Part shown: positions 1 through 64,000 of the stretch, piece after piece | Position numbering within the stretch: position 1 is the stretch's first letter | Layout: the number at the start of each line of letters is the position of its first letter | DNA from: Microbotryum silenes-acaulis | Lineage: Eukaryota > Basidiomycota > Microbotryomycetes > Microbotryales > Microbotryaceae | Reading direction: 5' to 3' | Assembly: GCA_003665825.1 (NCBI GenBank) | Contig: QPFY01000011.1 | Span: 434,001 to 498,000 of the forward strand | DNA length: 64,000 nt | Translations under genes and position numbers: made by a program | The notes under the pieces: model-generated | Database searches by the model: none | What the model saw: the letters and a program-made list of their open reading frames with translations, nothing else | What the model was told of the DNA's origin: nothing

Positions 1-1049
1 TATATTGGGAAGCCCACCTCAAATCCGGACATCTTCCGCCTGAACAGTAGGTCAACATCATCCGAGTAATTGACTTCTTGAACTAGGCTCACTCTGAGAT
101 TGTGACGAACCGAATAGCAAAATGGAGTCGTTCATCCGATCCAAGTACGAGCTGAAACGGTGGGCCATGGAAGGACCGATTCCTGACCCCGAGACCCTGG
201 ATGACGAGACGCCCACTGCGACTGCTCCCGCACCCGTGTCCTCGACTCGACCCGCTGCAATCCGAACAGCCGCTGCTCCCACCGCGACTCGCAAGGCGGC
301 ACCCACAACATCGATCGATCTCCTCGCTGGTCCCGGCGATTCATTTGCATCCACTCCGTCTCGCTCTTCCTCGAAGCCTGCTGCGGCGCCCGTCCCGGCG
401 GCTACCTCCGGCGGAGGCCTCTTTGACCTCGACATGCGGCCGACGTCGACCACTTCGGCGCCTGCTGCCGCCCCTGCGCCCAAACGTGATGCCAAAGCCG
501 ACATTCTCTCTCTCTTTGCCAGTGCACCGCCACCTCGTCCCGCTCAGACGCAAGCTCAACCCCCCAACTCGGGCTCGGCGGATGCGTTCGGCGATGTCTC
601 GTTGAGCTTCAGTAGCCTCAGCTTTGGTGCGACACCGGCGGCGGCTCCGAGTGGCGGCTCGATGACGGATCTTTGGGGAAGCACGACTGCGGCGACCCAG
701 TCGACGACGCCGGTAAGCCATGGCGGGTTTGGAGGTGGAAACGATGATGGCTTTGGCGCGTTCGGAGGTGTCATCTCGAATGCTAGTAGCCAGCCTGCCA
801 AGGTGAGTACCCCTGTCGGGCTAGAGATTAAGGTGTGCACGGCTACTTATTGGTCTTGTTACACTCTAGTCCTCGAACGACTTTTTCGGAGGTGCTTCAT
901 CCAGTGTGTGGGGTAGCAATGCCCCTACGCACGCTCCGGCTTCGGCGGCTTCGAACGGCAATGACGGTTTTGGAGACTGGGCGACTGCAACCACCTCGAC
1001 AAGCACCAAGGGCTCGTCGGCGGATGCCTTTAGTGATATTTGGAAGTAG
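1..1049 (+). CDS. ArfGAP (AGE2/SMAP-type), C-terminal part, 5' truncated by window edge
   Basis: Partial gene; the upstream exons with the ArfGAP zinc finger lie outside the window. Exons read 3-46, 118-802 and 870-1049, with the reading phase kept across both introns (donors GTAGGT and GTGAGT). The first exon gives YWEAHLKSGHLPPE and the second continues KMESFIRSKYELKRWAMEGP, which is the end of the ArfGAP domain in SMAP/Age2 proteins. The rest is low complexity, rich in Ala, Pro, Ser and Thr, with repeated DAFGD/FGGF/DLWG-like motifs and a final FSDIWK, as in Golgi/endosomal ArfGAPs whose tails bind coat or clathrin proteins. The family stimulates GTP hydrolysis on Arf1 during vesicle formation. 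The assignment rests on the domain end and tail composition; the catalytic Cys4 finger and arginine are not visible here. Confidence 0.8.
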
Positions 1050-1557
1050 ACCAAGAAGAATTCGGGCTGTTCTGCTCTAGTTCCTAGTCGCTTGTTGAAA
1101 CAGTTAAGACTCGATAGAGTCGCCTCAGATCGATCGCCAAGGGGTCCGTGCGAGTGACTTGTGGTGAGAAAGTCGACGACCTACAAGCTCACGCGCGCTC
1201 ACTGCTCGCGACGCCTTTCACGACGCAGCGTCGCAGTGACGGCGTTCTGCGATTCCTGTGCCAGCGTTGCACATCGAGACCCGTGGTGACCATCTCTGTT
1301 GGATACAGTTGTCGTGATCGTTGACCGTCCCCGTGCGAGGCCTAGGCTCTCCCCCTCTCTCCTCCGTTCCCTGCCGCTTGCCGCGTCGTCGTCACAGCCA
1401 ACCCCCTGCTCCCTCCCCCTCTGCTGCCATCGACTCGGTCGCACGACACACCCCACCCGGCATCCCCACCCACCCCTGCTGCGCCTAGCCGACGCCTAGT
1501 GATCTCACAGAGTAGGCTCGCATCGTAACCGTGGCGGTCATCGTGGCAGTCCAGAGG
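1050..1557. other. Intergenic, presumed BRE1 promoter/5' UTR
   Basis: No convincing gene. C/T-rich tracts precede the BRE1 start, and a GGTCCGTGCG word shared with other promoters of the window lies near 1143. A GTG-initiated in-frame extension exists just upstream of the ATG but is unlikely as a eukaryotic start. Confidence 0.6.
1143..1152 (+). promoter_or_regulatory. Shared promoter word GGTCCGTGCG upstream of BRE1
   Basis: Exact 10-nt match to the core of the 18-nt word found upstream of MET3 and PLP2, about 405 nt before the BRE1 ATG. Function is inferred only from recurrence. Confidence 0.3.
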
Positions 1558-4500
1558 ATGAACGGTACAGAAGAGACGATGTCGCCCGCCGCAGCCTTGT
1601 CCTCCGCGTTGCCGCTCTCGTCGTCGTCGTCGTCGCAGGCGCTCGCCGCTCGAAAGCGATTGACGCCCGCGCTGAGCACGACCACCCTCGACGCCACTTC
1701 CAACAAGAAACCCCGCCTCGACTCGGCGATCACTTCCAACGTCCAGGAGGATGACGAGGACAAGTCGGAACAGGAGATGCAGCTCGAGGTCAGTTCATCA
1801 CTTCTTCCTAGTCCGCGAAGGCTTGGGAGGGCGTCGCGGCGAATGCGTTCGAGAGCACACTCGACTGCACTCCCCGCACCCCCACAGACTCCAGCCATGA
1901 ACAGTTGAGCGCCCATTTTCTGACCTACACGGTTCTGTATTCCGTGATCACGTGTAGAGCTTTCGCAAGCAGGCCATCTGGCGCGAGATGCGAGAATATC
2001 GACGCCGGTTCGAGCACGCGCAACGCCAGGTGGAACAGTTGACGCTCCAAAACGCTCATACCCAAGCTCGTTTGGCCGCAGTCGATGCTAGTTGGAACTT
2101 GGTCAGTCTGAACAAACGAGGTGATGTTGATGGATGTGCTACTGACCACAGACTGCTGTCGCTACTGTCAGCTCGTGAGGGAGGCGGATCTTTTGCTGCC
2201 TTCGACTTCGACCGCTTTGAACGGTCACTCTTCGAATGCTGGTACGTCTTTACATCGCACCCATTCAAAATACGCCGTAGATCCTAAGCCCACACGGAGT
2301 ATTCTCACAGCTCTCACACCCGCCGTCTCGGATCGATCCTTGACCGAAGAGCAACTCGACGAGGCGCTCGCACAACGCTCGGCCGCGACCAAAGCCCTGC
2401 TAGGTCGATTGCAGACTTTGCATCCTTCCAACGCCTCCACATCTGATGAAAAGGTGGCAGATCTTGAGAATCAATGCCGTGAATTACTCAAAGAGGTACG
2501 CTGATGCCGAGTCGACCCTGGCGTTCGGTACTCGTGGGGCTCGGGAGCTGACATTCAAATCTCGATTTCACCACTCAGGCGACCCGCTCGCAAGAAGCTC
2601 TTCGACTGCTCCGACAGCAACACGAGCAAGTCGTTGAACAGGTCGAAGATACGCAAAAGCGACTCGCTCGCGCCGAGAAGAAGTTCGACCGTGCGCAATC
2701 GAGCACCGTCACCGCCGTCGAGGGACGAAGTGGACCGACCAAGGGGACCGCTTCCGGATCGTCATCCCCTAAAATCGGCGCCAACCCCAATGGAATTGAT
2801 CCCCATGGACCGAATGGCATCAAGGGCGAATCCGCCGCCGCCGCTCAACCAGCCTCACCTCTGGGTCCGCGCCCCACCGTCATCGATCCCGAGCTCCTGG
2901 AGGAGCTGCATCAGTTGCGTTCGATTGGACAGATGCGCGCGCAAGAGCTTGACGAACTTCGAGGGGAGAGGGTTCGCCTTCGATCCGAGGTGGATGCTTT
3001 GAAGACCCGACTCGTCGAACTGCCGGAAGATGTCGTATCCGAATCGACGCCTTTCAAACTGATGCAAAACTACGTGCAGCATCTGACGGTCGAGATCGAG
3101 CTCCGCCGTGACGAGCTCGAAAAGCTCGTTGCTGAAGTCGAGGTGCTACGTGAGGGGCAACAGGGGTTCAAGGCCAAGACGTTCAAAGAAGCGAACGAGC
3201 AAGTCGAAGAATTGCAGAAGCGCATGCTGGCCAAGGAGCAAGACCTATCGAGGATTCGAGCGCAGCGAGAGGACCTGCGAGCCGAGGCGAGCGAACTCAA
3301 AGCGAGGGATACGGAAAAGTTCACAAGCGTCAATGACCTTAACGTCTTGGTCAAGTCGAGGGAGGACCGCATCACGGCCTTGCTGTCCGAGGTCAGGAGG
3401 CTCAAGATGGTCAAGGCGGCGAGCGAGGGGGATGCCAAGCGTGTCGAGATGCATGCCGCCGCTGACGAAGAGGATCTCGTCAAGGATCTGTCCTCGCGGA
3501 TCGAAAAGGCCGAGGCTTTGCTGCTTGCGCTGAGAGATCAATTGCACTCGTACGCCGCTGCGGCTGGAGCCACTGCGAACGGTGCGATCGACGCCTCAAC
3601 GATTGTTCAATCCGAGATGGATGCACGCAAGGAACTGAGCGAGGCCAAGGCCCAGCTCGCGAAGTTTGAACCGTTCTTCGGTCCGGGCCTGGAATACTCG
3701 TCGGAAGCTTTGGCACGGAAGATCACGGCAGCGACGGAGAGGCTTGCGGTTGCCGAAGCGCAAGTCCAGAGCAACGAGCTCGCTACGAATATGCTCTACA
3801 GCGAGATCGATCGGTTGTCGGCCGCGTGGTCCACGTTGGACGAGCAGCAGTCATCCAAGGCGGCGCAGTTGCATGCGCTTGAGGAGAAGGTCCATCGCTC
3901 GGCGACCGAGAAGACCAAAGCGGACAACCGGTACTTTCAGACGATGCGACAAAAGGAGGCGCTTGTCGCCGAAAACGCCGTCCTGACTAAGCTCGCGGAC
4001 AAGCAGAACCAAGCCCTCGAAGCGGGTGAGGAGGCTCGACACGCGCTCGGTGATCGATTGGCCGCGACCGAGAAGGAGATCACACTGCATCAGCGCAACC
4101 TTCGCTTGCATCAGGATCAACTTGCGCTGCTCAAACGGGAGAATGTCGACTTGACGCTTAAGCACGACCAGCAGGTGAAGATCGTTGCCGAGTTGCAAGC
4201 CTTGCTGAACGAGCGTGTTGCCCAGGCCGAACACGAAAACGCGGGCAAGCGACGAGCCGAGGAGTCCGTCCAAAGGCTCGAACGGGACCTCGCTACGGCC
4301 AAAGCCACAGTCAAGACTCAGTTGTTGACCGGTGGAGGCGCCGGCTCTTCCAAGGATGAATCCACCCAATTGCGCGAGCTCAAGAGCTTCAACGACGACC
4401 TGTCCAAGATGCTCAAGTGTTCGACGTGCAACTTGCGCTTCAAGAGCGTCATCATTGACCGATGCCACCACCTGTTTTGCAAGGACTGCATCGATGCGCG

Positions 4501-4579
4501 TCTGTCGAACCGGCAACGCAAGTGCCCGACATGCGGAGCGGCTTTCGGCAAGGACGATGTTTCGACCGTCTACTTCTGA
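1558..4579 (+). CDS. BRE1: E3 ubiquitin-protein ligase BRE1 (histone H2B ubiquitination)
   Basis: Four exons (1558-1788, 1958-2101, 2172-2495, 2579-4579), all phase 0, giving 899 aa. The N-terminus carries a KKPRLD basic patch and an acidic stretch, followed by FRKQAIWREMREYRRRFE, typical of the Bre1 start. Most of the protein is predicted coiled coil (about residues 340-840). The last 53 residues form a C3HC4 RING: C-x2-C-x11-C-x-H-x2-C-x2-C-x11-C-x2-C, ending in DVSTVYF. The family works with Rad6 to monoubiquitinate H2B in the nucleus, which promotes H3K4/K79 methylation and transcription elongation. The start is the first ATG of the open frame; a second ATG lies 7 codons on. A 39-nt in-frame segment at 2242-2280 has splice-like ends but is too short to be a likely intron and was kept as exon. 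Confidence 0.93.
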
Positions 4580-5767
4580 GAAAACCTTTGCTTCGGTGTC
4601 TTCGCCATGGCTGGGCCATCTCCGTTCCCTTTTGTCGCCGGCTTCTATCGGCGTTTATTGCAGACCCGATCTTCCGATGGGACCGCATCGTCCACCCCCG
4701 CTTCGAAAGCTGTATGATAATTTATTGTATACAATGTAACCGAGTGCCTGTTCATTATGAGGGTCTATGTCTACATTACAGATGCTGGGTACGATGCCAT
4801 CCCAAGTGAGACCTTCCTGGCGCGCGAATCGATGTTTGGCTTGCCTCCGTGCCATCCATCTCAATAGCCAGCGTACTCCTGGCTTTGCCTGACACGACCT
4901 TGACGGAGAAACTTCATTTCGCACGACCAGTGGAACTCGGATCCAAAGCCTTATGCACGACTTCTCCTCGTGTGACGTGATGCTCGTACCCAATTTCCAC
5001 CGTCGAAGCATTTTATTCACTCTCCCCCTGAATTAATCCGACATGGCATCCGCCTTCGCGTTCATTCGTGATCGCGGCTCGAGCAGGTCAGACGAATAGG
5101 GGACGAATCGAGGCAGGGAACTGGCGAAGCAACGATACATCCCGGCATGATCGGCGGGGTAAAGATTATTAATGTCCTATTCGATCTAGATGTTTCCATT
5201 GGGATCGAAGGTAAAGTCTGAAGGGAGTCATGAATACATTTTCGACCTGAACACAGAGTTAACGTCGGTGTTGGCCGGAGCCAGAACCGCTCTGGATTCG
5301 TCCGCCACACGTTTTCGAGAGCCGTCGTCTTGTAGCTGATTCAGGGTGGTACGGTCAAAGACGAGCGGGCAGAGCGACGAATGGATCAGATCCTGGGTCT
5401 GCGTGTCGGACCGATTTGAGTATGCAGTGGCTGCTCGTAAGGAGAGGTTAAGTTCAAGCTCGCCAAGAGGGCCAAATGAACGTGTCGGGTATGAGCCATC
5501 TCGAGTCGTAGACCGCATCGGCACCCGCCATCCGAGAATGCGAGAAGCTAGCAACTGCGAGTCCCGTCGGTGGTCAAGATAGGTCAGGGTTCTGTGACAG
5601 CTACAGCGGCGATGACACCCTTTTTCCGAATCGAGAAAGTCCACGAAACGAATTATAATTCCTTCTCCGCTCCTAGCGGACTGATGCGATGATTACACGT
5701 GGATACAGCACTTAGCGCAATGAGCAAAATTAGCAAGTGTACGCGTAAAATAAGGTTCGTAGACACT
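4580..5767. other. Intergenic between convergent genes
   Basis: About 1.2 kb between the 3' ends of BRE1 and the RING/TRAF gene. Open frames here are short, lack codon bias and resemble no protein I recognise. The first part is AT-richer (around 4715-4740), consistent with a 3' UTR and polyadenylation region. Confidence 0.5.
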
Positions 5768-7527
5768 TCACAACTTCATCCCACCCGACGAAGCGCCGCC
5801 CAACCTCATCCCGATGCCCGGTGTGCCCAACTCACTCAGTCTTCTCATCGTACCCGGATAGCCCGGTCGCATCCACATGGTCGTCGAGCCCCCCATACCC
5901 AATACACCATTCCCACCCAATTCCTCATCCGACCCCTCGGAATCACCACTACTCGCATTGCCGATCCCCACACCGCCACCGACGGCCCCCATTGCTGCGC
6001 CTCCCATTCTCCTCGAAGCGAGTCGATTCACATCCATCATGACGTGGTGCATTTGCATCCTCAGACCGTGGGTTACCGCTCGGAGAGAGGCGATCTCTTC
6101 GCCTGTTCGGATTGAGTCGTGATGTATCGTTTGGGAGAGGCCGGCTTCGAGCGACGAGTGAGAGGATTGTAGGGAGCCTAGCTGGGATTGAAGCGAGGAT
6201 AGCTGCGTCGAGAGTGTAGTCGAAGGGGTGGCTAAGCCGGGTGAACTTAAACGTGAACCGACAGAAACCAACAGAGGAAGGGCTTCGAGCAATGGTGTCG
6301 AGTCGAAGCGTTCGGTGGACGAAGTCGCATCGACTTCTGTCGGTTCTGGAACGCTTGATGGTTCAGGGGCGACCCAAAATTCGCCCATACCTCTCCTGAC
6401 CCCTTCGAGCACTTCCCGCATGTCCCTCATGCCTTCTTCGAGCTTGCCAACTCGTTGCCGCAACCACCAGTTTTCCCCTTCGACGCGGTCGATGATGCCC
6501 TTTTGTTGATCGAGATAGGTCTTGATCGGTTCGTAGGGACAAGCGACGTCGAGGTGTTCGTCGGCCATCAGCGAGCGAGCGACCCGGCTTGAGCAGCCAT
6601 GGGCAGCATGCGGACATGGTATTGGGATCATAGGACAAGTTTCGAGGTGATGAGACGGTAGTGCTGATCGAAGGAGCATTGTCGAGCAATAATTGCAGTT
6701 GACCTCGGCCGAAGGACAGGTCAATCCGTGCGACTGAGGACGAATTTTAAAACGCCGACCGACGAGTTAGACCGACGAGCGTTCCAAATTTTGGGCAGGC
6801 GAAGGGCACTCACCGAGAGATGACTGGCGAGCAAATCTACGCGACATAGATCACATACGACCCATATCTCCTGGCCGTTCTCGTCAACATTCGCCGAATC
6901 CTCTTCGACGTTGCTGACGGTGACCTTGGCCTTGCCCTTCCCCTTGGGATCCGCAACGGTGGCGATCTCGCGCTCGTATCGACACTGGTCCTTGAGATGA
7001 ATAGACAACCAGCCCCTCTCACATTCGATATCGCATCCTTTGTCCGCGTGAGGACACTTGACGCTCAGTTCATCGACGAGTTGGTGCACGATGCGAGGCG
7101 CGTCGACCAACTCCTGCTGCAGCAAGGCCGAGCGGTCGATCGGGCACGTCGACGACAGCGAAAGGGCGCGGCTGATGCAGGGATAACAGAAGATGTGTTG
7201 GCACATCGGTGACATGACCGGGTGGATGAAGGGGTTGCTGGTGGACGACATAAACGCGAGGGGTAAGGTAAGCAATGTGGAACTGGATGACTGGCCCGTG
7301 CCAGTCAGACGGAAGGCGGGGTGACACTCACCGACATATGGCGCATTCGAGGGATGCGTTGACCTCGCCCACATAGTCGTATACGTTTTCGCGTTCCATC
7401 CTGACGCAACAAGGGTGACAAACCGGAGCAGAAGCGAAAGCAGATCGCGCAGAGGCGGGCCTCACGCGCCACTCGTACGCCTGCACACACCGGTCCGGCC
7501 GAGTCGAGATGCCGAGTCGGATTTCAT
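5768..7527 (-). CDS. RING finger / TRAF-type zinc-finger protein
   Basis: Four exons on the minus strand (7466-7527, 7332-7400, 6814-7237, 5768-6733) give 506 aa; phases 2, 2 and 0 close correctly. Residues 40-78 form a RING (CAIC ... MCQHIFCYPC ... CPID). TRAF-type Cys/His fingers follow (CPHADKGCDIEC ... HLKDQC, then CPSAEVNCNYC ... HHLETCP ... CPHAAHGC), then a coiled coil (about 235-280) and a Ser/Gly-rich tail. RING plus TRAF fingers suggests a cytoplasmic E3 ligase or adaptor, but no substrate can be inferred. The start in the first small exon was chosen because its frame joins the RING exon cleanly; the alternative is ATG at 7399 inside the second exon. It is not a classical TRAF because no MATH domain is visible. 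Confidence 0.8.
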
Positions 7528-7941
7528 GAGGCCGCCCAAAAACTGAACTCGACAAGCACTTCGGTGAGGCAATTAAAATGATGCTTTGATGCTTTGACCG
7601 CGAATACTAAATCACTCGAATCTACACAAAGCCATTACCGCTCATTACACTACTGCCGACATGATGCCCACTCTCGCGCAGTCTTATTTTCGCGACGGCA
7701 TCCCATATGAAAGAGTGAAGAGGGTGCAAATTTGTCAACATGGAGAAGCAGCTGCAACAATAAGAGGATTCGTCAGCTTGACGACTCCGGGTTAACCCAA
7801 GCCATTCCTGCAACGAACCTTCGTGGCCCATCGGGTCTCCGCGATGTGCCGGTGTCGCACGTGACCGCGGGACCTGCCCCAGCAACCTAATCTTCCACGC
7901 ACGCATTCTCAGCTCGTTCCTCCTCTCCGCTCCTACAGCTC
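7528..7941. other. Intergenic
   Basis: Lies between the 5' end of the RING/TRAF gene and the stop codon of the interrupted DUF4267-like gene. It should hold a promoter for the former and the 3' UTR of the latter. No gene recognised. Confidence 0.4.
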
Positions 7942-8272
7942 TCAACCTTGAAGCACTTTCCATCCAATCAGAGCTGTTACACCAGCTGCGACGCTACTCT
8001 GGATCGCATCGTTGACGGCCATCAGGGTTCCTCATTAGATGTCTAGATATCTATCTTAGCATATCTCGCTAAGATATAGATGACATCTTATCTAGGGGCC
8101 AAATATCTTAGATAGATAGATAAGACCCCGGGGGTTTCCTTAGATATCTTTAGATATCCTAACTTTTTTTATGTCTGGTACAGACTCCTGTTGCGCTGGA
8201 AGTTGTAGTTTCCACTAAGGAGGTTCGTGCTCCCTAGCGAGGTCACCAACTTTCCAATTGTGTTTGGCCCAA

Positions 8273-8631
8273 TGCCCATATTTGTGCCCCATGGCTTGGA
8301 ACGTCGACTTGTCGAACTACGAGTCCTCTTTTTTTACTCGATCTGGAAGCTCTGTCGCCGTCGCCGATTCTCGTCGGATCTTTTGGAACCGATCGCCGAA
8401 ACGGACTTCGAGGGGCTTCGAGCCTCTATTCAGGAGTCCAAGGGTCGCCTAGTGTCTCTGTAAGCCACCAAAGGGGGTTTTAGTGGGTATGGTTGATCCT
8501 GGTTCAGGGTCAATGAGTCCTACACTACTGGCTTCTGCCACTGTGCGTAACAGCATTCCCTCCGACTTTTCCGAAGATTTCTAGGTATTAATATAATTAT
8601 GCTGTTAATGAAGTCTATCAAAATAAAAAAA
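8273..8631 (+). mobile_element. 5'-truncated LINE copy inside the hAT derivative
   Basis: From about 8298 to the tail the DNA closely matches the 3' end of the LINE at 54.6-59.8 kb, including the last codons (ending ESKGRLVSL and stop at about 8461), the 3' UTR and the tail AAAATAAAAAAA. Direct repeats tggcccaa at 8265-8272 and 8632-8639 bracket it as a TSD. The first 25 nt after the left repeat do not match the LINE well and may be filler or diverged sequence. Unlike the big LINE, this 3' UTR has no inverted insertion. Confidence 0.8.
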
Positions 8632-8909
8632 TGGCCCAACCGCTGACCGCGGGTGAGGCCGGTGAGGCGGCACGGCTTGCCGACGAGTGCCGACGGGCCA
8701 ATTCAGTTCTCATTCTCATTCAAACGTCTTTGCTGCCAGAGGGTGCTTCATCAACTAATCGCATAGAGAAAGGAGGTGCAATTGCGACATTTGGGAACTT
8801 CACAATCTACCCGCCCCGGTCCTCTTCTTTCGTCGCACACTTGTACACTCGCACTCTCACACCTCGCCGAACGACTATAATCGATAGTCTTTGCGAAAGC
8901 AGTGCCAGT

Positions 8910-9125
8910 ATGGAGTCGGACCTCCCCACGGCTGAGGAGGAGCTTGTGAGTACGGAATACGCCAGCGACAAAGAGGCACAGACTTACTACTTTTGACTGA
9001 GAGCTGGCTCTGCAAATGATCCCTGGCAAGCTCGCTAGGTCAGCTGAGAAGAAGTAAAAGTCAAAGACGTCATGGCAGTCGTTCCCAGCGGAGGTGGACA
9101 TTTCGGACGACTCTGACACGGATTA
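8910..9125 (+). pseudogene. Remnant of hAT transposase N- and C-termini
   Basis: After an ATG the DNA encodes MESDLPTAEEELVSTEYAS, then AQTYYF, and after a stop LRAGSANDPWQAR. This parallels the start of the complete hAT transposase of the window (TTAEDLVATVFSTEAEA, YTELRSAGPEDRLQAR). About 100 nt further it ends with an acidic DISDDSDTD and stop, like the ELSDTDEESS end of that protein. So the middle of the transposase has been deleted. Alignment is by eye and identity is modest. Confidence 0.55.
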
Positions 9126-9822
9126 GCACAACGATCGGCATCAATGCATTCTCCCGCTTACTGAGCAATGATTCGTCTTCCCAGCACTTATCAATACAAG
9201 AGAATCGAAAAACAGTGAACAGAAAGCCAGCTTTGCCAGTTCATTCACATTTTGTGATACTTAAAATGTGGTACTGGCCACCCAACAGGCTCCTACGAGT
9301 CCCAATCGACCGCCTTCAAGCGAAGATATCTGGCATCTTATCTCCTAAGATATCTATCTATATCTCATCTTAACCCACTTAGATATCTATTAGATATCTA
9401 GGCATCTATCTAAGATATCTGACTAAGATGGGAGATAGATAGATAAGGGCCAGAGCCCAATTTTTTTAGATAGATATCTAATATCTGCGAGATTATCTTA
9501 TCTAATGGGGAACCCTGGCGGCCATGTCGCCGTGGTGATAGCTGAGGTACCCGATGCCCACGTCGAGCGCCTCGGTAAGCGCAACGAGTTTGACCGTCGT
9601 CCTGTACTCGGTTCTTCCCCGACGCGTGGCCAAGAGCATGACCCCAAAGACGATGTTGCGGACGCCGATGAGACGCGAGAGGTGTAGCGTTGACGAGGTG
9701 ATGGAGGTGAGGTTGAACGCGGCGCACGTCGCCTCCGGGAGGAAGGTCAATCCGATTCCGGGGCCGACCACCATCAGCGCGAACAGGTACGCCCACAGCG
9801 CTGAGCTAGTACGAGCGGCCAT

Positions 9823-10217
9823 TATTGGGTGTCTATGAGCGGTTGGTTGGTAGTTGATCAAAGGAGGTGTTTGAGGGACAACAGCGACTGTGTGAGCGAG
9901 ACGGAAGGCAGACTCCTTCCCGACGGATCCTGCAGGGCCGCGCTGCCAAGGCTAGCCAAGGCTCCCCTGAATGTCAAAATCGACCGTTCGATCCCGAAGC
10001 GGTCCGTGCGTCACGCGGGCGAGTTCGGCGATAATTGTCAGCGCGCCGCGGTGGGTGAGCACGCCATCCAACAACCGCCTTACTTAGGAACGCCAGATTG
10101 CACGGCCCTGCGAAACGCGCCTGGCCGACCTCGACGGGATTCGCTTCCGGCGCTTCTACTGCCACACCTTTCCTCCTTTCCATCCCTCCACACACCCCAA
10201 AACCTTTCTCACTAGAT
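9823..10217. promoter_or_regulatory. Divergent promoter region of the DUF4267-like gene and MET3
   Basis: 395 bp between two divergently read start codons. It includes a C/T-rich stretch just before the MET3 ATG and the 18-nt word GAAGCGGTCCGTGCGTCA. No sulfur-regulator site was identified with confidence. Confidence 0.5.
9996..10013 (+). promoter_or_regulatory. 18-nt promoter word shared with PLP2
   Basis: GAAGCGGTCCGTGCGTCA, identical to 37003-37020, about 205 nt before the MET3 ATG. Its core also occurs upstream of BRE1, SOG2 (reverse, one base shifted) and the RecQ-like gene. Confidence 0.45.
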
Positions 10218-12665
<2,448 letters not shown>

Positions 12666-14104
12666 ACGCGCCCAGTGTAGAAAAAAGACGGTATATAGAG
12701 TATGTTTCTGATGTAGGAGAAAACGTCGCATTTTTGACACGCGAAATGCAATTCTCTGATGACGCAAAACATGATGAGCTAAACATGACATGTCGTCCCG
12801 AAAGAGGGTCGGGAGGGGGACAGGACTAGACCAGGGGCAGCTACTGTGCCATTCAAGCCGAGCTTGGAAGTGTTTCCTCACTCGATAGATAGGTAAATTC
12901 CCGCCCATAGTTAACCTTTATACGCTCTAGTTGATAATTAAGTACGGCAACTTTGGATCGATAGTTGACTATCGCAAGTCTGAGCGTAAGTTGGTGCGCG
13001 CACGCGAGACTGAGCACCGGCTCGCCAGCGGACGATGTGTTTCCTGACTGTCTGCTCGCTCTGAGCGGGCTTTCGAGCCCAAAACCCGGGTAAGCAAAGT
13101 CGCGACGCGTCACGTCGACGTGCGCAGCACTTCGTCGTCCGGGCCAAAGCACGGCCGCTCGGGGTGGTCGGCCACAATTTTTCCTGACTTCCTGGCTGAT
13201 GGTTGACTATGATAGTAATATAATTGGTTGTATTACTTACCTAACACATAGAAAAGTTCGGACCCCAGTGTTCAAACTTTGCCCGAAGTTCCGCGTGAGC
13301 GGATATTTAATTATCGTGCGCTCGGACTCCGACGGGCCGACAAAGTTGTTGTTTCTTGTTGTGTATCATTCAGGTCGTTCCAATCACCTGCTGCCATAAT
13401 TCGAAGTCGATCTGAGGCATTCAAAGGTGAAATGGAGGTCTGAGCGGCGGGGCAGAGGCAAGGTACATGCAACTCGAAGATCATGTACGTTGTGCACTGT
13501 CATGGACTTGAGGCCACAAATACTACGACACCCCACTGCAACGGAGATCGAACTTGGCAAAAGTAGTGCTCTCGGGAAGATTCTGCTCCATCGCCACGGT
13601 GACTAGTGTCACGGCGGTTCTTCCGGCGGAGTGATCTTTGCCGAGCTCGAGCTCCGAGCGGCGACCCAACTGTGTGGCACAAGCTTCGTATATGCAGAAT
13701 CGAGTGAAGGCTTGTGCCACAGTTACTAGTGGTTCAAGGTCGGGCAAAAGTTCCTGCGGAAGTCCGATGACGACTCTCCAACAAGTGACCATGCAACACC
13801 CCCTGCGAGAGAATTCTCAGAGCTTGCTACATTCGAGCGAGTATTCAAATCGTTCGCGCCCTTGAATCGAGTGCTACAAGTCTCACAACTCAGCCGATGG
13901 GGCGGGGACCAAGACGGGATCGAGTCTAACCTGTAAGTGATCTGATTTGAATTGATCCGAAGTGATCTGGAATGATCCGCCTGCGAAATTGACCGTGGAC
14001 AGGCTCGATCCGGGGTCTGCCTATGTCATCTGCCTACGTCACCTGCTCCTCCCTACCCTCCCGACCTGTAAAGCGAATCAACGCACTCGGACACTTTGGC
14101 CAAG
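12666..14104. other. Intergenic
   Basis: About 1.4 kb between MET3 and the PRCC-like gene. Short frames on both strands lack coding character. No repeat or RNA gene recognised; the last 200 bp is presumably the PRCC-like promoter. Confidence 0.45.
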
Positions 14105-15510
14105 ATGCAGTCCTTGGTCGACTATGGCAGTGATTCGGATGACGAGACACCAACTTGGTCAGCTGTCTCAGCCACGGCATCCGTCAAGTCCGGCTCGTCG
14201 TCGTCGTTCCTCAATCTGCCACCTCCCAAAGTATCCACAACCTCCACAACGCCAGCTACTTTATCATCGTCGAAAGATACAATACCAACCAAGAAGCCTC
14301 TGCCAGCGTTGCCACCGAAGAAAGCCAAAGGCCCCGTTCGGATCCTGCTCGACCTACCGTCTCCGTCTGCTTCGTCGTCGTCGTCGTCTTCCGCCTCCAC
14401 GTCCACACCGTCAAACAACGACATTGACCACGACGGCCCAGACGGACCAATCAAGAAGAAGCCCAAGCTCACACTAGGCGGCTTATCGTCTGGAAGCGGT
14501 GGTGGATTGGCCGCGTTGTTGCCCAAACCCAAGAACGAAGCTCCACCGCCGTTGCAGACTAGCGGATCGTCGACTAAGCCGCTCGGTGGAGGAGGCCTGA
14601 TGGGTAGGTTGCCACCTCCAGCCTCGTCTACGGTTCAATCGAGCTCGACGGCCGTCGATCCAAGTGAGGGTGGAAAGACAGGTCCAAGTGGAGGATTCTT
14701 GCCAAATACGTTGGCTAACAAAGGCAAGGCCAAGGCGACGAACGGCGCGGTTGCTGAGACGAAACCAACTCAACAAGACCCTGGATTGGACTTCTTTGGA
14801 CTAGGTAAGAGCCCCATAACAGTTGGTGTTCATGCCTTGCTCGAACTGACCCTGGGTGTTTGCGATTCAGGCTCGGTGGCCTCATCAGCGCCGTCGCACC
14901 CGTCGGCGACCTTGTCCTCGTCGAGATTGAGCAAGTCTACGATGACAATCTCCTCCGCACCAACACCCATAGCGGTACCAGTAACTTCAGTATCCAAGAC
15001 ACCGACGGCTTCCGATCCCTACCCGGGTTTCACCCAGCTCCCTTCCGGAGAATGGGTCGCCAAAGATCAAGAGACGTACGAGCTCTGGGTACAGTCCATG
15101 GCCGCCGAACAGCAGCAGGCACAAGAAGTGCCGAAGGAGTTCATTGATGCGACTCGACAGGGTAAGATTCTCGATTTGCACGAGGAGCAAGAACGGGCCA
15201 AGAAGGTTTGGGCCGACCGACCGGAACAGTTGCCGGGTCAAGAATGGCAAAAGAAGGGGCAAGACGAGGAGGCCCAGGCTAAAGTGGTGAGTCGAATGGG
15301 ATCTAGGGATCTTTTTCGGCACATCACTAACACCCCCCTGAATTCTTCTACGCGTCAAAGCCACTCAAACCGGGGCAGTATCGAGCTCGGCAAAAGGGCC
15401 AACTGTCGGCCTTGCTCGCCGATGCGGTCGAGAACCGCGCCGAGTTGGAGGAGAGGATCGCAAGGGGGAAAGCCAACAGGAAGGCTGCGGGAAATCGGTA
15501 TGGCTTCTAG
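14105..15510 (+). CDS. PRCC-like protein (mitotic checkpoint / splicing-associated family)
   Basis: Three exons (14105-14804, 14871-15286, 15361-15510), 421 aa, phases 1 and 0. The N-terminus MQSLVDYGSDSDDE matches the SLVxYxSxDE start of PRCC proteins. The middle is rich in Pro, Ser and Thr with KKKPKL and KGKAKA basic patches. A conserved C-terminal part begins around PYPGFTQLPSGEWVAKDQETYELW and ends GQLSALLADAVENRAELEE ... NRKAAGNRYGF, typical of fungal PRCC-domain proteins. Human PRCC is nuclear, interacts with MAD2B and associates with splicing factors; the fungal role is inferred. The first intron is a multiple of three and open, but has good splice signals and is absent from the expected protein. 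Confidence 0.75.
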
Positions 15511-15637
15511 ATTGCAGACTCAAGAATATGTTGATTGTAGATGATGCATGGGGAAGATCGTCGTACCACCCTGCATTCGGACCGACTTCCGTGTGTGAGG
15601 AGTCGAAGTCTGGGCGCCTGTGTGCATCTGTGTGCAT

Positions 15638-16792
15638 AGGACCCCCGAAAGCCCAGCCATAGGCGGCCCTCTAAAAACGGCCTTTTTCGAGGCAAAATGT
15701 CCAGAATTTTTCCCGGATTCTGACCAAAAATGTCCAAATATGAGGGCCGCCTAGTGTTGAATAATTTCTCAAAACTACTCTACAAGCTGTACAATGCTGA
15801 GAAATTTTTCTGCGCTACGCGCAGACTGCATTCCCGCCGCGGGCGGGCGGGCGGGAAAGGTTGCGCGCGCGCACCAAGCACCAAGAGCGCCGTCAGCGCG
15901 ACCGCCAACGAGCCTTTTTCCTAATGAAATGGACTCGAATAGGATCTCAGCTTTGTTTATTCATTTGTCATTTGATGAGTTTAAATGACACTATGATCTA
16001 CATCTACCTAAAAGAATGCACGACAAAATAAGGTTCACAGCCGCGCGCTATATCCTAATACCTAGAAATCTCTGGAAAAGTCGGAGGAGATGCAGTTGAG
16101 CACACTGGCTAGGCCAGTAGTGTAGGACTCATTGACCCTGAATCAGAATCAATCATGCCCACCAAATTCCCCTTGGGTGCTTTACAGAGACACAAGGCGA
16201 GCCTTGGACTCCTGAATTGACGCCCGAAGCTCTTCGAGTGCCATTTCGGTGATCGGTTCCAAAGAATCCGACGAAAATCGGGGCCGGCGAACCCTGTGAA
16301 TCTATCGACCGACTAGGAAAAGAAAGATATTTCTCGGCGAGAGAGCTTCCAGATCGAAAGGAAGAAGAGGAGACGTAGTTCGACAAGTCGGCGTTCCGAG
16401 CGAGAGACGATCAAAAAACGATAAACGATCGCAAATGTAAGGGGATGCCTTACAGGAACAGCCACATAAGTAGCCTCTGAGTAGCTAGAACTATCGAGTT
16501 CTAGTTACGACTTGCTTTTAGCCTAGCGGTCAAGAACGACAGAGTGTATTCTATGCACATCAGAGGCGCATACCTTACAGCAAATGCAGACACTAGCGCG
16601 CTCCAAACGCAAACAGCGCGCCGCTGGGCCGGCTATGCCCTCAGGCGCCTCCAACCTCCCGTTACCCTGGTCTGCGCTTCAAAGTTCGACCGGAGGGAGG
16701 AAAATGTCCAAAAATGAGGTGAGCCTCGACCCATTTTGAGCCAAAAATATCCAAATTTGCGAGCCGCCTCTGGCTGGGCTTTCGGGGGTCCT
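15638..16792. mobile_element. Non-autonomous TIR element (1155 bp) with 8-bp TSD
   Basis: Both ends begin AGGACCCCCGAAAGCCCAGC on opposite strands and stay alike for about 30 bp, through (A)GGCGGC. The flanks are an exact gtgtgcat at 15630-15637 and 16793-16800; the match can be stretched to 10 bp if the element ends are trimmed. Subterminal parts repeat words like AAAATGTCCAAA. No transposase is encoded. A LINE fragment lies inside. The superfamily is not clear: an 8-bp duplication fits hAT, P or Merlin, but the ends do not look like the CAGGG hAT ends elsewhere in the window. Confidence 0.75.
16047..16409 (-). mobile_element. Diverged 5'-truncated LINE fragment
   Basis: On the minus strand it matches the LINE 3' end: SRSERRLVELR-like codons, the FSSDSLEPI region, the stop and the first part of the 3' UTR (GGGTCAATGAGTCCTACACT). 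It differs at many sites from the copies at 8.3 and 59.3 kb, so it is an older insertion, and the poly-A end is missing. Confidence 0.75.
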
Positions 16793-16876
16793 GTGTGCAT
16801 CGGGTGAGAGCGCGTGGAGGAGTGATCGCGAGAGCGGAGAGGTAGCTTGTACTGCTTGCCACATCTCTCCGAGGCA

Positions 16877-19202
16877 ATGCCTCCCAAACACCGGAGTGGA
16901 AAGTCGTCTAGACACGTTGAACCACATGGCAAGGACGAGGTGAGAACAGAACGGTTGCCTCAGAAAGCCAGCGGTGACGTTGCTTCGCCATCTGGGGCAC
17001 CACACTCGTCACAGGCGTCGCCGTCATCGGTGCTTCTTCGTAGCTTCTTCTTGTGTTTCCCCTACCTCTCTTCCGGAACATCGACGACGCTGCTCAATCC
17101 TATTTTTGGATCTACTCCGGTCGAAGTCAATACGGAACACGTCGTGGTCTACCCCGTCGTGCTGGGTGTAGTCGTTTCGTTCGTCTACTTGTCGAGCAAT
17201 CACGGCCGGCCAATCCCATGGACAGCATGCTGGAGCTTCACCGCACTCTGGTCCATCGCCTCCGAACGCATCGTGCGAATATGCTCGGGTTGGTTGGTCG
17301 GACAAGGTCTGAGGCGGGCCGTGAGGTGGGGCTGGTTCCTCTTGAGAGGACCGCCGGCGATGTTGAGAGCCTCGTGGAGGATGGGACTCGTTAATGACCT
17401 CAAGGTGAGCAATCCTCGTTCCCCGCAGATCATTGGCTCACCTTTTTGATAATATCTCCTCTGTATACAGACCGTCAAAGGTCCGTGGTCTGCCCTCGCG
17501 ACTCTTGCTGGTGCCATGGGTATTGCGCTCGCCCTCGAAAGTTCTTCCCTCGGTAGCTTCAATAACCGATGGCTGCCCTACACCGGAATTTATCCGAGGC
17601 TGGTCCCGGAAACAATGGTCGTGAGTGCAACAAGTCGGTGATCAAGGCTTGGACATACTTGAGCTCACCTTTCGAGCCTTGTCCGCACTCACAGATGAAT
17701 ATTCACTCGCTGGCTTTGATCTCAATTGTGCTCGTACCGACACTGAGGCGCCAAGTCGACCCTCCGAACGGCCTTTCGACATCATCAATATCTACAAATT
17801 CGAGCGTCGTACTTGTGTTCCTCACCGCATCAGCCTTGCTCGCATCAACCTTTTTGTCACCGACTTGTCACCTCAAACCCTATCTACCCTCATTCTTCTG
17901 CTCCAAGCCAATAGCAACCGGTCCAGTCCGAACTCTGGCTTCTCAGCAATCGATCACGGGTCGAGTCGTTGTTGGAGAGACTGTGGTGCACAATCTTACG
18001 CTGAGGTATCTGCGCGTCGACCATTCGTTGCTCGGGGGATTGTGGATGATGCCTGCTAAACAGGACGTGGCGACGGGTCGATCGAGCCGATCAGCTGTGG
18101 ACGATGCGGAAGCGGAGCTGAGAAGAGCCGAAAGCATTTATGTGAGTGATCGGTTTCCTTCCGACGAGAGCGGGTGCTTGGCTGCTGTGCTGGGGCAACA
18201 TGAGTTTAACTCCAACCGATCTGTCACCCTCGGCGAGATAGTCAACCCTCATATTACAGGAGCTAGTCAGGCTAGCGAGGCCACCGAGGAAAACGGGTGG
18301 AGTCCAAGAGGAAAAGGCTTTAGTCATGTGAGTAGGCTAAACTCGATGCATTCAACCCATGTTCGATCCGTCAGCTCATAGACCGCGCCGGTTCTGATCG
18401 CAGTGGCTTAGGGGCGGGATTGATCGCTCGTTCGCTCGAGCAACATGGGATTGTGACATCGCTCGTCGAGATTGACCCAGTCGTCTACCAATATGCACGT
18501 GACTATTACGGAGTGAAAAATATGCGCGGCAAGATTGCTCTCGAGGACGCGATTGGGTTTCTCGAGGAAGCAAGGACAGGAGGTGAGTTCGGGCGGCCTG
18601 AACTCACTGGCAAACGGCCGACGCTTCGGGAAGGCTGAATTTCGGCACCGTTTCGCATTCACTGCCAGACATACGACTACATCATTCACGACGTCTTCAC
18701 CGGTGGCACGGTCCCTCCTTCGCTTTTCACGATGGAGGCTTGGGCACTGGTCAAATCCGCTCTCACCCCGGACGGTTTGGTCGCCATCAACTTTGCCGGC
18801 ACAGTCGATTCCCCCACCAGTCACGTCGTGCTATCAACGATTCTCGCCTCTTTCTACCATTGCATCGTTCTAGGTGATGGAGGCCTGACGCGTTCCACCT
18901 CGGGATTCAGTAACCTCGCAATCTTTTGCTCTGCGCAACCGGGTCGGAAGGTCGTTCTACGACCAGCCGTAGCCAGCGATTATCTCGAATGGCCTTCACC
19001 CAATCTACGACGCAAGATCCTGGGTAACTTCCAGGACTTTGTTCAGGATCTGGATGAATTGGTTCCGAGGGACAAGTTGGAGGACGTGTTGAGAGGGAAG
19101 AAGGGGCGGAGAAGGTTGAAGGATTTGCAAAGGGGTTCGGCAGAGTTGCATTGGAATTTGATGAATGGGGTGCTGCCGCTGGGGGTATGGGATGTGTATT
19201 AG
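16877..19202 (+). CDS. Membrane-anchored spermidine-synthase-like protein
   Basis: Exons 16877-17404, 17471-17620, 17695-18141, 18260-18327, 18404-18582 and 18669-19202. The first half has several hydrophobic segments (VVVYPVVLGVVVSFVYL; TLAGAMGIALALE; VVLVFLTASALLAS). The second half is a spermidine-synthase fold: KALVIGLGAGLIARSL (SAM-binding glycine loop), SLVEIDPVVYQYARDYYGV, LEDAIGFLEEA, YDYIIHDVFTGG, then a C-terminal part ending LPLGVWDVY. Fungal members are uncharacterised methyltransferase/aminopropyltransferase-like proteins, so the reaction is unknown. The junction between exons 5 and 6 does not close with the strong GT donor (one base too many); a GC-AG intron starting at the GCAAGG a few bases earlier would close it. 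An intron inside exon 1 (GTGAGA near 16940) cannot be excluded. Confidence 0.7.
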
Positions 19203-20235
19203 ATCAACGGTTTGATTGGATCTAATTCAAATTCCTTGCTGCCCCAAATGGAATTGCGAGCTTCTCAGAGACTCTAAACAGGGTCGTGGCTACCCGGCGT
19301 GGGGCCGACGTATTACGTATTAGAATTTAGTGCCGCCGGTGTGGGTAGTTAGTGTGCTGTCGACCTGTCGGTGGCGCCTGCCGGCAGGCTGCAGCTGGTA
19401 GCAGCTGGCCACGCCCTGTCACGCCTTGTTTCGCCTTGCCTTGTGGCGCTCGCCTCACTCTGGTCCGATCGCCTCGTGCGTTGACTCCCCTCGACGTTCT
19501 TGGGCACATTAGCGCTGCTGGTCACGCGTTGGTTTTCGGTTACACGACTACACGTGTCCCACTACGCTTCACTCCCGTACGGCGGTTGTCGTCTGACCGG
19601 AGTGCAGTCGTTCCGAGTCCGACGAGTCGTGTCGCGCGCGCCCACCGACTGCACGACCCCGTACGGGTCTCAAGCGATTGATTGAGAGCCCGGTGCACCG
19701 CCTTCGCGACCGTCGCTATCACCGGCCACACTCTCGACCCCTTTTTGGATCGTCAAGGAAGGCTCGACGTTCAAAGTACAGTCCTCGAGTGGAGTGGCTT
19801 CTCGACACCTGGGCTGCATCGGATCGGCTGGGCAGTGGGCTCGAGCTCCGTACGCGGATTGGTCGTACGAGCATCGCCATCGCACTCCTCTTGGCCTTGC
19901 AATCGGGGCCAAGTCGGGACTAGACGTGGACTGAGGTGGGTCCGGCTTTCCCAGGTGTGCTGCTCTCGGATGGTACGACGAGCACTTGCTGCGAGCGACG
20001 TGAGGAGCGCCACGGACCGCCACTGCGCGCGTTCTGGCGCGTCATCGACAAAGCGGAACACCGACTTCCGTTGGATTTCTTCCCGACGATAGGAGCTAAG
20101 AGTCCACTCTGATTCTCTTCTTCGTAGTGCTCTGATACAGCCAAGAGGTGCAGCAGGCTCGTAGGATTCCTTGTAAACCGAGAGCTTCCTCGACACGCCC
20201 ACCTCGCAGCTCGCAGCTCGCAGCCGTCAGCCAGC
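19203..20235. promoter_or_regulatory. Upstream region of SOG2
   Basis: About 1 kb without a recognisable gene. Probably the promoter and a long 5' leader; CT-rich and CAGC-rich stretches precede the ATG. Confidence 0.4.
20011..20020 (-). promoter_or_regulatory. Promoter word GCGGTCCGTG upstream of SOG2
   Basis: On the minus strand the 10 nt equal part of the 18-nt word found before MET3 and PLP2, 216 nt before the SOG2 ATG. Presence is certain; function is a guess. Confidence 0.25.
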
Positions 20236-23200
20236 ATGGCCTACAACCAGGGCAGCGGCAACAACCAGTACTATGCACCACCACCATCACTGCAGCAACA
20301 GCGCTCCATGTCCCCGGGGCAGCTGTCCCAACTGCGCGCCCCGATTCGCACCACCTCGAACCCGCCGTCACCGTTGACCGTTGGTGGGGTTGGTGGGGGG
20401 TTCGCCTTTCCCGGACCACCTGGGCCGTCGAACCTATCGGCGTCGACTCCGGCTTCGGGATCACCCACATTTGGGAGCGATGCTCACTCCGGCGGACCTA
20501 ACTCGTCCCAATCGGGCCCGTACCAAGGCACATCGCGCTTTCACCAAGCCTTCGCTGCGTCGCGCCATGCCTCGTCGTCGTCCGTCTCGAGCGACAAGTC
20601 GTTCGTCTTCGCCAACCCGAGCTTTGACGACAGTAGTTCGAGCCCCACGGGCGACCGCACTTTCGACATGTTGCATCGTGAACTCATCGGGGGAGGGCAG
20701 AACGGCTGGAATCCCGAGGGGCCAGACTCCAGGGGGCCGAGTCCGAGATTCAACGGGACGGCACCTGGAGGGGCATGGGGTGTAGCGGCACGGGGCGGGA
20801 GGGTGTTTGCCGAACCACTTGACGCGTATAATGGCATGTCGTCGGAAGCAACGGTGCGAAGAGGAAGCGAGAACGCGCGCAGCAATGGCTTGTCTCAAGC
20901 GACGATGAACGGGGTCGAAGCCATGCCGAACGCCGACTTTGGCAGGCCCGCTTCGATGATATACGATGGCGGTGAGGGGGAGACCGGGTTCGAATTCTTG
21001 CTCTCGCCGCCACAGACTGGGTTCCAGAGCGATCGCAGTGCCACGTTCCCGACGACTGCACCTCGGTCGACCAGCTTTGGCGCCAATCTTAATTCGCAAG
21101 GAGTAGGGGACGCGACGCCGAAAGCGAAGGACCGGTCACGCGATCGCACCTTCCCGGCGCCCTTGTTGCTCAAGACGAATCGAAGTCGACCCTTTGCTCA
21201 GCCCACGACAAACCCTGCATTCCCTGGTGTTGCCCAAGCCTCTCAGCCGAGGAGACCGTCGACTTCAGCAGGTTCCTATTCGGCGTCCAGCGTCCCCACC
21301 CTCACCACCCCACTGCCACTAAATACGCCTGGCGCCACCAGCTATGCCGCTGCGAGACCTGGTGTCGCAGCCTCTGATCCTCTACCGAGCAATGCACCAT
21401 TGTCGAGGTCCGCGTTTCCTTACCAACGCCATCGCCCGTCGGCCTCGTCGACTTCCTCCATCAGCCACACCCCGTCTCAACTGAGTATGACGCATTCACC
21501 GAACGGCTCGGGTGGATCTTCGTCGATGACGGGACCGCCGTCCTTCTCTTTTTCGAATCTGCCGTCCCAAATGCCGCCGCTTACATCCTCCACCTCCGCG
21601 CCTTTATTACCCGCCCTGTCAACGCCAGCCACCACCACACCACCCTCCGATCCTCCGATAGCGCCGCAGGCGTTGTTGTCGCATGTGCAGTCTCTTCGAT
21701 CGCCATCTTCGTCACCAAACACATCTGCCTCATCGCAGCACTCACTGATCCGATCGACGACACTAGGAACCGCCATGTCCTCATCGACCCTGCCCCCGGA
21801 ATTTGGTGCAACTCACCAGAGAATCACATCCACCGGGTCGACCGGCTCTGATGGTGCATTAGCGGCCACGCGTGAGCGGGTTTCGCAGTCACCGACCCGA
21901 TTGATGGTCCGTCCCAGCACAGCGCCTACCCAAGGATCGCCTTCCTCCAAGTCGACCCCTGTCAAACTCGAAACGGTCGACCTCTCGCACAAGCGGATTG
22001 CCGAGATCCCGCAGGGGGTCATTGACGAGCTGCGAGGCGAGGTCGAGAAGCTGGCGTTGGGTTACAACTTGCTCAAGGATCTGCCAAGCCAATTCTCGAC
22101 TTTGGGTAATCGGCTGAGGTATTTGAACGTGAGGGTTAACATGTTGACTGTGTTTCCTCAAGTCGTAAGTTGACAGAGTTTCACAAGGCAGCTTTGGGTT
22201 TTTTGGGCTGCCGAGTTGACATATGTACTTCCTGCTACAGTTGTGCGAGATGCCCTCACTTGAGATTCTCGACATCAGTCGCAACAAGATCAAACGCCTG
22301 CCTCCGAGTCCCGGAACTCTTGTCAATCTCAAGGTGAGTGGTGTCTACGTGCGGAAGGGCTATGGGTACGTGTCTGCCAGGCTCTAATTACGCCCGTATT
22401 CTTCGGCTTCAAGGTTTTCTCGATCGCCAAGAACCGCGTCAAGCGCCTGCCGATCTGGTTCTCCGCCTTGACGCATCTCAAAGTGCTCAAGGTCGATCAC
22501 AATCCGCTCGAGTGGCCGCCAAAAGACGTTGCCGCTTTCCCGTCCTCGAGTGCAACAGGTACAGGCAACAATAGCAAGATCGAAGATGCCGAAGAGATGC
22601 AGCGCTGGCTACCGATGCTGCTCAAATGGATCAGGGACAATTCGAGCGCCGAAGCACTTCGAGTGTCGAAGAGCGCCATCGAGGAGAAGCGGAGGAGACC
22701 GTCAGTGATCACGAGCGAAGACGATGAGCGGTCCTTCGACTCGTCCCTATCCGGGTCGAATGCCCAGAGCCTGACTCGCACGCCGGCCATGACGAGAACC
22801 GAGAGTGGACGACTAGTGCTCGGTGGTTCGATAACGGGTGCCTCGGGCGCTAGACCTCGCCTCGCCTCCCCATCGACCTCGGCCGGGCCTGGCAACACGA
22901 CCTCGACGGACGAGCGCCGCGTCTCCCAGGTGTTGGACGGCGACGACTCCAGCGTTCGACATGGGCGTAACGCTTCCCATTCAACCACGCAGACCCTGCA
23001 GTCGAACGGCCGATCTGACCTGCGGGGCAAGAAGTCACTGCCTGATCTGCGTCAAAGCCATGCCGACATCCTGGCCGATCGCAGAACGGCGACAACCGTG
23101 CCCGAGTCCGAGTCCGAAGCGCAAGCGACGGCCGCGGTCGTTGCGGCCGCAGGCGCCGGAGCCGCTCTGAGAAGGCTGAATATGGACCGAACTACCCCTG

Positions 23201-25208
23201 GCACATCGCAGCCTAGGCCGAATCGAGCCGCCCTCTTCAATCGGTCCCGCCTCGAGGACTCGAACCACAGTTTCGACTTTTCGGATAACGACGCAACACT
23301 CTCTCGTTCTCGCCCCGGCCCCATATTCACTCACGGTGCTACACGGTCAGGCGACAACGACGCGACGCCTCTCGCATCACCGCTAGGGCACGACGTCGAG
23401 ACCCCTCGGACACGAGCGATGCGAATAGGTCATACGGTTGACCCGCGAGGCGTCGATGGACTGGATCGCAATAGTGGCGCCTACTTTCGTCGACTTTCAA
23501 TGTTGCCCGCCTCGACGATCTCCAAAGCCGTCCCGGCGAATCTGCTCAAGTTTGCCGACGCTATTCGAGGTTTGCTCTTCGCTCTGTCGCAGATTTATTC
23601 GGCTCTGCGGCAATTCGTCGTTTTTGCCTCGCAGGATCGGTTCCCGGCCCCGATCGCGCGGCTGATGTCCGCTGCCGATGAGTCCATGACGAACCTGATT
23701 AACGCGCTTGATCGGTTCGACTCGCTCTCCCGTCGCGCAGCACCGAGCTCGGAAATCGTTCGCGACATCTTCACCAGCTGTCGTGACAACGTTGCGACTT
23801 TCCATGAGCTTGTGCAAGCCCTCGGACCGCATCTTGGGGCGCTGATTGGGACTGCGGATGTGCGCTACACACGCACGCTCCTGCTCATGCTCTATGGCTC
23901 GACGGGTGAGATTGCGACGTCGTGGGCGGCGGTCGCACCTATGTTGAGTGGCATGGCCAGCATCGTCGACGACCCGTCACTCTCGACCCTCATGTTTTCG
24001 ACCTCACATAAACCGAGTCATTCGACGAATTCGAGCGGCTCGACTCGTTTACTCGTTCCTGGATCGACGTCACTATCCCGAACACGGAGCAAGTCTCGCC
24101 GACATGCTGGCTCTTTTAGCGTCGAAGATGTCCAGCTCGGCGCCGAGCTCGCGCCGTCCCCGGTTCATGAAAGCCAGCCCTTTCCAGCCGAGCTGTCTAA
24201 TGGAATGTTGTCAGCTTCGTCGTCGACATCGACGCTTGGGGGTTCGACAGGAGGCAGCGCGAACAACGCAACAGTCCGAGCGCTCAATCGGAAGGGACTT
24301 CGGCCCGTGGGAGGTATCACCGTTCCGCCGGCGCAGGGATATCGGGAGATGGTCAACGACGCCTTCAAGAACCCCATGACGCCGGGACAGACTCGCGAAA
24401 TGCTCCTCGAAGGAAATGCACCCTCGTTACCGAAGATCGATACAAACCTCAGCATGTCAAGTTCTGCGCTCTTCAGTACCAGTTCGCTTGCATCGGCTGG
24501 GTCAGGGTCATTGAGTGAAGTTTCGGCAGGCCTCAACAGCTCATCGTCGTCGATGAAGACGTTAACGTCTGTATCGCATGGACGCGGCGGAGACTCTTTC
24601 TCTTTGCCCAGGAGCGAAGGTGGACGACCTGTGTCGACAGCGAACGCCGACGCGACGTTCGTCGACATGGCCGAATCGACGGTCACCATTGCTAGGTCCA
24701 TTTACGGCATGCTGCTCGACGCGTTCGACGCCTCGGACCCGTCCTCAGCCCCCGTCGACGATGACGGTGCCCGGCTCATGCGAGCTCTCGGGCCTCGCAA
24801 AGTGCAAGAACTTGCCGATCTCTGTCGCATGGGAAATGAGGCTACGTCCGAGTTACGATCCGCCCTCGGTCGGGTGCGGTCCCGTGATTCCAGGGGTCCC
24901 CTCAAGTTCACGCTGGCCGACGCGAAGAAGCTAGGTGACGATGCTTATGCTTTTGTTCAAGTAAGACTCTGTCGGGCGTCTTCACAACATTTCACCTTGT
25001 GCTGACGTTGATTGCTCTTACCCAGACCGTGATCCGATTCGCCAAACTGGTCAAAGCTATCTCGCTCGAGCACGGCTTCGCGCCCCGAATCCGCGAGGGC
25101 GTCGGACAGCTCACGATTGCGACGCGCGAGTTCGCAAAGACTCTGAGCAACTCATCGTTCAACTTGAGGGAGACGAGGGGACAAAAGCCGATCGGGAGCA
25201 AGAACTGA
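20236..25208 (+). CDS. SOG2: RAM-network leucine-rich-repeat protein SOG2
   Basis: Four exons (20236-22164, 22241-22333, 22414-24960, 25026-25208), all phase 0, 1583 aa. The first 570 residues are Ser/Thr/Pro-rich and disordered. Leucine-rich repeats follow (ETVDLSHKRIAEIP, LALGYNLLKDLPSQF, LEILDISRNKIKRLPPSP, FSIAKNRVKRLPIWF, LKVLKVDHNPLEWPP). The C-terminal half contains the SOG2 region, with AIRGLLFALSQIYSALRQFV, helical segments around ESMTNLINALDRFDSLSRR, and a final helical part ending in exon 4. In yeast, Sog2 acts with the NDR kinase Cbk1 in polarity, cell separation and Ace2 control. The long N-terminal extension is larger than in S. cerevisiae. Confidence 0.87.
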
Positions 25209-26328
25209 TGTGTACTACCTAACCCCGATGCTGTCAATCGATAAATATTCTCCAGACTGCACTCCTGCGGGCTCTGAGCCGGTAACTCTGAAGTCGCGCA
25301 TTTAGATCATTGGCATGGATTGGTCCAGACCTCTCTGGCGATCTGTGTATTTTGGGCATTTCACGAGTGGGGCCCCGCAGTAGGCTCTCCGGACCGACGT
25401 CAGACACCTTCACCTGATATTTCATTCCTATAGCAGGCATCTTGTTCAGGCTGCGGCGAAAAGCTGCTATTCAAGTAGACAACGTGGTACGTATGCGTGC
25501 TCGAAGTGGCATTGACGCCTCATTCACAATTCGGCTCCGAGGCCTGGCCCCCGGCCAGAGTGACCCTCCCGTTTGCTACCCTGACAACTTTCATGGAAGA
25601 CTGGTAGAGATTTGCAGAATTGTGTTAGACTAGGCATGACTAGTCTAGTGGAAGGTGGGCCGATAGCATGTGCAGGTCTTGTGCCATTCGGGGCTTGCAG
25701 GCTAAAGAATCCACGATCCACGAATCGGACGGGCGAAGCACAATCGCGCAGCACGCACACGCGAGCTAGCATGACTTTCGGCTTCATGGTCCCACGAAGT
25801 CCAAGATGACAGGAAACAAATGCTCTCTAGCGCAAAGCTCGGCGTCTCCCATGGTTTCTGTTCTTCTGCAGCTCCCTTTGTCAGCCTGCGATGCTTACAA
25901 TCCGCATAATGTAGCCTCCTTCATGCTCTTTCGTGGGTATCTTCAACCAACTTCAAGAAAGCTTGTTTCGGGGTTCGAGAGATATCCCGACGATTTTTAA
26001 CAATTTTGCCTCTAGCTGCACGGCATACCTAGTCATTCCCCGCGACCAGATGGGCGGTAATTCTGGGCCCAATAGACCCCTCCTAATCCTTCTACTGTTC
26101 CCAGATCCCAAATGTCGTGCAAGGTGCCTCAGCACATGTGTATGCAGAGGCCGAGCCGACAGCCGCCGCGGCGGGCTCGTCAAATCGGCTCTCGTGCCTC
26201 GATTGGGAGGGCTCCCGGGATCCCGGGCCAGACCGCGTGCAGCCTGCCAGTCCCACGCCATGGGCTCCTCCGCTTCCCCCGCCTGACATCACCGTCATCT
26301 ACGCGCGTCGTCGTTCGCGTCCGAAACC
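25209..26328. other. Intergenic
   Basis: About 1.1 kb between SOG2 and the phosphopentomutase gene. No credible gene or repeat; the last 200 bp are presumably the promoter of the downstream gene. Confidence 0.4.
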
Positions 26329-28721
26329 ATGGACCGAGCTCGAATCGACGAGGCGGTTAAGGAATGGCTCAGATTGGAGTGAGTAGCAAGCTGACCGAAG
26401 CTCTCACAACCCGTCCTATATGATCGCTGACACGAACGCGCTTACACGCTTACGACCTTGTGCGCGATTGGCACTCCGCCACAGTCGGGTGAGCCCCCAC
26501 TTAGTGCACCACTCAGGGGCCAATGCCAACTCGGCAGCCTCTTTTGAGAGCTGGATACCGCCTGGCTGATCATCATTTCGAGGCATCGATGCACAGAATC
26601 CATACACCCGCCAAGACGTTGAAGCACTTCGAGATGCGGGTGACTACACCGAGCTAGCGAAGCGCTTCGACACCCGGATCGCCTTTGGCACCGCCGGTCT
26701 ACGAGCTCGTATGCAGGCGGGGACGTCATCGATGAACGATCTCGTAGTACTGCAAGCGACACAAGGTCTCGCTTCTTACGTCAAAGAGCATGTTCCGAAT
26801 GCGCTGAGCCGAGGCGCTGTCATCGGATACGATCATCGGTCCTTTGGCGGACTCAACTCGAAGCGATTCGCTCAGCTGGCCGCCGGGGTTTTCCAGCGCG
26901 GAGGGTACAGGGTGTACCTCTTTGAAGGTTTTGTACATACACCTATGGTCGTAAGTAATCGACGATGGCGGTGACTAGTCCCGCCCCAGCTGAGCGTCCT
27001 CCAATTCTGCCGATTCTTCTAGCCTTTTGCGCTGAGCAAATTGGGCGCTGCTGTGGGACTCATGGTCACTGCTTCCCATAATCGTGAGTCGTTTACGACT
27101 CATAAAGACACTTGATTATCACTTATCATGCCGTTCTTTTAAAAGCTGCCGCCGACAATGGCTACAAAGGTACCGTTATTCGCCAAGTCCGCCGAGCTTT
27201 TTAGCACAGCTGAACGTCTTCTTTTCCGTTCACTTGACAGTCTACTGGGAGAATGGTGTACAGATCATTCCTCCCCATGATCATGGTATTGCAAAGCGTA
27301 TCGACGAATCTCTAGAGGTCGACGAGGCGGCTTGGGATGTCGACCCGGCCAACTTCGAGTGGAGGGGCACCGAGGCTCTGAAGGACGACTACATCGCGAT
27401 GACAACGACGCTGATTGATCCAAAAATTGGCAGTGGGGCAGCTACCGGGATCGTTTACACAGCGATGCACGGGGTCGGTCGACCTTTTGCTCAAAGGGCT
27501 TTCACTGCATGCGGATTCGACCCGAGGGAGTTCATCCCCGTAGAATCGCAGGCAGAGCCCGACCCAACATTCCCAACAGTCAAGTTTCCCAATCCTGAAG
27601 AGAAGGGGGCACTCGACGAAGCGATGAAGAAAGCGGATCAAGTCGGATCGCGGATTGTGGTAGCCAACGACCCGGACGCCGATCGATTCTGCGCAGCCGA
27701 GAAAGTCGGTTCAACATGGAATGCTTTTACAGGGGATCAATTGGGCACCTTGCTCGGCGCGTGGGTATTGCACAAGTACAAAGCGAGTGGGAAACCAATA
27801 GGTGCGCTTCCTTGGCAGACCCGAGCTGTTATCGAGGTTGAGGCTAATTCTCAAAGTGGGGACCACAGACAAGCTGGCGATGTGCGCTTCCGCAGTGTCG
27901 TCCAAGATGCTCAAAACGATTGCCGAGAAGGAAGGCTTTGTTTTCCGCGAGACCTTGACGGGCTTCAAATAGTGCGCAGCGCTTCTTCTGGTGGTCCCGA
28001 AACGATTCTGGTAGATGCTGACGCCGAGTAACATCTTCCGCACAGTCTCGGTAACGAGTGTTTGACCTGGAAAGCCAAGGGCTACGAGCCGCTGTTCGCG
28101 TACGAAGAAGCAATCGGCTACTTGCACGGATCCGTCGTCCGTGACAAAGATGGTGTCACCGCCTTGGTGTCGTTTTGCGAATTAGTGGCTTACCTCGCCT
28201 CGAACGGCAAGACACTCTCGTCATGGCTTGATGAACTGTACAATCAGTATGGCTTCTTCAAGACGAGCAACTCGTACTTCATCTGTCGCGATTCGAACAA
28301 GACGGACCGCATCTTCTCAAAGTTGCGATTCGGCACCGAAGCGCCTCCTACCACGACCAAAGAGATGAAGACGAAGTTGAACCTACCCAAGATGATGTCT
28401 GGGCACCCCGTCGTCTGGTTCCGAGATCTGACGATCGGCTACGATTCAGCCAACGCGCCTTCGTTCGAACCGAGCTTGCCCGTGGACGAGAAGTCTCACA
28501 TGATCTCATTCAAGATCGGAGGCGAGGACGGTGTCGAGGTTGTTGGGACGGTCCGCACATCTGGCACAGAACCCAAAATCAAGTTCTATCTGGAGGGGAG
28601 CGGGGCCGATCGTCACTTGGTTGGAAAGAAGCTTCAGCAGGTCCGAGAAGCACTCGGTGTCGAATGGCTCGGTGTCGATCCGGCAAGGATCAACGATGCT
28701 GTCGTCGACCTCACAGTATGA
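26329..28721 (+). CDS. Phosphoglucomutase/phosphopentomutase, PGM2/PRM15 type
   Basis: Eight exons (26329-26378, 26485-26488, 26597-26950, 27023-27083, 27146-27169, 27241-27801, 27869-27971, 28046-28721), 610 aa, the family length. The second exon is a predicted 4-nt microexon, needed to join the first and third in frame and to give WLRLDRNPYTR at the N-terminus. Motifs: FGTAGLRARM near the N-terminus; TASHNP, the catalytic phosphoserine loop; NDPDADRF, the metal-binding loop; YEEAIGY, sugar-binding; RTSGTEPKIKFYLE, phosphate-binding. Members interconvert ribose-1-P and ribose-5-P (and glucose phosphates more slowly) in the cytosol. The gene converges on the Ras exchange factor with 153 bp between stop codons. 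Confidence 0.92.
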
Positions 28722-28874
28722 TCGGGACCACGTGAAGATTAGTAGGACGAAGATGCTTGCGTTGCAATTGCATAAGAGTTACATCCAATATGTATATATA
28801 TAAGGCCCTGTGAAAGTTGCTTCAGAAAACCCCTGCTCTAAAACATGGCAAAGGGGGAGGTATATTCGAGGTCC

Positions 28875-31800
28875 TCAGAGGAAGCCGCTCTCGCTGAGCA
28901 GGCGAGCGATCTTTTCGTCGTCTCGCTCGCGCGGTTCGCGCAGCAGACTGAGCTCGTACAGGCGTTGATCATCGGTCGCAGGATCGGCGTGCGAAGGGAA
29001 GAGGTGTTCGTCAATGTACTTGGCGAGCGAAGGGACGGCGGCGAGGTTGTAAGAGGTCGCTTGGTGCAATTTGATCATCAGGATCAATTCCGACGCCTTT
29101 TGGCGCTTGTTGAAGTTGATCTGATGCGGTCGTTCACGAAGCATGTCTGGGTTGCCGTCTCCAATAAAGGTCCAGTCGGTAAGATAAACACCTGTAGTAG
29201 ATGACAAAACTGTCAGGACATGCAAACGAGATAACTGGCGCTGGGATCGACGCTAGGAACACTGACCTAGGAACGGGACGCAGGGCGGAGCGACTTGGCG
29301 CAGCTGCTCGCGGTACTCCTTGTAATTCTTGTCCGGTCGCATCACATTGTTCATGACGCCGAGCTGATAGATAGATTTCTGACTAACTTGCTCCCACGTC
29401 CGACGGAGGCGATGAATTGGCGTCGAGTTGAGTCCGGCGATGATGTGGATCAAGGTCGAAAAGTTGTTCAGAGTGAAGCAGCGCTGTGAAAATGGACCGA
29501 TACCATCAGCTTCATACAAACATGCCCGTTTTCGATGACTCCTTCTCACCTCAGCCACGAGTATGAAATGCTTGACGATCGACGCTCGTTTCTTGAGGTC
29601 CTCTTGTAGTAAGATCGTCTCTGTCACCCACCGCGTCACGGCGTTGGACATGTCGATCATGGCACTGATGTTGGGAGCATCGGAACCAAACTCCTTGGGC
29701 CAGGCTTTACCGAGACATTCTTGCGTTGTAATCTTGGCGAAGAGACGACTGTCCATGATGGTCAGTTGTCGAGCTAGCTCGAGCGGGTCGATGTCGAGGA
29801 AGCGGAGCTTGCGGAAGCTGCGCGGGATAATCGACGGAGGGAGGGGCCCGGGAGCTAGACTACCCATCGGTCGAGGGGCTTGGCCCGAAAGCTGCGTCAA
29901 TAAGAAGGTAGGTAGTCTTTGGTTAGCTATCGCCAACACCCCTTGTAAGGCTTAGGTTACGTACCCGTTCATCGACGACCTTGATGATCTGCGGGGACTG
30001 CACCGGATCGCTCATCGTGACCGACGCGAACGTGGCAATCCTTCTCAAAAGCTCCGGGTCCTTCTCGTCATAGTCCATGTACTCGCGAACCCATGACTTG
30101 ATCAAGTTGGCGACACGCGCTCGTATAGGTTTGAACTTGCGCGTCTCCCAGGTCTTGTGTTGCTCCGGTGTCAGCCCTTCGGGTACTGGTACCCTGTACC
30201 GTTCGATGAGTAGGTCGAGCAATAGATGCGAGGTGCAGAAGGTGCGGTAAGTCATCAGGAATGCTGATAGGTAGCTACCGTCGACTGGAGTAGATGGAAG
30301 AGAACTCATGTCAGCAATCGGTACTTCGAACTCAGACGTGCACCCTGAAGTCATTTACCTCGACCCTCGTGGCTCGTCCCGGCAACAATCAAAGCGCGGA
30401 GTGTGGCACCTCGGATCTGGCCCTCCATATTGTACGACACCTCGTCGAGACCATAATCTGGACCAAGCCAAGGAGGTACAGCCTCGGCCACGCTCGCGAG
30501 CGAGCTTGAAGTTGGATAAGACGACTCGCCCGTAAGCTTGGCGAGCTTGGACATGGGTGTTAAAGGTGTCGAAGGTTTGGAGGGAGAGGAAGGAACGGTG
30601 GCTGTTGGGAAAGGGCACGATCAGTGCCATCCACTGGGAGGACCCCGCGTCATCGCTCAAAGTACTCACATCTCGGAAGCTCCTGCGAATAGTGATCCGA
30701 CACACTCGTCGCGACCGATCCTCTCCTCAACCCAGCACTGGTCAAAAGCTGCTTCAACGACGACCTCGTTTTGCTGCTCGACGTCCTCCCCGTCCCGGCG
30801 TTCGAACCGGAGAAGAAGAAGTCGCTATCGGCACTTTCGCGACTGTGCATACTCGTCGCTTTGCTGCGTCGGCCCATACTGAGGCCGAAACTGTCGGGGA
30901 GGATCGAATGGCGTGATGAAGCGGGGCTCCGCGAGATTACGGCATCGAGCTTGCGAGGGGATTGATGCGGCAAGCTATCTTGGAATGAAGAGCCGGAGAT
31001 GGACGCCGTGTCGGAATCCAGTGGCGTCGGTGAGCGCTGCGTTGTACGATTCCGCCTCAAGCTCGGTGGTGCGGATGACTGGACTTCGGCGATGGTGCTC
31101 AAGGCCACGAGAGCAAGAGTCGACTTTGTGACGGCGGTACCGAGGTCGTCAATAATTTCAAGCATCGTCTTGGACCCTGTTGCTGTCGCAGGCGGAGATG
31201 CATACAACGAGAGAGGAGCAAGTGACGAAGGCTGCGGGCCAGAAGAGGCAGCGGGTGTCGTTGCCCAATCTTCCTCGAGCACAGACAGGCTCTGCAAAGC
31301 GCAAAGCAGTCGGGGCGGAACATTGTACAGCGTTTGCTTGCTGACTTCGAACTCGGCCAGCAGCGGCTTGGCCTCGATGACGCTCGCTCGATACGGCCCC
31401 GACGACGGTGCTTCATCCTTGCCCTCGGCCGCCGACTCGTGACCACTCTTGATCGACATCGAGTCCTTAGCAACAGAACCGTCGGTGTCGCTGCGAGAAA
31501 TGGGCCCCGCATCGTTGGCGAGCTCGATGTCGACGCCGGACGCGATGTCGATGTCCTCGACGGACCTCAAGAACGAAGCAATCCCGCCCAATAGCTGACC
31601 CGCTTCTTTCGTCAGATCCGTCAAAGCAGCTTGATCCAGAGGGCGTTCGACGGCTTCGACCAGTGTCCGCAGAGCCTGGGACTTGGATTGAATCGTCATC
31701 GACTCCTTGCGAAGAGATTCAACAGTCTCGGCCGAGATGGCTCGGACGGGATAGGCGTAGACGAGTCGAGGCGAGGATGATACAGGCTCTGGATTCGGCA

Positions 31801-33916
31801 TCGTAAGTGGGCTCGGCAACGTCACAAACCCATTCCCACGCCAGTTACCACCAAAGCCACCACCAGGTAGCAAGAGTGCTGCCGCGTTCGTCCTCAATGA
31901 CCCTGTCACGGCTTTGGGCGCTCGAACGAGAGCAAGCGGAGCCCCTTCCTCGTTGACCATGTTGGATTTGACGATAAGATCGTACTCATTCAAGAAGACG
32001 ACGACATTGGCGTGCACCTCCTTCGTCGTTACCAAGACCTCGTGACGCAGCTTGTTTTCGATCGCGTGCCTCGTCTCCCTTGCTCGCGCCCAGTCAGCGA
32101 TCACCTGTTGGCGGAGTTGCTCCTGTCGGGCAAGATCGTCCGACTCGTCGGCCGAGGCGGCGATGACGTCGTCGACGGCGAGGACTTGATCGGCTGGGAT
32201 CGTTTCGAGCAAGCCCCAGACCGCTCGGACGGCCAAAACCAATTTCGAGAGTGTGGATGTCAGTCGTCGAGTGGTAGGCTTGAGCTCGAGTTGCGCTGCA
32301 GTGCTCAGGACGAGCTTGCGTGAGAAGCCCCCTCTGATATCGTTCGCGAGGCCCTGAGTGGTCGAGGCCGATTTATTCGATGCGGCGGGATCGGACAGAC
32401 GAAGCACAGGGTGCTCCAGAATACCACAAGCGTGTAGCAAGTTGCGCACGGCCGCAACGATCTCATCGCATTGCTGCGCCAGCACCTCGCGTTCCGGCCC
32501 AGGACCAAAAAGTGTTGCAGCTTCGCCGCTATCCGCTGCCCCTTGCTCGCCGACGAGTTCACCGAGCTTCGATAAAGCCTCCATGATCACTGACTCAAGA
32601 TGGCTGAGCAGCGGTGGTGGTGGAGGTTCGAGCAATTGCGCCGTCGATACGGTCCTCTTGGAAGGCCTCTTGGACGATTTGGTCGAGCGCCTCTTCTCCA
32701 GCTCACGCGTGGCTTGTTCCAAAGCCGCAGCGATCTGTTCCTCCATGGCCTTGGCATCAAATTCGCCCTCTGCCTCCAGCCCGTCGACTTCGGCGACAGC
32801 TACACCGCTCGCAGTCGTATCGCGCAGACTGCGCGCCGTCGTCTGCCGTGAGCGTTGCGAGTAGACGCTCACGCGCTGGGACCCATCCGAGTGTTCTCCA
32901 TCCTCCGCAAGAGAAGGGCGTTCCGTCCAAGCCGACAAGACAGAAGCGTCACCCATCGAAGTCCGATCCCGCTTCGAGGTCGAAAACGAAGCTGCACCCA
33001 AGGTCGAACTCCACGTCGCACTGTACGTGGTCGAAGAAGGTCGTCTCCCAGTCCTATGTTTCGAGGGCGTAGACTTGGCGGCTCGACTCTTGTTCAAAGC
33101 GTTGCGTTCGTCATCGTCGAGGGCGAATTCTGTAGGATCGATGCGGATCCCGTCGCCTCTTCCGTCGACGGGCATATCGCGCGAGGTCTCGCCCGTCCTC
33201 GAATTGAAGTAGAACAGTTGGCCCCGGTGCGTGACTTTGGGGACCCAGTAATCCTGCTCGTCATCATCACCGTCGACCTCGTCCCCCTCCTCATGCTCGA
33301 CATCGCCATCTGAACCTCTGGCATATCCGTCTGCTCTCGAACTGGCCATTTTCCGTACTCCTCCCACGCCGTCGCCAGCGACTTCGGCTCTTGCTGCGGC
33401 AGCGATTTCCGAAAAGATGTCGCCCCCTTCCGAAAAGCTCATCGTCGAGTCGTCGTCGCCGATCGAAGCGCGAGCCAGGAATTCTTCGATCGAAGCCGCG
33501 GTCGAGGTCGAGTTCTTCCTTGCGTCCAAGAAGCTGCCAGAGTGTGCCTGCCCAGGTCGAAGGCCACGTTGCTGCTCTTCGACGTCGTCGTCGGATTCGT
33601 CGCCTTGCCACCAGCCCGACATCTGTTGCCTCGCCCATCGTGCGTCTTGTTCGTCCAACCGTTGCACGTAGTTGGAAGGGAACCAACCCCTGATCTTTTG
33701 CTCGCATAGTACGCCATCCCACCAGCCTGAACTCAGCGTCGACAAGACCTCCATCACATCCCCCGGCCGGAACGATAGACAGGACGTGTCGCCACCCGAA
33801 TAGGCGTACAAGGCCTGAACGTAGAAGGAGGACGAGTCGTCGGTCGGGTCATGTTCCGAGTCGCTGGATTCGAAGTTTCTTGAAGAGGTCGAGGTCGAGG
33901 CTTGCACATAGGACAT
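28875..33916 (-). CDS. CDC25: Ras guanine nucleotide exchange factor (CDC25-type) with SH3 domain
   Basis: Six exons (30670-33916, 30359-30601, 29965-30284, 29550-29891, 29267-29483, 28875-29191), 1561 aa, all phases closing. SH3 domain at residues 31-87 (ALYAYSGGDTSCLSFRPGDV ... GWWDGVL ... GWFPSNYV). A WW-like segment at about 221-250 (YWVPKVTHRGQLFYFNSRTG). A long helical/disordered middle with acidic patches. RasGEF_N from about 1125 (MEGQIRGATLRALIV ... FLMTYRTF). Catalytic RasGEF from about 1300 (DPLELARQLTIMD ... NFSTLIHIIAGLNSTPIHRL ... PFLGVYLTDWTFIGDGNP). In yeasts such proteins activate Ras at the plasma membrane and endomembranes, upstream of adenylate cyclase or mating/MAPK signalling. 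The symbol is by family; orthology to Cdc25 versus Ste6 is not settled. Confidence 0.9.
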
Positions 33917-35522
33917 TGGGGAGGGCTGTCTTGGGGTCGTCGCTCGGGTGACGGGTGATCCCCTTCTCTCTCTCTCGCCGAGACTAGCGTAGGGAGAGCG
34001 AGACCAAGACGTTCCGGGGGAATGAGCGAATCGTCGATGCCTTTTGTGGTTGGTGGGGGCGATTTGAACGCAATTGTGTCGCTTTGCGGGAGGAGGGTAT
34101 TATGCCCAGCCCAGAACGAGCAGTAGAAGGGCACGGGGAAGAGGTCCCGGCGTTGATCCGGATATCGCAAGCCGACCCGGTATGACGCCCGATCACTGCA
34201 CTGCCAAGAGGAGAAGTGGAAAGTGAAAGACCAGCAGTACGGGGGTCAGCTATTGAGCAGCGTCACTATCTACTGAGACCGTATGGAAGCGGGTCGATAG
34301 GGCGTAGAATCACGAAGCGTCCTGAGCCCGGATCTCCTGACCTGCGCCTCGTCAGCGACGAGATGTCGGTGGAGCGCAGCCGACTCAGAAAGTGGGTGAC
34401 TGTAGCGTCTACGATGATCCCCACACTCCCAATGTAGAAGTGGACAATGCGCATCCCTCCGCCCCACTCGTGGATGAGTTTGGGAAAGGAGGTGGCTATA
34501 TGCGGTTGAGGCATTAGGCGTGGCCAGTCAAGCGGCGGTCACGCGCGGGTCTGCGCGGACGGGAGGACGAGAGGCCACGACCTCAACTCGACCCGACCGA
34601 GCGACCGACCACGTTCCCACGCTACCTAGGGCCGACCTGCCATGACGATCACGGCGACTGTGGATGTTGTTGACGACTCACCTTTTGAGACGAGGTGTAA
34701 TGCGAAACGAGTGGCGTGGTCAAGGACAGAGCCGGCGAGAGTTGTCACTCTCCAGACTGACTGACACAAAGCCAACTTGCACCCCGGCACCCTCACACCC
34801 AGGCACCCCCAGCCACGGCCGCAGACGACGGCACTCGATTAGAAACCTCGGCGCCAACTGGCAGTCGCGCGCCAACGCGCCAACCCCCAAGAGTCAAGGA
34901 GGTCGAAGATAGACGCCTTGCTGTTGGGATGACAATGTGTCGTATCTTGTCTTTGGGGCTTCGAAGCAGGAGACTATCTCCCGTGTTACTCAATAAAAGG
35001 AGCTGCCACGCCTTGTCAAGGGGGATAAAACTTCGCTCGCAGAAAATGACAAGCTTCACCTATAATTCAATTTCATTAGTCGGTCATGATCGACCGCCTC
35101 CCTGTTGCGGGTTAATGGTCTCAGTGGCCCAAATGGGTGGGTAGGTAAGCGGTGTGTTGGTGCCCTGAGGTCCTTATCTCCGATGCCTAAGCTTGTAGAT
35201 CCCTTGTTTCAAGGATGGAGCTTGTCATCTTCCAGTCAAGACCTTCCAAAGAAAGGAGGAGTCGCAGCAGCAGGGATGAAACCTGCCTCGGCGGCAAGCT
35301 CAAAGGCCTCGAGGGTGCTCTCGGTTTTTAGTCGATGTCTCAGGCATGGTGCGCGCAAGGTCGCAGAGTCCCTGATCAGTTCAAGAAGGACTCTTTCCCT
35401 TCTGTTCCCACAATTCGGCTTTGGAAGAAACCTAATGTACATGATTCCATTCGCACCGAATAATAGAACCTGGCTACGAGAAACCCCCTCCCTTCCAGAG
35501 CCGCCGTGGCATCCCCTTCTCC
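33917..35522. other. Intergenic
   Basis: About 1.6 kb: promoter side of the Ras exchange factor and 3' side of BRX1. Short overlapping frames on both strands have no recognisable protein. No repeat with another part of the window was seen. Confidence 0.4.
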
Positions 35523-36735
35523 TTAAGCAAACACGCTCCTCGTCTCCAACGGTTTCTCGGGCCTCGATTCCAACAGATCGCTCTCCCTCGTCCTCCTCTG
35601 CCCCTCCTGATCCTTCCTCCCCCTGTACTTGCTTGCCCTGACCAATTTTTGCCCCAAGTAAGCCTGTTGACTCGGGACGAATTCCTTGTTCTCGTACAAG
35701 CAGGCACCGTTGAAAGAGCCTTCAAAGATCTTGACGGGGGTCAGGACAAAACGAGGACCAATTTCGTTGAGAGACATTTTGGGAGCGTTGGCTGCGGCGG
35801 CTTTGGTGGCTTTGGTGGTGGATGGAGTCGAGGAGGTGGAAGGGAGGGTCGGGTCGGCGGAAGGGTTGTCGAGGATCTGGAGTGGGGGGTGGGAGGGCGA
35901 GCAGAGAAACAAGATCAGATCAAAGAGGGACTCAAAAACCCAAGTTGACTTAAAAACGTACCTGGTACTGTCGGAACCAAATTTTGCCGTCAACGATGGA
36001 AAAATTGATGACATGGTCGACGAAAGGTTTTGCTCTCCTCGCCGTCTTTGGGACCGCAAAGATCTGATAAGGAAGGGACATGAGAGAGTCAGTCCATTGT
36101 TCTGTGATGCTCAAGAGTACGAATTTGAACGTACATGGGTCAACATCTCCTTCATGATCTTCCACTGGGGCTGCGCATCGGGTGCATCGAACTGCTGATC
36201 AAACACAACCAACGGCCTGGACCCCTTGAGGCAGTTGCCCGTCATCTTCATCTCGTCCATGGTGTGGATGTTGAGCACGTGGAAACGGATCGAAGGACCG
36301 TTGGGGGCTTTGGCGGCCCAGAGGTAGAGATCGTTGTGCTTGCGTCGGGCCTCAAAGAAGAGCGCGTTGTTGCAGTTGGAGAGGTCGCACAGCTCGTTGA
36401 CGAGCGCAAGTTGATGCTTCGTATCCAATTTGGCGTCTTTTTGAGATGCAGGGAGGTTTCGAGGACGGGAGAGAGTCAGGATCAGTCCAGGCTGACTCCG
36501 TGAGGGACAGGGGGCACATTCAAGACGACTGACCCTTCTTGGCATGAGGCAACATGGCCGTAAGATCACTCATCAAATGACGCTGACGCTGACTGATACC
36601 TCTTGAACTGAGCACCAAGACGCGTTGCTTGTAGGGGCGTGCTGCAGTCGTGGTTGATGCGGATGCTGCTTCATCGTCATCCTGTGCGAGCGAGCGTTTG
36701 CGCTTCAAGTCCTTGGTCACGACGGAGGGGGCCAT
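35523..36735 (-). CDS. BRX1: Ribosome biogenesis protein BRX1 (Brix domain)
   Basis: Four exons (36534-36735, 36135-36436, 35962-36063, 35523-35876), 319 aa. After a basic, acidic-patched N-terminus the Brix domain begins QRVLVLSSRGISQRQRHLM, continues NELCDLSNCNNALFFEARR, LYLWAAKAPNGPSIRF and GNCLKGSRPLVVFDQQFD, and later RRAKPFVDHVINFSIVDGKIWFRQYQ and EIGPRFVLTPVKIFEGSF. Brx1 acts in the nucleolus in 60S subunit assembly. The acceptor of exon 2 is a poor one (AAAAAG) but the phase and conserved KLDTKHQL follow directly. The gene is divergent from PLP2. Confidence 0.93.
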
Positions 36736-37124
36736 GGATGGAGAGGAGAGGCAAGGTTAACTTGAAGAGGATGCGATGGACCGTAGTGTGTCCTGACGAT
36801 GGGCTGCGCGGTGGGATGAGGTTGAGGCGAGAGGCGAGGCTGCGCTCCGTCGTCGTCGTCGTCTCGGGCGCTTTCACCTTTCACTCGCTGCGAAGCCCCA
36901 TATTAGAGCCCCGTGAGCGCGTGAGCAGCCAGCCGCGAGCGCGTGAGCTGCCGTGAGCGACTCGGCAGCGCGTGAGCCAGCGCCGGCCAGCAGCGACGCG
37001 TTGAAGCGGTCCGTGCGTCAATGACGAGTCGGGCTGACCGTTGAGCGCTTCACCGCTGCTCCCCCCTACACCCGTCATAACACCAACCAGATCTGGCATC
37101 GTCCCAGCTCAAGATCTGTGCAAT
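36736..37124. promoter_or_regulatory. Divergent BRX1/PLP2 promoter with repeated GCGCGTGAGC words
   Basis: 389 bp between start codons. AGCGCGTGAGC occurs three times in the same orientation (36916-36926, 36938-36948, 36967-36977), followed by the 18-nt word shared with the MET3 promoter. A CG-rich island and a CT-rich stretch surround them. Confidence 0.55.
37003..37020 (+). promoter_or_regulatory. 18-nt promoter word shared with MET3
   Basis: GAAGCGGTCCGTGCGTCA, identical to 9996-10013, 105 nt before the PLP2 ATG. Confidence 0.45.
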
Positions 37125-38294
37125 ATGGTCCGTCCCTTCTCCATAGTCCCCTCCAGCTCCTCTTGAGCCGCTCCCCTTGAAGCCGTCCTCCTCCAACTGA
37201 CTCGACCCGTATTCGCCCTCCCTAACAGCCCGCCATCAACTACGAAGAAGACACCGAATTTAACGAAGCCCTGCGCAAACACGGTATAATACCCCCCAAA
37301 GCCACCGACGGCACAAGCTCCCGTTCCCCCTCCCCCCCACCCGCTCCTACGTCCCCCTCCCTCTCCGACGTCGACGACCTCGATGAGCTCGATATCGATC
37401 ACGACGATTCCCTTTCCCGCGACGTGGTCGAAAAATATAGGGCCGAGAGGATGGCCAAGATGAAAGTGGCGGAGCAGAGGAGAAAGTTCGGCAGGGTCTA
37501 TCCAATTGGCAAGGTCGATTATACGAGGGAGGTGACCGAGGCGAGTAAGGCGATCATCGAGGGGGAACCGGAAGAGTATGGCACGGGGGTGGTGTGTGTG
37601 CTCTACAAAGATTCGTGAGTTTCGTAGCGAGGTGAAGGCACGCTTATACTCGGCCATAACCTTAACAATGTTTCGCGACCCGCAGCCTACCAGCATGCAA
37701 GATCCTCCTTCCCCTGCTGGACCAACTGTCCCTGCTGTACCCTTCCTCCAAATTCGTCAAGATCGTTTCGGACCATTGCATCGAGAACTACCCCGACAAG
37801 AACTGTCCGACCATGATCGTCTATCGTAACGGCCAGATGATGGGGCAGATCGTCGGCCTCGGAGCGATGGGGAATGAGAAATGCAAACTCGTTGGTGAGG
37901 ATCAGCCTCAACCGCAATCGAGCACCTGACCTACTCGTGGGGATCTTATTCGTGCAAAATTGTTCGCCTCACAGATGTCGAAAGGATCTTGTTCGCGTTC
38001 CGAGGCATCGACTTTCACCTCAAGATCGGTAACGAAGCCCGCGGATCACAATTCTCATCCAAGACCTCTTCTGCCGCCGCGCCCTTGGAGAAGAAGACCG
38101 CCAACACTTCCTCGAACAAGTCGAGAATAGGGAGGGATGAGGTGGGATCTGATGAAGACGGGCAAGCGGATGAGGGTTCGGATGAGGACGATCAGACTTT
38201 TGTGGGCGGGGGGAGGAGAAGTGGCATTCGGAATGGCACGAGGGGGAGGAAGAAGGGCGAGAAGAGCGATGATGACGACGACTTTGATATTTAG
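37125..38294 (+). CDS. PLP2: Phosducin-like protein PLP2
   Basis: Four exons (37125-37127, 37229-37614, 37686-37894, 37975-38294), 305 aa. The first coding exon is only ATG, followed by a GTCCGT donor; the second starts PAINYEEDTEFNEALRKHGIIPPK, the signature of the PLP2/PhLP2 N-terminus. The thioredoxin-like domain follows (GVVCVLYKDSLPACKILLP, LLYPSSKFVKIVSDHCIENY, NCPTMIVYRNGQMMGQIVGL, ILFAFRGIDFHLKIG). The C-terminus is acidic with KSDDDDDFDI. Plp2 is an essential cytosolic co-chaperone of the CCT/TRiC chaperonin in actin and tubulin folding. The weak first donor is supported by the reading frame and by the parallel arrangement in MET3. Confidence 0.9.
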
Positions 38295-39026
38295 ACTTGT
38301 CTGTGCAAATGCTGATTTGCTGCGGTGGCCCGAGTTTCTCTGAGCGCGTGTCGGCGTAATAGGGGCTACGGCAGCCTCACGACGCGATTGGCATAACACG
38401 GACGCAATGCTTCCCACCAACTACCGAACTGCCCAACCAACCCACTAACTCACCTCTATGACCTCAGCAATCCTCATTTTTCTTACACTTGGACTCCGAA
38501 CGAATACCTGAAGCTCGTTAGAGCTGAAGGTTTCGTTTCGAAAAATGGGGGGGTCCCAGCCTCGAAAATGGTGCACTTCTGAGATTTTATTGGACGAAAT
38601 GGCCGAAATACCCCGTACGCGCGTGGCTGTTTAAGCCCCAATAGGAGAGCCCGATTTCAGCGCCCATCGGTTCGAACGCAATAGGGGAGCCCGATTTCAA
38701 CAATGGTCCCCCGGATAGGAGGACCCCGGCTAAGCGCGCCGATCATTAATTCTCAATGGCCAGTGGCCACCAGCCCGGTTGCTAACCTGCCGAGTCGGCG
38801 CACTCAGCGCACAGTTTGGGCGTCATCAGCCTCCCCGAGTCCCCGCGCCAGAGCGCACTACTAGCGCAGACAAGCGCAAGCTAGCGCCTGCTAGCGCACT
38901 CAGGCTGGCCTCCGTTGGCAAGTTGCCACCGCCCGGCCCTCTCCTTTCCGTCTCTCTGTACTGCCTTGTTCTAACTTGGACCGAGTTTCCTCGCATCTCT
39001 AAGACAGGCTATCACACAACCGCCGT
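38295..39026. other. Intergenic with a short direct repeat
   Basis: No gene. The word AATAGGRGAGCCCGATTTCA occurs at 38640-38659 and 38680-38699, a 40-bp spacing. This stretch marks the change from housekeeping genes to the transposon-rich part. Confidence 0.45.
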
Positions 39027-41485
39027 CATGTCACTGCTTTCTGATCTTGTACACCTCCGCACCATCGAGGTCAGCCCACTGCAGTGCACAACGCTCGAAT
39101 CTCGGCACCGTGTTAAGCCTCGCGTCCACCACTAGCGACAGCCGATCCTCCCGCCGCCCCGATCAAGCACAGTATATCTACTCCGGTCCGCTCGTACGCA
39201 ACCGTCCAGTGTCAGTACTCGATGATGTGGTTGTCAAATCCAGTCTGGGGCAACTGGTGCGCAGCAGCATCAATTTCAGCATGGATCTCCTGAAGGAGCT
39301 TTGTCGGGCGCACCACGTGGAAGGGTACTCCAGGAGGAATTCGCTTGCGAAAGAGCTATTTCTACAAGCACTCCTTTGGTCGTGCGATACCAACTGTGAT
39401 GCTTGTTCGAATGGATATGTCTTCAGGCGGCAACAAGCCACGAGTCCCGTGACTCCGCCACGACGTCATTGCTTCCCCGAGCACAGAGCATACGCATCAA
39501 AACCTGTTGACGTGCTTCGAGCCTGACTGAACGAGGAAGTACAGGAAAATCGCGAGAAGTTCTCAGCGACTGACTCTAAACAAACGCTGCACAGACGTCC
39601 ACCGCTGCATCCCGAACCCGCACAAGAAGATCCCGGTAAAGTGACATCGCATTTTGCGCCAGCATCCGATCAGTTCAAGACCGAGAACCGTTCTGAATGG
39701 AATGATTACTTCACTGACGCTCGTTCCCGTCTCTTCTGCTGCCTGGTGTGTTCCGAGAGAGTCTTCGGGCATAACGTACGATCAGTGCCTGAAGATGACA
39801 TCAAGCGTGAGGAATCAGGGATTTGGAGGGGATTAACCAATTCTACACTACGAACGGACCTCCGACTTACGATTTTTCAGCTTGACGGGGCTCACTCATC
39901 CATCCCCGACGTCTCCATCGACCGAGCGATTTAATCGATCAGATCGCGTACTCGCCCACGAACAACACGCTTCAGTGCTCACTCTGTCCAGACTGCTTCA
40001 AACGGTTGTTCCCTACCACAGGGCCACCGACTAAGCCCCCTCGGTCGTTGAGCAGCGGATTTTATCGCGCACTGGATCACGTCCCCGCTGATGTCCGAGA
40101 TTGCTTCTCCAACGCGAGTCAGCTTGAGCACCGAGTCGTCACTGCGCGCGCCAGAGCCTACAAGATCGTGTACAAGCTAACTCGTTTCGGATATCCCGAA
40201 AGCTCAACAAGAACTTACGTGCGGAAACACCCTCATCTTCAGCCAAAACACCGCTTCGTTCACCGATGTACTGCCCTTGTCAGTGGAGGAACTCGCTGAC
40301 AGTGTGTGCATTCTGCGGAGGGAGCCCCAACCTTGCGGAGCTGGACAAGTGTCGACCCATGATCGTGAAGCAGAGTCGGATCCAAAAGATGCTCAGGTGG
40401 TTGATCAACGAAAGCAAGAATTCGGCGCACTCTGCCGTCTCCTTTGATGGCGATTGCACAGCTCGTTCGACGCAGTTCCGGCCCGGGTGCGCTCAACCCG
40501 ACCTCTCCAGCTTCTACGGCGGTTTCAGCTTCCACTTCAACTTCGGCTTCCGTCTGGGTTGCTCCCCAAGTATCGGATCGAAAAATCCCGGATGGAGACT
40601 GTCTCGTGCCCGACGTAGTTTTGGCGAATTCGGTGACCGCAGAGACAGTGGAAGCAACCTCATCGCTCTTTGAAGGCTACGCAACAACGCATAACGACTC
40701 TGATGAACCAGTATTCGAACACGTCCATGTGCCGCCACCCCCTACCGACGAACCAATTCACTCATGGCTGCTCTTTGAGAACGCTCTCCGTTATCTCAAC
40801 CAGGACAAGCCACCTATGTCATTCCGACAGGCGACGCCCCTTTGTGGGAACCTTCGGACGAGCTCGTGCTCTCAAAGCTGTGGCCACACCTCGATCCATT
40901 TGGTCTCGTCGGTTTCTGTGTCGAGCGCGACCTCAAGATTTCTCTGGACGAGCAAGTCAAACATTTGCTCAATCTATACGACAGCGATTTCGATGCGACC
41001 CGTCTTTCCCATTCATCGTCTCGAACATGCTCCGCCGACGAGAAGTGTTTCGCCAACTCGCTTTTCGGGTCCCCAAAGAGAAGGTGGCTCGAATCGCAGC
41101 AGCACTGCTCGAAATCGACATGGATGTTGTGTCCGAAATGATCAAAAAATCCAAGGACACGAAAAGGTACAAGGCAACAACAGAAGCAGAGAAGCATATC
41201 AACCGTATTCTGGCGGAATTGCAAAGTGTCGGAGACAAAATTCACGGCACAACTGCGCAGATGCTCGACATGAGGAATGAGATCCGCGGATACGTCAACG
41301 CGTTCGGTATGTACACCCTCTTCGTCACCGTCAACCTGGCAGATTTACACTCACCGTTGCGATGACGAGGTATCTCACAGCCTTGGGCGCATCAAGGACG
41401 AGTTTCTCGACCAAGCAGATACCGTTTAGGCCAACGACAAAAAGTCATCTAATCGTGGGTTGCAACGCTCTTCCCACTGTGAAAG
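39027..41485 (+). pseudogene. Decayed Helitron-like protein (N-terminal Rep region)
   Basis: Successive pieces in different frames line up with the N-terminal half of fungal Helitron-type proteins. SLGQLVRSSINFSMDLLKELCRAHH and a CDTNCDAC motif come first (39.2-39.4 kb), then FCCLVCSERVFG, DHVPADVRDCFSNASQLEHRV, VKQSRIQKMLRWLINESKN, PLWEPSDELVLSKLWPHLDPFG, FPFIVSNMLRRREVFRQLAFRV, and finally MRNEIRGYVNAFGMYTLFVTV with NLADLHSPL (41.2-41.36 kb), which is the Helitron_like_N domain. The C-terminal PIF1 helicase is absent. At least five frame changes mean it is not expressed as one protein, although some could be unrecognised introns. Confidence 0.7.
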
Positions 41486-42152
41486 ATCTGTGGGGGAATA
41501 CCGACACTCCATGCCATTTGATTGCCATGTCTCTCAGCGGTGGACACATTCACCACGCCTAGCCAGGTCGCGCCCAAGTCGCTCCCGGAAGTCCCGAACT
41601 CTCAACGTCAACTGAAACCACTTTCTATAGCTGATTTCGGTGAACGCGCGATGTGGGTCGCCGGCGCTGATCACCACATGCGAACACAAACTCGTCCAGA
41701 TGCGGACTGTGACATGGGCGATGTCAAGTGATCTCAACTTATGCATTTACACCCCGGCTCTGGCTCGATCTCGTTGTCTGCAATGTTCATTAACGTTTGG
41801 CACATTTACACGCCTCATTCATGTGAACCGAACTGACTCGGATACTCGGTGCTGCATACCCGATCCATGGCAGGTTCTTAGTAATACTAGCTGACGCTGT
41901 CAGTCGGCGTTACTCCGTCAGAGGTTCAGGGACCCGTCGCCCCCTCCGGGGGCGCGTTAATGCGAGCCGTTATATGCACACCCGAACTTTCAATTCGGCC
42001 AGGCCAAAATGTTTTTGGCCAAATTGCTCTGCTTTTGACCGCCCTATTGGGCCGGTTCGGTTCGGAATAGGGGGGCGGGCTAGGATGCCCAAGTGTACTA
42101 CATTACAAATTCATCCTCAAATCCCCTGCTCGCCCCCGTCTCCCCATACTCC
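41486..42152. other. Non-coding, with a GC-rich hairpin
   Basis: No gene. At 41938-41954 CGCCCCC and GGGGGCG form a 7-bp stem with a 3-nt loop, after ACCCGT. It may be the 3' terminal hairpin of a Helitron, whose protein relic lies upstream, but a CTRR end could not be placed. A second palindromic stretch around ggccaaaatgtttttggcc follows near 42.0 kb. Confidence 0.35.
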
Positions 42153-44440
42153 TCATACTCTCCTCTGCTTAGCCCCCCATGTAGAATACCCTTCCGTCAC
42201 TGACTTGCCTGCCTCGATGAAAGCCTCGGCCACCCCGGAGTCCGCCAGCCGTGTGAGAGGGTCGCACTTATCCGCCTCCAACTCCTGCAAAGTCCGAAGC
42301 AGCTTTGCGTGTACTCGTCCGGCTTCCTCAGCGAGCCGTCGGTAGAGTTGAACGCGATCTTCGTGCTCGGCAGTGTTGTTGGGTATCGCTTGAAGTGGTG
42401 GAGGGAGCGACAATGACGACGGCGGCAGCGAGGGCGAAACTTCAGACACATAAGACGATGCTTGAGATGCGAGAGGAGCATGGTCGCTAGTGCAAAGATC
42501 CACGCGCCGGCGAATGACACGCGCGGCAAGCCACATGTGCTTGCACGGAAACATGTGGCGAACGAAATCCGGACAATCGCAAGTCGAGATCACTCTCGAG
42601 TCGGTGGGATTGAGTCCAACGATGTAGCTTGTCTCAATGAAGGTCGAGTCTTCGTCCTCCTGCTCGTCCTCTCCGAAAGACGTGACGTAGATCTAAAGAT
42701 TGGCAAAAAGAAGAAGAAAAAGTCGCCGAGGTCGAGTCAGCCAAAGTCTCGACCCCGAGACGCGAGAAAATCCTAAATTCAACTCACATCACCGTCGTCG
42801 TCCATCTCCGTGACCATATCGTTCGCTCGACTCCACTCAATTGATTGCGCGGTGTTCTGGCGCTGAGTCTCGGCCTTACTCGATCGCCGACGAACAAAGC
42901 CGGTGACGATGAGACTAATCTCTTGGCGGTATGCTGGCTCGGCGTCCATTGTGAGGGTGTGGATGAGCTGATCCGTCCGCTGTCGCTGCCCGCGGCCAAT
43001 GTAACGATACTTCAAGATCTTATGCCACGACTCGATGTAATTATTGGTGGTGATCGCGTGATACGTAACCTGTGAATCATCAGACAGAAGGGTATGAGCC
43101 AAGGGAACTATCTCGAGGCCAGCGCGCCGGACCGTAGGGATCGTCGCTTACCTTCACCCAGGCACGAGACCAGTTTTCCTTCTTCCTCACCCAATAACTA
43201 GTGATGTAATCGATCCAAACTTTTTGAGTCGTGCCGAACGCCTGAGTTATTCTTGCGAGCCGTTGCTCAAAGACGATGAGCGACTCCGCCTCTTGAAGAG
43301 CAAGAAACGTTCTGAAGAGCTCGGCAGCGAGTGCTTTCTTTCGGGCGGTGAGAGCTGAGGGTTTTTCGCCAGGTTGCTGAGGGCAAGACACCTGAATGAA
43401 GATACACAAGAGGACGTGGTCAAAAAGGCAGCACAGATGGACCCACGGCCTGCTTGACTTTCATTGCTCACCTTCTCAACTGATGCTTTGCGGACGGCCT
43501 TCAACATGTGCCATGTACACAATTGTATTTGCGGCTGAGTTGATGCATATGCAAATGCCAGTCGAACAGCAGTAGCTTCGGTGTCGGAGCAGTCCAAGAC
43601 AAACGTCTCCGGCGCGAACGACGGAACCGAGCTTCGCACCCATCGGAGCCAATCTATGATGGGATACCTGCAGTGTTACAGGTAGGGGATTCACATGAGC
43701 ACACAAAGCATACATCGGCAGTAGATCACTCCTGAGTGGGTGCTTAACACTACTGACCGAGTTTCATGAGGCGTCAACATCCACGCGACTGGAACACCTT
43801 TGCCGGCGCGCGAGTGCTTAACCACGAGCGAGAACAAGTAGACCTTTGCGTGTCGATCGTCCATGGCATAGCAGGTGTTGTGTTGAATCCATCATGACGA
43901 GACGTCCGCATTGCTGAAGCACTTGTGACTGCCATGTAGAACACAGGAACACCGCCCACGTCGGTCGGCCAGCGTCATCCCGGATATTCTCGCGAAACTC
44001 GGCGTGCCAACCATCGGCGCGCAAGCGCTCGATCCAGGCGATGACACTATCTCGAGCAGCGGCAGCAAGACGCGACTGGAAGAGGATTTGCTGTCGCACC
44101 TTGTTGTATACGTCCCGGTATTTGACGCGGAGTATTTCCGGTACGGTCGGTGATGAGCCAAGTTCGCCGATCTACGAAGGAAGAATTAAACAAGTCAGGG
44201 CCAGTGGATTGATAAATGCAATGGCTGATGTTTGGAAGCCTACTCACAGTCTCCGCCTCTTCTGCCGATAGTCGCATCATTTTCTTCAGCGTGCTCCATT
44301 CAAGACCCTTGGAAAGAGCTTCGGAAAGCCAAAGCTGAGCCGGGGCCGATAGTCGAGACCGAAGGAGGTAGTCGGACGAGTAAGGGTTATGATTTTTGTG
44401 GGGCGTCATCTTGATTTGGTACATTGTGGGGTCATCCCGG
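42153..44440 (-). pseudogene. Mutator-like (MULE) transposase, 5' incomplete, one frameshift
   Basis: Exons on the minus strand: about 44440-44248, 44171-43758, 43667-43472, 43391-43152, 43069-42788 and 42692-42153. Upstream helical region LWLSEALSKGLEWSTLKKMM; DDE region with TWAVFLCSTWQSQVLQQCG, MMDST, then in a shifted frame NTCYAMDDRHAKVYLFSLVVKH; CSDTEATAVRLAF; CTWHMLKAVRKASVEK; NNYIESWHKILKYRY; and a C-terminal SWIM finger CDCPDFVRHMFPCKH. Only the MDST/NTC point breaks the frame (near 43890: two bases missing or one extra); all other junctions close. The start is lost at the border with the TAGATA-rich DNA. No TIRs were identified. Confidence 0.75.
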
Positions 44441-44451
44441 GCATAAAAAAC

Positions 44452-44610
44452 GGTTATATCTATAGATCTGTCATCTACAGCAGAACAGATATATGAAAGA
44501 TAGATATCTAGTGGATATCTACGTAGATAAACGCCACTTGATAGATGATGACTAGATGTGTGGAGGCATGCATAGATGTGCGTGTATAGATATGACAGGG
44601 CGGACCCTTG
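44452..44610. repeat. TAGATA/TAGATATC-rich subterminal repeat, left side of hAT element
   Basis: Dense short words such as TCTATAGATC, AGATATCTAG and GTAGATA, matching in style the subterminal parts of the 8-9.5 kb element. Such arrays usually bind the hAT transposase. Confidence 0.6.
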
Positions 44611-44885
44611 TTCCCTTGTCCTCGACACAAAAGGCCTTTGCAGCCATGACAAGATCTCTCCAGCTGCCGCCAGAAAAACTCGACGAAGTGGCAGAATGGC
44701 AGCCGTGCCTTGTATTCTATTGACAGACGACGGAGAGCAAGTGCAAATGAGGGAAAGCTAGAGGACTCGGTTGAAAAATCTATGAAGGGGCAGAAACAGA
44801 GAAACAGAGAGAAAATATGTTGTTGAGGGTTTATTATGTACATGGGAGAAACGAAGATTTACTCTGTGGCATACTTGGGTAGCGC

Positions 44886-47575
44886 TCAAGACGATTCTTC
44901 GTCCGTGTCTGAGAGTTCCAGCTCCTCAATCGGCGAATTTTGCGAGAGCGAGGTCGATCGCGAGGATTCTCCAGTGACGTTGTGGCGCTGCCGCTTATTC
45001 GCTTTGTGGACTGCCGAAGAACTCTTCTTTGCCACGACACGCTTCGATGGAGCACGGAGCTTGCCTGCAAGAAAGATTATTGGGTCCTCAGTCGCTGCAA
45101 GTAGCTGGGGCTAGCATGACTCCTCTCATTTGAACTCACTTGCGATGATGGGTCGGGCATGACGAGCAAAGCCCTCGGGGGTGCCCCCGAAGATAGGAGC
45201 GGTCGGATTAGCCCAGCTACCGAGACACATCTTGGCGTTCAGAACTTCGGCAGAGGTGCTGTGCTGCATATAGTTGATCGTCCGGCGGCCGGTGGAGAAA
45301 GCGCGTTCCGCATCGCACGCAGTTGGTGGAATTGTGATGAAGTCAATTGCCATCTCGGCAAGAGCCTTCTGCCCTGGAATCGCACGTTGTGTCACCCAAT
45401 ACTTGATAGGGCACCCCTTGTAGGCGTCGTTCTTGTTCAGTCTGACGCATCCCCTAGCCCAGTACTGGAGGAAGGCATCTGGCTCATAGTAGTTGTGAGA
45501 GCCTTGTGTGTCACCTCCTTCATCACCATACAAATCGTGGTCGGAGCAAGCATCGGAATCAATCGGGGACGGAGGACCAGCTTCGGGGATGTCCTCATAG
45601 AGAGGAAGGTACACCTTCTTGTAGATTTCATGGAGCTTCTTCTGCTTCTCATTGATATCTGTTTCGGCCCAAGCAGTTCCAGGTCGCTGAAAGAATCGCA
45701 GATGGTGACGAGGATGAAAGAACATCGACCCAAATGCAGCAATCGAATCGTCGCCAACCTTCGAGTAGTAGTTGCCCAGAACAATCAAAGCGGACTTGGC
45801 TGCGATGCGCACCATGGGAGAAGCGGTTTGAGCCTTGTTGTCAAGCATGCCTTCAACTCGTTCGAACTCGGCGATGACATCCCAAGTGCGAGGCGTTGCA
45901 TCTTGGAACTGAATCGTCAGGGTCTTGAGGTATTCGCCAATGTCAAGGAGCTCTTTAACGATATCAAGTGCGTCATCAGGAAGGGCGAATTTGTCCACGA
46001 TGTTCGAGGGTGTGTCGTCGCGCGCCATATAGTAGTCGATGGCACTCGAGAACGGAACATGGCTCTGAAGGCAGAGGTGAATAGAGTTCCAACGCGTCTC
46101 GTTTTTGCGGGAAAGCTCCGTCGCCTTGGAATCGGGTCGGTCCTTGGCGGTGGCAACGACCGACTGCTGCCATCTGTGTTTGTCGGAGGATTTGACTCTC
46201 AGTCCCGAAACGTGTTGTGCAAAATCGGCGACCGTAGGAATGATGGTCATGCATTTTCGTCGAAGGATGGGTTGAATCTTGATGCCGACCGACTCGCCCC
46301 AATCCAAAGCCTCTCTCAAGCAAGTCTTCGAATGATTGTTCACCGTAAATTCGAATGCTGAAATGTCGTAGTCACCAGAGGCAGTCGCAATGGACAGAGC
46401 TTGAGCAATCTCGTCGTCGATCCTCTGATCTTCAGCATCCGAATCATCTTCGACGTTGGGATGACCGTCGAAAGCAGATATATGCTTGCCAGTCGTGTTC
46501 TTGCGCGCCCGAGGAGTAGGCGGACGAGCAGGGGCCATGGAAAAGGCAGCGTAAAGTGCGCCCATCACTAGCTGGAGAATGTGGGCGAAGCAGCGAACTC
46601 GCATCTCGGGTCCCCACCACGAGTCATTGAGGTTCTTGTACTCCACCGCCATCTTGTTGCAGTTCGAGGCGTTGTCCATCACGAGGGTTCGAACGAGATG
46701 CGAGATCTTGAACTCTTCGACGCATTTGGCATGAAGCGACGCTGCGAGCTCTTTCCCGCCGTGGCGACCTTTCGACTCGATGAACTTGAGTGTGTGACGA
46801 TGAACGACGCCATCTTGTTCATACACTACGACGACTCCGAGAACACTGATGCAGTTGGGAGCGGTCCAACCATCGATAACCAGATGAATCCCGCGATTTC
46901 GCTTGACAAGAAATTCGCCGAATTGAACCGACAGCTCCCTATGTAGATGAACGAGTAGCCTCTTGACGGTGTCGTGACTACCGAGGATAGCATTCACATT
47001 GGCGACGTGATAGGAGTAGGCGAGCCAGGTTTGAAGTTGGGGGTCTACGTGGGTGAACGCTTCCTTCGAGATTGCAACGTGAAGAACGATGGATAACATG
47101 AACAACGCATTGTCGAAGATTGCAGCAGAAAGCAATGGTTGCACGCTCTGAAAGTACAAGACAGAAAAATCTTTAGTGACCTGCTGTAACAGCCTGCAAA
47201 CATTATTTCAAGCGAACTAACCGTGTTCGCCCCTTCCCCCCTGGATGCCAGGGATTGTTTGATGCCCCTGTTCCAGTTCGATACGCCGTGTTGGTGTGCG
47301 GTCTCGAAGTCAACGGATTCGCAATGAGAGGCTGGACGAGTCTTGCACGTTGCTCGGATCTTCAATTTGCCATTCGATCGAAACACGACGACATCGAAAT
47401 GATCCCACTTTCCCGAGGTCCGGGAGAAAAGGAAGGCCCGAGCAACGTCGGCGCACCTCGCTTGCAATCGGTCTTCGGGGCCAGCAGACCGAAGCTCGGT
47501 GTAGAACACTTTTGCTTCCGCCTCCGTGCTGAAGACAGTGGCGACAAGATCTTCTGCGGTAGTAGGAGTAGCCAT
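44886..47575 (-). CDS. hAT-family transposase
   Basis: Three exons (47222-47575, 45140-47147, 44886-45064), 846 aa, phases 0 and 1, no internal stop. N-terminus MATPTTAEDLVATVFSTEAEA; an unusual Cys/His-poor N-terminal region; then the RNase H-like core with HLVIDGWTAPN, LVMDNASNCNKMA, RCFAHILQLVMGAL and ETRWNSIHLCLQ. The C-terminal dimerisation region is LAEMAIDFITIPPTACDAERAFSTGRR followed by LNAKMCLGSW. The last exon is basic then acidic (ELELSDTDEESS). hAT transposases excise and insert elements with 8-bp TSDs. An in-frame ATG at 47707 would add 44 residues. Reading frame and motifs suggest a potentially active or recently active enzyme. Confidence 0.9.
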
Positions 47576-47969
47576 GTTGTAGCAAGATGAGGAGTTTGGG
47601 GATTTATGAGCTAGAGAGGGAGAAGACGGGGAGGTACTAGAAAGGGGAGAAGTGAAACCGGCAGACGACCAGTGGCAATATGCGGACTCCAAAATCTTCT
47701 GGCTCATTTGCCCATTTCCCTTCAGGAGCTCAGGTCTCAGGCCTCATGCCTTCAAGATAGGCAATGTTTTGCTTCGCTTCCGAGATAGAAGCCGACCGAA
47801 CTAGTAGGGCACAACGGGCAGCCGGGAGGGCGGCCTCTGTCTCACCGCCACCGTTCGGAGCCAAGCCAATGACTTGATAAGGTCTTGGAAACTTAAGCGG
47901 ATATGCTTCTTGAATATGCTTGAACCCCTCTGACCATGGACAACCTGTCTCCTCAATGTGTATTCCTGG

Positions 47970-48107
47970 CAGATGCTTTAGATATCTGCGTAGTTACGTC
48001 CAAGCGTATCTGTCTATCTATGATCTATGGCCATATAGATAGATGAACGATAGTTATAGGAGGTGTAGATATAGATAGGCATCTATTTGATCTAATGCGA
48101 AGCCCTG
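47970..48107. repeat. TAGATA-rich subterminal repeat and right TIR of hAT element
   Basis: Runs of ATATAGATAGAT, AGATATAGATAGGCATCTAT and similar words end in the TIR TCTAATGCGAAGCCCTG at 48107. Confidence 0.65.
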
Positions 48108-48262
48108 AGATGGTGGCTCAGTCCTTGCATCAATTCTCAAAGAGCCGCGGCTCACTCACACATCCGATCGCCTCCAAGGACTGAAATGACCTCGTCCCCG
48201 GTAATCTGGTTGAGCGGGACGTCGTTGACCGAGATCACGAGTCGTGCGGTGCGGGATCAGCG
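48108..48262 (-). repeat. Copy of part of the RTA1-like gene (intron 1 / exon 2 / intron 2)
   Basis: On the minus strand about 155 bp match 52843-52998 at high identity, including the stretch AGATTACCGGGGACGAGGTC and the splice donor TGTGTGAGTGAGCC. The copy stops exactly at the hAT TIR. Translated as the RTA1 exon it reads LPGTRSFQSLEAIGC, against LPGTRSFQSLLAIGC in the complete gene. It is a duplicated fragment, not a gene. Confidence 0.75.
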
Positions 48263-49389
48263 ACCTTGCATTGATCGTGGCGTGTGCTTGAATTGGTGGT
48301 GATTGATATGCATGATTCGGCAGGGGCGTCGATCATGTCCTCGAAGTGCAGCAAGTGCTTGTCGAGGTGGGCCTTCACCGCCTTGCGGTCCATCTTCACC
48401 ACGGATTACGAGCCAGCGACAGGAACAGGACAACACCAAAAAGCGGTCTCTCAATTTTCGGTCTCCACATCCGCATTTGCGTCGTACTTGGTCCAAATAG
48501 TTCCCACACTGCCCGCTTTCGATAAATGGCACATGTTACGGTGGTCCAGCGGATCTAGCGTTTGCTAGATTCTGTCTTTGTACAAGACTAGCTGGAATTT
48601 ATGAATTGCAACTTAAGGATAAACCCAAAGGTGGTCTACGACGCAGAACCCATCCAGATCATCCCGATGTCCACGGTCAGCTGATCGAGTTCCGTTGAGG
48701 GTTGGAGCTTATCTGCGCGTCGTCCCGGGTTCGTCGATTGCTAAGCTCAACTAAGCCCTCCCTCTGGGAGGGGCTTAGGACTTACCGGCGCGCCTGGCCC
48801 AGTTGCCCTCCGAAATTTCAGGGCCATTTTGGGGTGGTTCTCTGTAGCGTGGCAAGTACTTACAATTATCCAAAACGCAGAGATGCTATTGATCTTCTAC
48901 TAGAAAAAATGGCCTATGCCGAACGGCAAGAGGATACCCCATCTGTAGGCGAAGCTATAATGATCTGAAGTGTGTAAATTTGGTCAATTTGGTCCCGAGT
49001 GGTCCGAGCGGCAGCACGCTGCTGCAGCCTCCGGCTTGCGCACTTCGGCGTGTGCGCATCGGTTTCTCTCCCGTCCCATTCCGCATCACTCGTCTTCTCG
49101 GTACTATGCTCTTCGCTTGTTCTCGGTGCAACACCGCGCTTATCTCAGAATGACGCGCAACCGCAGACGCTATGACTCGACGACTCGCCAGGATCGCCGC
49201 CGTCACGCGGATCTATCCGCTCGGTTTCGGCTTCACAAGCTCTCACTATGTCAATACCTCTCGTGGTATTTCAGCCCATCAACACAACACGATGGTGTTC
49301 ACAATTATAGGCCAAAGCTCTTCAACAGTAATTGGACCCAGCTCAAGCATGTACTTGATCTCATTATACAACTCAGTCTCCGACTCCAA
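48263..49389. other. Intergenic in the accessory region
   Basis: Short frames only. A minus-strand frame starting MDRKAVKAHLDKHLLHFEDM near 48.4 kb has a protein-like composition but no family I know; it could be another gene fragment. The remaining part shows nothing recognisable. Confidence 0.35.
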
Positions 49390-51765
49390 CTATCGTTGGA
49401 TCAAAGCCTCCCTCTTTTCACGGACGATCGGAAAGAGGATATCCCACGTGCCCGGCAAGGGCTCATTGAATCCATTGAGACGAAAGGCAGCCCCATAATC
49501 GAGCGACGAGATTGACTTGGCGACTCGTTGTGCGATGATGGGAGGGAAACGCCACAAGTGGTGTACAGTTGCGCAAGATTTCCGGCTCTCGGCATGCTGC
49601 CTGTATTTGTCGAGGAGCTTTTCGACAAACGCATCTCGTTCTTCCGGTTTCATTCTCCATGGATTTTGGGCTCGCTTCCGTCGATTGACCGCCGAGAGAG
49701 TACCTTCGTTGCCTGAGACCTCTGGATCCTCCTCGGAATCTTGGGCCTGCGAGTCCAAAGAGGGCTGGCTGGTCTCTTCTCGATTGATGACGGTTCCGTC
49801 GTAGGTCGAGAGGCTGTTGTAGTTGTCCTCAGTTGCGTCTTTTAGGTTGTCAACGATGTACTTGGCGCCTTCTGGGTCACAACGAGAACATTGGCAAGAT
49901 CTGCCTCTGATGTTTGCTTGACGCTCCTTCTCAACAACGATGAGGGGGTCATCCGGTTTGAGCGGAAGCTCGCCTTGCCTGTGCACATTCATTGCATAAA
50001 GGGGTCAGTTGGTGCATTGCCGCAGTTCCTGAAGAGCTCAACTCACGTGTATAGGACAACGGCGAGGGCGTCAGACACGCTTTTGACTCGTAGAAGAAGC
50101 GATTGGACAGTTCGTCATCTGTAAGTAGTTCGGGTCGGGGCCGATCTCCGGGCCAAGTGAGAGCTGAATTATCGTCAGGAACGGCGTCGGTTTGCTCCTG
50201 ATCGCTGCTCGCGCGGCTCTTCTGCGTATCCTTGCGAGGCTCCAAGAAGGTAATTCCGATCGATTGCTGCCCACTGCGTCCGCCTCGTCCTCTGCGCTGG
50301 CCGTCATCCTCAATGGTAGTGCGGCCGTACTGAGTCACCGTGCGTATGCCCGGGTAGTGAATGCCGAGACCCAAGGCTGATGTTGTCATCCAGAAAGGGA
50401 ATTTGCCTCGCACAAAGTCCTTGCCATCTTCGATCTTGTCGAATTCACCTCGAACCGCGGTATACTTGCGCGCTAGGGGAGAGTGGACTGAAATCGGAAT
50501 CCCGTATTGTTCGTGGGCCGCGAGGAGCGCGTTTGACGTGGCTTCCCGGCTGTTGAAGTACATGATGAACTGGGGAAAGGTGCTGGGATCTGACCGCTGG
50601 TTAAGGAGATCCCTGATACTTCCCATCGTACCGTTTGTTCTTGGTTTCATCTCGACAACAATATTGCGTAGGTTTGGTCGGAAAAGGTCGGCTTTGGCGA
50701 AGAACGTCCGCGATTCGGAGAGACTGGATACCTTTAGGATCTTGTTGATTTTGTAGGGTGGAGCGCCGGCGGTGAGGAAGAGTGTTTGACAGCCAAGTAT
50801 GAGACGCCGCTCCGCAACTTGCCCATACACGGGGCGAAATGCAGTCGAGCCTTCCATTGTGTGGCTCATAGCTCCGGCGCGCTCCCTTTCGCTGAATCCC
50901 CACCCGGCGATCTTGATTGCCTCGTCATAGGCAAGCAGCTTGACTCGTTCTCGCCGAGAACAAGTCCTTCGCTATCAGCTCAGCCCAGCGCTTGTCTCCA
51001 TTGTGCATCTCTGGAGACTGTCGGAGATTTTTAGTAGCAAGATATCAGTACGGGGGTTGTGAGCATGCAAAAACCTGCGGCGGATTGAATGGACACGTAC
51101 GATGAAGATGGATGAGACAGTATGGGAGGGATCGCTCAACTGCTGGTACAGCTCTCCGTCACCCCATGTTTCCTTGCATATGACAACCGCTTTCTTTCGC
51201 TCTTGATTGAGATTGTCGGCCTGTAAAGGTATCAAGACCGTGGGACTCAGCACCGGCGTCGCCTCAACGGCCAACCGAACAAAACCTAGTACCTGATGTT
51301 GGCTCAGCGCAGTCAGAGGACTGACAACGTGGTCACAGTCCGGCGTTCGTAAACCAAATACATGGCTTGAAATATCAAGCTCTTCCCTGAACCCGTTGGA
51401 GCAATAACGAACACAGCGTCATACTGAATTCGAGTCTTGAACCGCTCGAGCTGAAAAAGTCCCTCTCGAGCTTCGATTTGCACCGGCCGGGGGACGAAGT
51501 CCTCGCCAAATTTGTCGACCAAGAGGAGTCTGAGCTTCTTGCGTAACTCAATCGGATCAACTCGATCTTTTTGAGTTAATTGTGATCTCCAGTGAGCAGC
51601 CCGAGAGCGACGGGTAGGCAGTTCGGGGGTTGTGTTGGTTGAGTGATGGTCCCTTGATGTCGTTGGCTTTGCCCTCGAAGCTGATCGTAAGGGCGACTCT
51701 CTGAACTCAATAGATGGAGACCGACGAGGTGTGCCCTTGACAGGCGTTGGCGTTTGTATGGGCAT
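49390..51765 (-). pseudogene. Decayed RecQ-like DNA helicase
   Basis: N-terminal exon from 51765 with a Ser/Thr/Arg-rich head, then FVPRPVQIEAREGLF and VFVIAPTGSGKSLIFQAMY (Walker A). VVSPLTALSQHQ (motif Ia) follows one frame off, near 51325. LIPLQADNLNQERK, an intron, FISPEMHNGDKRW, then another frame change before LLAYDEAIKIAGWG, where DEAH has become DEAI. FRPVYGQVAERRLIL, FLTAGAPP, ADLFRPNLRNIVVEM, FIMYFNSREAT, TTSALGLGIHYPGIRTVTQYG and QRRGRGGRSGQ follow. The C-terminal part holds a CQCSRCDPEGA motif. Two frame breaks and a possible third at the last intron, plus the altered Walker B, indicate a non-functional copy of the RecQ family expanded in accessory and subtelomeric DNA of many fungi. 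Confidence 0.75.
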
Positions 51766-52625
51766 GGTGGATCATGAGGGCGGTAGCGACGTCGTGGACT
51801 GGCGTTGTAACTTGTGGACCGAAGGTGAGACCGGTGAGGCGCGGCTGGCTGATTCACGTCGGCGCGAAGAACCGTCCCTCTGGGTCCGTGCGCGAGCCAG
51901 CTTCAAGTCGAAAATAACGACTTCTCACCGCTGTAGCTCAATGAATAGGATTTGCAAGAGTCTTCCCTTGGGTAGATGCTCGAAAAAATAGCATAAGAGT
52001 GCGCCTATTGCAACGATTGTATAGGTTGATTTTATTTGCCATGCTACAGCAAGATGGTACTTTTCTGGGCCAAATTTCGATAGGCAACTCAGCCAAACGC
52101 GCGGATAAGGTACAAGCCCCTCCACAGAGTGGAGGGTTTCGAGCTTAGTCGATTGCCGTTGGAGGTCGAAAAGGCTTGGCGCGCGGCTCCGATTTTACGC
52201 AGGCGAAAAGCGTGTCTCACTACTCGAGACTACTCGCAGAGTTGGCGTGGTAGTAGTGTGACGAATAGATGGCTCTAGTAGTGGATCGGAACGATGGAAT
52301 CCCTAGGCCTCACCGCCCCACCCTGTTACCAACCTCATCCCCGATCACTTGCGAGAAATAGCGACTCGATTATCCAAGGCTTCGGTACTTGAGTGGGGCC
52401 ACACGTCATCGACCATCACTTGCCTCGATCGCGGCGGAGTTCCACGCACCTCGCAGTCGAACGTTGGACGTTGCGGGAAACGGCTCGGTACGCGTCGCTT
52501 ACTCCAGTCGGCCGAGGTCGATTCGAGTTAGCATCCCATTGACTGCGATTTCGAGTGGACAGGAAACGATCCGGTGGCAACAACGTCCCCGCTGGATTCC
52601 AGGCAACTCCTCCAAGTGACCAATC
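51766..52625. other. Intergenic
   Basis: Upstream of both the RecQ-like gene (minus) and the RTA1-like gene (plus). No gene seen. Contains one GGTCCGTGCG word at 51883-51892, 118 nt upstream of the RecQ-like start. Confidence 0.4.
51883..51892 (+). promoter_or_regulatory. Promoter word GGTCCGTGCG upstream of the RecQ-like gene
   Basis: Exact 10-nt match to the core shared by the BRE1, MET3 and PLP2 upstream regions, but on the strand opposite to the adjacent gene. Confidence 0.2.
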
Positions 52626-54226
52626 ATGTCGATCCCGCCGAATTACCACGGCCCGATCAACGCGAACCCGAGCAGCGGCGAAACGACCATCTCCATCTTT
52701 GGCTACATACCATCCCGCGCATTGGCCAGCATCGCCGCGATCGTGTTTGCGTTGGGTTTGTTGTGCCATGTTGTGTATCTGATCCGGTGCGTTTGCGAGG
52801 GCTGGATGGGTAGGGTCGGGTAGGGCGTGCCAGAGCTGCCAAGCTGATCCCGAGCACCGCACGACTCTCAATCTCGGTCAACGACGGCCCGCCCGACCAG
52901 ATTACCGGGGACGAGGTCATTTCAGTCCTTGTTGGCGATCGGATGTGTGAGTGAGCCACGGCTCTTTTAGGATTGATACAAGGACTGAGCCATCATCTTG
53001 TGCCTGCCATAGGCCATGGAAGTGGGAGGGTCAGTGCTCTCCGCTGTCTCTAGTCATCGGCCAAGACGGGCACACCGCATCGCAGTCCCCGCGATCACTG
53101 CCGCGCTCCGCATACCACGTTCAACCTCTGACAGCTCTGACATACGATCATATAGGTATATTGTCCGCATTCTGGCGCATTACCACCCCTTTCTGGTATC
53201 GTTTTACGTCGCGCAATGTGAGCACTTCCGAAGCGCGCGCTCACGTATCGCCTCAACCAAGGTCACGTGAGCTGAACATCCGATCCGACTTGTCTGTCTC
53301 CAATGTCGCAGACTTTCTCATCGTCGTGGCCCCATGTTGTAAGCGAAAACACTTTAACTTCATCGACGTCAAGAACCTAAATCTTGCCGAGACTGACCAG
53401 TGAAATCCGCACCTCTACAGTCTTTAGTGGCGCTTTCGTGAGCTCGAGCACATGAAGGTATCGCGCGGTCCGGGTGCGCACTGTTCTTCTGACACCTTCA
53501 TCGGCCTTCTTCCTCACAGTATCTTGCCCTAGGCTTGGCGATCAAACGGCTCCCTGTCACATTGGCCCATGGCCTACTTTCCTTCTCCCCCAAGATCTTT
53601 ATCATCAGTACGTTGAGCTCCGCTCGGCGCCACCAAAGCAGTTTTCTCGGTAGAAGACGCTCACCATTTTCTCTCCGCACCCTTCCCCACGATCATCAGT
53701 CTTCATCATCGCGGATATCGTTACAACCGCGATCCAAATCACCGGAGCCGCCTTGATCGGTGCCGCCGAATCCTCCCGCACGCCCGGTTCCGTCCCTACA
53801 GCCATCACCTCCGCGCAAGCGAACGACATTCTCCTCTCCGGTCTGGCGATCCAATCCGTCTCCTTCCTCGCCTTCATCTACATCCTCAGCCTCGTTGCTT
53901 ACCGTTCGAACCAAGTCCGACCGCACGTCCTCCCGCCTCGTTTCTCCGCAGCTTTAATCATTTCCTCCCTCCTCGTCTTCCTCCGAACCGTCTTCCGTCT
54001 CGCCGAAGTAGCTCAAGGCGTTTTCGGGTTCGCCAGTACGCATGAAGTCCTTTTCGGGATCTTGGAATTCGCTCCCGTCGCTTTGGCGATGAGCATTTGG
54101 GCCGCGTTAAGTTTGGACGAGTTGTTACCTCTTGCGAGGGCGAATCATGAGATTGAGAAGTGGGATGGGAAAAAAGCGAATTATGGAGGGATCGAGATTG
54201 TTAATACTGTCACGAGGGGGAGCTAG
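52626..54226 (+). CDS. RTA1-like seven-transmembrane protein
   Basis: Eight exons (52626-52786, 52901-52946, 53013-53029, 53156-53217, 53312-53338, 53421-53437, 53520-53607, 53700-54226), 314 aa; phases close at every junction although exons 3 and 6 are only 17 nt. The spliced protein reads like RTA1: IFGYIPSRALASIAAIVFAL, RSFQSLLAIGCAMEVGGYIV, YFLIVVAPCFFSGAFYLALG, IFIIADIVTTAIQITGAAL, QANDILLSGLAIQSVSFL, and RTVFRLAEVAQGVFGFASTHE. Fungal RTA1-family proteins are plasma-membrane lipid-translocating exporter-like or resistance proteins (Rta1, Rsb1); the substrate here is unknown. Part of the gene (intron 1 to intron 2) is duplicated at 48.1 kb. A LINE begins about 370 bp downstream. Confidence 0.85.
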
Positions 54227-54595
54227 TATACGCGTTTCTTTCCTTTTGATGATGATTGTGGGTAATTGGTTTGTTGAATGTAGGCGGTGAATGAATGCAT
54301 GGGACTTGGCTCAAGAGAGGCGTGCTCGCGATGACTGCGCAATGTGCTAATGAGTCCGGTTTGGGTACATGTGTATGTAGATAATGAGATAATATGACAC
54401 AAAATGAGAGCAGAGAGGTAATATCATACGATCCAACACACACCGAACGCTCCCTTTACACACCCCAAGAGACAAATAGAGCTCACTGTAAGGCAAGGCC
54501 TTACGACGGGCCACAGGCATTATAAATAGATATCGCGTCGTTTGTTTTCATCTCCCATCGCGGGCATCTCAAATTGTGCAGTCCTCCCCTTCACT
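54227..54595. other. 3' flank of RTA1-like gene and LINE 5' UTR
   Basis: The first half is AT-richer, as expected for a 3' UTR. The LINE 5' border is somewhere here; no TSD matching the sequence after the LINE tail was found. Confidence 0.4.
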
Positions 54596-56049
54596 ATGGA
54601 CAACAACAACAACAACAACACCAACAACGCCAGCCCTGCTGCTATACCACTTCTTCGCCCTGACCCTCCCGATCCTCCCGGCCAAGCCCCCGCCACCACC
54701 ACCAAATCATACTCCGCCGCGGTCGGCGCCCGCTCCGCTGCGAAGCACGGCAACGCCACCGCCAACGCCTCGACTGCCGTCGCCGCCCATCCCCTGATGC
54801 ACAACATCGAGAACTGTGTCATCATCAACACCCCACCCTCAACCTCGGTCGAGCAAGTCCTCCTCGCGCTCGACAAACACTACCCTGCCCTTACCGGCGC
54901 AATGCCATGCGTCATCAAGGGTCAGCGCGGCCTCCGCTTTCCCAAGGCCGCCGATCTCGACGCCCTGGTTGCCAACGGCCTTACTGTTGGCAAGACTCTG
55001 TGCAAAGTCGAGAAGCTGTACAGCTCTACTAAAGGAGGTGTTGTACAATGCACCCTTACGGGCTTTTTCTCCGACCCCGAGGGCCTCCGCCTATTCGATG
55101 AGCAGATCGCTGCCTATGGCACGGTCCTCCGCCGTCGCATCCAATACATTGGAAAGACGAAACACATCTCTGGGGTGTACGACTTTATCCTTGCCCTTAA
55201 GGATGTAGATGTTTTGCCCCCTGCCTCACTTTCTATTGCTCGTGACGGTGTCACTGAGCGAATCCCACTGAGGATCACCGGTGGCATGCGCCACTGCGTC
55301 TTCTGCCGTTCCGCGGCTCACGTCCGTAAGGACTGCCCCGTCGCCCCGGCGTGCAAGTCCTGCGCGAGCACCTCGCACGCCACCCAGCACTGCCCGGGCC
55401 GTCACGCGTCAAGCCCCCAGGGTCCCCCCACGTCACGTGCCCCACGTCACGTGCCCCGCAAGCCTCCACCGTTACCACCGCCGCCCCCGCCGCCGGGTCC
55501 AAGTCGATCCCCGCGGCCTCCGCCCCCGACCGCACGACCAAAAAACGTCGAGTGGAACAGGATCTGGCTGCCCAGACTGAAGATCTGTCCAACAGGGCTC
55601 AGCCCGAATCTCTGTCGAAGACTGCCCGCCCCGAGTTCTCCTTCAATTTCCCTTCCAATACTGCCACTCAAACTGCCCCCCAGCCTGCCTCCAACCAGGG
55701 AACTGCCTCTTCCCTCGTTGAAAAATCCTCCGAGTCCCCCAGCTCAGAGACCACCTCTCCATCCCCAAGCCCTCCTCCGGCCACGCCAAAGTCGATCATA
55801 ACTCGATCCAAGTCGATTGCCGCCCTCTCCACGCCAGCCACTCGTGAAGCCCCTCCCACTGCGCCTGCCCTCGAAGCCTCCGAGCCGACCCCCGAGCCCT
55901 CTTCGCCCACGCCGTTGCTCTCAGCCGCGCCCAAAGCCCGACCCGATGACGCCGACGCTGACGACGAGGCCGACGAAGAAGCCAAAGACCAAGAAGCACC
56001 TCCCAAGGACGTGGAAGACGCTATGGACCAAGATGATGAGCACAACTAA
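54596..56049 (+). pseudogene. LINE ORF1 (gag-like, CCHC), frameshifted
   Basis: Asn/Ala/Pro-rich start (MDNNNNNNTNNASPAA), an RRM-like middle (NCVIINTPPSTSVEQVLLAL), and two CX2CX4HX4C zinc knuckles (CVFCRSAAHVRKDC, CKSCASTSHATQHC) near 55290-55400. Immediately after them a 14-bp unit is duplicated in tandem (55426-55439 and 55440-55453), shifting the frame. In the new frame the protein continues TTKKRRVEQDLAAQTEDLSN to an acidic end (DDEADEEAKDQE, DQDDEHN) and stop. ORF2 starts inside the last codons. ORF1 proteins bind the LINE RNA. Confidence 0.8.
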
Positions 56050-59000
56050 GATCCCAAACGTGTCTTTTGTTGCTGCCAACGTGCAGTCAATCAATGAAGA
56101 CCGTAAGCGTGCCTCTCTTTTCTCCAATCTCCGCTCCCATAACGCCGACGTCTTTCTCCTGAGCGAAACTGGCCGACCTTCCCCCGAAAGGGTGGCCCAG
56201 TGGACTCAGGAGTGCCAAGACTTAAAGCTCTCCGCTCTCTTCACTCCTTTCAACAACACTGCCATACTCTGGAAGAGCGACTCCGTGGTCATTACTATTG
56301 ATCCCGAGTCGCCTCCCAACACTCTTCGTGCCTCTTTTTCTTTCCCGGACCGAGTCACCGACGCCACCTTTCGTGTGGGTGATTCAAAGGTCCGGGTTGT
56401 ATCAATATACGCGCCTTCATCCGACAAGCCAGACAAAAAGCGCTTCCTCTCACATCTCAGCACCGCCCTCCGACAAGTCGTGCGTGACGAACCTTCGCCG
56501 CCTGCGCTCCTAGTCGGGGGGGACTGGAATTGTGTTGAGTCCCAACCCCTCGATTCGGAGAACCAAAACGGAACGAATTATGGGGGTCAGGAGATGCGCG
56601 ACCTTGCCACGGCCAACAATCTTTTCGACGCCTATCGGCTCCGCCATCCCAAAGGACGAGCCACGACGAATCGCTCAGCGCCCGGCACGTGCCGTCGCCT
56701 TGACCGCATCTATGTCTCGCCTGATTGGGTCGACCTCTTCCATGATCACAAAATTTGGGCTCCTGTCCTCAAATCGACGCACTCAATGGTGGTGGCACGG
56801 TTTCAAATCCCGGACGCAATCGACATCGGTCCGAGCAAATTCAAGCTGGGTTTGCACGTGATCGAGGGCGACGCGACCTGCGAGTACCTCACTTCCATTG
56901 TCCGCACCCTTTACAACGAAGCCCTCCTCCAGACGCCCAACGATCCACCAGCAGCTTGGACGTCCACCAAACACCGCCTGCTGCCCGAGCTGCAGGCTCT
57001 GGCCCGGACGTTCGCTCGGTTCCGACGTGGAGGGTCGGAGCAAGAGAGGGCTGACCACTCGCGCTACGGCGCGGCGCGGCGGTCCCGCCTCGACCCATCT
57101 CTGGCGGGTCCCTCTTCCATCTTCATCCGCCTGCGCAAAGTGCGAGCATCCGACCTCATCCCTTCGCTCACGGTCAACGATGTTGTTCATTCCGACCCTG
57201 ATTCGATGCTTGGAGCGGCCAGCGACTACTTCGAGCGGGTCTATGAGGCCAGGGCCTGACGGCCTCCCGGTTGAGTTCTATCGCGCTACGTGGCCGGCCA
57301 CTGGCCCGATTCTTCGAGACGTCATCAACTCGATCCCCACCGAGGCCCGTCAGCCTGGACCTCTTCCCCGCAACACCGCCCACATCCATCTCATCCACAA
57401 ACGCGGCGAGAGGGATCAGCTCTCGAACAAACGCCCCATATCGCTCATCAATGCGGACGAGCGCATCATCTCGCAAGCCCACAACCAGCGCCTCGCTCCC
57501 TTGCTCGAGTCCCTGATCGGCCCAACCCAACGTGGCTTTGTTCCGAACCGTTCGATCGGCACGAACATCGCTGAGGTCCAGTGTCTCATGGACCCTGGAC
57601 TTCCGTGCTCAACACCCGTGTCCGGCATGCTAGCGGTGATGGACTTTGAAAAGGCTTACGATCGTCTTTCCCACGCGTACCTTGATGCAGTCCTCTGCGC
57701 CGTTGGCCTCGGCCCCAAAGCCCGCCAATGGTACCGAGCGACCTACACCAACCAATCCGCCTCGATCTTCCTCAACGGTTGGCTCTCTGCCGCTTTCGAC
57801 ATCCTGTCGGGCGTTCGGTAAGGTGATCCTCTGGCTCCGTCTCTCTTCGTTCTGGCGATCGAAGGTTTTGCCTGTCAGATTCGATTGAGAGTCAAGGGCA
57901 TCGAGATTGCGGGCCTCCAAAACATTCGAGAACTCCTCTTTGCCGACGACGCTTGCTGCGCACTCCACAACCTCTCGGACCTCGACCACCTCAATCGGGC
58001 GATCGAGCTTTACGAACGGGCAAGTGCCAGCAAGCTCAGCAACGCCAAATCTTTCCTCTACCCCCTCGGAGCTTTTCGGGATCGGCCGATCGCCCCAGAT
58101 CTCGGGACCTGGCGTCTCAGCGATTCGCAGTTTCGCTACCTTGGTATTCAGGTCGGGGTGGAGATCGCCGAGGATGCGGGCTGGGAAGATGTCAAGGCCT
58201 CGACCATCGCTCGGATACGCTCAATTCCGATGTACGATCTCCCATATGCAGCCAAGTGTTCGATCATCAACATCTACTGCTACACAAAGATCCTGTACTA
58301 CAGCCGATTCCTCCCCGCCCCCAAGAGCGTTGTCAAGGAGATCGAGGAGGCCGTCATGCTCGCCATTCACGGTCGAGCTTCGGATGGTACTCAGCGACGT
58401 CCGAAGGTCTCCCGGTCGCGCCTCTGCACCCCTCTCGATCACGGCGGCTTCGGCTTGATTGATCTGCCTCGGCGTCTAGCGATCGATCACGCGAAGTGGG
58501 TCTTCCAGCTCCGGGCCCCGGACGGCTGCTTCACACGCCACCTCTTCGACATTCGCATTCGCCTCCAGGCACCGAACCAACCAACCCCTTTCACCTTGTC
58601 CAGACCGGCCCCCAACCAGCATCGTCGCCCTTGGATCTGGATCTGGTGGGCATACTTTTGCCATCCTCCCCCAAAGTGGGACCATGCGGTGAGAAAGACG
58701 AGAAAACTTCTTCCTGCACGTTGGGTCCGATACTTCGAAGCCTGGGCGTCGGTGACCACGCTCAATCCCCCGGAGCTCTCCAAGAGCCAGAACCTCGAGC
58801 AATGGGCGACGCACGTACTCTACTTCCCAGCGGGCCACGGAATACAACTTTCGGTAAACCCGACGCTTTTTCGAGGGCCCGATGGCGAGGTGATGACCCC
58901 GTCTTCGTTTGTGAACGCGTCCAAACGCCACCAAGTCTTCATCTTCCCTCCTATCTTCCCCAAGGGACACCAGAAGGTATTCGATCTGCCTGAGCAACGT

Positions 59001-59459
59001 TGGAACGCTTGGTGGAAGGCTTTGCGCAAGGTTCGCCGGGTTCACTCGGACGCCGAGGATACCGGCCACCTTCTCTCCCTGGGGTCCCTCCATCCGGGCA
59101 GCCAAGTCGCCTCCCCAACCAGCCCTCACCCCAACAATCGATCTGCCTCCTGTGTGATGTGCCTCTCGGAAGCACCCGAGTGCCTGGCCCACCTCGCGGT
59201 CGGCTGCCCATTTGCCCGGCGTCTCTGGTCTGCTCTGTCCCCGACCCCCCACCCAGTCTTTGTGGACTTTGTATGTCCGGTCGTGTCTCGCTCGGAACGT
59301 CGCCTTGTCGAACTACGAGTCCTCTTCTTTCACTCGATCTGGAAGCTCTGTCGCCGTCGCCGATTCTCGTCGGATCTTTTGGAACCGATCACCGAAACGG
59401 ACTTCGAGGGGCTTCGAGCCTCTATTCAGGAGTCCAAGGGTCGCCTAGTGTCTCTGTAA
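56036..59459 (+). pseudogene. LINE ORF2 (endonuclease/reverse transcriptase), two lesions
   Basis: ATG at 56036 overlaps the ORF1 stop by 14 nt. The APE-type endonuclease reads VAANVQSINEDRKRASLF, DVFLLSETG, LLVGGDWNCVES, CRRLDRIYVSPDW and KSTHSMVVARF. At about 57243-57250 sequence between FERVYEA and GPDGLPVEFYR is missing and the frame changes. The reverse transcriptase then follows: NKRPISLINADERI, GFVPNRSIGTNI, VMDFEKAYDRL, SGVR, where the next Gln codon has become TAA (57819-57821), then GDPLAPSLF and LLFADDACC (the catalytic FADD box). The C-terminal zinc motif is CVMCLSEAPECLAHLAVGCPFARRLW. The stop is at 59457-59459. Confidence 0.85.
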
Positions 59460-59566
59460 GCCACCAAAGGGGGTTTTAGTGGGTATGGTTGATCCTGGTT
59501 CAGGGTCAATGAGTCCTACACTACTGGCTTCTGCCAGTGTGCGTAACAGCATTCCCTCCGACTTTT

Positions 59567-59741
59567 ATTTATTTGATAGACTTCATTAACAGCATAATTA
59601 TATTAATACCTAGAAATCTTCGGAAAAGTCGGAGGGAATGCTGTTACGCACACTGGCAGAAGCCAGTAGTGTAGGACTCATTGACCCTGAACCAGGATCA
59701 ACCATACCCACTAAAACCCCCTTTGGTGGCTTACAGAGACA
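59567..59741 (-). mobile_element. Nested inverted 175-bp LINE copy in the LINE 3' UTR
   Basis: An inverted copy of the last 175 bp or so of the same LINE (from TGTCTCTGTAAG to its tail) sits inside the 3' UTR. The TSD cgactttt is at 59559-59566 and 59742-59749. The insertion makes a 118-bp inverted repeat (59449-59566 with 59624-59741) and a second, shorter one between the loop and the host 3' end. Confidence 0.85.
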
Positions 59742-59809
59742 CGACTTTTCCGAAGATTTCTAGGTATTAATATAATTATGCTGTTAATGAAGTCTATCAA
59801 ATAAAAAAA

Positions 59810-59998
59810 CGCGCCTAGCTTCTTCAGCTCTCTCTTCATCGAGCTGACACCAGAAGCTAGGTGAGTACTGGTGTTTCCTATCTCAGCACTATCATATCAT
59901 CGAGCTGACACCAGAAGCTAGTTGTAATCCATATAACTTGCACCTGTCATCTTCGGTCACCAGTGAGGCTCCGCTGTCCGATACAGCGTGCCTTTCAC
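59810..59998. repeat. 25-bp direct repeat after the LINE tail
   Basis: A 25-nt sequence beginning TCATCGAGCTGACACC and ending AGAAGCTAG occurs at 59836-59860 and 59897-59921. CCTAGCTTCT at 59814-59823 is the inverse of AGAAGCTAGG at 59853-59862. The origin is unknown. Confidence 0.5.
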
Positions 59999-62044
59999 TC
60001 ACCTCTTGAAGACCCTAACCTCAATCGTCCTCAACACGAAATAAGCGACCAACGACAACCCGACCGACATCTCGAATCCTAAATCACCTCCAAAAACCGG
60101 TTCGACCGCTTTCGCGATCGGACCCGTATAATACGTTTGCGCCATCGCAGGCACGATCCCCCCGATCGCGATCGCGATAGCACCCACACAAGCGAATCCA
60201 GGTGGAAGTCGTTTCCAATCATTGAAGCTATCGAAATCGGGTTTTCCCAAAGGTCCTGAGGGCCTTCGGAACCATTCGAATTCAAGCAAAATAATGACGA
60301 TGAAGAAGGCCGTCCAATACGATAAGATGGAAGCGAAGTTGGAGACGATCTCGGAAAAATGTTCCCTTCCTACGATGGAGGCGATCAAGTAGATGGCGGT
60401 GAAGAGGACGACGAAGAAAATACGAGGGATTTTGAGCAAAGGTGGGGCGAGCGATTGCATTGCGAGCGAGCCGGAATAGGTGTTCGGGGCGTTGGTGGCG
60501 ATGGTGGAGAGACCGAGGAGGACGAGGAGGAATTTGCCGAAACCTCCTAGGGGACCGAGGATCGCTCCGACGATGCCGCCGAGGGAATCGGATTCAAAGG
60601 CGGCGATGTAGGAAGGTTTCTGTAGGGGTCATTAGTTGAAAACGTCAGACTGGAGCGAATCGTGATCATTACGCTGCTGCCGCTACTCACGGTGAGGGTT
60701 TGGAACGTTGCCGAGACGGTGCAGGTGAAGACGATGGGCAAGAAGGTACCGAAAAAGGTGAAGAAGAAGACTCGCCACTTGGGCGTATCGGCGGGTAGCT
60801 TGACATTGTCTGATCGATGCGATCCACCAGATCATAAGCTTGCAACTCAACTGAAGCAAATCTGAGTAGATCCACGCTACTTACAATCTGCAGCGATCAC
60901 ACCCCACCCCGAAGCGACCGAGAACATGATGCCCGCAAAGCTCAAAATGCCCGCACTCAACGACTTGCCCGTCGCCTGTTGCGTCGTCAATCGATTGACA
61001 TCATAACCGCCCTTCGTCCCCAATCCAAGGATGATGCAGTAGATGATGAAGCAGGCTATCCAGCAGTATCGCGCGAAGCGGTGGACCCAGGCGAGGCCGA
61101 AGATGGAGAGGACGAAGACGACAGAGGAGACGACGACAATGCCGACGATGAGACTGAGGGAGTGGTTGATCGCGTGGAAAGCTTGGGCACCCGCAAGTGC
61201 GTTCGTCACCGAGTACTGTTGGGCAGCATAATTGCGGGTCAGAAAAGGAGGCCGGCATGCCGGAATTAGGGAAAACCTGTACTCACCGAAAGCTGGGTCA
61301 ACACGTTCAAAAACGAGCAAATGAACGTCCCCGGAATACCGCCCGCGAACCTAAACAAAGCCATCGTCCTCAACCCACTTAACCCCAATGTCGCAACATA
61401 AGCCGTCGCCAAACACCCGACGACGGCCATGGTCCAAATCACTGCGAGCGAGGTGCGGAAGTCGAGGCCAAAGTATTCACTGCCGAGACCCCCGACCGCG
61501 AGGGAGGAGAAACTGAGGTTCACGCTCATCCAGAAGAAGAAGATTTGGAGACCCGACTGGAGTAATTGAAGTCGAAAAGTCAGTAATTTTAATATCTGTA
61601 AACTGCCTTCGACATGATCGCTGTCGAAAGGGGTCTATAGCCCCATCCGCGCTTGCCCGCCCACAGATCGCGTGTGGCGGCACGCCTTGGGCCGGGACAG
61701 CGGCGGCCGACCGTCGTCGGACTGCGAAACTCACTTGAGCGATGCGTTCATCCTCCGGGACTCGATCCAATCCACGAGCCTCGACACCTCGATCCGCAAG
61801 GTAAGTCATCACTTTGGCGAAAGGACCATGTAATGCAACGACTGGTCAAACCGTACCCCATAATCAGCCTTCCTAAGCCTGGTTGAAGGGGTCAAGCGAG
61901 CTCGCAAAGGACTGAGGACTGACCTTGACCATGCGCGACGACGGCGTCGTCCGAGGAAGCCTCCTTCGCAACGGGGATCGACCCCGTCTCGGCTCGGGAG
62001 AGGATGTTCTTCTCCTCTTCACCAGAATGGAACGAGCGGCTCAT
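59999..62044 (-). CDS. NCS1-family purine/cytosine permease
   Basis: Six exons (61924-62044, 61735-61841, 61287-61556, 60885-61215, 60691-60809, 59999-60619), 522 aa, all phases closing. Cytosolic N-terminus with GVEARGLDRVPEDERIAQ, then about 12 hydrophobic segments: LQIFFFWMSVNLSFSSLAVG, GLRTMALFRFAGGIPGTFIC, LNVLTQLSYSVTNALAGAQ, FAGIMFSVASGWGVIAADYN, KPSYIAAFESDSLGGIVGAI and ATNAPNTYSGSLAMQ. This matches Fcy2/Tpn1-type proton symporters for cytosine, adenine, guanine or vitamin B6 in the plasma membrane; the substrate cannot be chosen from sequence alone. An ATG at 62110 would add 22 residues. The stop lies 190 bp from the LINE tail. Confidence 0.9.
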
Positions 62045-62421
62045 CTTTGTGAAGAGGTCGGAAAGGACGATGCGCCAAGATGGGGAGTGGGGACAGCAAG
62101 GGATCCACACCGTAATTCGGTAGCTCTAGCTTCAGGCCTTCAGGCCCGACCGAACAACTTTCTAGACCATGCCCGACTTTTACGATGCTGGGTGCTAAAA
62201 ATGGGATGAACGACTTGCGATAGGCTGCGCGCGCGGCACGACGACGCTGTGCGCCAAGCGGCCCGCGTGGTCCAATGCGGGGTAGCGCCGGGCCAATCCC
62301 GAGCCCGACGGGGTAGGGCTTCACTCCTTTATCACCACTATCGCTGCGAAACCTTGGACTGAGAGGTAAACACTCGTGATTGACATGGATACGGCATGAT
62401 ATAGATTTGGGCAAGGAGGCT
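62045..62421. other. Intergenic between NCS1 start and EXO70 stop
   Basis: 377 bp, presumably the NCS1 promoter and EXO70 3' UTR. No gene seen. Confidence 0.4.
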
Positions 62422-64000
62422 CTACTCGAAGATGGCTTGAATGCGAGCCTCGAGTTGATCCGCGTCGAGTTTGAGATACTTTTCAGGATCTAGGTCGCGA
62501 GAGAGTCAGTCCTCGGTCAGCCATCTTTCGAAGAGCACTCGAGATAAAAGGGGTTTCTCCACCCTATCACTCACTTTTGGAGAAATCGCCATTCCTATGC
62601 TTTGCCAAGAACTTTGTATAAGTCGGCACGATCATCCTCTCAACCTCGCCCTTCAACCTCTCCTTCAACTCCTGTTCCCCTTCGTCCAACTTGGCCACGG
62701 CATGCAGATTCTCCACTTCTTGCAAACCATCCCCGAAACGCAAGAAGCGATCTTTGGTTTGAGCCCTTTCGTTGCCTCCTCCCCCACCTCCTTTGACGGC
62801 GGCTTTGATCGCCCCTGCTGCACCGGATTGTTCCAAGCCTGCGTCCAACAAGGCTGACACTAGCGGGGACCAAATTTCCAGATACGAGGCCTTGGTCGTC
62901 CTCATCAACTTGTTCAACGCGTCCTCGCACGCTTCTCCCAACACATCCCCAATTTGTGACGACAAGACCTCCCTCCGGATGAACGAGACATTGTTGAGTA
63001 GGAAGATCGCCGAGATGCCCGATCGAGCTCTCAGTCCTTTGGCGCGTTGGTCCAACGCAGCGAGCAGAGTCTGTAGAACATCGTTGAGGTATCGGGTCAA
63101 GAGGGATTGTTCTTCGTCGCCGTCGCGTGTTGACACGGGGATTTTGGGTCCGCCCCAGTTGCCCGGACCGAGCACGTTGAGGAAGCCTTCTACGACGGTT
63201 TGGTTGTCCGAAAGTTGACGCATAAAGTTGACGACCTAGGTTCAAGGGAACGGCAACGAGTCAGCATGTACTTTGATAAGACGGGTCGGAGAGCCTAGAC
63301 TGACATTGAAAGTGACTGTGCCGACTCCAGCTCCTGATTCACTCGCAGAGATTCCTCGTGCTCCCCATTGCTGCGTCAAGACCATCACAGATTAGCCCCA
63401 GCCACTTCCATAGTTCGGCGGTCAACTCCAATGCGCTCACCTTTGTCGTATCAATCATCGCCGGCAAACTAGTCAAACAAGTACCTCTGAACGCATGCAA
63501 CAGCTCGCCCAACTCGTTGTCCTTCCTTGCGGCTTTGATCCGTACCCACTCCTCGAACTCGGCGATCTGTTCTTGTAGTTCCGAGAAGGTCGAAAAGGCG
63601 ATGGGAACGAGCGCATTGAGGGCTTTTTTGACGACGCCGTTGAGTTGGGTTCCTGTTGTGTAGAAGAGGGAGAGGGAAGGGGGGAGAATGTTGGAGTAGA
63701 TCTCGCGTCGGGTCGACGGTGGGACATTGGCAAAGACGGTCGGGAGGAGCGCGTATTCGGACTGAGCGGAGGGGAAGACAAGAGAAACTTCAGTTCTCAT
63801 GAGGAGGGCAACGTGCGAAGCGTCGCTCACCTTGAGCAACCCAAACATGACATCCAAGAACCTGCCCAAGCTCCTCCTCATATCGCTCACCGAGAGCATC
63901 GGTGTCGCATCGGTCAACACATCCTTGGACGCGTTCGCCAAAGCGGCTTCGACGAAGGAAGCACGTTCTTGACCATAGGCGATCTGCAAGTCCTTGAAGG
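62422..64000 (-). CDS. EXO70: Exocyst complex subunit EXO70, C-terminal part (5' end outside window)
   Basis: Exons seen: 63831 to beyond 64000, 63441-63761, 63305-63370, 62575-63235 and 62422-62489. Junctions close in phase. SLGRFLDVMFGLLK, SEYALLPTVFANVPPSTRREIY, KKALNALVPIAFSTFSELQEQI, RSGISAIFLLNNVSFIRREVL, then ELKERLKGEVERMIVPTYTKFL and the conserved EXO70 end GDFSKNPEKYLKLDADQLEARI with AIFE. Exo70 binds PI(4,5)P2 and Rho GTPases and tethers secretory vesicles to the plasma membrane. The first visible exon may start at an acceptor near 63987 (CTTGCAG), which cannot be checked without the upstream sequence. Confidence 0.88.

Follow-up and report, generated by a model that had tools for sequence, protein, structure and literature searches.

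The hAT superfamily of transposons is defined by an 8-bp target duplication, terminal inverted repeats of 5–27 bp and a length of less than 4 kb, with a transposase as a feature of the autonomous members only (PMC3517528). A described element of this type is Mar of Drosophila. As described in that source, Mar shares with the element reported here its 8-bp target duplications, the absence of a transposase, the presence of several copies, a base composition AT-richer than the surroundings, and short inverted ends beginning CAG(G/A)GG or CAGGG (PMC3517528). The two differ in length (610 bp in Mar, 1,160 bp here when a LINE insertion is discounted), in sequence, and in that the host of the present element is fungal. 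In the genus Microbotryum, 438 TIR, 39 MITE and 392 LINE copies are counted in M. lychnidis-dioicae (PMC4469406), which is the same genus and the same classes of element as here. That paper has 286 consensus sequences; the term hAT is absent from its main text. Our literature search brought up, among the matches listed, no paper that evidently dealt with this hAT family in Microbotryum.

The window analysed is a stretch of 64,000 nucleotides from Microbotryum silenes-acaulis, C11:434001-498000 of an assembly of 29.85 Mb in 88 contigs, which was also the assembly used for searches of the organism's own genome. It holds a DUF4267-like gene split by a hAT-type element (Table 1). By the definition above, the element conforms in its 8-bp duplication (7/8), its 18-bp repeats and its length of 1,495 bp, and a transposase is absent. 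A sequence-only reading of the locus had proposed a non-autonomous hAT-type insertion in this gene, and the inverted ends, the target copies and the transposase-free open frames bear it out. We put the probability at roughly 0.92 that a hAT element was inserted in trans at codon 102, truncating the gene, and that a LINE fragment is nested in the element.

Table 1. Features of the interrupted gene and of the insertion, in window positions.
Feature	Position	Strand	Remarks
5' piece of DUF4267-like gene	9518..9822	-	101 codons + 2 nt; a target-site copy makes up the last 8 nt
3' piece of DUF4267-like gene	7942..8022	-	26 residues + stop; holds the other target-site copy
Target-site copy ACGGCCAT	8015..8022		7/8 to the copy at 9518-9525
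Target-site copy GCGGCCAT	9518..9525		7/8 to the copy at 8015-8022
Non-autonomous hAT-type element	8023..9517		Inverted ends; copies elsewhere in the genome; 8-bp duplications in the family
Left terminal inverted repeat	8023..8040	+	End CAGGGTTCCTCATTAGAT
Right terminal inverted repeat	9500..9517	-	End, reversed, CAGGGTTCCCCATTAGAT; in-frame TAG at 9502-9504 (gene sense)
LINE 3' end, 5'-truncated and A-tailed, inside the hAT element	8300..8631	+	hAT runs through the site elsewhere; identity to the window LINE

The interrupted gene and its relatives

The gene lies on the minus strand at 7942-9822, with its start codon at 9820-9822 and its stop at 7942-7944, and the 1,495-bp element interrupts it at 8023-9517; the coordinates first proposed match the sequence. 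Joined via either target copy, the flanks make 378 nt, or 126 codons including the stop (125 residues), without an internal stop. The closure of the frame across the target site at 126 codons and the lack of further stops in the separated pieces had both been proposed, and the relative P0001 (below) is likewise 125 aa long. Since exact closure is expected of any insertion with a target duplication, it adds nothing beyond the homology. The 24 residues that had been assigned to 7942-8022 are the unique ones; the segment in fact encodes 26 residues and the stop, the additional MA repeating the target copy.

The relatives were sought in a protein collection clustered at 90%, with one representative per cluster. 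A search with the 101-residue 5' piece retrieved an intact protein, 125 residues long, from Microbotryum silenes-dioicae (P0001, BQ5605_C010g06116) at 96% identity and P0002 at 62%, and a profile built from these two added a third relative, P0048. The 5' piece matches residues 1-101 of P0001 at 97/101. Residues 102-125 correspond to the unique part of the 3' piece, 24 residues long, and agree with it at 21/24 when counted by eye (BLASTP of the 3' piece gives 23/25). The two pieces abut on P0001 with neither gap nor overlap, and all three relatives found have a recognisable C-terminal segment. Judged by these alignments, both pieces belong to one gene, which is intact in M. silenes-dioicae. At the protein level that relative is free of the insertion, the empty site being known only from its protein. 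The sequence-only reading had staked its case on the 24 residues resembling intact relatives and on the element being absent from this place in some relative. The first is seen in the match to P0001 and the second, at the protein level, in one relative. The group with which it had proposed to compare the gene, related yeasts, should be the anther-smut fungi.

The family name calls for some care. PF14087 (DUF4267) is present as a precomputed annotation on P0001, P0002 and P0048. It scores 26.2 bits (E 8e-6) on the 5' piece, below the curated cut-off of 27.8 bits; in the search of the genome the gene scores 27.4 bits and, counting frame neighbours, is listed as over the cut-off at 27.8. The intact relatives score 26.9, 27.6 and 32.9 bits. 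Since these scores also lie near the cut-off, the name DUF4267 is a borderline profile match on sound homology. By that match and by homology to its members, the window gene belongs to the small membrane-protein family of PF14087, from which it differs in being without the last 24 residues in frame. DUF4267 was not found in any paper of the literature searched, and we know of no function for the family.

We asked whether the assembly holds another copy. PF14087, at E up to 0.1, returned this locus and no further DUF4267 match, and P0001, at E up to 1, returned just the two gene pieces. A weak match of the 5' piece on C26 (35%, E 0.017, one stop) was rejected as a paralogue, as it was returned by neither of these searches; it leaves a distant paralogue conceivable. 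The earlier suggestion of a natural loss is supported to the extent that neither PF14087 nor P0001 turned up a second copy in the assembly. The segment 7400-7990, downstream of the gene, occurs once in the assembly. The neighbours are a minus-strand one at 5768-7374, with RING and TRAF zinc-finger frames, and a plus-strand APS-kinase/ATP-sulfurylase exon at 11866-12639.

The gene might have been dispensable, or decaying already, before the element arrived. It differs from the M. silenes-dioicae protein at 7/125 residues, and a BRE1-like exon of the window, matching a Microbotryum saponariae protein at 542/548, differs at only 6/548, a rough yardstick only because the species is a different one. 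The BRE1 match in itself assigns the window to a Microbotryum anther smut (Basidiomycota, by the lineage of M. silenes-dioicae). Prior decay nevertheless seems unlikely to us, given that both gene pieces remain open and that the changes relative to P0001 do not differ significantly between the 3' piece (3/24) and the 5' piece (4/101; Fisher p 0.13).

The hAT-type element, its family and a possible source of transposase

Including the LINE fragment nested in it, the element measures 1,495 bp; once the fragment and one TGG are taken out, 1,160 bp remain. Its terminal inverted repeats of 18 bp are identical at 17/18 positions. The pattern of the inverted ends, allowing up to 3 mismatches, has 3 matches in the window against 0.03 expected: both ends of the element, exactly, and, with 3 mismatches, an end belonging to a related hAT at 48090-48107. 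Between the target copies there is a single-base difference, as had been claimed, and agreement at 7/8 or better was found in 89 of 200,000 random pairs of 8-mers from the window. No Pfam match was found in the two longest open frames of the element (121 and 122 aa) or in the 78-aa frame of the LINE piece, and PF05699 has no match inside the element. Having no recognised transposase, the element is taken to be non-autonomous. One open hAT frame, at 8631-8996, is 121 aa long (129 without the LINE), with counterparts of 130 on C26 and 117 on C7 and shorter ones in other copies. Rfam, run over 7900-9900, gave only mir-7637, at 22.2 bits against a gathering threshold of 88 bits (E 0.31), which we take as chance.

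An element in a gene could also be spliced out in the manner of an introner, so that a near-full-length protein would still be made. Among 90 GT-AG pairs tested near both junctions, 8 close the frame, one of them with its GT in the inverted end and its AG 24 nt into the 3' piece, for a protein of 121 residues. The donor in that case is GTTCCC, far from the GTRNGT usual in fungi. The putative intron would be about 1.5 kb, and its removal would take with it residues from the segment common to the relatives. The family of the element is, moreover, flanked by hAT-type target copies. We regard splicing as highly improbable, and truncation of the gene by the hAT element remains the preferred reading.

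Searched against its own genome, the element has at least 50 matches, 40 of the 190 candidates having been scored. These include the element itself and 19 pieces, at no fewer than 9 other places, that cover its outer parts; at least 30 cover only element positions 272-611, at 96-99%. The outer parts are those of the hAT family. Over ungapped columns, eight other copies of this family, some of them partial and the C10 copy omitted, share 91.7-98.1% identity with the window copy, and BLAST identities of the family's pieces to the element, gaps counted, are 84-98%. In seven copies with both ends, the target copies agree at 8/8 in two and at 7/8 in three (window, C26 and C2); the 8-bp flanks of the remaining two are out of register, at 3/8 and 2/8. 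Some copies carry insertions of their own. A 613-bp stretch, C10:41944-42556 (L053, L042), interrupts another copy of the family. Its ends, CAAGGGTCCGCATTAGAT, are of one more related hAT-like type, for which there are many genome matches among those listed. The C2 and C3 copies (L032, L033) share a similar GC-rich sequence, CTAGGGCTCGGGGGG, near one end, which is probably a shared further insertion.

A transposase might be supplied from elsewhere in the genome. PF05699 is found in 41 places, 14 of them in stop-free open frames of at least 600 aa, and the window holds one of these at 45126-47099. Two ends CAGGGCTTCGCATTAGAT enclose at least 6 of the 14 long frames, and these ends agree with those of the element at 15/18. 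In six elements with ends of the CAGGGCTTCGCATTAGAT type, the target copies agree at 8/8 in three and at 4/8, 2/8 and 1/8 in the others. The three with perfect target copies have transposase frames of 392-415 aa, and the only long-frame copy in this comparison is the one at 2/8, so that for none can completeness and recent movement be demonstrated together. The 20 exact copies of the element's own ends are all more than 10 kb away from every one of the 41 PF05699 matches. Mobilisation would have been by the related hAT family or by a family no longer present. The window copy of the related family, at 45126-48107, has a transposase frame of 657 aa and one end CAGGGCTTCGCATTAGAT at 48090-48107. 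Neither the window pattern nor a motif scan over 43501-49000 found a matching second end, and the copy is possibly a truncated one.

The nested LINE fragment

The element had been read as a single hAT insertion. The hAT part holds, and the whole is composite, with a LINE 3' fragment at 8300-8631 that had been missed. At the nested site the hAT sequence is uninterrupted in 8 of the 9 other loci given, and the ninth (L004) covers the right side only. The nested piece is the last 332 bp of a LINE, flanked by a putative target duplication of only 3 bp, TGG (8297-8299 and 8632-8634), as judged from the uninterrupted hAT copies. Counted from 8294, the insert is identical at 271/277 positions to the end of the long LINE copy in the window. 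The six bases before the nested piece, GCTTGG, resemble the LINE's GCTCGG, and because the first six bases of the match from 8294 fit the hAT as well, the 5' junction has a short microhomology.

All 20 LINE copies fetched have an A-rich tail and all 20 reach further 5' than the nested piece; of five that were translated, three run on upstream in a frame of 448-509 aa. A SINE was considered as the identity of the piece and rejected on these two points, the 5' extension of every copy and the entry of 3/5 translated copies into a long LINE-like frame. The nested piece is a 5'-truncated LINE insertion. It may have landed after the hAT element reached the gene or have travelled there with it; both fit.

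The long LINE of the window has open frames at 54596-59459, with an endonuclease (PF03372) at 40.8 bits, over the cut-off, and a zf-RVT match at 19 bits, below 27.5; no RT-domain match was found in the three frames scanned. Over its extent, 54596-59809, the first frame is without a Pfam match and has CCHC-like cysteines by eye. Its 3' end carries its own terminal ~180 bp inverted (59564-59742 reversed), and after this the tail comes a second time in direct orientation. We liken the nested LINE to fungal LINEs, presumably those of the Tad-like clade, on account of the PF03372 endonuclease of the window LINE, the A-rich tail and the 5' truncation. It differs from them in being reduced to its last 332 bp and in a putative target duplication of only 3 bp.

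Effect on the protein and history of the insertion

Reading of the gene would begin at its own start codon, run on into the inverted end and terminate there. In the gene's own frame the end supplies the TAG at 9502-9504, for a predicted protein of 106 residues ending in MAARVPH. This premature stop had been overlooked. The predicted structure of P0001 (mean pLDDT 68.9 in the best of five models and 56-60 in the rest, from 3 sequences) has helices at 71-96 and, last, at 102-124, and the break falls between them. In this model the truncated protein would have lost the last predicted helix. We consider the insertion a natural truncation, with a probable loss, or at least a reduction, of function.

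A transposase acting in trans would have inserted the element at codon 102, duplicating 8 bp, and the LINE fragment would have entered the element after its arrival at the gene or before its move there. The alanine at residue 102 of the relative corresponds to the target copy adjoining the 5' piece, so that, judging from the protein, it is probably the other copy that has changed. The divergence of the target copies and the residue changes fit an element that inserted once the lineage had separated from that of M. silenes-dioicae. A RIP-like mutation of the target copy was considered and rejected: in Microbotryum the RIP-like target is described as TCG/CGA (PMC10502011), and the changed base lies outside that context. 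The RIP-like index is -0.50 in the element, -0.33 in each of the two gene pieces and -0.32 in the whole window; it is positive at 9823-10200 (0.27) and in the BRE1 exon (0.12).

If the insertion were polymorphic and still mobile, hAT excision could switch the gene off and on. The inverted ends preserved at 17/18, the presence in this genome of long hAT transposase frames flanked by similar ends, and the intact gene in a relative would all suit such a switch. We find it improbable even so. The ends of the element differ at 3/18 positions from those of the transposase-bearing family, no PF05699 match is near ends identical to its own, a LINE fragment now sits inside the element, and one base already separates the target copies. 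Excision of hAT elements, furthermore, usually leaves footprints. Slightly less probable again is a recent, polymorphic insertion mobilisable by the related hAT family, which would mean strains in which a conserved membrane protein is naturally truncated, perhaps reversibly.

Apart from the nesting and the truncation of the gene, this is a routine transposon hit, an ordinary and well-preserved insertional truncation of a kind that is common. What it provides is a clear nested insertion, a scrap of LINE in a hAT element in a gene, and a natural truncation in a gene family of no known function that can be compared with its intact relatives.
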